DNA of 56,640 nt from Synechococcus sp. CS-1329. GTDB lineage: Bacteria; Cyanobacteriota; Cyanobacteriia; PCC-6307; Cyanobiaceae. The DNA is taken from the NCBI RefSeq assembly GCF_025128055.1, contig NZ_JAHLYS010000029.1, positions 1-56,640 on the forward strand. The letters run 5' to 3'. Positions 1-56,640 of this stretch are shown one piece after another (position 1 is the first letter of the stretch; each line of letters begins with the position of its first letter). The translations under genes were made by a program, and so were the position numbers. The notes under the pieces are model-generated. The model saw only the letters and a list, made by a program, of their open reading frames with translations, made no database searches and had not been told where the DNA came from.

Positions 1-93
1 CTCACGATGCAGTCGGGTCTGGGGATCCACGGGGGATTGGATTGGTTTCGCAGCCCCAAGCTCCCATGGCTCCCCGCCCACCCAATGAGCTGA

Positions 94-600
94 GACCCAT
101 GCTGTTGCAAGGGCTCTCAGAGATGTGTCGGTCAGTCAGGGTCGTATCTGCTGCTGGCCGATGAACTGCGGCGGGTCAGCGCCAGGCCTGCCGAGGATCT
201 AAGGGAACTTTTCACTCGTGTGTGCTTCAACGCGGAAGTGTCGAACCTCGACGATCACCCCCGCAACCATGCTCTGCTGGCCCGCTCCCGCCAGTGGCGG
301 CTCAGCCCCGCCTACGACCTCACACCGGGCAGCATGCGCACGGAAACCCGCCGTGATCTGGCGATGGTCTGTGGCTTGGAGGGCCGCAGGCCCAGCCGCT
401 GGGCCAATCGGGGCACGATTGTGGCGGGAGCAGGCCGCTTCCTTCTGGAGAAGGAGGACGCGGAAGCGATCGCGGCTCGAGTGTTCAGCACCGTGGCGGC
501 GGAGTGGGAGGGCCTGCTGCGCCGCGTTGGCGTCAGCCAGGCCGACTGCGCCATCGTTCGGGGCGCTTTCCTGTACGGGGGGTTGGAGCTGCCCGCCTGA
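94..600 (+). pseudogene. HipA-like serine/threonine kinase, C-terminal remnant
   Basis: The open frame ending at 600 reads through SYLLLADELRR, then LFTRVCFNAEVSNLDDHPRN and WRLSPAYDLTPG. This is the C-terminal catalytic lobe of HipA-type toxin kinases: the N-x-DDHxRN catalytic loop and the following AYD metal-binding Asp are both present. The same frame is closed by a TGA at 91-93, and HipA-like sequence is only convincing from about base 130. The N-terminal lobe, ATP-binding loop and any HipB antitoxin are therefore missing, at least within the window. An internal GTG at 220 could start a 126-residue peptide, but it would lack half the kinase. I read it as a toxin-antitoxin fossil at the edge of the defence island. 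Bases 1-93 hold nothing else I can recognise. Confidence 0.7.
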
Positions 601-657
601 TCCCAAAACCGCCTGCCTCAGGCAGACTCCCAGTAGTGGTGACCACCTGATCAATCG
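601..657 (+). promoter_or_regulatory. hsdM upstream region with two short inverted repeats
   Basis: The 57 bases between the HipA remnant and hsdM hold a 6-bp hairpin arm pair, CTGCCT-C-AGGCAG (613-625), and a second small dyad, GTGGT-G-ACCAC (636-646). No clear -35/-10 pair or Shine-Dalgarno sequence is visible. The dyads could be an operator or part of a transcription stop behind hipA. This is inference from symmetry only. Confidence 0.25.
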
Positions 658-2469
658 ATGGCCGATCAGGAGCAACTGGACGACTTCCTCGAGGCCCTTG
701 AAGAGCTCGGCAGCCCCACCAAGAACCCGACGTTGCAGGAGGCGCTGGGCTGGGATGAGGCCCTCTACGAGGAGGTGAAGGCCGAGCTGGTGGGCAAGCG
801 GATTGTGGTGCGAGGAAGGGGCCGCAGCGATGCGGTGGCCCTGGTGGGCGCCGAACCGGTGGCGCAGCAACCCGCCCCATCCAGCAAAGGCAGCAAGGCC
901 AGGGCCTCCGCCAACGGCACCCCCAAAGACAAATCCCTCGAGTCCTGGATCTGGGATGCCGCCTGCTCGATCCGCGGCGCCAAGGATGCGCCGAAATACA
1001 AGGACTACATCCTGCCGCTGATCTTCACCAAGCGGCTCTGCGATGTGTTCGACGACGAGCTGAACCGCATCGCCGCCGAGGTGGGTTCGCGCCAGAAGGC
1101 GTTCCAGCTGGTGGCCGCCGATCACAAGCTGGTGCGCTTCTACCTGCCGTTGGTGCCAGGCGACTCCGAGCAGCCGGTGTGGAGCGTGATCCGCAAGCTC
1201 TCGGACAAGATCGGCGAAGATGTCACCACACAGATGCGGGCCATCGCCCGGGAGAACCCGCTGCTGCAGGGCATCATCGACCGGGTGGACTTCAACGCCA
1301 CCACCCACGGCCAGCGCGACCTCGACGACGACCGCCTCTCCAACCTGATCGAGGCGATCAGCACCAAGCGCCTGGGGCTGAGCGATGTGGAGGCCGACAT
1401 CATCGGCAAGAGCTACGAGTACCTGATCCGCAAATTCGCCGAGGGCAGCGGCCAGAGCGCTGGTGAGTTCTATACCCCGCCCGAGGTGGCCAGCATCATG
1501 AGCAAGGTGCTGCAGCCGGGGCCCGGCATGGAGATTTACGACCCCTGCTGCGGTTCCGGCGGTCTGCTGGTGAAATGCGAGATCGCTATGGAAGAGAGCG
1601 TGCGGGGCTCGAACGGCGCCGCCATTGCACCGCTGAAGCTGTTCGGCCAGGAGTATGTGCCCGAAACCTGGGCGATGGCCAACATGAACATGATCATCCA
1701 CGACCTGGAGGGCCAGATCGAGATCGGCGACACGTTCAAGAAACCCTGGTTCAAAAACTCAGCGGGTAAACTGCGTACGTTCGATCGCGTCGTGGCCAAT
1801 CCGATGTGGAATCAGGACTGGTTCACGGAGACCGACTACGACAGCGACGAATTCGACCGCTTTCCACCGGGCGCCGGTTTCCCCGGCAAGTCGTCGGCGG
1901 ACTGGGGCTGGGTGCAGCACATGCACGCCAGTCTCAAGGCCAACGGCCGCGCCGCCGTGGTGCTCGACACCGGCGCCGCCTCCCGCGGCTCGGGCAATGC
2001 CGGCACCAACAAGGAAAAGACCGTGCGCCAGTGGTTCGTGGAGCACGACCTGATCGAGAGCGTGCTCTACCTGCCAGAAAACCTCTTCTACAACACCACC
2101 GCCCCCGGTATCGTGTTGTTCCTGAACAAGGCCAAGACAGCGGAGCGCCAGGGCCAGGTCTTGCTTGTGAACGCCAGCCAGGTGTTCGAGAAGGGTGATC
2201 CCAAGAACTTCATCCCAGAGGCAGGGATCCGACTCATTGCGGACACTCTGATCGGTTGGAAGGAAGTGGAGAAGCTCAGCCGCATTGTGGTGCACCCCGA
2301 GCTGAAGAAGAACGACTACAACATCTCCCCCAGCCGTTACATCCATACCAGCGATACCGAAACCTATCGACCTATTGTGGAGATCGTTCAGGAACTGAAC
2401 GCGATTGAAGCCGAGGCGCGTGAAAGAGACAAGGCTTTGAAGGAGATCTTGGAGAAGATCGATATATGA
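658..2469 (+). CDS. hsdM: Type I restriction-modification DNA methyltransferase subunit (HsdM)
   Basis: This is the adenine-N6 methyltransferase subunit of a type I restriction-modification complex, 603 residues and apparently intact. Residues 1-65 form a short helical, probably winged-helix extension ending in RGRGRSDAVAL. An Ala/Ser/Lys-rich linker follows, then the HsdM helical domain from about 90. The methylase core has GEFYTPPEV (269-277), the SAM-binding motif DPCCGSGG (295-302) and the catalytic motif IV as NPMW (381-384) rather than the usual NPPF/Y. Its stop overlaps the hsdS ATG by four bases (ATGA), so the two are translationally coupled. GC content is high, like the host genes. 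Without a working HsdS it should not methylate in the usual way. Confidence 0.95.
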   Translation: MADQEQLDDFLEALEELGSPTKNPTLQEALGWDEALYEEVKAELVGKRIVVRGRGRSDAVALVGAEPVAQQPAPSSKGSKARASANGTPKDKSLESWIWDAACSIRGAKDAPKYKDYILPLIFTKRLCDVFDDELNRIAAEVGSRQKAFQLVAADHKLVRFYLPLVPGDSEQPVWSVIRKLSDKIGEDVTTQMRAIARENPLLQGIIDRVDFNATTHGQRDLDDDRLSNLIEAISTKRLGLSDVEADIIGKSYEYLIRKFAEGSGQSAGEFYTPPEVASIMSKVLQPGPGMEIYDPCCGSGGLLVKCEIAMEESVRGSNGAAIAPLKLFGQEYVPETWAMANMNMIIHDLEGQIEIGDTFKKPWFKNSAGKLRTFDRVVANPMWNQDWFTETDYDSDEFDRFPPGAGFPGKSSADWGWVQHMHASLKANGRAAVVLDTGAASRGSGNAGTNKEKTVRQWFVEHDLIESVLYLPENLFYNTTAPGIVLFLNKAKTAERQGQVLLVNASQVFEKGDPKNFIPEAGIRLIADTLIGWKEVEKLSRIVVHPELKKNDYNISPSRYIHTSDTETYRPIVEIVQELNAIEAEARERDKALKEILEKIDI

Positions 2470-3721
2470 ACGCCTGGAGTGAAACAACATTTGGTGAAGT
2501 TTCCACCGGCTTCCTTAGCGGAGGCACACCTGACACTTCACAGGCAGATTTCTGGTCGGGAGATATTCCCTGGATCACGAGCAAATGGCTTGGCAGCAAG
2601 CTAGAACTCACTTCGGGCGAGAAATTTATCTCCAATGATGCTGTCGAAAAATCATCAACTAAGATCGTCCCCAAGGACAGCATCATCTTCGCAACGAGGG
2701 TTGGCGTAGGCAAAGTTGGCATCAACCGCATTGATCTCGCTATCAACCAGGACCTCGCAGGTGTCCTGATTGACAACGAAGTGTATGATACAAGTTTATC
2801 GCTTATCAATTGGGTATAAGCACGATTCAGCAGTACGTCGCGATGAATAAGCGTGGTGCGACCATCAAAGGCATCACCCGAGATTGTCTGGAACAGATTC
2901 GACTCAACATCCCCCCACTCGCCGAGCAGAAGAAGATCGCGCACATCCTCTCGACGGTGCAGCGGGCGATCCAAGCGCAGGAGCGGATCATTCAGACCAC
3001 CACCGAGCTGAAAAAGGCCCTCATGCACAAGCTCTTCAATGAAGGGCTGCGTGGGGAGCCTCAAAAACAGACTGAAATCGGCCCCGTGCCCGAGAGTTGG
3101 GAGGTTCGCAAACTCGGTGACATCGCGACTACGATCTCCAAAGGATCATCTCCGAAGTGGCAGGGGTTTCATTACACTGATAAAGGCATCCTCTTCGTCC
3201 GAAGCCAAAACGTGGGAAGCGGAAGGATGCTCTTGGACGACCGTACCTATCTACCCCCATCCTTCAACGAGAAGGAAAAGCGCTCGATCCTCCAATCCGG
3301 TGACATCCTGATCAATCTTGTGGGAGCATCAATCGGACGGGTTGCACTGGGGACCGACGATATTGAGGGAGGCAACTGTAACCAAGCAGTCGGGTTTGTC
3401 CGGCTTGAGAGGTCAGAGGCTATAAAACAATTGATCGTTTATTTCCTTCTCTCGCCATGGGGTCAGGAGCAAATGCGGAGGCAGAAGAAGGACATCGCGC
3501 GAGCAAACCTTAGCCTACTCGATGTGCGTGGATTTGAAATTCCGATTCCCCCTGTAGAGGACGAGATAGAAGAAATAGCTAGAGCTCTTGTGACCCTCGA
3601 TAAAAAGAATGCGACGCACGAGCGAAAGCGCGATCAACTCCAAAACCTCTTCCGCACCCTCCTCCACGAACTCATGACCGCGAAGATCCGTGTTCACGAC
3701 CTGCCTTTGACAGTAGGCTAA
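2466..3721 (+). pseudogene. hsdS: Type I restriction-modification specificity subunit (HsdS), frameshifted
   Basis: HsdS supplies sequence recognition through two target recognition domains (TRDs) separated by conserved helices. Frame 3 from the ATG at 2466 gives TRD1 (WSETTFGEVSTGFLSGGTP) up to VYDTS and then stops at 2817-2819. Frame 2 continues the same domain (KFIAYQLGISTIQQYVAMNK), then the central conserved region (EIGPVPESWEVRKLGDIA) and TRD2, to 3721. One base has been gained or lost at about 2789-2798. No homopolymer or slippery run is there, so phase variation looks unlikely. A GTG or TTG restart near 2810 could make a 'half' HsdS with one TRD; such truncated subunits can work as dimers in some systems. 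The sequence is AT-richer than hsdM. Confidence 0.9.
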
Positions 3722-3730
3722 CTTTTCTCA

Positions 3731-4735
3731 ATGCAATCATGCCACCAGATGACCTTAGAATCATTACATAAAATGGCTACAGCAGATCAAATTAAATCTC
3801 TAATACGCTCGCATCTCAGCGATGATGATGAGCGCTTTTACACTCTTGCCCTGCAGGTTGCGGCTCATGAAGCTCAACAAGGGCACACTGGACTCGCGCA
3901 TGATATCCGCGAGATCGTAGACAAGAGTCGGAAGACTCGGGGAACCAACACGCTGTTGAGATTTCCACGAGATTTGGCGGGAATGGTACTGTCAGAGACT
4001 TCCGATATTCCGCTCTCTGCGTTGGTGATTCCAGACGTTATTCGTGATCGAATTCAGAGAATTATTCATGAGCATCGGCAACGAGAGAAATTAAAGAAGC
4101 ACGGACTCTCAAATCGCAGAAAGATTCTCCTCTCCGGCCCTCCCGGAACCGGGAAGACTCTCACTGCCCGCGTTCTTGCACACGAGTTGCGCCTCCCGCT
4201 GCACACGATCCAGGTTGATAAGCTCGTCACCAAGTTTATGGGCGAAACCAGTGCAAAACTTCGCCAAATATTTGATCTTATCAGAGAACAGCGGGGCGTT
4301 TACCTTTTCGATGAGTTTGACGCCATCGGTGGCGAACGATCTCTGGAAAATGACGTCGGAGAGATGCGACGGGTTCTCAACGCGCTATTACAGTTCATCG
4401 AGCAGGACGTTTCTGAAAGTCTCATTATTGGAGCGACGAACAATCCATTGCTTTTGGATCGCGCACTGTTCCGGCGATTTGACGATGTGCTGCACTATGA
4501 GTTGCCGGATGAAGTATCGCGTCGGCATTTGATCGACAATGTTCTTGGCTGCTTCAAGGGTCGTCTTGGATGGAAGTCGATTATTGAGCAAAGCTCCGAT
4601 CTAAGTCATTCTGAGATCGATCACGCATGTAGAGACGCGATCAAGGAAGCAATACTAGAAGACAAGAATAAAGTTGATAGCAAGGCATTGATCAGGACAC
4701 TTGTCGAAAGACATCAAACGCACAATCGCAAGTGA
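3731..4735 (+). CDS. ietA: AAA+ ATPase, IetA-like partner of a subtilase
   Basis: A 334-residue AAA+ ATPase. An N-terminal helical segment (1-90) precedes the ATPase core: Walker A GPPGTGKT (136-143), Walker B YLFDEFDAIGGER (191-203), sensor 1 GATNN (234-238) and the arginine-finger pair in FRRFDD (248-249). It ends with a small helical lid. It is followed after three bases by a large subtilisin-like protease. That order and pairing match the ietA-ietS module, known from a Ti plasmid as a toxin-antitoxin-like stability locus and later listed among phage-defence systems. In that precedent the ATPase restrains the protease. The start is uncertain: ATGs at 3731, 3749 and 3773 all lack a good ribosome-binding site. 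Lower GC than hsdM suggests transfer. Confidence 0.8.
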   Translation: MQSCHQMTLESLHKMATADQIKSLIRSHLSDDDERFYTLALQVAAHEAQQGHTGLAHDIREIVDKSRKTRGTNTLLRFPRDLAGMVLSETSDIPLSALVIPDVIRDRIQRIIHEHRQREKLKKHGLSNRRKILLSGPPGTGKTLTARVLAHELRLPLHTIQVDKLVTKFMGETSAKLRQIFDLIREQRGVYLFDEFDAIGGERSLENDVGEMRRVLNALLQFIEQDVSESLIIGATNNPLLLDRALFRRFDDVLHYELPDEVSRRHLIDNVLGCFKGRLGWKSIIEQSSDLSHSEIDHACRDAIKEAILEDKNKVDSKALIRTLVERHQTHNRK

Positions 4736-4738
4736 TCC

Positions 4739-7228
4739 ATGGTTGGCAAAAGATTTTCTCATCTATTCCTTCCTGGTCCATCTCATAGCCGAGATGACTA
4801 CAGTAGCCCTAGACGAGGAGGTGACGGCCCACGGCTTCGTGCACAGGATAGGCCAACGCATGCGGCAGTTGTGAGACGAGCACTGGAAACAGCTTGGCAG
4901 CAAGCTGAAGAACGGCGTGCAGTAGCGCATTCCTCAAGACAAGGAGTCTATCTTGAGTTTTCAAGCGAGCCAGGATTTAATCTGACTCTTAAGAGTCTGG
5001 AGTCACGTCAGGCAGGCATAAAGCTCCTAAATGTACGGACTGAGGGACAAGACGGAGAGGAGATCACTAGGGCAACGGTTTTTATTCCGCAGGAGAAGAG
5101 TGCTCACTTTTTGCAGAAGGCGATCGCCTATGCAACGGAAGACAATCCGCCAAGGCAGGACGGAACGACCACAGCGAAAAATGCGCCGCTGATCGAGAGT
5201 ATTGGGGATGTAAGGGCCGCCATCCTCGAGTCATCTTTTTGGCAGGATGCTCCTGATCGCCTTCCCAGGGATGCCCCCGAATGGGTGGAAGCCTGGTTAA
5301 GCAGTGAAGATCTCAACGTCATTGAGGCATTTGAACAATTATGCGGTGATCAAGGAATCGAACTTGGTGAGGGTTCTCTTTCCTTTCCAGAGCGTACGGT
5401 GCGGCTTATTCTGGCGAATCGGCAGCAATTGGAATCTCTAATAGAGTATTCAGACTCAATCGCTGAATTTCGCCATGCACGAGAGGTTGCCACCTTCTTT
5501 GTTGAACAAGACAACGCGGATCAATCTGAATGGCTGCATGAACTTTTGGAGCGAACGTCTGTTCAACTCCAGAATGACGTCTGCGTTCTGGTGCTCGACC
5601 ACGGAGTAAATAATGGTCACAGACTCTTGCAGCCGGTTTTGCCGGATGAAGACTGCCATGCTGCAGACCTAGCTTGGGGGACGCAGGATGACCACGGTCA
5701 TGGGACATTGATGGCAGGAACTGCAGCATACGGGGATATCCTTGATTGCCTCGAAAGTGGGTCTCCTATAATTGTCAGGCACTGCTTGGAATCAGCAAAG
5801 ATTCTTCCTCCACCCCCAGAGGAAAACCCACGCAGACTTTGGGGCCACTTCACTGCCCAAGGAATCAGTAGAGCAGAAATTCAAGCACCTCAACGTAAGC
5901 GCGTGATTTGCATGGCAGTTACTAGTTGCGATGAAATCAATCGCGGCCGCCCCTCTTCATGGTCTGGTGAAATTGATGAGTTGGCCTCTGGGTATTCTGA
6001 TGACCGACGACGACTGATCATTATCAGTGCCGGAAACGTTAAAGATCCGGAAGATTGGATGCGTTTTCCAGATTCCAACATTACTTGTGAAGTTCAGGAT
6101 CCAGCACAGGCTTGGAATGCTTTAACAGTGGGGGCCTTTACCGAGAAAACTCATATTTCCGATCCATCTCTTCATTCTTATAGAGCAATTGCGGAAGCAG
6201 GAGACCTCTCGCCATTTTCATGTACATCTTCGACTTGGCCGAACAGAAAATGGCCGATCAAGCCAGACGTTTGTTTTGAGGGTGGAAATGTTGCTGCAGG
6301 GCCAAATGATACGGTTTTTGATACTGATGACTTGAAGCTCCTTTCGACCTACCGCGATCCCGGAGTCGCACAGTTTTCGTCTTTCGACGCTACGAGTGCC
6401 GCTTCTGCTCAGGCTGCATGGATGGCTGCGCGTCTTCAGGCTGAGTATCCCGCCGCTTGGCCGGAAACGATTCGGGGTTTGATAGTTCATTCGGCACAGT
6501 GGACTGGCACTCAAAAGCGAAAGTATCTTCGGGGACCTTTAAAAAGTGACTACTACAAACTGGCCAAGATCTGCGGCTATGGAGTTCCGAGCCTTGAACG
6601 CGCTATCTCATGCGCCTCAAACTCGTTATCATTAATCTCAGAAGCTAATCTTCAGCCTTTTGACAGACATGAAACTCAGAGTCGCTGCATATCAAAGGAC
6701 ATGCATATTTACCGGTTGCCGTGGCCAGTTGATGTCCTTCAGGAACTCCGTGAGTCGCCGGTTCAAATGCGGGTAACACTCTCATATTTTGTAGAACCTA
6801 GCCCTGGCGAAATTGGATGGAAAGATCGGTATCGTTATGCTTCACACGCCCTTAGATTCGAGCTGAACGGCCCAGGAGAGGACGAAGAGGAATTTGTCCA
6901 AAGGATCAACCGGAGAGCACGTGAGGATGACGAGCATCCAGGAACAGAGGGCGCTGCGGATCATTGGAGGCTAGGCGAAATCAGAAACGTAGGCTCCATT
7001 CATTCTGACCTCTGGTCTGGCACTGCTGTTCAGCTGGCTGGCTCAAATTTGATAGCAGTTCATCCGGCAGTGGGTTGGTGGCGAGAGCGTGCCCATCTTG
7101 GCAGATTCCAACGGCAAACTCGTTACTCATTGATAGTGTCGTTTACTCTCCCTGGGCAGGAAATTGATATTTACACACCCGTAGCGGTGCAACTTGGAAT
7201 TCCTATGCCGATAGGGATAACGATTTGA
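4739..7228 (+). CDS. ietS: Subtilisin-like serine protease (S8 family), IetS-like
   Basis: An 829-residue protein with no signal peptide, so probably cytoplasmic. The S8 catalytic set is complete: Asp287 in VLVLDHG, His321 in HGHGTLMAGT, oxyanion Asn433 in IIISAGN and Ser553 in DATSAASAQAAW. The Ser motif is ATS rather than GTS. About 280 residues precede the protease domain and about 230 follow it; neither part resembles a domain I can name. The gene begins three bases after ietA stops, so the two are one unit. Family knowledge: in ietAS the protease is the toxic or effector part and the ATPase controls it. Substrate is unknown. The ORF is undamaged although hsdS and hsdR on either side are broken, and its base composition is AT-richer than theirs. 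Confidence 0.82.
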   Translation: MVGKRFSHLFLPGPSHSRDDYSSPRRGGDGPRLRAQDRPTHAAVVRRALETAWQQAEERRAVAHSSRQGVYLEFSSEPGFNLTLKSLESRQAGIKLLNVRTEGQDGEEITRATVFIPQEKSAHFLQKAIAYATEDNPPRQDGTTTAKNAPLIESIGDVRAAILESSFWQDAPDRLPRDAPEWVEAWLSSEDLNVIEAFEQLCGDQGIELGEGSLSFPERTVRLILANRQQLESLIEYSDSIAEFRHAREVATFFVEQDNADQSEWLHELLERTSVQLQNDVCVLVLDHGVNNGHRLLQPVLPDEDCHAADLAWGTQDDHGHGTLMAGTAAYGDILDCLESGSPIIVRHCLESAKILPPPPEENPRRLWGHFTAQGISRAEIQAPQRKRVICMAVTSCDEINRGRPSSWSGEIDELASGYSDDRRRLIIISAGNVKDPEDWMRFPDSNITCEVQDPAQAWNALTVGAFTEKTHISDPSLHSYRAIAEAGDLSPFSCTSSTWPNRKWPIKPDVCFEGGNVAAGPNDTVFDTDDLKLLSTYRDPGVAQFSSFDATSAASAQAAWMAARLQAEYPAAWPETIRGLIVHSAQWTGTQKRKYLRGPLKSDYYKLAKICGYGVPSLERAISCASNSLSLISEANLQPFDRHETQSRCISKDMHIYRLPWPVDVLQELRESPVQMRVTLSYFVEPSPGEIGWKDRYRYASHALRFELNGPGEDEEEFVQRINRRAREDDEHPGTEGAADHWRLGEIRNVGSIHSDLWSGTAVQLAGSNLIAVHPAVGWWRERAHLGRFQRQTRYSLIVSFTLPGQEIDIYTPVAVQLGIPMPIGITI

Positions 7229-7232
7229 TGAC

Positions 7233-7352
7233 ATGCCCCCGCCCAGAGAATACAAGACCGTCCACGTGCGAATGCTCGAATCTACTGAGGGCTTCGGCTT
7301 CCTTTCGCGGCCGCGGGATGTCTCGCAAGTGAGGAAGGAATCCACGTCATGA
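7233..7352 (+). pseudogene. Diverged duplicate of the hsdR 5' end
   Basis: A 39-codon frame from the ATG at 7233 begins MPPPREYKTVHVRMLESTEG and stops in an ATGA overlap with hsdR. It aligns with the start of the adjacent hsdR protein (MSTPGEHKTVQSRILAYAEA). At the DNA level 7246-7264 matches 7362-7380 at 17 of 19 bases, 116 bases apart. It looks like the N-terminus of a second hsdR allele, left between ietS and the intact hsdR start. It may still act as a leader peptide coupling translation into hsdR. I infer an insertion or recombination scar. Confidence 0.6.
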
Positions 7353-10312
7353 GCACCCCCGGAGAACACAAAACCGTCCAATCCCGTATCCTTGCTTACG
7401 CCGAGGCCATCGGTTGGACGGTTATGTCCCGCGAGGAAGCCGAGAAGCGGCGCGGGTTTGATCCAGAGATGCCACCTGCCGAGCGCGCAAAGAACCGCTC
7501 GCTCTTCTTCGACGATCTGCTCGACGCCAAGGTGCGAGAGTTTAACCCGCGCTATGCCGAGGCAGAAGGCGCCCTGCTCTGGCAGTTCCGCCACCTTCAC
7601 ACCAATATTTATGGCAACCGGGAATTTGTCGAGCACCTGCGTAACCGGGGCAAGTTCTTCGGCCACGAGGAGAAACGCGAGCACGATCTGATCCTGATCG
7701 ATTACGACGACCGCGACAGGCTGCCGGAGGCACGCAAGAACATCTATGAAGTTACCGAAGAGTGGGTCTTTCACAACGGCCACTACGGTACGCGGGAGGA
7801 TGTGGTTTTTCTGATCAACGGCATCCCCGTGCTGGTGATCGAATGCAAGAACGCCGATAAGCAGGAAGCCATCGATCTGGGCATCGATCAGATCCGCCGC
7901 TACCACCGCGAAACCCCCGAGCTGTTCGTGAGCCAGCAGCTGTTCACCGCCACCGATGCCATCGGCTTTTCCTATGGCGTGAGCTGAAACACGGTGCGGC
8001 GCAACCTCTTCAACTGGAAGCATGATCAGGTGGGCCAGCTGGAGGCCAAGATCAAGAGCTTCTGCGCCATCCCGCAGCTCCTCGATTTCCTGCAGCACTA
8101 CATCGTCTTTGCCGAGAAAGACGAAGAGCTCAACAAATACATCCTGCGCCAGCACCAAACTGCAGCGGTCGATGCCTCCGTGGGCCGCGCCCTGGATCCC
8201 CACCGCCGGAGGGGCCTGATCTGGCACACCCAAGGCAGCGGCAAAACCTTCACCATGATCAAGGCCGCCGAGCGGCTCTTCCGAGCCCCCGAAGCCGACA
8301 AGCCCACCGTGCTGCTGATGATCGACCGCAATGAGCTGGAAGATCAGATGCTCAAGAACCTAACCGCCCTCGGCCTGGGCAACCTGGAGCACGCCAGCAG
8401 CATCGCCCGCCTCAACCAACTGCTGAAGGACGACTACCGGGGCATCATCGTCACGATGATCCACAAATTCCGCGACATGCCGGTGGATCTCAACACCCGC
8501 TCCAACATCTATGTGTTGATCGACGAGGCCCACCGCACCACCGGTGGCGACCTTGGCACCTTCCTGATGGCAGGCCTGCCGAATGCCACCTACATCGGCT
8601 TCACCGGCACCCCCGTCGACAGAACCGCCTACGGCAAGGGCACCTTCAAAACCTTCGGCTGTGAAGACGACAAGGGTTACCTGCACAAGTACTCCATCGC
8701 CGACAGCATCGAAGACGGCACCACCCTGCCCCTCTATTACCAGCTCGCCCCCAACGAGATGCTCGTGCCCCACGAGACCCTCGACGCGGAGTTTCTCTCC
8801 CTCGCCGAAGCCGAGGGCGTGGCCGACATCGAGGAACTGAACAAGATCCTTGAGCGGGCGGTGAACCTCAAGAACTTTCTCAAGGGCAAAGCCCGCATCC
8901 AGCAGGTGGCTCGCTTCGTGGCCAACCACTACCTGCAGAACGTGGAGCCGCTCGGCTACAAGGCCTTCCTGGTGGGCGTCGACAGAGAAGCCTGCGCTCT
9001 CTACAAGCATGCCCTCGATGCCGTATTCACCGAAATGGGCCTGCCGCCCCAGCTTTCGGAGGTCGTCTACACCGGCAACAACAACGACTCGGCCCTGCTC
9101 AAGGAGTTCCACCTCAACCCCAAGAAGGAACGCCAGATCCGCAAGAGCTTCGGCAAGCTCGACCAACACCCCAAGATCCTGATCGTCACTGAAAAACTGC
9201 TCACCGGCTTCGATGCGCCCATTCTCTATGCCATGTATCTCGACAAGCCGATGCGCGATCACACCCTGCTGCAGGCCATCGCCCGGGTGAATCGCCCCTA
9301 CGAGAACGAGGCCCAGGAGAAGGTGAAACCCCACGGTTTCGTGCTCGATTTCGTGGGCATCTTCGACAAGCTCGAAAAGGCCCTCGCCTTCGACAGCGAC
9401 GAGATCAACGCCATCGTCAAAGACCTCAAGCTCCTCAAGGTGCTCTTCCAGAACAAGATGGAGGCCCAGGCGCCCGCCTACCTCGGTCTGATCGAGCGCA
9501 ACTTCAACGACAAAGACATCGACACTCTGATCGAGCACTTCCGCGACCCCGAGCGACGCAAGCAATTCTTCAAGGAATACAAGGAAATCGAGATGCTCTA
9601 CGAGATCATCTCGCCGGATGCTTTCCTGCGGCCCCTCCTGGATGATTTCGCCACCCTCTCCGGCATCTATGCCATCGTTCGCAAGGCGTACAGCACCACT
9701 GTGCCGGTGGATCGTGAGTTTCAGCGTAAAACCAATGCCCTGGTGCAGCAGAGCGTGAGCGCGAGCCAGCTCCAGGCCCGAGGCATTCTCGAAGCTGTAT
9801 TGATCAACAGCGAAACGATTGAATTGATCAAGGCACGGCAGGGTGGAGACGGCAGCAAAGTGATCAACCTGGTCAAAAGCATCGAGAAGTTCGCCGAAGA
9901 CCACAGCGACGACCCCTTCCTGATCGCCATGGCTGAGCGAGCCCGGCTGGTGCAGGAGAGCTTTGAACAGCGGCAGACCTCCACATCTGAGGCATTGGCG
10001 GAACTCTTTGCCGCGATTCGACAGAACGAAATCCGCAAGCAGGAGCAAGCCGAGAAGGGCTTCGATGGGCTCACGTTCTTCGTGTACCGCTCCCTGCTCA
10101 ATGCGAAGGTCAACAATCCAGAGGCTGTGAGCACCAGGATCAAGGCCGCCTTCGTGGCCTACCCGAACTGGAAGCGAAGCGATAACGCCCTGCGAGAGCT
10201 GCGCAACCAGGTCACCTTTGCCATCTATGCCGAATGTGATGAGCTGGAGCAGGTCACGCCGATCGTCGATGAGCTGTTCACCCTGCTGCAGAAGGCGGAC
10301 CGCATCGGATGA
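7349..10312 (+). pseudogene. hsdR: Type I restriction endonuclease subunit (HsdR), interrupted by an in-frame TGA
   Basis: This is the translocase/nuclease subunit of the type I system. Codons 1-212 (7349-7984) carry the PD-(D/E)xK nuclease core: Asp151 in TREDVVF and the ECK at 165-167. A TGA at 7985-7987 follows, and the same frame continues as NTVRRNLFNWKHD to 10312. The family sequence at this point is typically SYGV-x-WNTVRRNLF, so the TGA most likely replaces a TGG Trp codon. The downstream part has Walker A TQGSGKT, the DEAH box LIDEAHRTT and GFTGTPVDR, plus the C-terminal helical domain. No frameshift is needed to join the halves. A GTG restart at 7994 would give a translocase without nuclease. 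GC is high, like hsdM. Confidence 0.9.
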
Positions 10313-10644
10313 CCAGCAACGCCAAAGCGGCCTTCAAGACCCGCGTGCGCGACTGGGCGCAGAAGCTGGATGTGCAGGTGGTATGGCTTGGCATGCGCCC
10401 GATGCGCCACAAGTGGGCCTCCTGCTCCACCAACGGCCATCTCAACTTCAGTGTCGACCTGCTCTCGCTCGACCAGGCCCTGTGGGACTACGTGATCGTC
10501 CACGAACTGCTCCACTTCAGCATTCCCAACCACGGCAGGGTCTGGAAATCCCTGATGCGGGCCCATCTGGGCGAGTGGGAGAAGGCTGAAGAGCAGCTGA
10601 TGCGCCAGGCCGGATCGCTCCAACCACTCCATCCCACCCCATGA
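10309..10644 (+). CDS. YgjP-like zinc metallopeptidase (M48/DUF45 type)
   Basis: A 111-residue protein whose core is VIVHELLHFSIPNHGRVW: an HExxH zinc site with the third ligand in the NHG motif. This is the layout of the YgjP/DUF45 family (wss/M48-like metallopeptidases). It overlaps the hsdR stop by four bases (ATGA). Genes of this family are commonly found directly behind hsdR in type I restriction loci, which argues for a functional link, though the role is not established. The N-terminal strands that usually precede the zinc site are present but short. No export signal is seen. Confidence 0.82.
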   Translation: MTSNAKAAFKTRVRDWAQKLDVQVVWLGMRPMRHKWASCSTNGHLNFSVDLLSLDQALWDYVIVHELLHFSIPNHGRVWKSLMRAHLGEWEKAEEQLMRQAGSLQPLHPTP

Positions 10645-10757
10645 CCCCCACTCGCCCCTTCGCCCTGCGCCTGTTCGTGTCCTCCGGTCAGCCGTAAGGC
10701 ATGCGCATCGTGGAGAAACCAAAATTGAACGGGATCAGCTACGTGGTGGTGCCCTAG
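10641..10757 (+). pseudogene. N-terminal remnant of a GIY-YIG nuclease-family protein
   Basis: An ATG overlapping the previous stop (ATGA) opens MTPTRPFALRLFVSSGQP, hits TAA at 10695-10697, and the same frame resumes as GMRIVEKPKLNGISYVVVP to a TAG at 10755-10757. Together these resemble the strand-rich N-terminal segment (xFxLRLFVxxGxPxGLRIVEKxNW) found in GIY-YIG nuclease-family proteins that accompany restriction loci. The nuclease domain itself is absent. It marks the probable downstream edge of the island. The match is from memory of the family, so moderate confidence. Confidence 0.5.
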
Positions 10758-10768
10758 CGCGATTGACG

Positions 10769-10774
10769 TATAAT
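10769..10774 (+). promoter_or_regulatory. Candidate -10 box for ppk2
   Basis: A perfect TATAAT lies 38 bases before the ppk2 ATG, in a locally AT-rich stretch between the island and ppk2. A TTGACG sits directly against it (10763-10768), too close to act as its -35 element, and no good -35 is seen 16-18 bases upstream. Confidence 0.4.
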
Positions 10775-10812
10775 CAACTTCGTTTGGGTACAACCAGACG
10801 ATCACAACTCTC

Positions 10813-11634
10813 ATGAGCAAGAAGCACAGCCCATCCCCCGTTGAGTCAATCGATGAGATGCAAAACGATTGTCCCTACAACGAACAGATCGACAAGAAAG
10901 ACTACAAACAAGACCTCGAAGCCCTCCAGATCGAACTGCTCAAGGCGCAGCGTCACATCAAGGCTGTGGGGCAGCGGGTGGTGATCCTGTTTGAAGGTCG
11001 CGATGCGGCGGGCAAGGGTGGATCGATCAAACGTTTCCGCCAACATCTGAACCCCCGCGGCAGTGAACATGTGGCGCTGCCCAAGCCCAACGATGCCGAA
11101 GCCACCCAGTGGTACTTCCAGCGCTACGTGCCGCACCTGCCCTCGGCCGGCGCCATCACGATGTTCGATCGGTCGTGGTACAACCGGGCCGGCGTCGAGA
11201 AGGTGATGGGTTTCTGCACTCCCCAGGAGCACGCCCTGTTTCTCCGCCAGGTTCCCGGCTTCGAGCAGTCGCTCGTGAGCAGTGGAATCCTGCTCTTCAA
11301 GCTATGGTTCACCGTGTCGCAGGCCCGCCAGAAGCTGCGTTTCGACGACCGGCGCAAGGATCCTCTCAAGCAGTGGAAGCTCTCGCCGATTGATGAGGTG
11401 AGCGTGCAGAAGTACGGCGCCTACACCGAGGCCCGCAACGAGATGCTGCTCGCCACCGACACCCTCGTGGCGCCCTGGACAATCGTCAACTCGAATGAGA
11501 AGAAGCGGGCCCGTCTCGGCGCCATCCGCAGCGTCCTCCACGCCCTGAACTACGACCACAAAGACCACAACGTTGCCTGCGAACCCGATCCACGGGTGGT
11601 GCGCACGGCCCAGTCGGTGTTCATCGACAACTGA
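10813..11634 (+). CDS. ppk2: Polyphosphate kinase 2 (PPK2 family)
   Basis: Transfers phosphate between polyphosphate and nucleotides. The 273-residue protein has the PPK2 Walker A FEGRDAAGKGG (60-70), the Walker B/lid motif MFDRSWYNRAGVE (117-129, Asp119) and the family's conserved DDRRKDPLKQWKLS stretch. A charged, Lys-rich N-terminal tail of about 35 residues precedes the domain. Length and motifs fit a single-domain class I PPK2 (the nucleoside-diphosphate phosphorylating type is most common), but the direction of reaction cannot be read from sequence. It stands alone, with a candidate -10 box upstream, and marks the return to the ordinary genome after the defence island. Confidence 0.93.
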   Translation: MSKKHSPSPVESIDEMQNDCPYNEQIDKKDYKQDLEALQIELLKAQRHIKAVGQRVVILFEGRDAAGKGGSIKRFRQHLNPRGSEHVALPKPNDAEATQWYFQRYVPHLPSAGAITMFDRSWYNRAGVEKVMGFCTPQEHALFLRQVPGFEQSLVSSGILLFKLWFTVSQARQKLRFDDRRKDPLKQWKLSPIDEVSVQKYGAYTEARNEMLLATDTLVAPWTIVNSNEKKRARLGAIRSVLHALNYDHKDHNVACEPDPRVVRTAQSVFIDN

Positions 11635-11813
11635 ACTGCTCCCGTCGCGAGAGCGTCAGCGTCGAGGCCGCAGAGCTGATCTCCAGACCATCTGCAGCCA
11701 CGCCATGCAGGAAGGCCCTGCAGCGCAGGCCGGCCCATGCCGTTCAACAGGTTGCAGTGGCCTCGGGGGTGTGAGACGCCTGTGGCACTCATCAGTGCCG
11801 CTGCTTCTCCACC

Positions 11814-12185
11814 TTGGCCACCCGCGCCGTCTACTCATTCACCGGCTTCCCGGGCACGGCAGAGCGCCATCTCTACCTCCACCACGACGGCTACCCCACC
11901 GGCGCGGCCTGGCGCTTCGCCACCGCGCTGCGTCACAGCCACGAGGCCTCAGCCTTTCTCGCCTCCTTCTTGAGCACCCAGCCCGGGGCGGAGGCACTCA
12001 GCAGCGCTGAGCAGTCCGCTGATGCCGAGTACCGCTACCAGGTGCGGCTGCTGGAGAGCAGCGAATCCCGCCTGCAGGTGGCGTGCTGGCGACGGCTTCC
12101 GGGGGGCTCCAGCTGGCAGCCCCGATGCGGACCGATGGCCCTGGCGGTGTTCATCCAGCGTTTCCTGCCCGGGGAGCTGCCCTGA
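11814..12185 (+). CDS. Conserved cyanobacterial protein of unknown function
   Basis: A 123-residue frame starting at a TTG (ATRAVYSFTGFPGTAERHLY...). I do not recognise a named domain. The pattern HLYLHHDGYPTGAAWRFATAL suggests a small alpha/beta fold, and the composition and periodic hydrophobics look like a real protein. No ATG or GTG in this frame lies close upstream, so the TTG start is the best available. The last 35 bases overlap the convergent gene on the other strand. The 179 bases between ppk2 and this gene hold no gene or clear signal. Confidence 0.6.
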   Translation: MATRAVYSFTGFPGTAERHLYLHHDGYPTGAAWRFATALRHSHEASAFLASFLSTQPGAEALSSAEQSADAEYRYQVRLLESSESRLQVACWRRLPGGSSWQPRCGPMALAVFIQRFLPGELP

Positions 12186-12690
12186 TCAGGCCAAGAGTGC
12201 GCTCACAGCGCCGCAGCCCCTCGGCGCACTCGCCCCGCATCAGCAAGCCCGAGCCGCCCCAGATCAACCGCTGCGGCAGATCGAGAGCACCCGCACCCAG
12301 CTCCCGCAGCGGCTCAAAGCCCAGCCGGCGGAAGTAGCGCACCAGGCGGCGGTGCTGGTGCTCGTCGTCGCGGATGGCCAGCAGCTCGGCGCGACGGCAG
12401 GGGGTGTGCTCCAGCGCCCAGGCGAAGGTGGCGGCCCAGATCAGCGGACCCACCAGGGCAGCCGCCGGCTCGCCGCGGGGCACCTGGATGCGCAGGGTGT
12501 CGAGATGAAGGCCACCCGGCAGAGGGATGGCCCAGCCCTTGAGCTCCCCCAGCAGCTGGGGGCCGCCCCCGGGTCCGGTTCGGGCCACCCCCACCCGCAG
12601 CCCCCGCAGCGCCGCGGGCCCACTCACCTGCAGGCGCAGCAGCAACCCCCGCGACGCTCCCCAGGCCTCCAGGTCCGCCAGGGTGCTCAA
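12151..12690 (-). CDS. Conserved hypothetical protein, GNAT-like
   Basis: A 179-residue protein. The middle part (ELLAIRDDEHQHRRLVRYFRRLGFEPLRELG) has the helix-strand pattern and the YFRRLGFxP ending typical of the acetyl-CoA-binding half of GNAT acyltransferases, but no clear Q/RxxGxG/A loop is visible. The identification is therefore weak. Its ATG overlaps the stop of the GST-DUF952 gene by four bases, so it is the last gene of that minus-strand group. The 3' end overlaps the convergent gene at 12185. Confidence 0.6.
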   Translation of the reverse strand: MSTLADLEAWGASRGLLLRLQVSGPAALRGLRVGVARTGPGGGPQLLGELKGWAIPLPGGLHLDTLRIQVPRGEPAAALVGPLIWAATFAWALEHTPCRRAELLAIRDDEHQHRRLVRYFRRLGFEPLRELGAGALDLPQRLIWGGSGLLMRGECAEGLRRCERTLGLIRAAPRAGNAG

Positions 12691-13697
12691 GGGCGGAACG
12701 GCTCCCAGGCCAGCACCGCCGCCAGCGGCAGCGGCCCTTGGATGTGGGGAAAGAGCTCGCCGCTGCCGGGGGCCGGCTCCTCCTCCACAGCGATGCCGGC
12801 GGCCGCCAGGCGCCCGGGATCGATCGTGAGCAGCAGCACATCCGGCGCATCGGCATAGAAGCGCTGGTGGGTGGCCTCGAGCTGATGGCTGTGGCTGGCG
12901 TGGATGAAGCCCACCTCCTCCAGGCTCAGGCCGCGGCTGGAGCGGCGGTAGATCCCCTCACTCCTGGCGGCGTGCCATTCCGGGGCCAGGGCCAGGTGAT
13001 ACAGCCAACGCGGCGAGCGCCAGGCCTCTCGCGCTGCCCAGGGCGGGGTCATCACCGCCGAGAGTTCGGGGCTGGCGAGGAACCGCCCCAGCCAGGCCTG
13101 CACCGCCGTCAGACCAGGTGCAGCATCGAACCTCTCCGGATCCGCCAGACGGAACTGGCGCACAAACGGCAGCAGGGCCAGATCCGCCAGGGAGGCTCGA
13201 TCCACCAGCTGGGGCAAGCGGGCATTCCAGTCACGCAGGATCGTCAGGGCCGCTGCCCGGTGCTCCTCGGGATCGGCGCCGGGGTGGCGGCCGGCGTACT
13301 TGAAGCGGTCGAGGTGGTGCTTGAAGAGACCGTCGTTGCTGGCGATCAACGCCTCGATCAACGCCCGCTGGGCGCTGTGGCCAGGCCTATCGGCACGCCG
13401 CAGCAGATCACCGGGGTCGTGGCGCTCCAGGGCCCAGCGCATCACCGCCAGGCTCTGGTCGATCACGGAGCTAGCTCCATGGCTCTGACCTGCTGAGGTG
13501 CCATCCGCTGGCAGCACCAGCACCGGCACCGTGCCCTTCGCGGAGGCCTCCAGCAGTTCGGAGGGCCTGGCCTTCAGGTTCACCTCCCGCAGCTCCAGGT
13601 CAAGGCCGGGCTGCACTCCCGCCGCCGCCAGGGCCAGCCGCGCCCGGATCGCATAGGGGCAGCGGCGGAAGCTGTAGAGGATCGGCCGCTCAACCAT
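12687..13697 (-). CDS. Glutathione S-transferase fused to a DUF952 domain
   Basis: Residues 1-80 are a thioredoxin-fold GST N-domain with the active-site motif RRCPYAIRARLAL (CPYA, like glutaredoxin-type GSTs). Residues 80-225 are the all-helical GST C-domain (LFKHHLDRFKYAGRH). Residues ~230-336 are a separate domain beginning LYHLALAPEWHAARSEG and containing GFIHASHSHQLEATHQRFY, the pattern of DUF952. The fusion is in frame with no break. DUF952 proteins are usually free-standing and of unknown activity. It lies 15 bases behind trhO and overlaps the next gene by four, so it shares the operon. Substrate cannot be predicted. Confidence 0.85.
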   Translation of the reverse strand: MVERPILYSFRRCPYAIRARLALAAAGVQPGLDLELREVNLKARPSELLEASAKGTVPVLVLPADGTSAGQSHGASSVIDQSLAVMRWALERHDPGDLLRRADRPGHSAQRALIEALIASNDGLFKHHLDRFKYAGRHPGADPEEHRAAALTILRDWNARLPQLVDRASLADLALLPFVRQFRLADPERFDAAPGLTAVQAWLGRFLASPELSAVMTPPWAAREAWRSPRWLYHLALAPEWHAARSEGIYRRSSRGLSLEEVGFIHASHSHQLEATHQRFYADAPDVLLLTIDPGRLAAAGIAVEEEPAPGSGELFPHIQGPLPLAAVLAWEPFRP

Positions 13698-13712
13698 GGG
13701 GCATGGCTGAGT

Positions 13713-14648
13713 TCAGCTGCTGAACACCTGGGCGATGTGAACCTCGCCGCGCCGCTCGGCCAGCTCCACCTGGCGCTGGCGTTCCATCAGCTGGGCGCGG
13801 CGCTCCGGGGAGAGCCCGGCGACGCAATGGCGGCAGCTCACTCCCGTCACGTAGCTGGCCAGATCGCGGTCGCTGGGCGAGAGGGGCATGCGGCAGCCGT
13901 GGCAGAGGCTGTGCTCACCGGGCTCCAGCTGGTGATTGACGGCCACCCGCTGGTCGAACACGAAGCATTCGCCGCGCCATTGGCTGCTGGGCTCGGGCAC
14001 CTGCTCCAGATAGCGCAGGATGCCGCCCTCCAGGTGATGCACCCCGCCAAAGCCCTGCTCCAGCAGATGGGCGGTGGCCTTTTCGCAGCGGATGCCACCG
14101 GTGCAGAACAGCGCCAGGGCCTGGGGCGCGCGCTCCGCCACCAGGGGGCGCAGCACCGTGTCAACCCAGCGGGGGAAATCAGCGAAGCGCTCCAGGCCCG
14201 GATCCATCGCCCCCTCGAAGCTGCCCAGCGCCACCTCATAGGCATTGCGGGTGTCGATCACCAGGGTGCCGGGATCATGGATCAGCTGATCCCACGCCGC
14301 GGGCGACACATAGGTGCCCACCTGCTCGCTGGGCCTGGCTTCGGGGCGACCCAGGGTCACGATCTCCGGCTTGAGACGCACCTTCAGCCTGTGGAAGCTC
14401 GGCCGCTCGCTCCAGCTCAGCTTGGCCTCCAGATCCGCCAGGCGTGGGTCGGCACGCAGGTGCTTCAGCACGGCCATCACCCCCTGCTCAGGGCCGGCGA
14501 TCGTGCCGTTCACGCCCTCCTCCGCCAGCAGCACCGTGCCCTTCACTCCCTGGTCCGCGGCCAGCTCCAGCAGCTGCGTGCGCCAGAGCGGCAACTCGGC
14601 GGCCGTGAAGGTCACGAACTTGTAGAAGGCCGCGATCCGGGCCCTCAA
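13713..14648 (-). CDS. trhO: tRNA uridine-34 hydroxylase, rhodanese family (TrhO)
   Basis: TrhO (YceA) makes 5-hydroxyuridine at the tRNA wobble position, using oxygen. The 311-residue protein has the family N-domain (FYKFVTF...[14 protein letters not shown]), then a rhodanese domain with the active-site loop [13 protein letters not shown] (Cys182) and the GGIL motif. It ends with a Cys-rich tail (CHGCRMPLS...CRHC) typical of this family. The start is a TTG embedded in the bioB stop (TTGA, four-base overlap), which indicates translational coupling. Another reading of such proteins is a plain rhodanese, but the N-domain and Cys tail favour TrhO. Confidence 0.9.
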
Positions 14649-15634
14649 ACCGCCATCTCCACACTGACTCCCGCCGCCGCCAGCAGCGCCCGGTCGGAGG
14701 CCACATCGGGGTTACCGGTGGTGAGCAGGGTGTCGCCGTAGAAAATCGAATCAGCCCCTGCCTGCAGGCAGAGGATCTGGGCCTCACGGCTGAGCTGCTC
14801 ACGGCCGGCACTCAGGCGCACCCGGCTGAAGGGCATCAGGATGCGGGCGGTGGCCACCATGCGCACCAGCTCGAGCGGATCAATCGGCGGCTGCTCCTCC
14901 AGCGCTGTGCCCTCCACCGCCACCAGGGCATTGATCGGCACGCTCTCGGGATGGGGATCGAGGCCGGCGAGCACCTGCAGCAGCCCGGCGCGGTCGTTGA
15001 CGCTCTCCCCCAGGCCGATGATGCCGCCGCAGCAGAGGGTGATGCCCGCCTGGCGCACCCGGGCCAGGGTTTCCAGCCGCTCCTGGTAGGTGCGCGTGGT
15101 GATGATCCGCCCGTAGTGCTCAGGGCTGGTATCGAGGTTGTGGTTGTAGGCGGTGAGGCCCGCCGCCGCCAGGCGCTCGGCCTGGGCGTCGCTGAGCATG
15201 CCGGCGGTCACGCAGGCCTCCAGCCCCAGCTCGCGCACGCCGCGCACCATCGCCAGCATCGCCTCGAAGGGGGCGCCGTCGCGGATGTCGCGCCAGGCCC
15301 AGCCCATGCAGAAGCGGTGGGCACCGGCCGCCTGCGCCGCCCGCGCCCGCGCCAGCACCGGCTCCACCTCCAGCTCCGGTCGGCCGCTCACATCGCTGCT
15401 GTTGTGCATCGACTGGGGGCAGTAGGCGCAGTCTTCCTCGCAGCCGCCGGTCTTGACGCTGAGCAGGGAGGCCAGCTGCACCCGGTAGCCGGGGTTGGCG
15501 GCCCGGTGCACCCCCTGGGCCCGCCAGAGCAGGTCGATCAGCGGCATCTCCAGCAGCCCCTGGATCTCTGCGCGGCTCCAGTCGTGGCGCAGGTCAGGGG
15601 CCGCAGCGGCAGCGGGGTGGGCGGTGGTGGTCAA
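14645..15634 (-). CDS. bioB: Biotin synthase
   Basis: Radical-SAM enzyme that inserts sulfur into dethiobiotin, the last step of biotin synthesis. The [4Fe-4S] radical-SAM motif is [13 protein letters not shown] (Cys65, Cys69, Cys72). Further family motifs are [20 protein letters not shown] and [10 protein letters not shown], and the length (329) is usual. The chosen start is a TTG at 15634, following a 27-base gap after uppS; no ATG or GTG lies near it. It is followed by trhO with a four-base overlap. No other bio genes are in the window. Confidence 0.96.
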
Positions 15635-15661
15635 CGGGGCAGGGAGCGTGGGGAGAAAGGG

Positions 15662-16465
15662 TCAGGCGCTGGGGGGAAGCAGGGGCTCGACCCCCCCGAA
15701 GCGGCGCTGACGGCCCTGGTAATCCAGCACAGCCCGCAGCAGAGCCTGTTCATCGAAATCGGGCCAGAGCACATCGGTGATGTGGATCTCGGCGTAGGCC
15801 AGCTGCCAGAGCAGAAAATTACTGATGCGGTGCTCGCCGCTGCTGCGGATCAGCAGGTCAGGGTCCACCTCACCGGCGGTGAGCAGCTCGGCCTCGAAGT
15901 GGGCTTCATCAATGGCGGCGGGATCAAGCTCACCGCGGGCCGCCTGTTCCGCCAGGCGCCGCGCCGCCTGCACCAGCTCCCGCCGGCCGCCGTAGTTGGT
16001 GCAGACGTTGAAATGAATGCCGGTGTTGGCGGCCGTGCGGGCCTCGGCGGCGGCAATGCGCTGCTGCAACCCCTCGGGCAGCTGCTCCAGATCGCCCAGG
16101 AAACGGATGCGCACGCGCTCCCGCTCCAGGGCCTGCAGCTCGCGGGCGAGCACCCGCTCGAACAGGGCCATCAGGAAAGTCACCTCCTCGCCGGGCCGGT
16201 TCCAGTTCTCCGTGGAGAAGGCGTAGACGGTGAGGGCACCGATGCCCCAGTCGCTGCAGAGGCGCAGGGTGCGCTTGAGCGCTTCCACCCCCTCGCGGTG
16301 ACCCATCATCCGCGGCAGGCGCCGTCGCCGGGCCCAGCGACCGTTGCCATCCATGATCACGGCCACATGGGCCGGCAACCGGGCGGGATCCAGACAGGCC
16401 GGCACCAGCTCGGAGGGCTGGGCGGAAACCTGGATCGGGTCGGTGGTCGCCGGGGAGCGACTCAT
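15662..16465 (-). CDS. uppS: Isoprenyl transferase (undecaprenyl diphosphate synthase type)
   Basis: Makes the long-chain cis-polyprenyl diphosphate carrier used for cell-wall and glycan assembly. The core [16 protein letters not shown] carries the catalytic Asp39. [21 protein letters not shown] and the C-terminal [20 protein letters not shown] motifs are all present. The 267-residue length includes a ~30-residue N-terminal extension, common in cyanobacteria. The ATG overlaps the cdaA stop by four bases, so the c-di-AMP cyclase and this cell-envelope enzyme are co-translated. Confidence 0.95.
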
Positions 16466-17325
16466 GCGCGGGATTCGGGCGTGTCCTCGGCCACGGTACG
16501 TCCAGTGGGAAGCGGCACCACCGAGCCGCCCACAGCCTTGGTCGGGGTTTTGGTGGAGGAAGGGGCCAGGGCGGCCGTGAGCAGCTCCCGCAGACGGCTG
16601 CTGGTGATCGGCCGCTCCAACCTGCCCTGGCGGGCCAGGGAGAGGGTGCCGGTCTCTTCCGAGATCACGATGCAGAGGCAGCGATCGAAGCGCTCAGTGA
16701 TGCCCAGGGCCGCCAGGTGGCGGGTGCCATAGCGGGTGATGCCCTGGCGCGAGAGGGGCAGGATCACCCCTGCCGAGAGGATCCTGCTGCCGCGCAACAG
16801 CAGAGCACCATCGTGCAGAGGGGTGTCGGCGGCAAACAGGTTCAGCACCAGATCCACCGAGAGCATCGCGTCGAGCTCGATGCCGGGGTTGAGAAAATCC
16901 TCCGGGCGCAGATCACTGCCCAGATCCACAAGGATCAGGGCGCCGCGGCGTCCTTGGGAGAGGCGGCCAGAGGCTTCGGTGAGCATCGCCACCGCCCCCG
17001 ACATCTCCTGATCGACCCCCTGGTTCCCCAGCAGCACATCGAGGCGACCGGTGCCCAGCAGCTCCATCAGGCGCCGCAGCTCCCCCTGCCAGAGAATCGC
17101 CAGGGCCAGGCTGCAACCCAGCACCACCGCCTCCAGCAGGCGGGTGGTGAGCGGCAGGTTGGCGAAGCGCTGGACCACCCAGACCAGGGCCACCAGAAAC
17201 AGCCACCCGCGCAACAGCCAGAGGGTGCGGGATTCGCGCACCCGGGCCAGCAACAGCATCCCCAGGGCCGAGGCGAACAGCAGATCCAGCAGCAGGCGCA
17301 GATCGAGGAGCCTCAGCCAGACCAC
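16462..17325 (-). CDS. cdaA: Diadenylate cyclase (c-di-AMP synthase, CdaA/DacA type)
   Basis: Makes cyclic di-AMP from two ATP. Residues 1-90 hold three hydrophobic membrane segments, then the DAC domain follows with the DGA motif ([10 protein letters not shown]) and, in place of the classical RHR motif, GTRHLAALG. The conserved [11 protein letters not shown] stretch follows. The Arg-to-Leu change in the third motif position is read directly from codons CGC CAC CTG. It may be normal for cyanobacterial enzymes, which I cannot check. The start is a GTG at 17325, 20 bases after lysA. The lysA-cdaA-uppS order ties c-di-AMP to cell-wall precursor synthesis. Confidence 0.93.
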
Positions 17326-17345
17326 AGATCCCTACAGCACTTGGC

Positions 17346-18731
17346 TCATGCTATCGGCCGAAAACGTTCTGGCAGCACATCGTGGAGCAGCAGCTCGTCT
17401 GGTCGCTCCCGCCGCTGCACCAGCTCCGCCTGACCCCCGTGCACCAGCACCGCCGCGGGTCTGGGGATGCGGTTGTAGTTCGAGGCCATCGAGGCGTTGT
17501 AGGCGCCGGTGGCGAAGACCACCAGCAGATCGCCGCTGCTGCTGGCCGGCAGGGCCAGGTCCTTGAGCAGCACATCACCGGATTCGCAGTGCTTGCCCGC
17601 CACCGTGACCGTTTCCGTGGGCGTGGCCGTGGGCCGCTCCGCCAGCACAGCCGTGTAGCTCGATTGATAGGTGATCGGCCGGGGGTTGTCGCTCATGCCC
17701 CCATCCACCGAGAGGTAGGTGCGCAGGCCAGGGATCTGCTTGCGGCTGCCGATCGTGTAAACGGTGAGGCCGGCGGTGGCCACCAGGGAGCGCCCCGGTT
17801 CGCACAGCAGCCGCGGCAGCTCCAGATCCCGCTCGCGGCAGGCACGCACCACGGCCTCGGCCACGCCCCTCACCCACTCCTGGATGGTCGGGGGATCGTC
17901 GGAGCTCACATAGCGGATGCCCAGGCCGCCGCCCACATTCAGATCGGTCACAGGGTGGCCGAGGGAGCGGGCCAGGGCCAGGGCATCGGCCATCACCCCA
18001 GCCAGATCACGGTGGGGCTGCAGCTCGAAGATCTGCGAGCCGATGTGGGCATGGAGCCCCGTGAGCCGGGCCCAGGCACAACTGGCCAGACGGCGCAGCA
18101 CCGGTTCGAGCTGGTCGGGGTCGAAGCCGAACTTGCTGTCGAGGTGGCCGGTGCGGATGTACTCGTGGGTGTGGCACTCGATGCCGGGAGTGAAGCGCAG
18201 CATCAGCGGCACCACCCGGCCGGCGGCGGGGGCCAGCTCGGCGAGGCGCTCCAGGTCGTGGTCGTTGTCCACCACCACGGTCACGCCGTGGGCCACCGCC
18301 AGGGAGATCTCCTCATCCGACTTGTTGTTCCCGTGCAGCACGATCCGCTCCGGCGGCATGCCCCCCTGCAGGGCCGTGAGCAGTTCACCCGCTGAGACGG
18401 CATCGAGGCCGAGGCCTTCTGAGGCCACCAGGGCACTGAGCATCAAGCTGCTGTTGGCCTTGGAGGCGTAGAGCGCCAGCGAGGGACCGGGATAGTGGGC
18501 GGCGAGGGCCTCGCGATAGGCCCCGCAGCTGGCCCGCAGCGTGGCTTCATCGAGCACATACAGCGGTGTGCCATAGCGGCGGGCCAGATCACCCAGGTCA
18601 CAGCCGCCCACCTGCAGCTGCTCACGGTCGTCGAGGGCTGTGGTGAGCGGCGTGAGATTGCGGTTGGGGCTGAGCGAATCAGCGTTCAACTCAAAGGGGC
18701 GCGTCGCCTCAGTGACGGAAGAAACGGTCAT
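17346..18731 (-). CDS. lysA: Diaminopimelate decarboxylase
   Basis: PLP enzyme converting meso-diaminopimelate to lysine. The fold III PLP-Lys motif is LALYASKANSS. HGNNKSDEEI, HAHIGSQIF, GGGLGIRY, EPGRSLV and the catalytic CESGDVL near the C-terminus are all present. I place the start at the ATG of 18731 (MTVSSVTEATRP) because AAGG lies eight bases upstream; an ATG nine bases earlier (18740) is possible. The open frame extends much further upstream but into low-quality sequence antisense to rimI. Heads the minus-strand operon lysA-cdaA-uppS-bioB-trhO. Confidence 0.95.
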   Translation of the reverse strand: MTVSSVTEATRPFELNADSLSPNRNLTPLTTALDDREQLQVGGCDLGDLARRYGTPLYVLDEATLRASCGAYREALAAHYPGPSLALYASKANSSLMLSALVASEGLGLDAVSAGELLTALQGGMPPERIVLHGNNKSDEEISLAVAHGVTVVVDNDHDLERLAELAPAAGRVVPLMLRFTPGIECHTHEYIRTGHLDSKFGFDPDQLEPVLRRLASCAWARLTGLHAHIGSQIFELQPHRDLAGVMADALALARSLGHPVTDLNVGGGLGIRYVSSDDPPTIQEWVRGVAEAVVRACRERDLELPRLLCEPGRSLVATAGLTVYTIGSRKQIPGLRTYLSVDGGMSDNPRPITYQSSYTAVLAERPTATPTETVTVAGKHCESGDVLLKDLALPASSSGDLLVVFATGAYNASMASNYNRIPRPAAVLVHGGQAELVQRRERPDELLLHDVLPERFRPIA

Positions 18732-18777
18732 CGGCGCCATCCTTGGATCTGAATCCTGATTGCAGACAATCGTAAGG

Positions 18778-19284
18778 ATGAGCCTCGAAGCGGCAGGGCC
18801 GGGGGAATTCAAGACGCGGCGCCTGGGGCCCGACCACGCTGAGGCCTGCCACCAGCTCGATCGGCTCTGCCGCCCCCAGGGCTGGGCGCTGAACCAGTGG
18901 CACCAGGAGCTGGAGGCCCAGGAGCTGGCGGCCGGCGAGCGCTGGGTGCTGGGCGTGCTGGGTGGATCACAACTGCTGGCGGTGGGCAGCGGCTGGCTGA
19001 TCCTCGATGAACTGCAGATCCTGCTGGTGCTGGTGCACCCCACCCGGCGGCGAACCGGCCTGGCCCGGCGGCTGATGGGCGAGCTGATGCACCAGGGGCA
19101 AGAGCGGGGTGCCAGCGCGGCCAGCCTTGAGGTGGCCGCCGGCAACATCGCCGCCCTGGGGCTCTACGCCTCGCTCGGATTCCGCAACACCGGCCGTCGT
19201 CGCGGTTACTACCGCGATGGCCAGGATGCTCTGATCCAATGGTGCCAACTCAAGGGCTGCGCCGGATCGTTCAGCCCCTATTGA
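18778..19284 (+). CDS. rimI: Ribosomal-protein-alanine acetyltransferase-like GNAT (RimI)
   Basis: GNAT N-acetyltransferase of the RimI type, which acetylates the N-terminus of ribosomal protein S18. Visible motifs are LVHPTRRRTGLARRLMGELM (acetyl-CoA loop RRTGLA) and the C-terminal AALGLYASLGFRNTGRRRGYY, which is highly typical of RimI. It is divergent from lysA with only 46 bases between start codons. I chose the ATG at 18778; a TTG at 18760 would add six residues. Substrate assignment is by family pattern only. Confidence 0.85.
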   Translation: MSLEAAGPGEFKTRRLGPDHAEACHQLDRLCRPQGWALNQWHQELEAQELAAGERWVLGVLGGSQLLAVGSGWLILDELQILLVLVHPTRRRTGLARRLMGELMHQGQERGASAASLEVAAGNIAALGLYASLGFRNTGRRRGYYRDGQDALIQWCQLKGCAGSFSPY

Positions 19285-19356
19285 GTGCAACTGCACTGGC
19301 TGGCGTTGACGAAGGTGCGGATTGCCGCCCTTTGTTGATGCGTAAGGCCGTACGAA

Positions 19357-19368
19357 TTCAAGCTTGAA
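19357..19368. repeat. 12-bp perfect palindrome upstream of clpC
   Basis: TTCAAGCTTGAA lies 120 bases before the clpC ATG in the 203-base gap behind rimI. It is a candidate operator for clpC, but a chance palindrome cannot be excluded. No convincing -35/-10 pair is visible; the sequence TAGATT at about 19457 is a weak -10 candidate. Confidence 0.3.
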
Positions 19369-19487
19369 CGTGTGGCAATTGAGCCGGAACACCCCAGTGC
19401 TGCCAGCGGATTCGCCCGAACTCAAGTCAGAATCACGCACACCCTCTCAGCCCTGATAGATTGGGGTGACTTGCACAGGCACCGCAG

Positions 19488-22058
19488 ATGTTCGAGCGGT
19501 TTACCGAGAAGGCCATCAAAGTGATCATGCTGGCCCAGGAAGAGGCTCGAAGGCTGGGTCACAACTTCGTGGGCACTGAACAGATCCTGTTGGGCCTGAT
19601 CGGTGAGGGCACCGGTGTGGCCGCCAAGGTGCTCAAGTCGATGGGGGTCAATCTCAAGGATGCCCGGGTCGAGGTGGAGAAGATCATCGGCCGTGGCTCC
19701 GGCTTCGTGGCGGTTGAAATCCCCTTCACTCCCCGCGCCAAGCGGGTGCTGGAGCTTTCCCTCGAAGAAGCACGTCAGCTCGGCCACAACTACATCGGCA
19801 CCGAACACCTGCTGCTGGGTCTGATCCGCGAAGGCGAGGGCGTCGCTGCCAGGGTTCTGGAGAACCTCGGTGTCGACCTGGCCAAGGTGCGCACCCAGGT
19901 GATCCGCATGCTCGGCGAAACCGCCGAGGTCACCGCCGGCGGTGGTGGCAACAAAGGCTCCACCAAAACGCCCACCCTCGACGAATTCGGCAGCAACCTC
20001 ACCCAGCTTGCCGCCGAGGGCAAGCTCGACCCCGTGGTGGGTCGCCACAACGAAATCGATCGCGTCATTCAGATCCTCGGGCGCCGCACCAAAAACAACC
20101 CGGTGCTGATCGGTGAGCCCGGCGTCGGTAAAACCGCCATCGCCGAAGGTCTCGCCCAGCGCATCATCATCGGCGAAATTCCCGACATCCTCGAGGACAA
20201 GCGGGTTCTCACCCTCGACATCGGCCTGCTGGTGGCCGGCACCAAATACAGGGGTGAATTCGAGGAGCGCCTCAAGAAGATCATGGAAGAGATCCGCAGC
20301 GCGGGCAACGTGATCCTGGTGATCGATGAGGTGCACACCCTGATCGGAGCCGGTGCCGCCGAAGGAGCCATCGACGCCGCCAACATTCTCAAGCCGGCCC
20401 TGGCCCGCGGCGAACTCCAGTGCATCGGCGCCACCACCCTCGATGAGTACCGCAAACACATCGAGCGCGATGCTGCCCTGGAGCGCCGCTTCCAGCCAGT
20501 GATGGTGGGGGAACCCTCCGTGGTCGACACCATCGAGATTCTGCGCGGCCTGCGCGAGCGCTATGAGCAGCACCATCGCCTCAAAATCAGCGATGAAGCT
20601 CTTGTGGCCGCCGCCACCCTCGGTGATCGCTACATCTCCGATCGCTTCCTGCCCGACAAGGCCATCGATCTGGTGGATGAAGCCGGCAGCCGCGTGCGCC
20701 TGATGAATTCCAAGCTGCCGCCGGCCGCCAAGGAGCTTGACAAGCAACTGCGGGGCATTCAGAAGCAGAAAGAAGATTCCGTCCGTCAGCAGGATTTCGG
20801 CAAAGCCGGAGAACTGCGCGACAAAGAAGTGGAACTGCGCGATCAGATCCGCTCGATCCTCCAGGCCCGCCGCGACGAGGAACCCACCGTCTCCACCGCC
20901 GTGGAAGGCTCCAGTGAAGCCATCGCCGAGGCCGAAGCCAGCACTGCGGCCGACAACGCCCTGAGCTCCTCCAGCGGCGAACGCCATCCGGTGGTCACCG
21001 AGGAGGACATCGCCCAGATCGTGGCCTCCTGGACCGGTGTTCCCGTTCAGAAGCTCACCGAGAGCGAGTCGGTGAAGCTGCTGAACATGGAGGAGACCCT
21101 GCACCAGCGCCTGATCGGTCAAGACGAAGCCGTCAAGGCCGTGTCCAAGGCCATCCGCCGCGCCCGGGTGGGCCTGAAGAACCCCAACCGTCCGATCGCC
21201 AGCTTCATCTTTTCCGGTCCCACCGGCGTCGGCAAAACAGAGCTCACCAAGGCCCTGGCTGCCTATTTCTTCGGCAGCGAAGAGTCGATGATTCGCCTCG
21301 ACATGTCCGAATTCATGGAGCGGCACACCGTCAGCAAGCTGATCGGTTCGCCTCCTGGGTATGTGGGCTTCAACGAAGGCGGTCAGCTCACCGAAGCCGT
21401 GCGCCGTCGTCCCTACACCGTGGTGCTCTTCGATGAGATCGAGAAAGCTCACCCCGATGTCTTCAACCTGCTGCTGCAGCTCCTCGAAGATGGTCGCCTG
21501 ACCGATTCCAAGGGCCGCACGGTGGACTTCAAGAACACCTTGATCATCATGACCTCGAACATCGGTTCGAAAGTGATCGAGAAAGGCGGTGGTGGCCTGG
21601 GGTTCGAATTCTCCGGCGCTGCGGTTGAAGAAACTCAGTACAACCGCATCCGCTCGTTGGTGAACGAGGAGCTGAAGCAGTACTTCCGCCCTGAGTTCCT
21701 CAACCGTCTCGATGAGATCATCGTCTTCCGGCAACTCAGCCGCGACGAGGTCAAGGAAATCGCCGAGATCATGCTGCGCGAGGTGTTCGGGCGTATGCAG
21801 GAGAAGGGCATCGGCCTTTCGGTCACCGAGGCCTTCAAGGAGCGCCTTGTCGAAGAGGGCTACAACCCCAGCTACGGCGCCCGTCCCCTGCGGCGAGCCG
21901 TGATGCGCCTGCTCGAAGATTCCCTGGCGGAGGAATTCCTCTCCGGGCGTCTCAAGGATGGCGATTCGGCCCTGGTCGACGTCAACGACGAGAAGCAGGT
22001 GGTGATCCGCCACCAGACCGTGGTTGCGGAGCCGGAACTGGCTGCTGCCAGCGTCTGA
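19488..22058 (+). CDS. clpC: ATP-dependent Clp protease ATP-binding subunit ClpC
   Basis: Hsp100 unfoldase that feeds substrates to ClpP; in cyanobacteria and plastids it is essential for protein quality control. The 856-residue protein has two Clp-N repeats (1-145), AAA-1 with Walker A GEPGVGKT (209-216) and Walker [11 protein letters not shown], a UVR/middle region ([20 protein letters not shown]), then AAA-2 with GPTGVGKT and [11 protein letters not shown]. The D2-small domain is complete ([19 protein letters not shown]). The UVR-containing short middle region separates it from ClpB. Full length, no anomalies. Confidence 0.98.
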
Positions 22059-22065
22059 CGTTTCG

Positions 22066-23220
22066 ATGGTGACAGCCCTCAGTCAGCATGCGATCGCCCC
22101 CGCCCGCCTGGTGCGGGGGCCTTCGGCCTGGAAGGCCTCGCTTGATTCCCTCCCCTCCCTCTGCCGTCGGCCGTTGCTGCTGGGCCGCAGCCAGGCCACC
22201 GCACTCCTGCGCCAGCAGGCCTGCGCTGATCTGCAAAGCCTCGCTCTGGAACCCCTCGCGGCCGACCTTCAGTTCGATTGCTGCGAGATTGATCTAAAGC
22301 GCCTGGCAACCGAAGCTCAGGCCGGCCGCTGCGACGGGGTGATCGCCATGGGCGGCGGCAAGGTGCTCGATGCCGGCAAGCTGCTGGCCCATCGCCTCGG
22401 CCTGGCCTGCATCACGGTGCCCACCAGCGCCGCCACCTGTGCCGGCTGGACGGCCCTGGCCAACCTCTACTCAGCGGAAGGCGCCTTCCACTCCGATCTG
22501 GCCCTGGATCGCTGCCCCGATCTGCTGATCTTCGACCACGACCTGGTGCTGCAGGCCCCTCACCGCACCCTGGCCAGCGGCATCGCCGATGCCATTGCCA
22601 AGTGGTATGAGGCGTCGGTGAGCAGCGGCGCCAGCGGCGACGGCCTGGTGCAGCAGGCCGTGCAGCAGGCCCGGGTGCTGCGCGACCAACTCCTGCTGGA
22701 GGGAGACCTGGCCATGGCCGAGCCCGGCGGCGACGCCTGGGTACGGGTGGCTGAGGCCTCGGCACTCACTGCCGGCCTGATCGGCGGCCTCGGTGGTGCC
22801 CGCTGCCGCACCGTGGCCGCCCACGCCGTTCACAACGGCCTCACTCAGCTGCCCGCCTGCCATCACCTGCTGCACGGCGAGAAGGTGGGCTTCGGCGTGC
22901 TCGTGCAGCTGCGGCTGGAGGAGTTGCTCGGTGGCCACCGGCTGGCCAGCCAGGCCCGCCGCCAGCTGATTTCTTTCTTCCGTTGTCTGAATCTGCCGGT
23001 GAGCCTGGAAGATCTGGGCCTGGCCGAAGCCAGCCTCAACGACCTCAACAACGTCTGTACCTTTGCCGTTCGCCCCGGCTCCGACCTGCACCACCTGCCC
23101 TTCCCCGTGAGCGCCAACGACCTGCTGACCGCCATGGTGAGCACCACAGCGGAGTCGAAGCCGGCGGCGGAGTGCAGCCAGATCAGCGAAGCCCAGCTCT
23201 GCCCAGAGACCAGTCCTTGA
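22066..23220 (+). CDS. Iron-containing alcohol dehydrogenase family protein (glycerol dehydrogenase-like)
   Basis: A 384-residue oxidoreductase of the iron-alcohol dehydrogenase/dehydroquinate synthase-like fold. The nucleotide-binding motif is VIAMGGGKVLDAGK, followed by VPTSAATCAGWTALANLY. The metal ligands fit D in GIADAIAKWYE and His in AAHAVHNGL and HHLLHGEKVGFG. It is close to glycerol dehydrogenase and glycerol-1-phosphate dehydrogenase relatives, but the true substrate is not readable. The ATG at 22066 is seven bases behind clpC. Its stop overlaps the TTG start of the hydrolase gene. Confidence 0.8.
   Translation: MVTALSQHAIAPARLVRGPSAWKASLDSLPSLCRRPLLLGRSQATALLRQQACADLQSLALEPLAADLQFDCCEIDLKRLATEAQAGRCDGVIAMGGGKVLDAGKLLAHRLGLACITVPTSAATCAGWTALANLYSAEGAFHSDLALDRCPDLLIFDHDLVLQAPHRTLASGIADAIAKWYEASVSSGASGDGLVQQAVQQARVLRDQLLLEGDLAMAEPGGDAWVRVAEASALTAGLIGGLGGARCRTVAAHAVHNGLTQLPACHHLLHGEKVGFGVLVQLRLEELLGGHRLASQARRQLISFFRCLNLPVSLEDLGLAEASLNDLNNVCTFAVRPGSDLHHLPFPVSANDLLTAMVSTTAESKPAAECSQISEAQLCPETSP
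22096..22120 (+). repeat. Strong GC hairpin inside the start of the dehydrogenase gene
   Basis: A perfect 8-bp inverted repeat, GCCCCCGC (22096-22103) and GCGGGGGC (22113-22120) with a 9-base loop, lies within codons 11-19 of the dehydrogenase gene and 37 bases after the clpC stop. A HIP1 octamer (GCGATCGC, 22090-22097) overlaps its left arm. It could limit read-through from clpC or slow translation. There is no T-run. Confidence 0.45.
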
Positions 23221-24107
23221 GCCGCTTCCCCCAGGCGGAGTGGTGCCAAGGCCCGGAGTTGATTGCCAGAGCCGCCGGCACCCTGCTGGACCCCCAGGGC
23301 CGCGATCTGGCTGGACAGGTGCAGTGGTGGGAGTTGCCGGGCTTGAGTGATCGTTGGCCCGTGGCGGTGCTGGGGGAAGGGGAGCCACTGCTGCTCCTTC
23401 ATGGCTTCGACAGCTCGCTGCTGGAATTCCGCCGGCTGGCACCGCTGCTGGCGCCCCGCTTCCGGCTCTACATCCCTGACCTTTACGGCTTCGGCTTCAG
23501 CCCCCGGCCTGCCGCAGGCCGCTACAACCCCGATGGTGTGCTCGACCACCTCATGGCCGTGCTGGAGCGCATCGAGGCGGAATCCTCCCCAAAACCATCA
23601 CGGCCCCTGGGCGTCATCGGCGCCTCCATGGGCGGATCGGTGGCTGTGGAGCTGGCCCGCCGCTGCCCAGAGCGGGTGAACCGCCTGCTGCTGCTGGCAC
23701 CCGCCGGTCTCACCGGACGTCCGATGCCGCTGCCCCCCCTGCTGGATCGCCTCGGCGTGCGTTTTCTGGCGCTGCCTGGAGTGCGGCGAGGGCTTTGCCG
23801 GCAGGCCTTTGCTGATCCTGGCGCCAGCGTTGGGCCCGCTGAGGAAGAAATTGCTTCGCTGCATCTGCAGGTGATCGGCTGGGGCGAGGCGTTAGGTCGC
23901 TTCGCCCGCAGTGGAGGCTTCGCTGGTTGCGGTGTCCCCCTGCCCGCCCAGCCCCTGAAGGTGCTCTGGGGAGCCGAGGACCGCATCCTGCGCCAACCGC
24001 AGAAACAGGCAGCCCTGGCACTGCTGGGCGATCGGGTGGAGGAACTGACGGCCTGCGGTCACCTGCCCCATCTCGACCGCCCCGAGGCCGTGGCCGCCGC
24101 CTGCTGA
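23217..24107 (+). CDS. Alpha/beta hydrolase
   Basis: A 296-residue alpha/beta-fold hydrolase. The oxyanion-hole motif LLLLHGFDSS, PDLYGFGFS, the nucleophile elbow IGASMGGSVA (Ser in GASMGG) and the C-terminal acid/His region (LKVLWGAEDRIL and CGHLPHLDRPE) are all in order. The TTG start at 23217 overlaps the dehydrogenase stop (TTGA), and no better start is near it, so the two genes are coupled. Longer reading upstream would run through the dehydrogenase gene and is unlikely. Substrate unknown; the family includes haloperoxidase-like and esterase enzymes. Confidence 0.85.
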   Translation: MSRFPQAEWCQGPELIARAAGTLLDPQGRDLAGQVQWWELPGLSDRWPVAVLGEGEPLLLLHGFDSSLLEFRRLAPLLAPRFRLYIPDLYGFGFSPRPAAGRYNPDGVLDHLMAVLERIEAESSPKPSRPLGVIGASMGGSVAVELARRCPERVNRLLLLAPAGLTGRPMPLPPLLDRLGVRFLALPGVRRGLCRQAFADPGASVGPAEEEIASLHLQVIGWGEALGRFARSGGFAGCGVPLPAQPLKVLWGAEDRILRQPQKQAALALLGDRVEELTACGHLPHLDRPEAVAAAC

Positions 24108-24143
24108 GGGCAGAGGCGGCCAGAGGGCCTGTGGGGTCTCAGA

Positions 24144-25103
24144 TCACCAGAGGCCGCGGATCGGTGCCGACTCGGGGATGGGCTCCATGAAGGGCTCGGG
24201 CTCAGGCTGGGGCTGCGCCCGGGGGGTCGGGGCGGGGGTCACGACCACCGGCTCAGGAGCCGGCTGTCCGAAGCGATAACGGAAGCCCAGCTTGGCCCCG
24301 AAGTCGTTGTAGGCGTCGTAACGGATGTTCTCGCCGCTGAATCCGGAGGCGCCGGAGTAGGTGCCTTCGAGGTAAAGGTCACTGGCATTGCTGAGGCCAT
24401 AACTGACGCCGAGCTTGGCCTGCCAGCCAAACAGACCCTGGTTCGTGCTTCCGGTGGAGACGCTGTCACCACCACTGAAGATCCTGATGCGTGGGGTGCT
24501 CAGGTTGGTGTAACCGATGCCTCCACCGAGGTAAGGGGTCCAGCGGCTGCCGGTGCTGATGTCCCAGTAGGCGCTGGCAAAGATGTCGTTCTTGTTGATG
24601 ACGCCAGAGGAACCGACGTCAAAGTTGGACCCGTTGACCGAGAAGGAGGCGTCATTGACGCTGGCCCGGGTGTAGACGTAGCTCAGTTCGGTGCGGATCG
24701 CGCCGAAGTCGTAGCCGACGGCCAGATCACCGGAGAAGCCGCCACCGAAACCCAGATCGCCGTTCACGTTCTGGAAGCCGGCGTTGTCGAGGTTGCGCGT
24801 GCGGATGCCCGTATCGGTGGGCCAGGCGGCACCGAGGCCAAGGCCGAGATACCAACCAGTGGCCTGTTCATAGAGGGGTGTTTCAGCGCTTCCGAAGCTC
24901 TGGGCAACGGTGTCGCTGGCCTGGGAGCCTGGCTCGGCACTGGGGGGCAGGGCGATGGCGGCGCCATCGGGGGCCAGCAGGGCGGCAGCTCCGGGGCCCA
25001 CCGCAGCCGCTGGCTCGGCGGCACGGGCTGGGAGGGGCAGGAGGGTGCCCGCTGCGCTGGCGGCAGCCGCTGCCAGGGCAACGAAGGAAACTCTGGTTTT
25101 CAT
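24144..25103 (-). CDS. Outer-membrane beta-barrel protein
   Basis: A 319-residue exported protein. The start MKTRVSFVALAAAAASAAGT is a signal peptide ending near ARA-AEP. After an Ala-rich stretch, residues ~85-280 show alternating beta strands (GWYLGLGLGAAWPTD, GDLAVGYDFGAIRTELSYVY, ASAYWDISTGSRWTPYLGGG, GFRYRFG), the pattern of an eight-stranded OmpA-like/OprF-type surface barrel. A Pro/Glu-rich tail (PAPTPRAQPQPEPEP) follows and no OmpA peptidoglycan domain is present. The ATG at 25103 fits the signal peptide; a seven-residue upstream extension would spoil it. The 224 bases upstream, shared with the divergent DUF2993 gene, hold no promoter I can call. Confidence 0.85.
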   Translation of the reverse strand: MKTRVSFVALAAAAASAAGTLLPLPARAAEPAAAVGPGAAALLAPDGAAIALPPSAEPGSQASDTVAQSFGSAETPLYEQATGWYLGLGLGAAWPTDTGIRTRNLDNAGFQNVNGDLGFGGGFSGDLAVGYDFGAIRTELSYVYTRASVNDASFSVNGSNFDVGSSGVINKNDIFASAYWDISTGSRWTPYLGGGIGYTNLSTPRIRIFSGGDSVSTGSTNQGLFGWQAKLGVSYGLSNASDLYLEGTYSGASGFSGENIRYDAYNDFGAKLGFRYRFGQPAPEPVVVTPAPTPRAQPQPEPEPFMEPIPESAPIRGLW

Positions 25104-25327
25104 GATGAATCGTCCGGTCACTTTTATTCTCTAGATCTGGGGGTAACCTCCAAAGCAAAAACGGGCCAGAGCTTCACATGGCCGTCACCATCAGCTGGCG
25201 CTGACAATCAGCGTTCAACGAACGATCGCCGCCCAGCCGCCAGCCAGGGGAGAACCAGACCAGCAGGCTGCCCGCTGAGGAGGATGGATCCGTTTCTGTT
25301 AGGAGACACCATCTCGACGTCGAATGC

Positions 25328-25984
25328 ATGGCTGGAGCTGAACCCCCACAGCCATCTCCATCGCCCAACAAGGGTCCTGTGCTGCAGCTGCTCGCCTCAG
25401 GTCTCCAGATCTGGATCCGCAGCCAGTGCGAGGCCGTCGGCAGCCTGGAGGTGCAGCTGCATGGCTCCACCCTCAACCTGCTGCGCGGTCGCCTGGACGG
25501 GGTGAGCCTGATGGCCCGCCAGGTGGTGTACCAGGGGCTGGAGATCGAACTGGTGGAGCTGAAAAGCGATCCCCTGCGCATCCAGCTCGGTGGAGTGCTG
25601 CGCGGCCAGCCGGTGCAGTTGGAGCATGCCTTCCTGATCCAGGGCCTGGTGGCCTTCACGGCCGTTGGCCTGAGTGGCTCCCTGAACCGTCCCCGCTGGC
25701 AGGAACTCAGCGACCACCTCGGCGAACAGCTGCTGGGCCTCGGACCCCTGCGCCAGCTGCGCATCGCCCGGGGCGTCCTGGTGGTGGCTGCCGAGGCCCA
25801 GGGAGAAACTCAGCTGGTCGAGCTGGAAACCCGCCCCGAAGCCGACGAGGGCAGTGTCGCGATCCGTGACCTCAACGGACAGCTGCGCGGGCGCCTGCCG
25901 ATGGACCCGAACATCCGCATCGAGCGCGCCAGCCTCGAGGCCGACATGCTGCAGCTGCGGGGCGAAGCCCGGGTCACCCCCTGA
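25328..25984 (+). CDS. DUF2993 (LmeA-like) protein
   Basis: A 218-residue protein with the amphipathic strands of the DUF2993 family: LEVQLHGSTLNLLRGRLDGV, ARQVVYQGLEIELVELKSD and a repeat of the pattern near the C-terminus. Family members are thought to bind lipid-like molecules at membranes and are widespread in cyanobacteria. No signal peptide is evident in this copy. It faces the convergent cdsA gene with 19 bases between stops. Confidence 0.75.
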   Translation: MAGAEPPQPSPSPNKGPVLQLLASGLQIWIRSQCEAVGSLEVQLHGSTLNLLRGRLDGVSLMARQVVYQGLEIELVELKSDPLRIQLGGVLRGQPVQLEHAFLIQGLVAFTAVGLSGSLNRPRWQELSDHLGEQLLGLGPLRQLRIARGVLVVAAEAQGETQLVELETRPEADEGSVAIRDLNGQLRGRLPMDPNIRIERASLEADMLQLRGEARVTP

Positions 25985-26003
25985 GCAGGCCTCAGTCCAG
26001 CGC

Positions 26004-26888
26004 TCAGCTCAGCAGTGGCACCAGCAGGGTCACGAAATAGAAGACCACCGCCGGGGTGAACAGGAAACTGTCGATCCGATCAAGGATGCCGCCGTGGCCA
26101 GGGATGGCATCGCCGGAATCCTTCACGCCCGCATCCCGCTTCATCATCGATTCGGTCAGGTCCCCCACCAGGGCAAACAGCGACACGATTCCCCCCAGCA
26201 GGCCCCCCACCACCCAGCCCCAGCGCCAGCCCAGCAGCACTCCCCCCACCACACCCACGAGCACGGCACTGGCCACCCCACCGAGGGCCCCCTCCACCGT
26301 CTTGCCCGGGGAGATCGGCGAGAGGGGATGCAGCCCGAAGCGGCGGCCGATCACGTAAGAGCCGATGTCGGTGGCCACCACCATCAGGCAGGCCATCAAG
26401 GTGAGCGCCATTCCAGGGGTGAAGGGCCAGCCGGCTCCCTGCAGATGGGGAGCCAGAGCTGGATCGAGCAGATCCCGCAGCCGCAGCCAATGGCTGGGCA
26501 GAAAGCCCAGATAGAACAGGCCGAAAATCGAAGCGGCGATGTCGGCGATGGTGCCGGTCACCGGCTGCAGCAACAGCCAGCCGCAGATCACCGCCCCCGA
26601 CACCGGCACCACGGAGGCCGCCAGATCCACCGCCATGCCACCGCCGCTGGCCCACTGGGTGGCGAACAGCAGCAACTGGCAGGCCACCAGGGTGGTCTTG
26701 CTGGCGGGTCGGATGCCCTTGAACTGGGCCAGCCGAAAGAACTCCAGCAGCCCCAGGTGCACGATCACACCCACCGCCACGGTGAACCACCAGCCCCCCA
26801 GGCCCACCACCACCAGGCCGAAGCCCCCCGCCGCGAAGCCGCTGACCAGCCGTGAAAGCGAGGTGCGCGGCCGTGAACCCTGGCTCAC
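26004..26888 (-). CDS. cdsA: Phosphatidate cytidylyltransferase (CDP-diglyceride synthase)
   Basis: Integral membrane enzyme making CDP-diacylglycerol, the precursor of phosphatidylglycerol. At least seven hydrophobic segments are visible. The signature region is complete: SPGKTVEGALGG, then GDLTESMMKRDAGVKDSG and IPGHGGILDRIDS. The 294-residue length is usual. The GTG start overlaps the cbiT stop (GTGA), so it is the last gene of a decarboxylase-cbiT-cdsA group. Confidence 0.96.
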   Translation of the reverse strand: MSQGSRPRTSLSRLVSGFAAGGFGLVVVGLGGWWFTVAVGVIVHLGLLEFFRLAQFKGIRPASKTTLVACQLLLFATQWASGGGMAVDLAASVVPVSGAVICGWLLLQPVTGTIADIAASIFGLFYLGFLPSHWLRLRDLLDPALAPHLQGAGWPFTPGMALTLMACLMVVATDIGSYVIGRRFGLHPLSPISPGKTVEGALGGVASAVLVGVVGGVLLGWRWGWVVGGLLGGIVSLFALVGDLTESMMKRDAGVKDSGDAIPGHGGILDRIDSFLFTPAVVFYFVTLLVPLLS

Positions 26889-27553
26889 CCGTGACGCTCG
26901 GCAGCGATCAGAAACAGGGGTTCAGCCGCCGCCAGACGCGCCTGGCTGCCCCGGCGCTGCATGCGATGGACCGTTGCTTGCACCACCTGTACGTCCTGGG
27001 CTTCCAGATGCCCCAGGGTATCGGTCGCATCCACGAGGCCCTCCAGGCTGGCGGTGCTGATCACCAGCCGTCCCCGGGGCTGCAGTGCCGCCCAGACGGC
27101 CCTCAGCACACTGGCCAGCGGGCGGCCCACCTCCAGCACCACCCGGTCGGGATGCGGCGGCAACAGGGAGAGCCCATCGGGGGCCTGGCCGGCATGGATG
27201 TGCAGATTGTCGATGGCCAGGTGTCGTCGGTTGCGTTCCAGCAGCTCAATCGCCTCCGGATCCCGCTCCAGGGTGTGCACCTGGCCCAGCGGCATCAGTC
27301 GGGCGATCTCCAGGGCCAGGGCCCCGGTGCCGCCGCCCACATCCCAGACCGTGGAATCGGCACGGGGACGCAGGTGGGCCAGCAGCATCACCCGCAGCTC
27401 CATCGGCGTGGGGCTGAAGCCCGGGGCCTCATCAAAGGCCTGATCGGGCAGCCCTGGGGTGACGAAATCCCACCGAAAGGCAGGTTCAGACTCGGCTTGG
27501 CGCCCGCGATCACTGGGCTGGCCCGGAGCTTCGCCTCGCTGGCTTGGGCCCAT
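26885..27553 (-). CDS. cbiT: Precorrin-6Y C5,15-methyltransferase (decarboxylating), CbiT subunit-like
   Basis: SAM-dependent methyltransferase of 222 residues. DEAPGFSPTPMELRVMLLAHL is the CbiT/CobL C-domain entry motif. It is followed by the SAM loop VWDVGGGTGALALEIA and the acidic residue in HTLERDPEAIELL. In corrin synthesis CbiT methylates C15 and removes the C12 acetate side chain. No CbiE partner is adjacent, so it functions with an enzyme encoded elsewhere; cobyrinate diamide synthase lies 26 kb away in this window. It lies 12 bases behind the decarboxylase gene. Confidence 0.88.
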   Translation of the reverse strand: MGPSQRGEAPGQPSDRGRQAESEPAFRWDFVTPGLPDQAFDEAPGFSPTPMELRVMLLAHLRPRADSTVWDVGGGTGALALEIARLMPLGQVHTLERDPEAIELLERNRRHLAIDNLHIHAGQAPDGLSLLPPHPDRVVLEVGRPLASVLRAVWAALQPRGRLVISTASLEGLVDATDTLGHLEAQDVQVVQATVHRMQRRGSQARLAAAEPLFLIAAERHG

Positions 27554-27565
27554 CCGCAGCGCCCA

Positions 27566-28942
27566 TCAGGCCACAACCTTCACCGTATCAGCGATCTGAC
27601 CAGGCCAGAGGCGCTGCTGCTCCAGCAGCCACTCCAGCCGCGCCCCATCGATCCGCTCACCTGGAATCAACAGGGGGATCCCCGGGGGATAGGGGCAGAT
27701 CGGCTCCGCCGCCAGCCGCCCCAGCGCCTGCCCCAGGGGAAGGCTCTGCTGGGGCAGCCGCCAGGCTTCACCAGGGGTCAGCTCCGGCTCCGCCAGGGCG
27801 GGAATGGGTGGTGGCGAGAAGGGGGGGAGCGCAGCCCCACCCAGGGCCTGCCGCAGCTGCTGGAGCCGGGCAGGCAGCAGCCTGAGGGCCCGCCGCGGCG
27901 GCCTCTGCCCCAGACAGAAGGTGAGGCAGCCGGGCTCGGGCAACTCAGCGATCACGCCCCGCTGCAACAGCCAGGCATCGGCCGCCAGCCCATTGATGCC
28001 CAGGGCGCCGCTGTGGAACACCAGGCGCAGGGGATCCTGATTGACCGCCAGGGGCAGCGAGGCCGCCGCCAGGGCCTGCCGCAGCGCCTGGGCCCGCTTC
28101 AGGGCCAGGCGCAGGCCGCGGTCGCCGGCGGCACTGTGGCGGTGCGCAAAGGCCGCCGCCGCTGAGGCCAGCAACAGGGCGCTGGGGCTGGAGGTCTGCA
28201 GCCAGAGCAGGGAGCGCTCAATCGCCTGCTCACTCACCCGCCCGCGGCGCAGCAGCAGGGCAGCGCTCTGGGCCAGCCCCCCCGCGCTCTTGTGCAGGGA
28301 CTGCACCACCAGATCAGCCCCGGCCGCGATCGCCCCCATCGGTAGACCCGATTGACCGAAATGGCCCCCGTGGGCCTCATCCACCAGCACCGGCAGCCCC
28401 TGGCCGTGGGCCACAGCGATCAGCCCCCGCAGGTCCCCCGCCAGTCCCTGGTAGGTGGGATGCACCAGCACCAGCGCCGCCAGGGGCGGAGCCTGCTCCA
28501 GGCGCTGCTGCAGCCAGGCCGGTGTTGGCGGCAGCCACAGCCCGGTGGCCGGATCAAAGGGCAGATCGAACAGCACCGGCCGCAGGCCACCGAGCACGCA
28601 GGCATGCAGAAGGCTGCGGTGCAGATTGCGGGGCAGCAGCACCCGCTGGCCGGGCCGGGCCAGGGCCAGCAGGGCCACCTGCAGCATCCCGCTGGCTCCG
28701 TTCACCCCGAACCAGCAGCGATCAGCGGCGCAGAGGCGGGCGCACTCGGCCTGGTCAGCGGCCACGGCACCGCCAGGCTCCAGCGGCCCTCCGATCTCCG
28801 GCAGCTCCGGCAGATCCCAGCGGCCGGGGCGCCGCCGCAGCAGCCGGCGCAGATCAGGCGCCAGCCCCCGGCCGCGCCCATGGGCGGGAAGGTGCAGATC
28901 CAGGCGAGGGGGGGCCTGACGCAGGGCTGACAGCAGGAGCAT
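27566..28942 (-). CDS. Orn/Lys/Arg decarboxylase-family PLP protein
   Basis: A fold type I PLP enzyme of about 458 residues. The N-terminal LPAHGRGRGLAPDL, the phosphate/ring-binding GVNGASGMLQVALLAL, VHPTYQGLAGDL, LVDEAHGGHFG and the PLP-lysine in SLHKSAGGLAQSA follow the order of the Orn/Lys/Arg decarboxylase major domain. The length fits the short (~460) cyanobacterial/Gram-positive form rather than the ~700-residue enterobacterial enzymes. Substrate (arginine, lysine or ornithine) cannot be told. The start is the ATG at 28942 or a GTG one codon earlier. It heads the group with cbiT and cdsA. Confidence 0.85.
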   Translation of the reverse strand: MLLLSALRQAPPRLDLHLPAHGRGRGLAPDLRRLLRRRPGRWDLPELPEIGGPLEPGGAVAADQAECARLCAADRCWFGVNGASGMLQVALLALARPGQRVLLPRNLHRSLLHACVLGGLRPVLFDLPFDPATGLWLPPTPAWLQQRLEQAPPLAALVLVHPTYQGLAGDLRGLIAVAHGQGLPVLVDEAHGGHFGQSGLPMGAIAAGADLVVQSLHKSAGGLAQSAALLLRRGRVSEQAIERSLLWLQTSSPSALLLASAAAAFAHRHSAAGDRGLRLALKRAQALRQALAAASLPLAVNQDPLRLVFHSGALGINGLAADAWLLQRGVIAELPEPGCLTFCLGQRPPRRALRLLPARLQQLRQALGGAALPPFSPPPIPALAEPELTPGEAWRLPQQSLPLGQALGRLAAEPICPYPPGIPLLIPGERIDGARLEWLLEQQRLWPGQIADTVKVVA

Positions 28943-29021
28943 CACCAGCCCTGGACTTTCTAGAGTCTGGGGTCACCACCCCAGGCTCCGCAGGAGTTCC
29001 CCCATCACCGCCAGCTCCCCC

Positions 29022-30716
29022 GTGCGCCCGGCCCCACCGGCGCGTCCCGCCCGGGTCGAAGGTCCGCCGCCCCGCTACGACCCCGCCGCCGACCTGCGCT
29101 GGATGCTGCTGCGCCCCTGGGTTCTGGTGTCGCGTGTGCTGGTGGTGCTCTGGCAACTGGGCTGGCTGGCCCTGGTGCTGGTGGTGCAGGGCAGCAGCAG
29201 CGAGCGCGCCGTGCAACAGCGCCTCGGCCGCCGCATCCTCGAAACCCTCACGCAGCTGGGTCCCTGCTTCATCAAGGTGGGGCAAGCCCTCTCCACCCGC
29301 CCCGACCTGGTGCGCCGCGACTGGCTCGACCAGCTCACCCAGCTGCAGGACAACCTGCCTCCTTTCCCCCACGAACTGGCCCTCGCCGAGATCGAGGCGG
29401 AGCTGGGAGCACCAGCGGTTCAGCTCTACGACCATTTCCCGCCCTACCCCATGGCGGCAGCCAGCCTGGGCCAGGTGTACAAGGCCGAGCTCACACCGGG
29501 CCAGTGGGTGGCGGTGAAGGTGCAACGCCCCAACCTGGCTTACATCCTGCGCCGCGATCTGGTGATCATCCGCCTGCTCGGGGTGCTCACCGCGCCGTTC
29601 CTGCCCCTGAACCTGGGCTTTGGCCTGGGCGACATCATCGATGAATTCGGTCTCACCCTCTTCGACGAGATCGACTACCGCCGTGAGGCCGATAACGCCG
29701 AGCGCTTTGCCGCCCTGTTTGCCGACAACCCCGCCGTGACGGTGCCACGGGTGGAGCGGCAGTTCTCCAGCCGACGGGTGCTGACCACCAGCTGGATCAA
29801 CGGCATCAAGCTGCAGGACCGACTGGAGCTGGAATCGCACCGGCTGGAGCCCGATGCCCTGATCCGCACCGGCGTGATGGCCGGTCTGCAGCAACTGCTG
29901 GAGTTCGGCTACTTCCACGCCGACCCCCACCCCGGCAACCTCTTTGCCCTGCCGGGCCGCACCGGTGCCATGGGCCATGTGGCCTACGTCGATTTCGGCA
30001 TGATGGATTCGATCAGTGACGCCGATCGCCTCACCCTCACCGGCGCGGTGGTGCACCTGATCAACCGCGATTTCGAAGCCCTCGCCGGCGATTTTCAGAC
30101 CCTGGGGTTTCTGCGCCCCGACGCCGATCTCGTCCCGATCGTGCCGGCCCTGGAAACCGTGCTCGGTGGCCAGCTGGGGGAGAGCGTGGGCTCGTTCAAC
30201 TTCAAGGCGATCACCGATCGGTTCTCGGAGTTGATGTTCGACTATCCCTTCCGGGTGCCGGCCCGCTTCGCCCTGATCATCCGGGCGGTGGTCAGCCAGG
30301 AAGGTCTGGCCCTGCGGCTCGATCCAAGCTTCAAGATCATCCGCGTGGCCTACCCCTACGTGGCCCGGCGGTTACTGGCCGGCGACACCGCCGAACTGCG
30401 CGAGAAGCTGCTGGAGGTGCTCTTCGATCGCCGGGGTCACCTGCAGCTGGAGCGGCTCGAAAGCCTGCTGGGCGTGGTGGAGCAAGACGAAGCCAACCCC
30501 GACCTGCTGCCGGTGGCCGGTGCCGGCCTGCGCCTGCTGCTCGGTCCCCGCGGCAGCAGCCTGCGGCAGCGGCTGCTGCTGATGCTGGTGCGCGACAACC
30601 GCCTCAACACCGACGATCTGCGGGCCCTGATGGGGCTGCTGCGGCGCACCTTCTCCCCCGCCAAGCTGGCGGGCGGCGTGCTGCAGCGGCTTAACCCCCT
30701 GGCACCGGCCACCTGA
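29022..30716 (+). CDS. ABC1/AarF/UbiB-family atypical kinase
   Basis: A 564-residue member of the ABC1 atypical kinase family, linked to quinone biosynthesis and, in photosynthetic organisms, to prenylquinone and tocopherol metabolism. The KxGQ motif (CFIKVGQALSTRPDL), the Ala-rich nucleotide loop (MAAASLGQVYKAEL), VAVKVQRP, the catalytic YFHADPHPGNLF and the metal-binding YVDFGMMD are all present. A hydrophobic segment at about 30-50 precedes the domain. The GTG at 29022 is divergent from the decarboxylase gene with 79 bases between starts. Full length. Confidence 0.93.
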   Translation: MRPAPPARPARVEGPPPRYDPAADLRWMLLRPWVLVSRVLVVLWQLGWLALVLVVQGSSSERAVQQRLGRRILETLTQLGPCFIKVGQALSTRPDLVRRDWLDQLTQLQDNLPPFPHELALAEIEAELGAPAVQLYDHFPPYPMAAASLGQVYKAELTPGQWVAVKVQRPNLAYILRRDLVIIRLLGVLTAPFLPLNLGFGLGDIIDEFGLTLFDEIDYRREADNAERFAALFADNPAVTVPRVERQFSSRRVLTTSWINGIKLQDRLELESHRLEPDALIRTGVMAGLQQLLEFGYFHADPHPGNLFALPGRTGAMGHVAYVDFGMMDSISDADRLTLTGAVVHLINRDFEALAGDFQTLGFLRPDADLVPIVPALETVLGGQLGESVGSFNFKAITDRFSELMFDYPFRVPARFALIIRAVVSQEGLALRLDPSFKIIRVAYPYVARRLLAGDTAELREKLLEVLFDRRGHLQLERLESLLGVVEQDEANPDLLPVAGAGLRLLLGPRGSSLRQRLLLMLVRDNRLNTDDLRALMGLLRRTFSPAKLAGGVLQRLNPLAPAT

Positions 30717-30741
30717 TCAGCAGGGCGCTCCCCTGCTGATC
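30715..30741 (+). terminator. Perfect 11-bp hairpin at the aarF-family gene stop
   Basis: GATCAGCAGGG (30715-30725) and CCCTGCTGATC (30731-30741) form a perfect 11-bp stem with a 5-base loop that begins inside the TGA stop codon. There is no T-run after it, so it is not a classical Rho-independent terminator. It could stabilise the mRNA 3' end, or reduce read-through into the next gene. Confidence 0.5.
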
Positions 30742-30777
30742 GCTAGGGTCAGCTTCATCTTCCTGTTGGCACCGCCC

Positions 30778-31245
30778 GTGATCAGCGATCCCACCGGTCC
30801 AGAGGCCGTGAGCCAGGGCTACGCGGCAGGCGCCTTCGCCGATTTCGAAGGCGCCGACATCCTGCTTGAGTATGTGCCGGTGGGACAACCGCCGTTCTTT
30901 CTGGCGGGGGTGGGTCTGGCGATCGCGATCCTCTGCGGCCTCACTTTTTCGCGGCTGGTGCAGAACCGCCTCGACGGCTGGAAGCAGGACCGGCTCAACC
31001 TGCTGCCGCTGGCGGTGGCTGAAACCGTCTCGTCCTACGCGGGACTGATCCTGGGGGTGACCCTGTTCATCGGTGGCAGCCTGCAGGTGTTCGGCTTCGG
31101 CGCCGGCACGGCCCTGCTGGTGGCCCTGCTGCTTTCCCTGCTCACCGGTGGCGCCCTCTGGGTGCAGCTGGAGGGCCTGATGCGTCAGGTGCAGGACGGC
31201 AGCTTCAAGGCCGTGGACTTCGACAATTTCGATCAGTTTTTCTAA
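30778..31245 (+). CDS. Small conserved membrane protein, unknown function
   Basis: A 155-residue protein with hydrophobic segments FFLAGVGLAIAILCGLTFS, LILGVTLFIGGSLQVFGF and ALLVALLLSLLTGGALW, so three likely membrane spans. The C-terminus is acidic and aromatic (DFDNFDQFF). I know no function; proteins of this shape are common in picocyanobacteria. The GTG at 30778 is preferred to a TTG at 30766; neither has a clear ribosome-binding site. It lies 37 bases after a hairpin behind the ABC1 kinase gene. Confidence 0.7.
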   Translation: MISDPTGPEAVSQGYAAGAFADFEGADILLEYVPVGQPPFFLAGVGLAIAILCGLTFSRLVQNRLDGWKQDRLNLLPLAVAETVSSYAGLILGVTLFIGGSLQVFGFGAGTALLVALLLSLLTGGALWVQLEGLMRQVQDGSFKAVDFDNFDQFF

Positions 31246-31259
31246 CTCATCTGGCCAGA

Positions 31260-31874
31260 TCAATTCAGCCATTCAATCTGATTGGGATGCAGGATCCTGT
31301 GGGGGCCAGCGGTTGCGTTGGCCGGCAGCAGCACCTCCAAATGACGGCCCTTCAACGCTGAGAGCCCCACGTCTGAAACCAGCTGATCGAGCAGAGAGCG
31401 CCCGATCGTGATGGTCATCGGTTGGCGGTTGATTCCCGTGGCGCTGAAAATCACGCTGGTGCCCGCCACCGAGACATCATCGATCCAGAGCTCGTGGGCA
31501 ACGATGTTCAGCTCGGGTGGGCAGATGATCGAGAGGATGCCTCCATCCAGTTTCAGGCAGGCGCTGAACGAGCGCACTTCCGCCACCAGCCGCTCCATGG
31601 GGCCGTAATCGGGGATGGCACCCGGTCCATAGTTCGCCTGGCCCTTGCTGCGGATATGGGCGGGAAGCTCCATCAGCACTCGCTCAAGCACATCGCGATC
31701 CCTGTCGTCGAGGCGAGGGTGGGCGTTCACACAAGGATTCCCAAGATCGATGCTCGTGAACCCGTTCGTCCAGATTCGCCTGGCCGATCCAACGGTTGAG
31801 AGCTGCAGCCTGCGAAGAACCCGCCCGCCGCTTGCGCCATAACTGAAGGGCAGGGCATCGCCACAACCCACCAC
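31260..31874 (-). CDS. Conserved hypothetical protein
   Basis: A 204-residue frame that I do not recognise. The central and C-terminal part has well-formed strands (GGILSIICPPELNIVAHELW, VAGTSVIFSATGINRQPMTITIG) and a hydrophilic ending. The N-terminal 25 residues look poor and the first codon is a GTG two bases from the alkB ATG on the other strand, so the true start may lie further in. No signal peptide or named domain is visible. Confidence 0.55.
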   Translation of the reverse strand: MVGCGDALPFSYGASGGRVLRRLQLSTVGSARRIWTNGFTSIDLGNPCVNAHPRLDDRDRDVLERVLMELPAHIRSKGQANYGPGAIPDYGPMERLVAEVRSFSACLKLDGGILSIICPPELNIVAHELWIDDVSVAGTSVIFSATGINRQPMTITIGRSLLDQLVSDVGLSALKGRHLEVLLPANATAGPHRILHPNQIEWLN

Positions 31875-31876
31875 CG

Positions 31877-32485
31877 ATGGATTCTCCCCAACACCGGCAG
31901 GCCCCTGGCCTGGCCCTGCGGCTCTGGCCGAGTTGGGCCAGTGATGCCGATCAGCAGCTGAGGCGGTTGCAGCAGGAGGTCCCCTGGCGGCAGGAGTCGA
32001 TCACCCTCTTCGGCCGCAGCCGGCCCATGCCGCGGCTCACCTGCTGGGTGGCGGATCCCGGCTGCACCTACCGCTACAGCGGCCTGGCCAACGAGCCCCA
32101 GCCCTGGTCAGCAGGGCTGCTGGAGATCAGGGAGGCACTGGAGGCCAGCCTCGGCTGGCGCTTCAACTCGGTGCTGCTCAACCGCTACCGCGATGGCAAC
32201 GACGCCATGGGCTGGCATGCGGACAATGAACCGGAGCTGGAACCGCAGGCACCGATCGCCTCGCTGAGCCTGGGGGCCAGCCGCAGCTTTCGCCTCAAGC
32301 CGCGGGCGGGCACGGTCGGAGCCGCCGAGCCCATCAGCCTGGAGCTGGGCCACGGGGATCTGTTGGTGATGGACCCTCCCACCCAGCAGCACTGGCTGCA
32401 TGCTCTGCCCCGACGGCTGCGGGTGCGGCAGGAGCGGCTGAACCTCACATTTCGGCTGATCCGGACCCAGGCCAACGGCCTTTGA
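31877..32485 (+). CDS. alkB: AlkB-like 2-oxoglutarate/Fe(II) dioxygenase, alkylated-base repair
   Basis: Oxidatively removes alkyl groups from DNA or RNA bases. The 202-residue protein has LLNRYRDGNDAMGWHADNEP with iron ligands His114 and Asp116, and the third ligand His175 in QHWLHALP. The 2-oxoglutarate-binding arginines are in RQERLNLTFR. The nucleotide-recognition lid (TYRYSGLANEPQPWS) resembles ALKBH2/3-type enzymes more than E. coli AlkB. Single-gene unit with its own ATG at 31877. Confidence 0.92.
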   Translation: MDSPQHRQAPGLALRLWPSWASDADQQLRRLQQEVPWRQESITLFGRSRPMPRLTCWVADPGCTYRYSGLANEPQPWSAGLLEIREALEASLGWRFNSVLLNRYRDGNDAMGWHADNEPELEPQAPIASLSLGASRSFRLKPRAGTVGAAEPISLELGHGDLLVMDPPTQQHWLHALPRRLRVRQERLNLTFRLIRTQANGL

Positions 32486-32517
32486 TCAGGCTTCGCTGGC
32501 CAGTTCAGGCTTCGCTG
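32486..32517. repeat. Short direct repeat at convergent gene ends
   Basis: TCAGGCTTCGCTG occurs at 32486-32498 and again at 32505-32517, nineteen bases apart. The second copy is the last codons and stop of the 86-residue minus-strand gene. The first copy lies just past that stop and just past the alkB stop. It looks like a small tandem duplication of a gene end. Confidence 0.5.
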
Positions 32518-32765
32518 CCGGCCAGCTCGAGCATCGCCAGAGTGACAGGGATCGTCTCAAGGGCCTCCTCGTTGTCGAGGAAGGCATCGAAGGAGCGGTA
32601 GCGACAGACGCAAGGGAGCGGATCACCTTCGGCCTCGGCCTGAGCCCAGGCCTCCGGCCAGCTCAGTTCTTTGGGGCGGACCTGGATGTAACAGGCCAGA
32701 GCCTCCTCCAGGTCGCCGGCATCAGCGATGCATTCCCCGCGCCAGTAGACCTCGAAAAACGGCAT
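32505..32765 (-). CDS. Small conserved hypothetical protein
   Basis: An 86-residue acidic protein (MPFFEVYWRGECIADAGDLE...). It has no recognised domain, signal or membrane segment. Its ATG lies three bases behind the stop of the sigma-factor gene, so the two are probably co-transcribed. Compact strand-helix pattern at the N-terminus (FFEVYWRGECIADAGDLEEAL) and length typical of small picocyanobacterial regulators, but no function can be assigned. Confidence 0.65.
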   Translation of the reverse strand: MPFFEVYWRGECIADAGDLEEALACYIQVRPKELSWPEAWAQAEAEGDPLPCVCRYRSFDAFLDNEEALETIPVTLAMLELAGSEA

Positions 32766-32768
32766 GGC

Positions 32769-33761
32769 TCAGGCCACCAGGTAGCCCTCAAGGCGGCAGG
32801 AACGGGAACGAATGCCCTCCAGGGCGCGGCGTTCGAGGTTGCGGGTCTTGTCGCGGCTCATCCCCAGGGTGCGGGCGATGGAGGTGAGGCTCATCGGTTC
32901 ATCGCCGTCGATGCCGTAGCGCATGGTCAGCACATTGCGCTGCAGTTCAGGCAGTTGCTCCAGCAGGGCCCGCATGTCGCCCCGCAGGCACTCGCTGTCC
33001 ACGCTCTCAGCAGGCAGCGTCCCGTCCCCCTGCAGCAGGTCCAGCAGTTCGGTGTCCTCTCCGTCGCCCACCTTCGTCTCCAGGCTCACCGGTTGCCGCG
33101 CCCGGCAGAGCAGATCCTTCACCTCCTCCTCCGGCAGCTCCACAGCCACCGCCAGTTCACCCAGCGTGGGCGTACGGCCCAGTTCCTGGCTCAGTTCCCG
33201 CTGGCCCTTCTTCAGCTTGTTCAGCGTTTCGGTGATGTGGATCGGCAGCCGGATCGTGCGGCTCTTCTCCGCGATCGCCCGCGTGATCCCCTGCCGGATC
33301 CACCAGTACGCATACGTACTGAATTTGTAGCCCCGCGTCGGGTCGAACTTCTCCACGCCCCGCACCAGACCGATCGTTCCCTCCTGGATCAGGTCCAGCA
33401 GTTCCATGTTCCGCTTGGTGTATTTCTTCGCCACGCTCACCACCAAGCGCAGGTTCGCCGCCACCATCCGCTCCTTGGCCCGGCGGCCGCTGGCCAGCTT
33501 GCGCTTCAGCAGCGCCGGGCTCACGCCCGCCGCGCTCGCCCATTCCGCCGCGCTGGGCTTCTGCCCGCCCGCACGCATCTCCAGTTCCTGCTCGGCTTCC
33601 TCCAGCCGCATCAGCTCCTGCACCTGGCGGCCCAGCGTGATCTCCTGCTCATGCGTCAGCAGCGGCACCCGGCCGATGTCACGCAGGTAGGAGCGCACCA
33701 GGTCGCCGGTGGGCACCAGGGACGAGGAGGCGGCTGCGGCGGCCACGGGGAGAGAGGACAT
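32769..33761 (-). CDS. Group 2 sigma-70 RNA polymerase sigma factor
   Basis: A 330-residue RpoD/SigA-type sigma factor lacking the long N-terminal region 1.1, as in cyanobacterial group 2 factors. Region 1.2 is [20 protein letters not shown]. Region 2 has [30 protein letters not shown] and the -10 recognition helix [19 protein letters not shown]. Region 3 includes [15 protein letters not shown], and region 4 ends with [20 protein letters not shown]. Group 2 factors are non-essential and respond to light, nutrients or stress. Which Sig paralogue this is (B, C, D or E) cannot be settled without alignment. The 197-base gap upstream holds no clear promoter. Confidence 0.93.
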
Positions 33762-33958
33762 GGTGCCGGTTCGGGGAGTTAGGAAACCTATGTGTTTCGA
33801 AAACTACCACCGATCCGCCGCTCCAGGCCAGACCAGCCGCTTACAACCCAGCTCCCCAAGAGCCTCCGCTCTGGAACGTCCGGCCCAGAAAAGGCAACAC
33901 TGGTGGCACGGGTTCCCCCTCGCCCATCCTCAGTCCTACCCCGAGCGCAGCACCTGCC

Positions 33959-34684
33959 ATGACGGCGCAACGACTCCAGAAATTGCTGGCCAGTGCCGGA
34001 CTCTGCTCCCGCCGTCGCGCCGAGGAGCTGATCCTGCAGGGGCGGGTGACCTTGAACGGAGCCATGGCAAGGCTGGGGGACCAGGCCGATCTCTCCAGCG
34101 ACCGGCTGGAGCTGGACGGGAGGCCCGTGGCGGCGGCAGCCCCCGCCATCACCGTGCTGCTCAACAAGCCCCGTGGTGTGATCTGCAGTTGCCACGATCC
34201 CGAGGGTCGACGAACGGTGCTGGATCTGCTGCCGCCGGAGCTGAGCGAGGCGACCGGCCTCCATCCGGTGGGGCGCCTCGATGGCGCCAGCCGCGGTGCC
34301 CTGCTGCTCAGCAACGACGGTGCCCTCACCCTGCGCCTCACCCATCCCCGCTTCGGCCACCGCAAGCACTACCGGGTCTGGGTGGCCGGTGAGCCAGCGC
34401 CGGAGGCCCTGGAGCAGTGGCGCCAGGGGGTGCCCCTTAATGGCCAACCGAGCCAACCGGTGGCGGTCAGGCCGCTGGCACGGGGAGTGCGGGGCACCCT
34501 GCTGGAGCTGGAGATGGGCGAGGGCAGAAACCGGCAGATCCGGCGCACCGCCGAACTGCTGGGTCACCCCGTGCGCGATCTGCAGCGGGTGGCCATCGGT
34601 CCGCTGCGCCTTGGGGAGCTGCCCGAGGGACGCTGGCGCCACCTCGCTCCCCAAGAATGGAAGGATCTCGACGCGCGGGCCTGA
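33959..34684 (+). CDS. Pseudouridine synthase, RsuA/RluB/RluE/RluF family
   Basis: A 241-residue rRNA-modifying enzyme. An S4 RNA-binding domain (RLQKLLASAGLCSRRRAEEL, residues 3-50) precedes the catalytic domain, where HPVGRLDGASRGALLLSNDG holds the catalytic Asp (GRLD) with Ser in place of the more usual Thr. KHYRVWVAGEP and EGRNRQIRRTAELLGHPV complete the family pattern. Target (16S U516 or 23S U2605 type) is not determinable from sequence. The next gene begins 32 bases later on the same strand. Confidence 0.93.
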   Translation: MTAQRLQKLLASAGLCSRRRAEELILQGRVTLNGAMARLGDQADLSSDRLELDGRPVAAAAPAITVLLNKPRGVICSCHDPEGRRTVLDLLPPELSEATGLHPVGRLDGASRGALLLSNDGALTLRLTHPRFGHRKHYRVWVAGEPAPEALEQWRQGVPLNGQPSQPVAVRPLARGVRGTLLELEMGEGRNRQIRRTAELLGHPVRDLQRVAIGPLRLGELPEGRWRHLAPQEWKDLDARA

Positions 34685-34716
34685 GCCGCTCAGCGACCGC
34701 CCCACTGACCTGATCG

Positions 34717-35649
34717 ATGCCGCCCTCCAGGATTCCCACGGTCGTTCCACCGCCACTCAGGCGTTGGTGGCCCTGGCGGAAAGCCGCACCCAGCCGGCCG
34801 GTTGAGCCCCGGGAGGATCCCCTGCTCAACGCCGGACGGCAATTGCGCCAGCAGCGGGAAGCCCAGGGCCTGAGCCTGCGCCAGCTGGCGATCGAGACGC
34901 GGGTGAGCACGCCGGTGCTCGAAGCCCTGGAGCGGGGATGGCGGGAGCGGCTGCCGGAGGCCGCCTACCTGCGCACCATGCTGCCGCTGCTGGAGCAGCA
35001 CCTGAATCTTTCAGCCGGCGCCCTTGACGGGGCCCTGCCGGATCGACCCGAGATGGCCCAGCACGGCGATTCGGGCCGTCAGGCCCTGCTCGCCCGCTTC
35101 ACTCCGGGCTCGATCGATGTCTTCACCACCTGGCAGGGAACCGTGCTTTACGGCGGCCTGGCCCTGGCGTTGATCTACGGCGTCAACCTGCAGCAGCGAC
35201 AGCTGGCGGCGGAGAACCTGCTGACCCTGCGGCCGATCCAACCCCTGCCTGTTGGGGAGCAACAGGCTCCTGATCCCAGCACCGAACTGCTGCAGGCCTA
35301 TCCGGACCTCAGGCCCCTGCAGCAGGCCGCCCAGGGTGTGGCCAGGCAACGGCTGCAGGGGGGAGGCCTCGAGCGCCGTCCTGCCGCCGGGGTGCTGCAG
35401 CTGAAGCTGGGGCAACCCACCCGGATCAGCCTTGACAGTGAGACCGGGGTGAAGACCGAACTGAACGGAGCCACGGGCGAACTGGTGCTGCAGTTGCGTC
35501 CTCCCCTGCGCCTCAGCCTGAATCCCGTGCCCCCGCAGGGGGCGGTGCTCTGGGACGGCCAGCCGCTGACGCCAGAACCAGGGGGCGATGGCCGTTACCG
35601 GCTGCCGCCGGCCACCGCTTCAGAGGCACCAGCGCCCAGGCGCCCGTAG
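34717..35649 (+). CDS. RodZ-like membrane protein with helix-turn-helix domain
   Basis: A 310-residue protein. A cytoplasmic HTH_25 domain (GRQLRQQREAQGLSLRQLAI, residues ~40-105) is followed by one membrane segment (LYGGLALALIYGV, ~147-159) and a periplasmic beta-rich domain like DUF4115 (QPTRISLDSETGVKTEL...LSLNPVPPQGAVLWDGQ). This is the layout of RodZ, which couples MreB to cell shape. The ATG at 34717 gives a Pro/Arg-rich N-terminus; a later start near residue 30 would also keep the HTH. The last 55 bases overlap malQ on the other strand. Confidence 0.82.
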   Translation: MPPSRIPTVVPPPLRRWWPWRKAAPSRPVEPREDPLLNAGRQLRQQREAQGLSLRQLAIETRVSTPVLEALERGWRERLPEAAYLRTMLPLLEQHLNLSAGALDGALPDRPEMAQHGDSGRQALLARFTPGSIDVFTTWQGTVLYGGLALALIYGVNLQQRQLAAENLLTLRPIQPLPVGEQQAPDPSTELLQAYPDLRPLQQAAQGVARQRLQGGGLERRPAAGVLQLKLGQPTRISLDSETGVKTELNGATGELVLQLRPPLRLSLNPVPPQGAVLWDGQPLTPEPGGDGRYRLPPATASEAPAPRRP

Positions 35650-37187
35650 CGCAGCGCCAGCCCCTGGAGACCCTCCAGGGGCTGCTGAAGGCTGGCGATC
35701 GGTTGGTTCAGCCGCCAGGTCCAGTTGCCCGAGGCGGTGCCGGGGGTGTTGAAGCGGGCCTGGTCATCGAGGTGGAGCAGGTCCTGCAGGGGCACCACCG
35801 CCAGCTGAGCCGAGGAGCCCAGCGCCAGCTCCAGCAGTTGCCAGCCCGGGGCATCGATCGTGTGTCCCACCAGCTCACCCACCTGACGCCGCTGGTCCTC
35901 CTCCAGCTGCTGCCACCAGCCCACGCAGGTGGCGTTGTCGTGGGTGCCGGTGTACACCACCCAGTGGTCGCCTTGGTAGTTGGCCGGCAGATAGGGGTTC
36001 TCGGCGTTGCCATCGAAGGCGAACTGAAGGATCTTCATGCCCGGCAGGGCGAAGCGATCACGCAGGGCCTCCACCTCAGGAGTGATCACACCCAGGTCTT
36101 CGGCGATCAGGGGCAGGGCTGGGGCGGAGCGGTCACCGGCGCCCTGCCGCCGCTGCCAGCGGCTCTGCAGGCTGGCGAGCAGGGCCTCACCCGGTGACGG
36201 CTTCCAGTGGCCCTCCTGGGCCGTCTCGGCCTGGCCGGCCACGCTCCAGTAGGACTCCAGGGCACGGAAGTGGTCGAGGCGCAGCAGATCGAGCAGCTGC
36301 AGCTGCCGCTCCAGCCGGCGCATCCACCAGCGGAAGCCGGTGAGCCGGTGCAGGCTCCAGCGGTAGACCGGGGTGCCCCAGAGCTGGCCGGTGTCGGAGA
36401 AGTAATCGGGGGGCACGCCGCTCTGCTCACTGAGGTCGCCATCGGCGCGCACCGAAAAGAGGCGGCGATTCGCCCAGACATCGGCGCTGTCGTGGGCCAC
36501 ATAAAAGGGCAGATCCCCGATCAGGCGCACGCCGCAGCTGCTGGCGTGCTGGCGCAGCTGCTGCCATTGCCGCTGCAGCTGCCACTGCACCAGGGCCTCC
36601 TGCAGCAGGGGTCCGGCAGCATCCCGATCCAGCTGACGCAGCGCCAGACGACCACGCCGCGCCAGGGGCCTCGGCCAGGCCCACCAGGGCTGCTGGCCAT
36701 GGCGCTCGCGCAGCACCATGAAACGGCAGTGGTCGCGCAGCCAGTGATCCTCCAGGCGCCGCCAGCGGGCGAAGGCCTGCTGGCGCTCCTGGCTCTGGGC
36801 GGGCCAGCGCTCCAGCAGACATGCCCCCAGGGCCGCAGCCCGCAGCCGGGCCGGCTCCAGGTCAAGCCGCTCGCGGCTGCCGCCGGGCAGATCCTCGGCA
36901 GCGGCGGCGTCGAGAAAACCCTCGGCCACCAGGGCCTCGACATCGAGGAACCAGGGATTGAGGGCGAAACCGCTGGGGGAGCTGTAGGGGGAGCCGGTGC
37001 CATCGGTAGGGGCCAGGGGCAGCAACTGCCAGGCGGCGATGCCGGCGCCGGCCAGCTGGTCGATCCACTGGCGAGCCGCCAGACCGAAGGTTCCACAGCC
37101 CGGGGTGTCCGGCAGGGCGGTGGGATGGAGCAGCACACCGCACTGCCGACTGGAGGGCCCGTGCTCAGGGCCGGAGGGCAGGGGCAT
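35595..37187 (-). CDS. malQ: 4-alpha-glucanotransferase (amylomaltase)
   Basis: GH77 disproportionating enzyme for glycogen and maltodextrin metabolism, 530 residues. N-terminal GVLLHPTALPDTPGCGTFG, then DGTGSPYSSPSGFALNPWFLD, the nucleophile motif LLRLDHFRALESYW, the acid/base Glu in LPLIAEDLGVITPEVEALR and YTGTHDNATCVGWW near the end. The ATG at 37187 overlaps the bciB stop (TGATG). Upstream in-frame sequence belongs to the bciB shadow and is rejected. It is convergent with and overlaps the RodZ-like gene. Confidence 0.96.
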   Translation of the reverse strand: MPLPSGPEHGPSSRQCGVLLHPTALPDTPGCGTFGLAARQWIDQLAGAGIAAWQLLPLAPTDGTGSPYSSPSGFALNPWFLDVEALVAEGFLDAAAAEDLPGGSRERLDLEPARLRAAALGACLLERWPAQSQERQQAFARWRRLEDHWLRDHCRFMVLRERHGQQPWWAWPRPLARRGRLALRQLDRDAAGPLLQEALVQWQLQRQWQQLRQHASSCGVRLIGDLPFYVAHDSADVWANRRLFSVRADGDLSEQSGVPPDYFSDTGQLWGTPVYRWSLHRLTGFRWWMRRLERQLQLLDLLRLDHFRALESYWSVAGQAETAQEGHWKPSPGEALLASLQSRWQRRQGAGDRSAPALPLIAEDLGVITPEVEALRDRFALPGMKILQFAFDGNAENPYLPANYQGDHWVVYTGTHDNATCVGWWQQLEEDQRRQVGELVGHTIDAPGWQLLELALGSSAQLAVVPLQDLLHLDDQARFNTPGTASGNWTWRLNQPIASLQQPLEGLQGLALRYGRLGAGASEAVAGGSR

Positions 37188-38431
37188 CAATCGGGCAGGC
37201 GATACCGGCTGATGATCGCCTTGGCGAAGGCCGGGATGTGACGATCCGCCTGATCGGGGTGGTGGCGCCTCACCCAGATGGCGTTGCGGGTGAAGTGGGA
37301 ATCGATCGAAAAGCGGCCGTATTCCAGCCCCTTGGGACCGAAGCGCTTCACGAAGAAACCCACCAGCTCCGCCAGCCAGAGGGGCAGCTTCACGGCCTTG
37401 TCGTAGGCCTCGATCCCCTGCTGCACGGCGGCGCGGCGGTCCCCCTGGCTGCTGACGGGAGCGGTGTCGAGCTCGGCCTCCACCAGATCCAGCAACTGCT
37501 GGCCCCTGGGGTTGCGCACCACCAGCCACTGGCGGCCGAAGCTGGCCCCCATGTAGCCCACCACCAGATCGGCGCCGGCATTGGTGTAGTCGAAACAGCT
37601 CAGGCAGCTGGGGGCGAAGACGTCCTTGAGCTTGGGGGTGTCGAGCCCGAAGAACGGCACCGTTTCCTCACTGCCGTCGCTGTGGCGGAAGTGGATGCGG
37701 AAGTCCTGCATGAACTCGTAGTGCACCACCGTGTCCGGCGAACGGCTGGCGCTCTCCAGGAAGGTCTGCAGCCCGCTGCGGCTGACGTTATCGACGCAGG
37801 GCATGCCCAGCACGTAGAGCTCGTCGAGTGGCAGGGTGCTCTGCACGGCGCGCAGGGCCTGGATCTGGCAGCCCACCCCGATCGCCAGCAGGCGACGGAT
37901 GCCGCTGCCCGGCAGCTGCTGCAGCACCTCCAGGTTGGGGGAGAGGGTGGGCTTGTTCACCCGGGCGGCCAGCACCTCCTCAGGGGTTCGCGCCAGCACC
38001 GGCACCGGGGTGAAGCGATCCTCCGGGCTCTGCTGCACGCACAGCACCGCGTCCACCAGGCCGCTCTCGAGGGCGAGCACACCGATGCGACTGACGATGC
38101 CGGTCCACTGGGCACCATCGATCGGCGCCTGCAGGCGGGCGGTGAGCATGCGCTCATGCACACCGAAGTAGAGCTCGTCGTCGTTGGTCAGATCGCGACG
38201 GCGGCCGTGGGCCCGCTCCTCCATCCGATCGAAGCCCTGGGTGAGGAAGGCGCAGGCGTCGCGCACATAGGCCACCCAGCCCGTGTCGCAGAGCCCACAC
38301 TCACTGCAGAGATCCCGGGCCGGCTTGACACTGCCCTTGGCCAGGGGTCGGGCCCGTTCATGGGGAGCCAACGGCTGACCGGCAGCGGCTGCAGCGGCCG
38401 AGGCAGGTCCTGAACGGGAAGCGGCGCTCAA
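37187..38431 (-). CDS. bciB: F420-type 3,8-divinyl chlorophyllide 8-vinyl reductase (BciB)
   Basis: FrhB-family flavin/Fe-S protein of 414 residues. Two cysteine clusters are visible: CSECGLCDTGWV near residue 42 and FAPSCLSCFDYTNAGADLVVGYMG. In cyanobacteria this family reduces the 8-vinyl group of divinyl chlorophyllide using ferredoxin, giving monovinyl chlorophyll. The related 7-hydroxymethyl chlorophyll a reductase is a close alternative. Its presence fits a chlorophyll-a Synechococcus-type host. The start is a TTG at 38431, chosen because the N-terminus (SAASRSGPASAAAAAAG) is low-complexity and no better start precedes CSECGLC. The stop overlaps the malQ ATG. Confidence 0.88.
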   Translation of the reverse strand: MSAASRSGPASAAAAAAGQPLAPHERARPLAKGSVKPARDLCSECGLCDTGWVAYVRDACAFLTQGFDRMEERAHGRRRDLTNDDELYFGVHERMLTARLQAPIDGAQWTGIVSRIGVLALESGLVDAVLCVQQSPEDRFTPVPVLARTPEEVLAARVNKPTLSPNLEVLQQLPGSGIRRLLAIGVGCQIQALRAVQSTLPLDELYVLGMPCVDNVSRSGLQTFLESASRSPDTVVHYEFMQDFRIHFRHSDGSEETVPFFGLDTPKLKDVFAPSCLSCFDYTNAGADLVVGYMGASFGRQWLVVRNPRGQQLLDLVEAELDTAPVSSQGDRRAAVQQGIEAYDKAVKLPLWLAELVGFFVKRFGPKGLEYGRFSIDSHFTRNAIWVRRHHPDQADRHIPAFAKAIISRYRLPD

Positions 38432-38534
38432 TGCTGAATCCCGACGGAGAGGGGAGGTTCACAACCTATCGGCCACCGCACCGGCCTGAAGCAGCTGAGT
38501 CAAAGTGAGGGGAATCCCCCAGGCCCATCCAGTC

Positions 38535-39491
38535 GTGGCAGGCAAGCCCAGATCAGACAAGAACCGGCGAAAGCCGCCCTGGACGCGGCTGGCGGGGCTG
38601 GGCCTCGGTGTCCTGGCTTTGGTGGCCTCGGTGGGCCTGATCGATCTGCTCTGGCCAGCCAGGGATCAGAGCCTGAGCAGCGAGGAGCAAAGCGGCGAGG
38701 CCGTCCCCCTGGCCAGCCCCCCCTCACGGCCGATCACCGTGCTGCTGATCGGCAGCGACGCCGATCGCCTCGCCGCCGCCAGCAACGGCGCGGCCCCCGC
38801 CGGGGCCGCCAACAGCGACACCCTGCTGCTGCTGAGGGTGGATCCCGCCGGCCCTCTGCAAATCCTCGCCATCCCCACCGAACTGGCGGTGAAGGTGCCC
38901 GGGCAGACAAGCGTTCAGCCCCTGGGGTCCCTGTTCAAGCAGGGGGGGCCAGCCCTGACCGCCGGAGCGGTGGCCGAACTGGTGGGCCTCGATCCCGGCC
39001 AGCCGGAGCGCTACGTGGTGCTGCCGCGCTCGGCCCTGCGCGAGCTGGTGGACGGCCTGGGGGGACTGGAGGTGAACCTGGATCAGCCCCTCACCTACAA
39101 GGACAAGAGCCAGGCGTACAGCATCGATCTGCAGGCCGGGCTGCAGCGCCTCAAGGGTGTCCAGGTGGAGCAGCTGGTGCGCTACCGCAACAAGGCCGAG
39201 GGGGAGGAAGGCCGTCGGGCGCGGCAGCAGAGGGTGGTGACGCAGCTGGCGAGCGAGCTGGTGAGACCCCAGCAATGGGCCCAGTTGCCGGAACGCTGGC
39301 AGCGGCTCACCTCCCAACTCGACACCAATCTCAGCCAGGGGGAGGCCCTGAGTCTGATCACGGCCGGCCTGCGTCAGCAGAAGCCATTGCGTTACAGCCA
39401 GCTCCCGCTGGAGCCTCCGGCCAAGCCGGACCAGGCCCTGCGCGAGATCAGCAGCAAAGCCCCCACGCCCCTGTGGCCGGCAAAGCCCTGA
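38535..39491 (+). CDS. LytR-CpsA-Psr (LCP) family protein
   Basis: A 318-residue single-pass membrane protein. A basic N-terminus (KPRSDKNRRKPPW) and one hydrophobic span (LAGLGLGVLALVASVGLIDL) anchor an extracytoplasmic LCP domain: PITVLLIGSDADR, NSDTLLLLRVDPAG, LVDGLGGLEVNLDQPL and QLVRYRNKAEGEEGRRARQQ. LCP enzymes attach glycopolymers to the cell wall. The GTG at 38535 is favoured over one at 38505 because it puts the basic residues directly ahead of the span. Confidence 0.85.
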   Translation: MAGKPRSDKNRRKPPWTRLAGLGLGVLALVASVGLIDLLWPARDQSLSSEEQSGEAVPLASPPSRPITVLLIGSDADRLAAASNGAAPAGAANSDTLLLLRVDPAGPLQILAIPTELAVKVPGQTSVQPLGSLFKQGGPALTAGAVAELVGLDPGQPERYVVLPRSALRELVDGLGGLEVNLDQPLTYKDKSQAYSIDLQAGLQRLKGVQVEQLVRYRNKAEGEEGRRARQQRVVTQLASELVRPQQWAQLPERWQRLTSQLDTNLSQGEALSLITAGLRQQKPLRYSQLPLEPPAKPDQALREISSKAPTPLWPAKP

Positions 39492-39495
39492 GGCG

Positions 39496-40068
39496 CTATT
39501 TCGCTTCAGCGGCGATCCGGTCCCAGCGCTGTTTCAGGCTCAGGGCCAGCACCTGATCGGCGTCTGTGCCTGTGCCCTGGGCCAGGCAGCCCAGCCAGGG
39601 AAGCCCATCGCGGCGGCGCGCTTCGGGATCGAAGCTCCCCCCCCACTGAATCAGGCCCAGGAGGGGCACATTGCAGCACTGCAGCAGGGCGGTGCTGGCC
39701 GAGGGCAGGCCCCCATCCGCCTGGTGGTCCTCGATCAGCAGCACCGTCGGCTGGCGCCAGGCCCCCAGCAGCTCCGACCAGCGTCCGCCCCAGGGCTGAA
39801 AGCGCCCTGGATCCTGGGGCAGCGGCACCAGCCAGGAACCATCACGACCCAGCAGCTCGGCCATCAACGCGTCCACCCCCGCCTGCGCCCGCTGATCCGT
39901 GGCCGCCTGCAGCGGCGGCAGGGCACTGACTCCGATCAAGGCGGCCAGCCGGCCGGCAGCCGGCTCCACGCCAGAGGCGGCCGCGGCCGCCGCGGCCCCC
40001 ACCAGCACCAGGCGCAACGGCGGAGTTGAGGCTGTGGCGATGGGGGATGTCCCCGCTGCCTTCATCAT
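39496..40068 (-). CDS. Conserved hypothetical protein
   Basis: A 190-residue protein I cannot name. It starts MMKAAGTSPIATAST, with an Ala-rich hydrophobic stretch (LVLVGAAAAAAASGV). The middle has a Rossmann-like run PTVLLIEDHQADGGLPSAS and ends WDRIAAEAK. It could be a nucleotide- or vitamin-related protein, but no motif decides. It is convergent with the LCP gene (four bases between stops) and divergent from prs. Confidence 0.6.
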   Translation of the reverse strand: MMKAAGTSPIATASTPPLRLVLVGAAAAAAASGVEPAAGRLAALIGVSALPPLQAATDQRAQAGVDALMAELLGRDGSWLVPLPQDPGRFQPWGGRWSELLGAWRQPTVLLIEDHQADGGLPSASTALLQCCNVPLLGLIQWGGSFDPEARRRDGLPWLGCLAQGTGTDADQVLALSLKQRWDRIAAEAK

Positions 40069-40134
40069 TGTTTACCTTCAATGGGCCGGGAGGCTTCTAC
40101 CATCGGGCTCCAGCCCTGCTCGCTCACGCCCGCC

Positions 40135-41130
40135 GTGACCAGTTTCTTGACTGCTGAACGGGTGGAGCAGGACAGCAAGCCCCATGACACCCGCCGTCTG
40201 CGCCTGTTCAGCGGCACCTCCAACCCCGCCCTGGCCCACGAGATCGCCAGCTATCTCGGCGTGCCCGATGGTCCGAGGGTGATCAAGCGCTTCGCCGACG
40301 GCGAGCTCTACATCCAGATCCAGGAGTCAATTCGCGGCTGCGATGTCTTCCTGATCCAGCCCACCTGCGCTCCGGTGAACGATCACCTGATGGAGCTGCT
40401 GATCATGGTGGACGCCTGCCGCCGGGCCTCCGCCCGCCAGATCACGGCGGTGATCCCTTACTACGGCTACGCCCGCGCCGACCGCAAGACCGCCGGGCGG
40501 GAGTCGATCACCGCCAAGCTGGTGGCCAACCTGCTGGCCCAGTCGGGCGTCGATCGGGTGCTGGCGATGGACCTGCACTCCGCGCAGATCCAGGGCTATT
40601 TCGACATCCCCTGCGATCACATCTACGGATCACCGGTGCTGGTCGACTACCTCTCCGCCCGCGACCTGGGCGAGATGGTGGTGGTGTCCCCCGATGTGGG
40701 CGGTGTGGCGCGGGCGCGGGCCTTCGCCAAGCGCATGCACGATGCCCCTCTGGCGATCATCGACAAGCGCCGATCGGATCACAACGTGGCCGAAAGCCTC
40801 ACCGTGATCGGCGATGTGGCCGGCAAAACGGCGGTGCTGATCGACGACATGATCGACACCGGCGGCACCATCTGTCAGGGGGCACGTCTGCTGCGGCGCG
40901 AGGGAGCCAGGCGGGTGCTGGCCTGTGCCACCCATGCCGTCTTCTCACCGCCGGCGATCGAGCGCCTCTCGGAGCCGGGACTGCTGGAGGAAGTGCTGGT
41001 GACCAACAGCATCCCGATCAGCGACGAGCGCAGCTTCCCCCAGCTGAAAGTGCTGTCCGTGGCCAAAATGCTCGGCGAAGCCATCTGGCGCATCCACGAA
41101 GAGAGCTCGGTGAGCTCGATGTTCCGCTGA
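40135..41130 (+). CDS. prs: Ribose-phosphate pyrophosphokinase
   Basis: Makes PRPP from ribose 5-phosphate and ATP for nucleotide, His and Trp synthesis. The 331-residue protein has RLFSGTSNPALAHEIASYLG, FADGELYIQIQESIRG, the ATP-site YYGYARADRKTAGRE, MDLHSAQIQGYFDIP and the PRPP loop VLIDDMIDTGGTICQGA. The GTG at 40135 gives the usual cyanobacterial N-terminus (MTSFLTAERVEQDSKPH); an ATG 54 bases earlier is less likely. Full length. Confidence 0.96.
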   Translation: MTSFLTAERVEQDSKPHDTRRLRLFSGTSNPALAHEIASYLGVPDGPRVIKRFADGELYIQIQESIRGCDVFLIQPTCAPVNDHLMELLIMVDACRRASARQITAVIPYYGYARADRKTAGRESITAKLVANLLAQSGVDRVLAMDLHSAQIQGYFDIPCDHIYGSPVLVDYLSARDLGEMVVVSPDVGGVARARAFAKRMHDAPLAIIDKRRSDHNVAESLTVIGDVAGKTAVLIDDMIDTGGTICQGARLLRREGARRVLACATHAVFSPPAIERLSEPGLLEEVLVTNSIPISDERSFPQLKVLSVAKMLGEAIWRIHEESSVSSMFR

Positions 41131-41192
41131 GTCAGAGGCTCCGCTGAGCCCTGCCACCAGCCCCTGTCCCCTCGCCCACGCCCCCCATCCTG

Positions 41193-42440
41193 TTGCCTCG
41201 CCCCACGTCTCCTGGTCTGAGCGGGCCACTCCCCCGCCGCGTCCGCCTGAAGCGGACCCTGCCGGCCCTGGCCACCGTGCTGTTCACCTCCTGTCTGCAG
41301 GCCGTGGGCAGCCTGCCGGCCCTGGCCGCCAGCCAGCGGGTGGGGGTCTGGCTCACCAACAGCCCCAGCCCCCTCTACTACGACGCCAACTTGATCGAGA
41401 AGACGGTGGGCGAACTCGATGCCGCCGGCTTCAACACCCTCTATCCCAACGTCTGGAGCCGGGGTTACACCTTCCATCGCAGCCGCTACGCGCCGATGGA
41501 GCCGAAGCTGCAGCAGGTGAATGCCTCCCTCGACCCCATCTGCCGCCTCACCAAGGCCGGCCAGCGGCGCGGCATGAAGGTGATTCCCTGGTTCGAGTAC
41601 GGCCTGATGGAGCCGGCCGACGCCGAAGTGGTGCGCCGCCATCCCGAATGGGTGCTGAAACGCAGCGACGGCTCCACCCTCTATGCCATGCATGGAGCCA
41701 ACCTCAAGACCTCACCGCTCAAGGACCTGCGGGTGTGGCTGAATCCGGCCCATCCCGGGGTGCGAGAGCGGGTGATCGGCCTGATCGGTGAGATCGTGCA
41801 GCGCTGCGGCGTAGACGGGATCCAGCTCGATGACCACTTCGCCTGGCCGGTGGAGCTGGGCTACGACACCTACACCCGCGCCCTGTTCCGCCAGGAGAAG
41901 GGCCGCGAACCTCCCCGCGACTACAACAACCGTGAGTGGATGACCTGGCGGCGCCAGAAGCTCACCGGGCTGCTGCGGGAGTTGCGAGCCACGATGCAGA
42001 AGGAGCGCAGCGGCGCGGTGATCAGCCACTCGCCAGGGCCATTCCGCTTCGCGTACAACCACTGGCTGCAGGACTGGGAGATCTGGGCCCTGGGCCAGCT
42101 GGTGGACGAGCTGGTGGTGCAGAACTACGCCTTCTCCGTGGCCGGGTTCACCAAGGACCTCGACCAGTCGGCTCTGGTGAAGGCCCGGCGCTGGGGCATG
42201 CCTGTGCAGATCGGTGTGCTGGCGGGCTTCGGTGGTCGCACCACGTCTTCACCGGTGCTGGAGAAGAAGGTGCAGCAGGTGGCCAAACGGGGCCTGGGGG
42301 TGATTTATTTCTATTGGGAAGGCCTCTGGGGCACCTACGCAGGGCCCGAAGGACCCGGAGCGCGCCGGGCCTCATTCCAGCGCCTGCACAGGTCCCTCTA
42401 CCCGGATCCCTACCCCAGCAGCTCCCGTCCCAGGCTCTGA
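41193..42440 (+). CDS. GHL10-type glycoside hydrolase, secreted
   Basis: A 415-residue protein with a signal-like hydrophobic start (TLPALATVLFTSCLQAVGSLPALA-AS), then a TIM-barrel of the GHL10/DUF187 (UPF0748) family: VGVWLTNSPSPLYY, GFNTLYPNVWSRGYTFHRS, IPWFEYGL, WLNPAHPGVRERV and DGIQLDDHFAWP, where the paired Asp residues are probable catalytic ones. The family includes proteins implicated in cleaving glycan or peptidoglycan side chains, but substrate is unproven. TTG start at 41193; the 3' end overlaps convergent pepN by 31 bases. Confidence 0.85.
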   Translation: MPRPTSPGLSGPLPRRVRLKRTLPALATVLFTSCLQAVGSLPALAASQRVGVWLTNSPSPLYYDANLIEKTVGELDAAGFNTLYPNVWSRGYTFHRSRYAPMEPKLQQVNASLDPICRLTKAGQRRGMKVIPWFEYGLMEPADAEVVRRHPEWVLKRSDGSTLYAMHGANLKTSPLKDLRVWLNPAHPGVRERVIGLIGEIVQRCGVDGIQLDDHFAWPVELGYDTYTRALFRQEKGREPPRDYNNREWMTWRRQKLTGLLRELRATMQKERSGAVISHSPGPFRFAYNHWLQDWEIWALGQLVDELVVQNYAFSVAGFTKDLDQSALVKARRWGMPVQIGVLAGFGGRTTSSPVLEKKVQQVAKRGLGVIYFYWEGLWGTYAGPEGPGARRASFQRLHRSLYPDPYPSSSRPRL

Positions 42441-45130
42441 CCCAGCACCTCCCGGGTGTTGGCCGAAAGGCCGGCCCCAGCCAGCTGCTCCATCGCCTCC
42501 CGCATCCGCTCACCCCGCTGGGGGGCATAGCTCTGCCAGCGGCTGAAGACCTTGGCCAGGCGTGAGGCGGTGATCGGATTGCGCTGATCGAGCTGGGCGA
42601 TCTGCTCAGCCAGGAAGCGGTAGCCACTGCCATCGGCGGCATGGAACACCGGCGTGTTGGCCACGAGGCCACCCAGCACGGCCCGCACGGAGTTGGGGGC
42701 CGCCGGGTCGTAGCGGGGATGGGCCAGCAGGGCCTCCACCCGCTGCAGCCCATCGGCGAAGGGAGCGGAGGCCTCCAGGCTGAACCAGGCATCGAGAATC
42801 ACCGGCTTCTGCTGCCAGCGTCCGTAGAACGCCGCCATCGCCCGCTCCCGTTCGCTGCTGGCCAAGGGCTGCAGGGCCCGCAGTCCGGCCCGCGCCAGGG
42901 TCATGGAGGGACCTTCCACGGCGTCGGCGGCTTCGGCCATCACCGCCCCGTCGCCTGCAGCCGCGCGCCAGGCCCAGACCAGTCCTGTGAGCTGCCGGTC
43001 GCCCACGCCCTCAGGCCAGGGCAGACCCCACTGGGGCCGGCAACGCTCGAGGCAATCGGCCAGGGGTGCGGCCAGGGCCTGGCCGAAACGGGTCTGCAGA
43101 GCCCTGATCGCCCCGAAGAGCGCCGGTGGATCCGGCTGTTCGCTGGCCGCCTCCAGTTCAGCCAGACCCGGCATCGAGAGCAGGGCGCAGCGGTTGCCGT
43201 CGCTGAGGGTGCCCTCCACCAGGATCCGCCCGAAGGCGGCCACCAGGCCGTCTTCGAGGGCCTCATCGGGAGCTCCTGCCGCGCGGCGCAGCAACACCTG
43301 GCGCAGCAGGTCCTGGCCGGCATCCCAGCGGGCCAGCGGCTCACCATCGCTGCTGAGCAGATGCAGCAGCTCCGTGATCGGGCGCCGGAACTCCAGCTGC
43401 ACCGGAGCGGAGAAGCGGCGCAGCAACGACAGGGCCGGCGGGTGGCTGTGGGGCTCAAAGCCCTCGAAGACCACGGTCTGCTCGGCCTGATCGATCACCA
43501 GCAGCCGCGTCTGCGGCCCCCAGGGATGCCCCAGGCTGGCGGCCTCGGCGCTGGCCGTGGTTTCACCGGGGCGTTGCAGCCGCAGGGGCTCACCGGCCTG
43601 GTCCACCGCCCCCAGCGCCAGGGGGATCACCAGCGGTAGCTTCTCGCTCTGCCCCGGGGTGGGCGGGGTGTGCTGGCGGATGGTCAGGGTCAGGCGGCCC
43701 TGATCCTCATCCCAGTGGCGCTCCAGTTCCAGCCGTGGCGTGCCCGCCTGGTGATACCAGCGGCGGAACTGCTCGAAGCTGAAGGGGCTCCACTCACGCG
43801 TGCCGGCAACCCCCGCCGCCGCGGCGGCATCCTGCATGGCCGCAACGAAGTCGTCGCAGGTGGCGGCGGTGCCGTCGTGGCGCTGCACGTAGGTGGCCAT
43901 GCCACGCATGAAGGTATCCGGACCCAGCAGAGTGTGCAGCATGCGGATCACCTCCGCACCCTTTTCATAGATGGTGGTGGTGTAGAAGTTGTCGATCGCC
44001 TGGTAGTGATCAGGCTGAACCGGATGTGCGGTGGGGCCGGCATCTTCGCGGAACTGGGTGTTGCGCAGCATCGCCACATCCTCGATCCGCTTCAGCGCCG
44101 GTGCATGCAGATCAGCCGTGAAACTCTGGTCTCTGAACACGGTGAGTCCCTCCTTGAGGGAGAGCTGGAACCAGTCGCGGCAGGTGATGCGATTGCCCGT
44201 CCAGTTGTGGAAATACTCATGGGCGATCACACTTTCGATCCGCTCCAGTTCGCCATCGGTGGCCGTTTCGGCATCGGCGAGCACCAGCTTGGAGTTGAAG
44301 ATATTGAGGCTCTTGTTCTCCATCGCGCCCATGTTGAAATGACGCACGGCCACGATGTTGTACTCATCGAGGTCGTATTCCAGGCCGTAGACCCGCTCAT
44401 CCCAGGCCATCGAGCGCTGCAGCGAGCGCATGGCATGGGCCGTGTAGGGCGCATCGCCGGGCTCCACATGCAGACGCAGCTGCACCGTGCGGCCACTGGC
44501 GGTGGTGAAGCTGTCGCGCACCTCCTCCAGCACCCCGGCCACCAGGGCGAACAGATAGGAGGGCTTGGGGAAGGGATCGTCCCAGATCACGTAGTGGCGC
44601 TCCGCCTCGCCGGCCGCAGCCGGCAGGGGGCCCTGCTCGATGCAGTTGCCGTTGGAGAGCAGCACGGGAAAGGCCGCGCGCTCGGCCTCGATGCGCACCC
44701 GGAACAGGCTGAGCACATCGGGGCGATCGGGATGGAGGGTGATACGACGGAACCCCTCCGCTTCGCACTGGGTGGTCACCATGCCGCCGCTGGCATAGAG
44801 CCCCTCAAGGCTGGTGTTGACGCGGGGCTGCAGGCGCACTGCGCTGGTGAGGCGGAACGGCTGCGAGGGAGTGTCCGTGAGGATGTAGGCGTCGCCATCG
44901 CGCCCGATCTGGTCAAGCGCCAGCGGCCGGCCGTCGAGGCTGAGGGAAAGCAACTCCAGACCCTCGCCACGCAGCAGCAGCGGCTCACTGCTGCCGCCAC
45001 CGGCGCCAAGGGGCACCAGCTGCAGCGTCGACTCCACCAGAGCCTCCTCGCCGAGAAGGCGCACCGTCAGGTCGGTGCGCTCAAGCCGGTAGGGGTAGGG
45101 CCGATAGTCGGCCAGCCGCACGACGCTCAT
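42410..45130 (-). CDS. pepN: Aminopeptidase N
   Basis: M1 zinc aminopeptidase of the bacterial PepN type, 906 residues. The exopeptidase motif GAMENKSLNIFN is at 268-279. The zinc site HEYFHNWTGN is at 304-313, with the third ligand Glu327 in LSLKEGLT. The N-terminal beta domain begins YRPYPYRLERTDLTVRL, and the long helical C-terminal domain is complete. The ATG at 45130 is the natural start; upstream frame sequence is non-coding in character. Confidence 0.96.
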   Translation of the reverse strand: MSVVRLADYRPYPYRLERTDLTVRLLGEEALVESTLQLVPLGAGGGSSEPLLLRGEGLELLSLSLDGRPLALDQIGRDGDAYILTDTPSQPFRLTSAVRLQPRVNTSLEGLYASGGMVTTQCEAEGFRRITLHPDRPDVLSLFRVRIEAERAAFPVLLSNGNCIEQGPLPAAAGEAERHYVIWDDPFPKPSYLFALVAGVLEEVRDSFTTASGRTVQLRLHVEPGDAPYTAHAMRSLQRSMAWDERVYGLEYDLDEYNIVAVRHFNMGAMENKSLNIFNSKLVLADAETATDGELERIESVIAHEYFHNWTGNRITCRDWFQLSLKEGLTVFRDQSFTADLHAPALKRIEDVAMLRNTQFREDAGPTAHPVQPDHYQAIDNFYTTTIYEKGAEVIRMLHTLLGPDTFMRGMATYVQRHDGTAATCDDFVAAMQDAAAAAGVAGTREWSPFSFEQFRRWYHQAGTPRLELERHWDEDQGRLTLTIRQHTPPTPGQSEKLPLVIPLALGAVDQAGEPLRLQRPGETTASAEAASLGHPWGPQTRLLVIDQAEQTVVFEGFEPHSHPPALSLLRRFSAPVQLEFRRPITELLHLLSSDGEPLARWDAGQDLLRQVLLRRAAGAPDEALEDGLVAAFGRILVEGTLSDGNRCALLSMPGLAELEAASEQPDPPALFGAIRALQTRFGQALAAPLADCLERCRPQWGLPWPEGVGDRQLTGLVWAWRAAAGDGAVMAEAADAVEGPSMTLARAGLRALQPLASSERERAMAAFYGRWQQKPVILDAWFSLEASAPFADGLQRVEALLAHPRYDPAAPNSVRAVLGGLVANTPVFHAADGSGYRFLAEQIAQLDQRNPITASRLAKVFSRWQSYAPQRGERMREAMEQLAGAGLSANTREVLGQSLGRELLG

Positions 45131-45170
45131 CAGGCGAGGGGGAGAAGACCCCCTGATCCTGGCGCCCCGC

Positions 45171-45656
45171 TCACCAGGGCAGTGGCCCCCGGCCCTGGCC
45201 GGTGTTGCAGCCCACCTGCGATCCCAGCAGGGCACCGAGGGGCACCGCCCAGGTGCGGCCGCTATCCCGGGAGGCGGCATAGCCGAGGCCACCGCCGAGC
45301 ACCCCACCCACCAGTCGGCCGATCGAGCAGCGCTGCTGCAGCATCTGGGCTTCCTCCCAGGTGCTGGGCACCGGCTGGCCGAAGCGGTCGCCGCCAGTGG
45401 GCAGCTGACTGTTGTAGTCCTGGTAGGGAGCAGGCGGCCAGTTGCGGACTGGAGTCACAGCGGAAGCGCCGTTGCGGGACACAGGAAAACGATCGATGGG
45501 AATCCGGTACCCCTGGTTGCGCTGATAGCCCTGATACCCCCGGGAAAAGTCTTGAGCGGAGGCGGCGGAGGGCAGCACCAGGGAGGGCAGCAGGACGGTG
45601 AGGCCGCAGACCCCGGCAGCGAGCAGCAGGGGGAGCCGGCGAGTGGAGACGGTCAT
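45171..45656 (-). CDS. Secreted glycine-zipper-like protein
   Basis: A 161-residue protein with a signal peptide (LPLLLAAGVCGLTVLLPSLV...ASA-QDF), a Tyr/Gln/Gly-rich stretch (GYQGYQRNQGY) and a C-terminal hydrophobic glycine-rich hairpin (GRLVGGVLGGGLGYAASRDS then AVPLGALLGSQVGCNTG), which resembles glycine-zipper outer-membrane proteins. Function unknown. ATG at 45656 preferred to an upstream TTG. It lies 40 bases from pepN, on the same strand and upstream of it. Confidence 0.75.
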   Translation of the reverse strand: MTVSTRRLPLLLAAGVCGLTVLLPSLVLPSAASAQDFSRGYQGYQRNQGYRIPIDRFPVSRNGASAVTPVRNWPPAPYQDYNSQLPTGGDRFGQPVPSTWEEAQMLQQRCSIGRLVGGVLGGGLGYAASRDSGRTWAVPLGALLGSQVGCNTGQGRGPLPW

Positions 45657-45784
45657 GGCGATCAAGCTGGAGGACAGCCCCGAAGGGATGCCATCAGCAA
45701 AGCCGCCAGGACCGCCTGAACTGCAACTGGGAATGGGGCCGACTGTGTCCGGATGCGTCCGCCGCAGACCAGCCGCCCGTGGAC

Positions 45785-46198
45785 CTAGCGACCGCCCTGC
45801 TGCTTGAGGGCGTCAGTGACCTGCTTGACCACCGCGGCCGGCACCTCCTTGGGACAGAGCTCGACGGCACCGATCACCGCGGAATTCACCGAACCACGGC
45901 GCAGCTCTTCAATCGTGAGGGCCTTGGCACCCACCTGCTTGATCAGGCCGTCGTGCTGACCCTGGATCAGTTGGGCAATGGTTTCGCCGGCGATGCCCGC
46001 GGCCTTGTCGAACTCAACGCCGGCGCCCCGGGCAATGCAGACATTGACGGCGGCAATCCTGGTGTACAGCGACATCTCGCTTTCACTGGCGGGTGCCGCC
46101 TGGGCGGGCGTGGCTCCGGCAACGGCGGGAATGATCAGAGCAGCCAGCAACAGGAACCGGCGGAAGCGGTGCGTGAGGCGCAAGGAGAGCATGTTCAT
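45785..46198 (-). CDS. Small secreted protein, unknown function
   Basis: A 137-residue protein with a signal peptide (RFRRFLLLAALIIPAVAGAT...AQA-AP). The mature part has conserved-looking cysteines (VNVCIARGAG and ELCPKEVPAAVVKQV) that could form a disulfide. No enzymatic motif is visible. Such small two-Cys exported proteins are frequent in marine Synechococcus. The next gene upstream on this strand ends 33 bases before its ATG. Confidence 0.7.
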   Translation of the reverse strand: MNMLSLRLTHRFRRFLLLAALIIPAVAGATPAQAAPASESEMSLYTRIAAVNVCIARGAGVEFDKAAGIAGETIAQLIQGQHDGLIKQVGAKALTIEELRRGSVNSAVIGAVELCPKEVPAAVVKQVTDALKQQGGR

Positions 46199-46231
46199 CA
46201 GACCCCATGCTGATGCACCGGGGCACGAACT

Positions 46232-46855
46232 TCAATCCGCAGGCAGCGGATCCCCCGGCCCCTCCAGGCGGATCTCATGGTGCGTCTCACTGATATCAAG
46301 TTCACCGTCACGCCAGGAGAAGATCGAGCAGGCCCGGATGCGGTCCTGATCAATCAGGCGGACGTGCTGCTGAATGTCCCAGTGCTGATGCTGCGACTCG
46401 AAGATCAGCTGGTGCTCATCCACCTGGCGGATCTGGGAGCGCATCGGCTGCTCCACGAGGTATCCCTGGCTGCGGCGCAACTGATGACCGCAGAGGTAGG
46501 CATCAAGTCGGCCCTCGCTCTGGTACTGGGGTTTGCGCCCATAGAAGCCATAATCCCGCTCCGGTGTCCAGCTGAAGCGGTAGGCCGCCTCCCCCTCCAC
46601 TGGCCGCTCATAGGTTTCGATCCGCAGCAGCAGGTCGAGGCGCAGGGCCTCCTCCTCGCCCCGGAAGAAATAGAGACGGCGGGAGCGCCAGAGGCCGAGG
46701 TTGCGCGAGAACCAGCGGCGCAGGTTGCTGTCCAGCTGGATGCGGCTTCCCTGGGGGTCCCGCCGCGACGGTCCGGACGGGTCCAGCGGCACCCGCTCGG
46801 TGGATGGAGTCATGGGGAGGGGGATCTGCGGAAGGTCGAGCAACAGCCTTGTCAT
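46232..46855 (-). CDS. Conserved hypothetical protein, possibly calycin-like
   Basis: About 207 residues from the ATG at 46855. The core has regularly spaced aromatic strands ([53 protein letters not shown]) that recall the lipocalin-like fold of CpcS/CpeS bilin lyases, but the lyase residues are not recognisable. I treat it as unknown. Other starts are at 46915, almost touching the sasA start, and 46813. It is divergent from sasA. Confidence 0.6.
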
Positions 46856-46919
46856 AGCCATCTCCCGGCCCAGCGATGGGCGCCATAGGGTGAGCACCAC
46901 GATTTCGCCAGCCATCACG

Positions 46920-48083
46920 GTGCCCGAAGCGGTGAAAGCCGACCCCGGCAACAGCAAGGGCAATCCACCCGCCAGGCGACGCCCCCTGAAACTGCTGCTG
47001 GTGGCAGCCCCGCACCATCTGGCTTCCGCCGATCTGGGCGGAGTGCTGCACTATCTCGAAACTGGCGACTGCGGCTTTGAGGTGGCGCTCGAGCTGGCCG
47101 ACCCGGCCCTGCGCCCTGAGCTGCTGGAGCTGCATCGCCTGGTGGCCACCCCCGCCCTGGTGAAGCTGGAGCCACCCCCCCGCCAGGTGCTGGCGGGGAA
47201 TGCGGTGCTGGAGCAGCTGAAGGGCTGGCTGCCGCGCTGGCAGCAGCTGGAGATGGTCAGCGATCTGGGCATGAGCCTGCGGCCGGCCGAAATGGATGGC
47301 AGCCGCTCCCAGCGGGAGCTGCAACTGGAGGATCAGGTGCTGGTGCTGCGCCAGGAGAACGAAACCCTGATCGAGCGCCTGCGGGTTCAAGAGAGGCTGC
47401 TGCGCATGGTGGCCCACGAGCTGCGCACTCCTCTCACCGCCGCGAAACTGGCCCTGCAGAGCCTCCAGCTCGGCCACATCAACAACACCCGCTGCCGGGA
47501 TGTGCTCGACCGCCGCCTCGATGACATCGAGCACCTCTCCAAGGATCTGCTGGAGGTGGGCACCACCCGCTGGGAGGCCCTGTTCAACCCCCAGCGGCTC
47601 GACCTGGCTCCGGTGGCCGCCGAAGCCATCCTGGAGCTGGAAAAGCTGTGGGTGGGACGGACCCTCCAGCTGATCACCGACATCCCCGCCGATCTGCCTG
47701 ATGTCTTCGCCGACCAGCGGCGCATGCGCCAGGTGCTGCTGAACCTGCTGGAAAACGCACTGAAATACACCCCGGATGAGGGCGAAGTGACCCTTTCACT
47801 GCTGCATCGCACCAGCCAATGGGTGCGGGTGAGTATCTGCGATACCGGCCCAGGAATTCCCAGGGGCGAGCAGGAGCGGATCTTCCTGGAGCGGGTCCGA
47901 CTCCCCCAGACCTCCAGCACCACCTCCGGCTTCGGCGTGGGCCTCTCGGTCTGCCGTCGCATCGTTGAAGTGCATGGCGGGCGGATCTGGGTGGTCTCCG
48001 AACCCGGAGAGGGAGCCTGCTTCCACTTCACCGTCCCGGTGTGGTCAGGGCAGAGCGCTCCCAGCCAGGTCGTCTCTCCTTGA
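46920..48083 (+). CDS. sasA: Circadian-clock output histidine kinase SasA
   Basis: SasA senses KaiC through a KaiB-like domain and phosphorylates RpaA to drive rhythmic transcription. The 387-residue protein has the thioredoxin-like KaiB-like domain at ~22-115 ([12 protein letters not shown]...). A coiled-coil linker follows ([20 protein letters not shown]), then the H-box [15 protein letters not shown] (His166), the N-box [20 protein letters not shown] and GFGVGLSVC. The GTG start at 46920 gives the usual length. No kai genes are in the window. tRNA-Glu follows 73 bases after the stop. Confidence 0.94.
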
Positions 48084-48156
48084 CGAAGGGACACTCCGAC
48101 CCGTAGCGTCCACACAACGGAGACGGCGCCTGAAAACGCTCTTGCTCCGTGGCCTC

Positions 48157-48229
48157 GCCCCCATCGTCTAGAGGCCTAGGACACCTCCCTTTCACGGAGG
48201 CGACAGGGGTTCGAATCCCCTTGGGGGTA
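48157..48229 (+). tRNA. tRNA-Glu (TTC)
   Basis: A 73-base cloverleaf. Acceptor GCCCCCA pairs with TGGGGGT (G-U at the first pair), with discriminator A. The D arm carries GAGGCCTAGGA, the anticodon stem CCTCC/GGAGG encloses loop CTTTCAC (anticodon TTC at 48191-48193), and the T arm is AGGGG-TTCGAAT-CCCCT. CCA is not encoded. In cyanobacteria this tRNA also feeds the C5 pathway of tetrapyrrole synthesis. Confidence 0.97.
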
Positions 48230-48250
48230 TCACGTTCAGCTTTCATTGGC

Positions 48251-48271
48251 CACGGACTGAATCAGTCCATG
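48251..48271 (+). repeat. Hairpin downstream of tRNA-Glu
   Basis: CACGGACTG-AAT-CAGTCCATG forms a stem with one mismatch. The core GGACTG/CAGTCC is perfect. A wider pair GGCCAC (48248) and GTGGCC (48285) can enclose it. No T-run follows. It may end or process the tRNA transcript. The rest of the 127-base gap before the next gene shows nothing. Confidence 0.4.
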
Positions 48272-48356
48272 GGATCGCAAGATTGTGGCCTTTGATCAGC
48301 AGCAGGCTCGGATCAAAAGGGCTGGTGAGGTTAATCCTGAGCCAGTGGGCAATCAG

Positions 48357-48944
48357 TCAGGCCAGACTGGAGCGGCGCAGAGCTTCCCGCTGTACGGCGC
48401 GCAGATTGGCGGCTAGGTCCTCGCGCAGGCGCTGCTCGATCAGCCCGATCGGCATGCCCTGACGTCCCTGAACGGTGAGTTCGTAGAGCAGGCGCGAACC
48501 AGTGGGTTCACCCCAGACCTGCCAGGCCCCCTCAAAACGACGGAAATCTCCCTGGCGCATGCTGAAACTGAGCAGGCCATCGTCATGGTGCTCACGCAGC
48601 TCCAGCTCGACGCGGGCACTGAAGCGCAGGCCGCAGAACTGCTGACAGCCCACCTGCTCCAGGCCCACGATGTTGCCCCGGCGCCAGAGCAGACGGGAGG
48701 TGGAGAGGTTGGGGATGAAGCGGCTGAGGTTCTCGTAATCGGTGAGAACAGTCCAGATCTGCTGGGGGGGAAGCTCCAGGCGCAACTGAACCGCCAGGCG
48801 CCGCGCGCCCTGGGGCAGACGCTCCATGTCCTGCTGGATCGTGTCCAGTGAACAGGTGTCCTGGCCGCTGGGAAGGCCCTGGATGGCGGGGGTTGTCAGA
48901 ACCGAAAGCTGCGCCAATGGGGGGACACGAGTGATTCGGGGCAA
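48357..48944 (-). CDS. START/SRPBCC (cyclase/dehydrase-like) family protein
   Basis: A 195-residue protein. From about residue 45 it follows the Coq10/START pattern: QLRLELPPQQIWTVLTDYEN, LSRFIPNLSTSRLLW, RRFEGAWQVWGEPTG and LLYELTVQGRQGMPIGLIEQ with a long C-terminal helix. Members bind hydrophobic ligands such as quinones. The start is unsure: a TTG at 48944 keeps a 40-residue N-terminal part, while an ATG at 48827 gives the bare domain. Confidence 0.8.
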   Translation of the reverse strand: MPRITRVPPLAQLSVLTTPAIQGLPSGQDTCSLDTIQQDMERLPQGARRLAVQLRLELPPQQIWTVLTDYENLSRFIPNLSTSRLLWRRGNIVGLEQVGCQQFCGLRFSARVELELREHHDDGLLSFSMRQGDFRRFEGAWQVWGEPTGSRLLYELTVQGRQGMPIGLIEQRLREDLAANLRAVQREALRRSSLA

Positions 48945-49070
48945 GCCGGATCGATCCAGCCGAAGCCAAACCTAACCGCATCGGACGGTTCCCAGTGCGG
49001 AAAGGCCCACGCTCCAGCGGGCCCAGACCGTAGGCGTTGCCTATGATCAGGCCGGTTTTCCGGAGTTTGA

Positions 49071-50228
<1,158 letters not shown>

Positions 50229-50283
50229 ATCGGCGCCTTCCGGGCAGGTCGCTCCCCAGCGGCTTCCTGCTCGATCCAGCTTC

Positions 50284-50312
50284 AGCCCGCCTCTGTGGCG
50301 GGCTTTTTTTTT
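50284..50312 (+). terminator. Rho-independent terminator behind petH
   Basis: An 8-bp perfect stem, AGCCCGCC (50284-50291) and GGCGGGCT (50297-50304), with a 5-base loop, runs directly into nine T residues. It ends 90 bases before zwf, so zwf-opcA needs its own promoter. The remaining bases before zwf show no clear box. Confidence 0.95.
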
Positions 50313-50402
50313 GCCGAAATCAGCACAGAGGGGAACCGCCCCTGCCCTTTGCTGGGTGTTCCCCGCTTTCGTGGGTAAACCAGTGTCACCAGCCGCACCT
50401 CC

Positions 50403-51926
<1,524 letters not shown>

Positions 51927-51970
51927 CGCGAGCAGCACCGCAAGCACCCCTCCCCTGACGAGCCAAGCCC

Positions 51971-53257
51971 ATGTCCCCCCAGCTCACGCTTCAGGCTCCC
52001 GTGGCCCTGCCACCCCCTGAGCTCACCGACTACCTCGACAAGCTCTGGAGTCACGATCTGGAGTCGTCCAGCGGGGCTTCCACCTTCACCCTGCTGGTGT
52101 GGCAGCCGGCCTGGGTGGAGCAGCATCTGGTGCGCACCGGGCGTCTGGATGGTCCTGTCACCGGCGTGGTGCGCAGCGAATTGCTCGAGGCCGCGCGCGA
52201 AGCCGTGCCTGCCTGCGACCTGCCCCTGAGCATCTCCCCCCTCTCGCCCAAGCTGGCCTGGGCCCTGGGTCAGCAGATCGGCAACCACCCGATCGAAGAT
52301 CTGCGCGGCCAGCACATCGACTCCGCGATCAGCGCCTTCCAGCCCCGGCGACTGATCACTCTGGCACCCACCCTCAACCACGGCCAGCCCCTGGAAACCC
52401 TGGTGGCGGCCTACTGCCCGCTGCCGGGAGAGGGCACGGCCGCGGCCTGCGGCGATGTGGTGGTGCTGCGGGGTGATTTCGGCGCGCTGCAGCAGGGTCT
52501 GCAGTTGCTGCAGCCGCTCGTTCCCGCTGATCTGCCCTGCTGGGTGTGGTGGAACGGTTCGCTCGATGAGGCACCGGAACTGCTGGAGGCCCTCGCCGAA
52601 CCGGGCCGCCGCCTGGTGATCGACACGGCCATGGGCACCCCGCGCCGTTGCCTCGATCTGCTGGAGAGCCGTGTGGCCAGCGGTGGGCCCGTGAACGACC
52701 TCAACTGGCTCCGGCAGCGGGCCTGGCGCGAATCGCTGGCCATGGTCTTCGATCCCCCCAGCCGCCGCGATGCCCTCAACCACGTGGTGCAGCTCGACAT
52801 CGACGTGGAAGGCACCCATCCGGTGCAGGGGTTGTTGCTGGCTGCCTGGATGGCGGACCGCCTTGGCTGGCACTGGGTGGAGAGCCATGCGGCCCCGGGC
52901 GATGAGATCCGTGCCGAATTCGAACGCACCGATGGGGTCACCGTTCAGTTCCATCTCACCCCCGTGCCGGTGGGTGTGCCCAGCAGCCATCCGGGCAGCG
53001 TCGTCGGGCTGCGCCTGATCTGCAAACCGCCCGGCCGTCAGGCCCTCTGCGTGATCCTCTGCTCGGAATCGGGCGGTTGCATGCGCCTGGAGGCCGGCGG
53101 CATGGCCCGCATGGAGCTGGCCGAAGAAGTGGTGCCCATGGGCCACGCCACCGATGAATGGGAGATGGCCCGGCTGCTGGGCGGTGGTCACGATTCCACC
53201 AATCCCCTGCTGGCCACCGCCGCGCCCCTGGCTGCCAAACTGCTGCCCAACGCCTGA
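51971..53257 (+). CDS. opcA: Glucose-6-phosphate dehydrogenase assembly/activator protein OpcA
   Basis: A 428-residue protein needed for assembly and redox-controlled activity of Zwf. Family hallmarks: the N-terminal LTDYLDKLWS, RPRRLITLAPTL-like stretch (QPRRLITLAPTLNHGQ), CWVWWNGSLDEAPEL and DLNWLRQRAWRESLAMVFDP. Placement right after zwf supports the call. Full length, with no sign of damage. The next gene starts 20 bases after its stop. Confidence 0.95.
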   Translation: MSPQLTLQAPVALPPPELTDYLDKLWSHDLESSSGASTFTLLVWQPAWVEQHLVRTGRLDGPVTGVVRSELLEAAREAVPACDLPLSISPLSPKLAWALGQQIGNHPIEDLRGQHIDSAISAFQPRRLITLAPTLNHGQPLETLVAAYCPLPGEGTAAACGDVVVLRGDFGALQQGLQLLQPLVPADLPCWVWWNGSLDEAPELLEALAEPGRRLVIDTAMGTPRRCLDLLESRVASGGPVNDLNWLRQRAWRESLAMVFDPPSRRDALNHVVQLDIDVEGTHPVQGLLLAAWMADRLGWHWVESHAAPGDEIRAEFERTDGVTVQFHLTPVPVGVPSSHPGSVVGLRLICKPPGRQALCVILCSESGGCMRLEAGGMARMELAEEVVPMGHATDEWEMARLLGGGHDSTNPLLATAAPLAAKLLPNA

Positions 53258-53277
53258 CGGCCTGGGGCCTCGATGCC

Positions 53278-54750
53278 ATGGCCTGCCTGATCGCCGCCCC
53301 CTGCAGCGGCAGCGGCAAGACTCTTCTGAGCCTTTCCCTCAGCGCCCTGCTGCGCCGAGGCGGGGCCAGTGTTCAGGTCTTCAAGGTGGGGCCCGACTAC
53401 CTCGACCCCCAGCTGCTGGGGCGGGTGAGCGGCCGTCCCTGCCGCAACCTCGACCGCCTGCTCTGCGGGCAGGAGTGGCTGGAGCGGGCCTTCCACTGGT
53501 GGGGCCATCAGGCCGACCACTGCCTGGTGGAGGGGGTGATGGGTCTCTTTGACGGCCGCGGACCCAGCGCCGAGGGCAGTTCCGCCGAGGTGGCCAGCCT
53601 GCTGGGGCTGCCGGTGGTGCTGGTGGTGGAAGCCAGCCGCCAGACGGGCTCCCTGGCCGCCCTGGTGCGGGGCTTCCGCGATCACCAGCCGGGGCTGGAG
53701 CTGGCCGGAGTGGTGCTCAACGGCGTGAGCACCGAGCGCCATCGGGCCCTGCTCAGCGAGGCCCTCGCCTCGATCGCCATGCCCCTGCTGGGGGCCCTGC
53801 CCCGCCACCCCGACCTGAGCCTGCCCTCGCGCCATCTGGGGCTGCTGCCTCCCGATGAACTGCAGGACTTCCAGGCCAGAAGCGGCGAGTGGGCGGCCCT
53901 GGCGGAGCGCCATCTGGACCTGGAGCGGCTGCTGCCCCTGCTGGCGCCGCCGCCAGCCCTGAGCAGCGGCGAGGGCAGCGCCCGCGATCCCATCCGCTGG
54001 TGCCTGGAGCGCTCCGCGGCGGCACCGTCAGCCGTGGACGTCAAGAGCGGCGCAGAGCTGCCGGTGGCAATCGCCAGCGACGCCGCCTTTCACTTCCGCT
54101 ATCCGGAAGCCACGGAGCTGCTCACGGCCCTGGGGGTGACTCCCGTTCCCTGGCAGCCCCTGGCGGATCAACCCCTCCCCCGGGGTTGCCGCGGGGTGAT
54201 TCTGCCGGGGGGCTACCCGGAGCTGCACGCCGCCGAGCTGGCCGCCAGCCAGCGCAGCCAGGGGGAGCTCAGGCGCGCCGCCGCCGCCGGCCTGCCCATC
54301 TATGCCGAGTGCGGCGGCCTGCTGCTGCTGGGCCAGCAGCTGGAGGACCCCCAGGGTGAAGCCCATGCCATGGCCGGCCTGCTGCCGTTCAGCGCCCGAC
54401 GCGGCTCCCTGCAACTGGGCTACCGCCAGGCCACCCCCCTGGGCGACGGCCTGGTGACCCGCCGGGGTGAGCCGCTGAGCGGCCATGAGTTTCATCGCTG
54501 GGAGCTGATCGACGCCGTGGTGGACGGCAGCGAACGGCTGTGGCAGCTTGAAGGCTGGGGTTGGGCACCGCGGCAGGAAGGATGGACGACACCGACGCTT
54601 CACGCCAGCTGGCTCCACCTCCACTGGGCTGGATGTTCGGCGATCTGCCGGCGGCTGCGCGACGCGGCCGCCCGGGCGAGTCCCCTAGCGCTGGCGACGG
54701 CAGCCGGGGGCAACGGGGGGGCAACGCCTCCGTGGAGCGTTGGCGCCTGA
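53278..54750 (+). CDS. cbiA: Cobyrinate a,c-diamide synthase
   Basis: Glutamine-dependent amidation of side chains a and c in corrin synthesis (CbiA/CobB). The 490-residue protein has the ATP P-loop AAPCSGSGKTLLSLS (6-20), KVGPDYLDP, VEGVMGLFDG and a C-terminal class I amidotransferase domain: LPGGYPELHA and the nucleophile Cys345 in YAECGGLLLLG, ending with SGHEFHRWEL. The ATG at 53278 places the P-loop at the N-terminus as expected. Length is slightly long because the tail past ~465 is Ala/Gly-rich and overlaps acyP by 19 bases. Confidence 0.94.
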   Translation: MACLIAAPCSGSGKTLLSLSLSALLRRGGASVQVFKVGPDYLDPQLLGRVSGRPCRNLDRLLCGQEWLERAFHWWGHQADHCLVEGVMGLFDGRGPSAEGSSAEVASLLGLPVVLVVEASRQTGSLAALVRGFRDHQPGLELAGVVLNGVSTERHRALLSEALASIAMPLLGALPRHPDLSLPSRHLGLLPPDELQDFQARSGEWAALAERHLDLERLLPLLAPPPALSSGEGSARDPIRWCLERSAAAPSAVDVKSGAELPVAIASDAAFHFRYPEATELLTALGVTPVPWQPLADQPLPRGCRGVILPGGYPELHAAELAASQRSQGELRRAAAAGLPIYAECGGLLLLGQQLEDPQGEAHAMAGLLPFSARRGSLQLGYRQATPLGDGLVTRRGEPLSGHEFHRWELIDAVVDGSERLWQLEGWGWAPRQEGWTTPTLHASWLHLHWAGCSAICRRLRDAAARASPLALATAAGGNGGATPPWSVGA

Positions 54751-55001
54751 TCGTGAGTGGCCGGGTCCAGGGGGTGGGCTACCGCCAGGCCTGCTGTCAA
54801 CGGGCCCAGGCCCTTGGCCTGGGGGGCTGGGTCAGGAACCGCCCCGACGGCCGGGTGGAACTGGAGGCGGAAGGGTGCAGCCAGGTGCTGGAGCAGCTGA
54901 GGATCTGGTGTGAATCCGGCCCCGCCGCCGCCCAGGTGAGCAGCGTCAACGCGAGCGTGATTCCGCTGGCCGGTCAAGACTGGTTTGAGGTGCGCCACTG
55001 A
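54732..55001 (+). CDS. acyP: Acylphosphatase
   Basis: An 89-residue acylphosphatase, which hydrolyses acyl phosphates. The signature SGRVQGVGYRQAC carries the phosphate-binding loop and catalytic Arg, and GGWVRNRPDGRVELEAEG holds the catalytic Asn. The GTG at 54732 gives the standard family length; longer frames would lie inside cbiA. Overlaps the cbiA end by 19 bases. Confidence 0.92.
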   Translation: MERWRLIVSGRVQGVGYRQACCQRAQALGLGGWVRNRPDGRVELEAEGCSQVLEQLRIWCESGPAAAQVSSVNASVIPLAGQDWFEVRH

Positions 55002-55141
55002 ACATCGAGTCGCCAGCCAGCGCTGAACTGTGGCTGCTGCGCCATGGCGCCACGGCCCGATCCTTGAGCGTGCTCGGCCGGGAGTGGGAGGAACCCGTCA
55101 TCCTGCGCTGGAACGTTTCCTGCAGCGCCCCCGCCCCATGA
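54998..55141 (+). pseudogene. Internally deleted histidine-phosphatase (phosphoglycerate mutase-like) remnant
   Basis: A 47-codon frame beginning at a CTG in the acyP stop region reads ...SAELWLLRHGATARSLSVLG and then REWEEPVILRWN. The first part is the N-terminal RHG phospho-histidine motif of the histidine phosphatase family. The second part is the usual C-terminal strand of picocyanobacterial members (SVLG...PVILRWN). About 170 codons with the second His, Arg and Glu are missing, and the frame is kept. Its TGA overlaps the next ATG (ATGA), as an intact gene's would. It is an in-frame internal deletion; activity is not possible. Confidence 0.65.
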
Positions 55142-55824
55142 CCGATGCCACGCTCTGGGCCGAGCTGCTCGCCTACGGCAGCGGCATCAGCCTCAGCCCG
55201 ATCCACATTGGCCTGCTGCTGCTGCTGCTGCTGGGGCCCGACCCCCTGCGCCGGGGCGGGCTGTTCCTGCTGAGCTGGATCCTGACCATCGCCACAGTGA
55301 TCACCCTGCTGCTGACCGTGGGCCATGGTCTGCTGCTGACCATGGAGCAGGGCAGCGACCACCGCACCGGCCTGGATCTGATCGGCGCCGGGGCTCTGCT
55401 GGCCCTGGGGATCAGGGATCTGCTGCCCACCAAGGCCGGAGGCGAGGAACCCGCCGGCTGGATTCGCCAGCTGGATCGCTTCTGCACCCTGCCCCTGCCC
55501 CTGCTGATCGGCGTGAGTGTGGCGATCGAGCTGATCAGCCCCGACGACCTGGTGCTGCTGGCCAAGGGCGCGTCGGCTCTGCTGGCTGCAGGCCTGGGCC
55601 GCGGTCAGGAGGTGCTGCTGGCCGGCTTTTTCACCCTGGCGGCCAGCCTGCTGCTGCTGCTGCCCGTGCTGGGGATGGCCCTGGGCCGCGAGCGGATGCT
55701 GCCGCTGCTGCAGCGGGGCAAGCAGAGCCTCTACGCCAATGGTGAGCTGGTGATGGGCAGCATCAGCCTGGCCCTGGCCGCCTACCTGGCCTGGCAGGGC
55801 ATCGAGGGTCTGCAGCTGGCCTAG
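55138..55824 (+). CDS. GAP-family membrane protein
   Basis: A 228-residue membrane protein with about six hydrophobic segments, for example LSPIHIGLLLLLLLGPDP, LSWILTIATVITLLLTVGHG, LIGAGALLALGIRDLL and AASLLLLLPVLGMALG. The N-terminal SPIHIGLLLLLLLGPDPLRRG and the linker LLPTKAGGEEPAGWIRQLD follow the pattern of the GAP/Sap (LysE-like) transporter group found in actinobacteria and cyanobacteria. Substrate unknown. The ATG overlaps the preceding remnant's stop, and the last four bases overlap the helicase gene on the other strand. Confidence 0.75.
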   Translation: MTDATLWAELLAYGSGISLSPIHIGLLLLLLLGPDPLRRGGLFLLSWILTIATVITLLLTVGHGLLLTMEQGSDHRTGLDLIGAGALLALGIRDLLPTKAGGEEPAGWIRQLDRFCTLPLPLLIGVSVAIELISPDDLVLLAKGASALLAAGLGRGQEVLLAGFFTLAASLLLLLPVLGMALGRERMLPLLQRGKQSLYANGELVMGSISLALAAYLAWQGIEGLQLA

Positions 55825-56640
55825 GTGACCGCCGGCCCCTCGGCCAGGGCCTCCTGCCAGCGACGGCGATCCGTGGCGTCGCCGGGACCACCGGCCAGCC
55901 ACACCCCGCGCCGGGCCCTGGTCACGGCCACATAGACCAGCTGGCGGCGCAGCCGCAGGTCGGAGGGCCAGAAGACATCGGCAGCGATGAACACCTCCCC
56001 GAAGCCGCTCCCCTGGGAGCGATGCACGGTGAGCACCGCGGCCGGCCCCAGGGACGCGAAGGCATCACGCACCAGGAAGTAACGACGCCAGAGGGAGCGG
56101 CCCTTGTCCTGGCCCGCCTCCCGGGCCTGGCTGCGCAACGAGGCCAGCACCGCCTCCAGCTGCTGCCGCGCGGCGGTGCCCACCGGCGGCAGCAGCCGCA
56201 GGCTCAGGGGGGTCTCGCCGAAGGCCACCTCCACCAGCTGGGTGTCGATCACAGGCGCCTCAGCGACGCCGAATTCGGCCAGATCGCAGCGCTCCGGGGT
56301 CACATCCCGCACCAGCAGCTCCCGGTTCGAGGCCAGCACCATGTCCGGCTCCTCGCCGCCCTCGGCCCCCTGGCGGCAGGCGGGCGCCATCACCGCCATG
56401 CGGCTGAGCAGCACCTCGCCGGGCAGCACCGGCAGCTGATCGGCCATGGCGCCGTGGATGGCGCGGCGGGCCAGGGGCACCAGTTGCTCCAGGGAGCGGT
56501 TGGTGTAGCAGAGGATGCGTGCCTGGTCGGGGTCGTCGCTGGCGGCGGCCCGGCGCAGGGCCGCCTGGGCGGCCGCCAGCCAGGCGCTGCGCTCCAGCAC
56601 GGCCACATCCCCCTGGGCCGTCTGCCGCTGGGGCCCCACC
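55821..56640 (-). CDS. Superfamily 1 DNA helicase (RecD/UvrD-type), C-terminal part
   Basis: Only the C-terminal 270 residues are inside the window; the gene continues past 56640. Visible parts are RILCYTNRSLEQLVPLARRA, AAVLTVHRSQGSGFGEVFIA (helicase motif V region with HRSQGS) and LVYVAVTRARRGVWLAGG (motif VI), as in UvrD-like C2 domains of RecD-type 5'-3' helicases. The N-terminal Walker A motif cannot be seen. Convergent with the GAP-family gene. Confidence 0.85.
   Translation of the reverse strand, partial: VGPQRQTAQGDVAVLERSAWLAAAQAALRRAAASDDPDQARILCYTNRSLEQLVPLARRAIHGAMADQLPVLPGEVLLSRMAVMAPACRQGAEGGEEPDMVLASNRELLVRDVTPERCDLAEFGVAEAPVIDTQLVEVAFGETPLSLRLLPPVGTAARQQLEAVLASLRSQAREAGQDKGRSLWRRYFLVRDAFASLGPAAVLTVHRSQGSGFGEVFIAADVFWPSDLRLRRQLVYVAVTRARRGVWLAGGPGDATDRRRWQEALAEGPAVT

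Follow-up and report, generated by a model that had tools for sequence, protein, structure and literature searches.

A truncated second hsdR start behind ietAS at the hsdS-hsdR junction of a cyanobacterial type I restriction-modification locus

The window analysed here, i.e., the whole stretch of 56,640 nucleotides from Synechococcus sp. CS-1329, carries a type I restriction-modification locus on its forward strand with the gene order hsdM - hsdS - ietA - ietS - spacer - hsdR - YgjP-like peptidase. The Pfam domains for hsdM, hsdS and hsdR are all present. The methyltransferase gene hsdM (658-2469; N6_Mtase, HsdM_N) is followed by the specificity gene hsdS (2466-3721), which is split into two open reading frames (2466-2819 and 2810-3721) with a Methylase_S domain in each piece. 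Behind it lie ietA (3731-4735), which encodes an AAA ATPase (Pfam AAA), and ietS (4739-7228), which encodes a subtilisin-like protease (Pfam Peptidase_S8). A gap of 4 bases (7229-7232) separates the ietS stop from the ATG of a short frame that resembles the head of hsdR. The part of this head with significant homology (7233-7299; the stub in the following) and the remainder of the spacer (7300-7348) precede the resident restriction gene hsdR (7349-10312; HSDR_N, SWI2_SNF2 and a T1R_D3-like domain). The hsdR end overlaps by 4 bases with an open reading frame for a YgjP-like metallopeptidase (10309-10644; Pfam YgjP-like). Upstream of hsdM, an open reading frame at 220-600 resembles, by eye, a C-terminal piece of a HipA-type kinase; genes of HipA-like appearance were also seen by eye ahead of the hsdR heads in the loci L073 and L074.

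The G+C content changes in steps along the locus, i.e., from about 0.62-0.68 in hsdM to 0.47-0.53 in hsdS and ietAS and to 0.57-0.62 in hsdR. The frame change in hsdS lies at 2810-2819 and a single in-frame TGA (7985-7987) interrupts hsdR, while ietA and ietS are open. Given the split hsdS and the TGA in hsdR, type I activity in this strain appears doubtful, and since the two ietAS genes are open, restriction may have been lost with the cargo kept. The frame change in hsdS and the in-frame stop in hsdR may also stem from assembly error.

We assign the cargo to IetAS because an AAA ATPase gene lies beside an S8 protease gene and both match the respective PADLOC models (IetA, E 2e-74; IetS, E 1.3e-29). 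The pair differs from the known system in being embedded in a type I locus and in its scores, which are far under the NCBIfam equivalog cut-offs for both proteins (206.2 of 510 bits for IetA, 54.6 of 900 bits for IetS). Judged from these model matches, it is a diverged branch of IetAS with a predicted anti-phage role. The true start of ietA may be found about 42 bases further in, where the relatives in L033 and L127 begin with MATAEQIK.

The frame 7233-7352 translates to MPPPREYKTVHVRMLESTEGFGFLSRPRDVSQVRKESTS followed by a stop. The preliminary description had taken it for a diverged second hsdR start, which is borne out by our comparisons. The stub is in register with the resident start, that is, the first 60 hsdR bases agree with 7233-7292 at 39/60 positions without gaps, while the second-best site on either strand of the window agrees at 31. 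The 19-mers at 7246-7264 and 7362-7380 are indeed identical at 17/19 positions and 116 bases apart, and the 56.6-kb window holds no third site at 17/19 on either strand. Equally correct is that the TGA of the frame (7350-7352) overlaps the ATG of hsdR (7349-7351).

We also searched 343,155 bases with a nucleotide profile (nhmmer) built from 12 hsdR starts of other loci, with the window and Synechococcus sp. ATX 2A4 excluded from the profile. The stub is found with 28.2 bits (E 3.7e-7) and its ATX 2A4 counterpart with E 6.8e-6. The best forward match other than an hsdR start has E 0.7, and reversed bases give 4 matches with a best E of 3.9. On the protein level, 9 HsdR N-termini were compared, and for every one of them the stub peptide outscores 2000/2000 shuffles. 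Significant homology in the profile search is limited to 7233-7299, while the last 49 bases (7300-7348) have no relative above null. A gapped alignment that extended the stub to about codon 30 of hsdR was therefore dropped. Together, these comparisons support that the cargo is directly followed by a second, truncated hsdR start, which resembles a recombination scar.

ATX 2A4 (genome G083) was obtained from an IetS scan of genome contigs (5 loci) and shares both gene order and spacer length with the window. The two spacers (7233-7348) agree at 103/116 bases. In ATX 2A4, the 7233 frame has ACG in place of ATG and stops inside, and 12/13 codon changes between both versions are non-synonymous. Spacer divergence (11.4%) is similar to that at ietS third positions (11.2%), and the spacer substitutions show no excess at third positions of the 7233 frame. 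Given the broken frame, the non-synonymous changes and a divergence like that of ietS third positions, there is no sign of coding constraint in the stub. Within 7300-7348, GAGGAAGG is located 18-11 bases ahead of the hsdR ATG and, by the position of its GAGG, is possibly a ribosome-binding site for hsdR. The last spacer bases may, at most, serve hsdR translation; no present function is needed.

To place the locus among its relatives, we screened 400 genomes of the window's family for close HsdR proteins (E at most 1e-150), for which 9 genomes qualify. All of these hsdR loci (9/9) carry embedded cargo between hsdS and hsdR, namely ietAS in two (window, ATX 2A4) and other genes in seven. The latter are a Ppl-like SMC-type ATPase gene (G554), a Cap4-type nuclease gene with an unknown gene and an LmuB-like gene (G600), a gene for a 113-residue unknown (G661), an SMC-like ATPase gene (G674; by eye, from similarity to L090), PDC-S06 and PDC-S02 genes (G698), a PDC-S06 gene with DUF4160 and DUF2442 genes (G740), and a UvrD-like helicase gene with DUF2290 (G803). 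HsdR of ATX 2A4 shares 92% identity with the window's HsdR and 76-94% with the HsdRs of the seven other family genomes (both G803 pieces counted).

The preliminary description had read the stub as the scar of an insertion into an hsdR start and, for relatives without ietAS, had expected one hsdR start and hsdS joined directly to hsdR. A single start is present in 6/7 relatives without ietAS at this locus, with G740 as the exception. An empty site is found in 0/7, each relative holding one or more other genes instead. A duplicated start adjoining hsdR, named beforehand as the case that would speak against insertion, is not seen in 7/7 of these cyanobacterial relatives. The scar interpretation thus stands in part: there is a truncated second hsdR start behind the cargo with the look of a recombination scar, but relatives with an empty site do not occur among the seven, and the stub probably does not consist of the target gene's own codons, given the homology to L036 reported below. 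In G740, the decayed second hsdR start (E 6.3e-6) lies behind the PDC-S06 gene and 1.3 kb upstream of hsdR, i.e., it is a different stub with different cargo. A strict start pattern gave 9 sites in 8 of 300 family genomes (control: 1 site). Two sites occur in the window only, and the stubs of ATX 2A4 and G740 are decayed beyond this pattern.

The origin of the stub is best approached from locus L036 on a Verrucomicrobia MAG contig. Here, ietS agrees with the window at 270 of its last 300 coding bases. A gap of equal length (4 bases) comes next, and then an hsdR start with 33/45 positions identical to the stub. The same L036 head matches the window's resident head at 36/45, i.e., slightly better, in a contig whose name gives a coverage of 0.09 and whose hsdR is cut off after about 15 codons. 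The window is thus continuous with an ietS-hsdR junction found elsewhere. As the similarity extends from ietS across the 4-base gap and on into the hsdR start, the stub is probably the head of an hsdR formerly behind ietAS. At 3474-4835 of this low-coverage MAG contig, one frame fuses NucS_C-like, RhuM and HigB-like pieces, that is, a chimera of defence-like and toxin-antitoxin-like parts.

The placement of ietAS was surveyed in 377 genomes from the phylum of G152 (the Verrucomicrobiales MAG of L035), 11 of which have a strong IetS match. Behind ietS, hsdR is next in 3 genomes and follows after one gene in 1, hsdS is next in 1, and the visible flank contains neither in 6. Specifically, ietS abuts an intact hsdR of another subfamily in G343 and G312 (1-base overlap; 2-base gap), and in G202 an hsdR frame lies 76 bases past ietS. 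G515 has the order hsdM - hsdS - ietA - ietS - DUF488 gene - hsdR, and G169 is the genome with hsdS next. The six with neither gene are G151, G152, G313, G484, G220 and G340 (for G152, an hsdR-like piece was noted by eye). L033 and 3/3 inspected plasmid loci with ietAS provide settings other than the front of hsdR. The position directly ahead of hsdR is therefore among the regular sites of ietAS, and the stub is most simply read as the head of an hsdR that stood behind ietAS earlier. In L033 (971-9267), ietAS is flanked by an SNF2-type helicase gene and a DNA methylase gene, i.e., it is embedded outside a type I operon.

We further aligned the remnant with other HsdR alleles, from which the preliminary description had hoped to learn its source. 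This names no source allele: none of the 18 hsdR starts compared without gaps is close, and the best in-register value is 43/60. Low numbers in the rows of G269 (two), L037, L035 and G396 are uninformative, since these rows are out of register (starts shorter, shifted or lost). With regard to HsdR N-termini, the stub peptide scores 65 for G661, 64 for G698, 61 for G480, 58 for L090, 54 for the window itself, 52 for G554, 49 for G319, 48 for G600 and 45 for ATX 2A4. That is, 4/7 other HsdR score higher than the window's own N-terminus and 3 lower, for what is a short, decayed stub. A DNA search of plasmids and phages with 7100-7500 gave no match, and plasmid relatives of HsdR and IetS all have <60% identity. 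IMG/VR yielded no IetS relatives, and 14 loci with HsdR relatives, one of them at 79%.

Truncated hsdR heads recur beyond the window. We found seven loci from two phyla with such a head behind a gene (window and ATX 2A4 counted once), and a longer hsdR is located downstream of the head in 4/7. These numbers are no rate, as the loci are a convenience sample, collected in searches directed at this hsdR family. Three of the six further loci have a second gene or gene pair between head and hsdR: G740 reads ATPase - head - DUF4160/DUF2442 - hsdR (985 codons), G480 reads gene end - head (E 2.2e-15) - DUF3800 gene - hsdR (972 codons), and G319 reads RhuM fragment (by eye) - head - RhuM gene - hsdR (443 codons). 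L035 has a Ppl-like gene, a head of about 60 codons (78% identical), ietA and ietS in this order. In L036, ietS is followed by the head of about 15 codons and other genes, and in G269:C107 a gene end is followed by a head and unrelated DNA. The repeat in G319 covers spacer plus hsdR head, including about 140 bases upstream of the start, with 242/290 identical bases. The G319 hsdR behind stub and RhuM gene (L108, 12694-14025) is just 443 codons long, and the locus is decaying at both cargo ends.

A pattern search in the 377 genomes from the phylum of G152 reported 22 sites in 18 genomes (reversed control: 3), of which 9 were inspected. Two weak matches, on the minus strand of G554 (score 34) and at 7200 by the hsdM start of G600 (33), were dropped given a reversed-sequence maximum of 32 in 1432 windows; neither is below E 3 in the profile search. 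A right-hand hsdR-like piece behind ietS in L035 (score 36; E 8.9), recognized by eye, was left uncounted. Likewise excluded from the stub count was L072 (G363), where an hsdR head continues into a YgjP-like gene, an arrangement that we read as an internal deletion; by eye, the gene that this head runs into looks similar to the YgjP-like metallopeptidase gene of the window.

With a probability of roughly 0.7, we take the spacer front to be a non-coding relic of an hsdR that ietAS previously stood before, and the junction to be a cargo-exchange site at which this block was joined to the resident hsdR. The hsdS-hsdR junction of this type I family would then be a place where defence cargo is exchanged. 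The block, i.e., ietAS with the head of its old hsdR and perhaps hsdS too, would have come from a donor and been joined ahead of the resident cyanobacterial hsdR, with recombination in the hsdS and hsdR ends common to both as the most likely route. The stub head would have lost its gene body and decayed thereafter. In general terms, incoming cargo with at least part of an hsdR would join near the shared hsdR start, such that the old head is left behind the old cargo. We favour ietAS with its head as the newcomer because of the G+C steps and because similar hsdRs are found with other cargo across the family. In view of the truncated heads at six further loci, cargo exchange seems to have happened repeatedly, with the stub as one of its fossils. 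Points against this reading are the ietAS copies in other settings, the low-coverage L036 contig with its cut-off hsdR and its slightly better match to the resident head, the in-register maximum of 43/60 for any start compared, and the 49 bases behind the stub that have no relative above null.

The reverse assignment, in which the stub is resident and the present hsdR the newcomer, is unlikely. Here, an ietAS-hsdR locus would have taken up a cyanobacterial hsdR behind its own first 20-30 codons. The arrangement cargo1 - head - cargo2 - hsdR in G740, G480 and G319 is indeed explained most easily by a later arrival behind an older head, but no second cargo lies between stub and hsdR in the window. 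In addition, the HsdR identities of ATX 2A4 to the window (92%) and to seven family genomes with other cargo (76-94%), as well as an hsdR G+C that differs from that of ietAS, argue for ietAS as the guest.

We consider it improbable that the resident hsdR head was duplicated in tandem and decayed later, with ietAS uninvolved. Stub and hsdR head are in tandem, 116 bases apart and with no cargo between them, the spacer-plus-head repeat of G319 provides a comparable case, and the L036 head is a little closer to the resident head than to the stub. Such a duplication leaves unexplained that the L036 homology spans ietS, the equal-length gap and the stub. A further point against it, though with mixed values, is that the stub peptide scores for G661, G698, G480 and L090 exceed that for the window's own HsdR; those for G554, G319 and G600 are below it.

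The preliminary description had suggested a coupling leader. Taken as a peptide under selection that links the translation of ietS and hsdR, it is hardly credible: the window frame does open 4 bases past ietS and its stop overlaps the hsdR ATG, but the ATX 2A4 version is broken and nearly all codon changes alter the residue. A second frame (7228-7332), which overlaps the ietS stop and is open in both window and ATX 2A4, was rejected as leader evidence since chance often keeps it open (no inner stop in 72% of simulations, start and stop also kept in 38%).

Within the preferred reading of cargo exchange at the junction, we tentatively consider a more far-reaching possibility: the hsdR head might be the usual joint for a homology-guided serial stacking of cargo, with no integrase, and rows of decayed heads might record the order of arrival. 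If true, cargo gain would not be random insertion. A site-specific attachment site in the hsdR head was rejected, as synonymous codon use is no more conserved there than gene-wide, i.e., for codons 5-20 the same codon is used in 0.59 of same-residue pairs vs 0.63 gene-wide (rank 683 of 984 windows, 10 genes). By eye, the hsdR heads are alike across phyla.

Defence genes embedded in type I operons are known already, and the hsdS-hsdR junction has been proposed as a potential recombination hotspot. In the excerpts available to us, prrC is described as embedded in the EcoprrI type I operon (PMC3874165), the rlo genes of Campylobacter as located between hsdR and hsdS (PMC5183652), and DarTG2 as lying between hsdS and hsdR in the RRDM island of EPEC, where the hotspot term is used (PMC12255303). 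All three resemble the window in having defence or other genes inside a type I operon, DarTG2 and rlo at the same hsdS-hsdR position. They differ in that leftover heads behind the cargo go unmentioned in these excerpts, while the heads reported here mark past junctions. The likeness to rlo extends to G363, where an RloB gene is found immediately ahead of the hsdR head. According to the same partial text, the EPEC island ends downstream with a metallopeptidase gene (PMC12255303), as does our locus with its YgjP-like gene (10309-10644).

Candidates for embedded defence genes are credited to a 2024 preprint by Payne et al. in the portions consulted of two citing papers (PMC12988326, PMC12255303). 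Among the cargo listed here, PADLOC reports PDC-S02 and PDC-S06 in G698, PDC-S06 in G740 and PDC-S05 in G319. As cited there, this guilt-by-embedding work is about which genes embed, whereas the stub is about how they enter and in what order. In the literature searched, which included few subscription journals and preprints and was partly available as excerpts, we found no report of leftover hsdR heads behind cargo. As physical traces of past junctions, truncated heads can be searched for in any genome and may order arrivals relative to one another. They also make homology-guided joining at the hsdR head testable.

Two further kinds of interrupted hsdR were observed. In G674, two contig ends (L141 on G674:C29 and L101 on G674:C28) interrupt hsdR near codon 33, and their sequences resemble by eye the two ends of an insertion element. 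In L062 and L073 (G396), a long in-frame insertion in hsdR shows, by eye, repeated GTCCGCC-type motifs and a transposase-like segment, with an open frame of 1370 residues.
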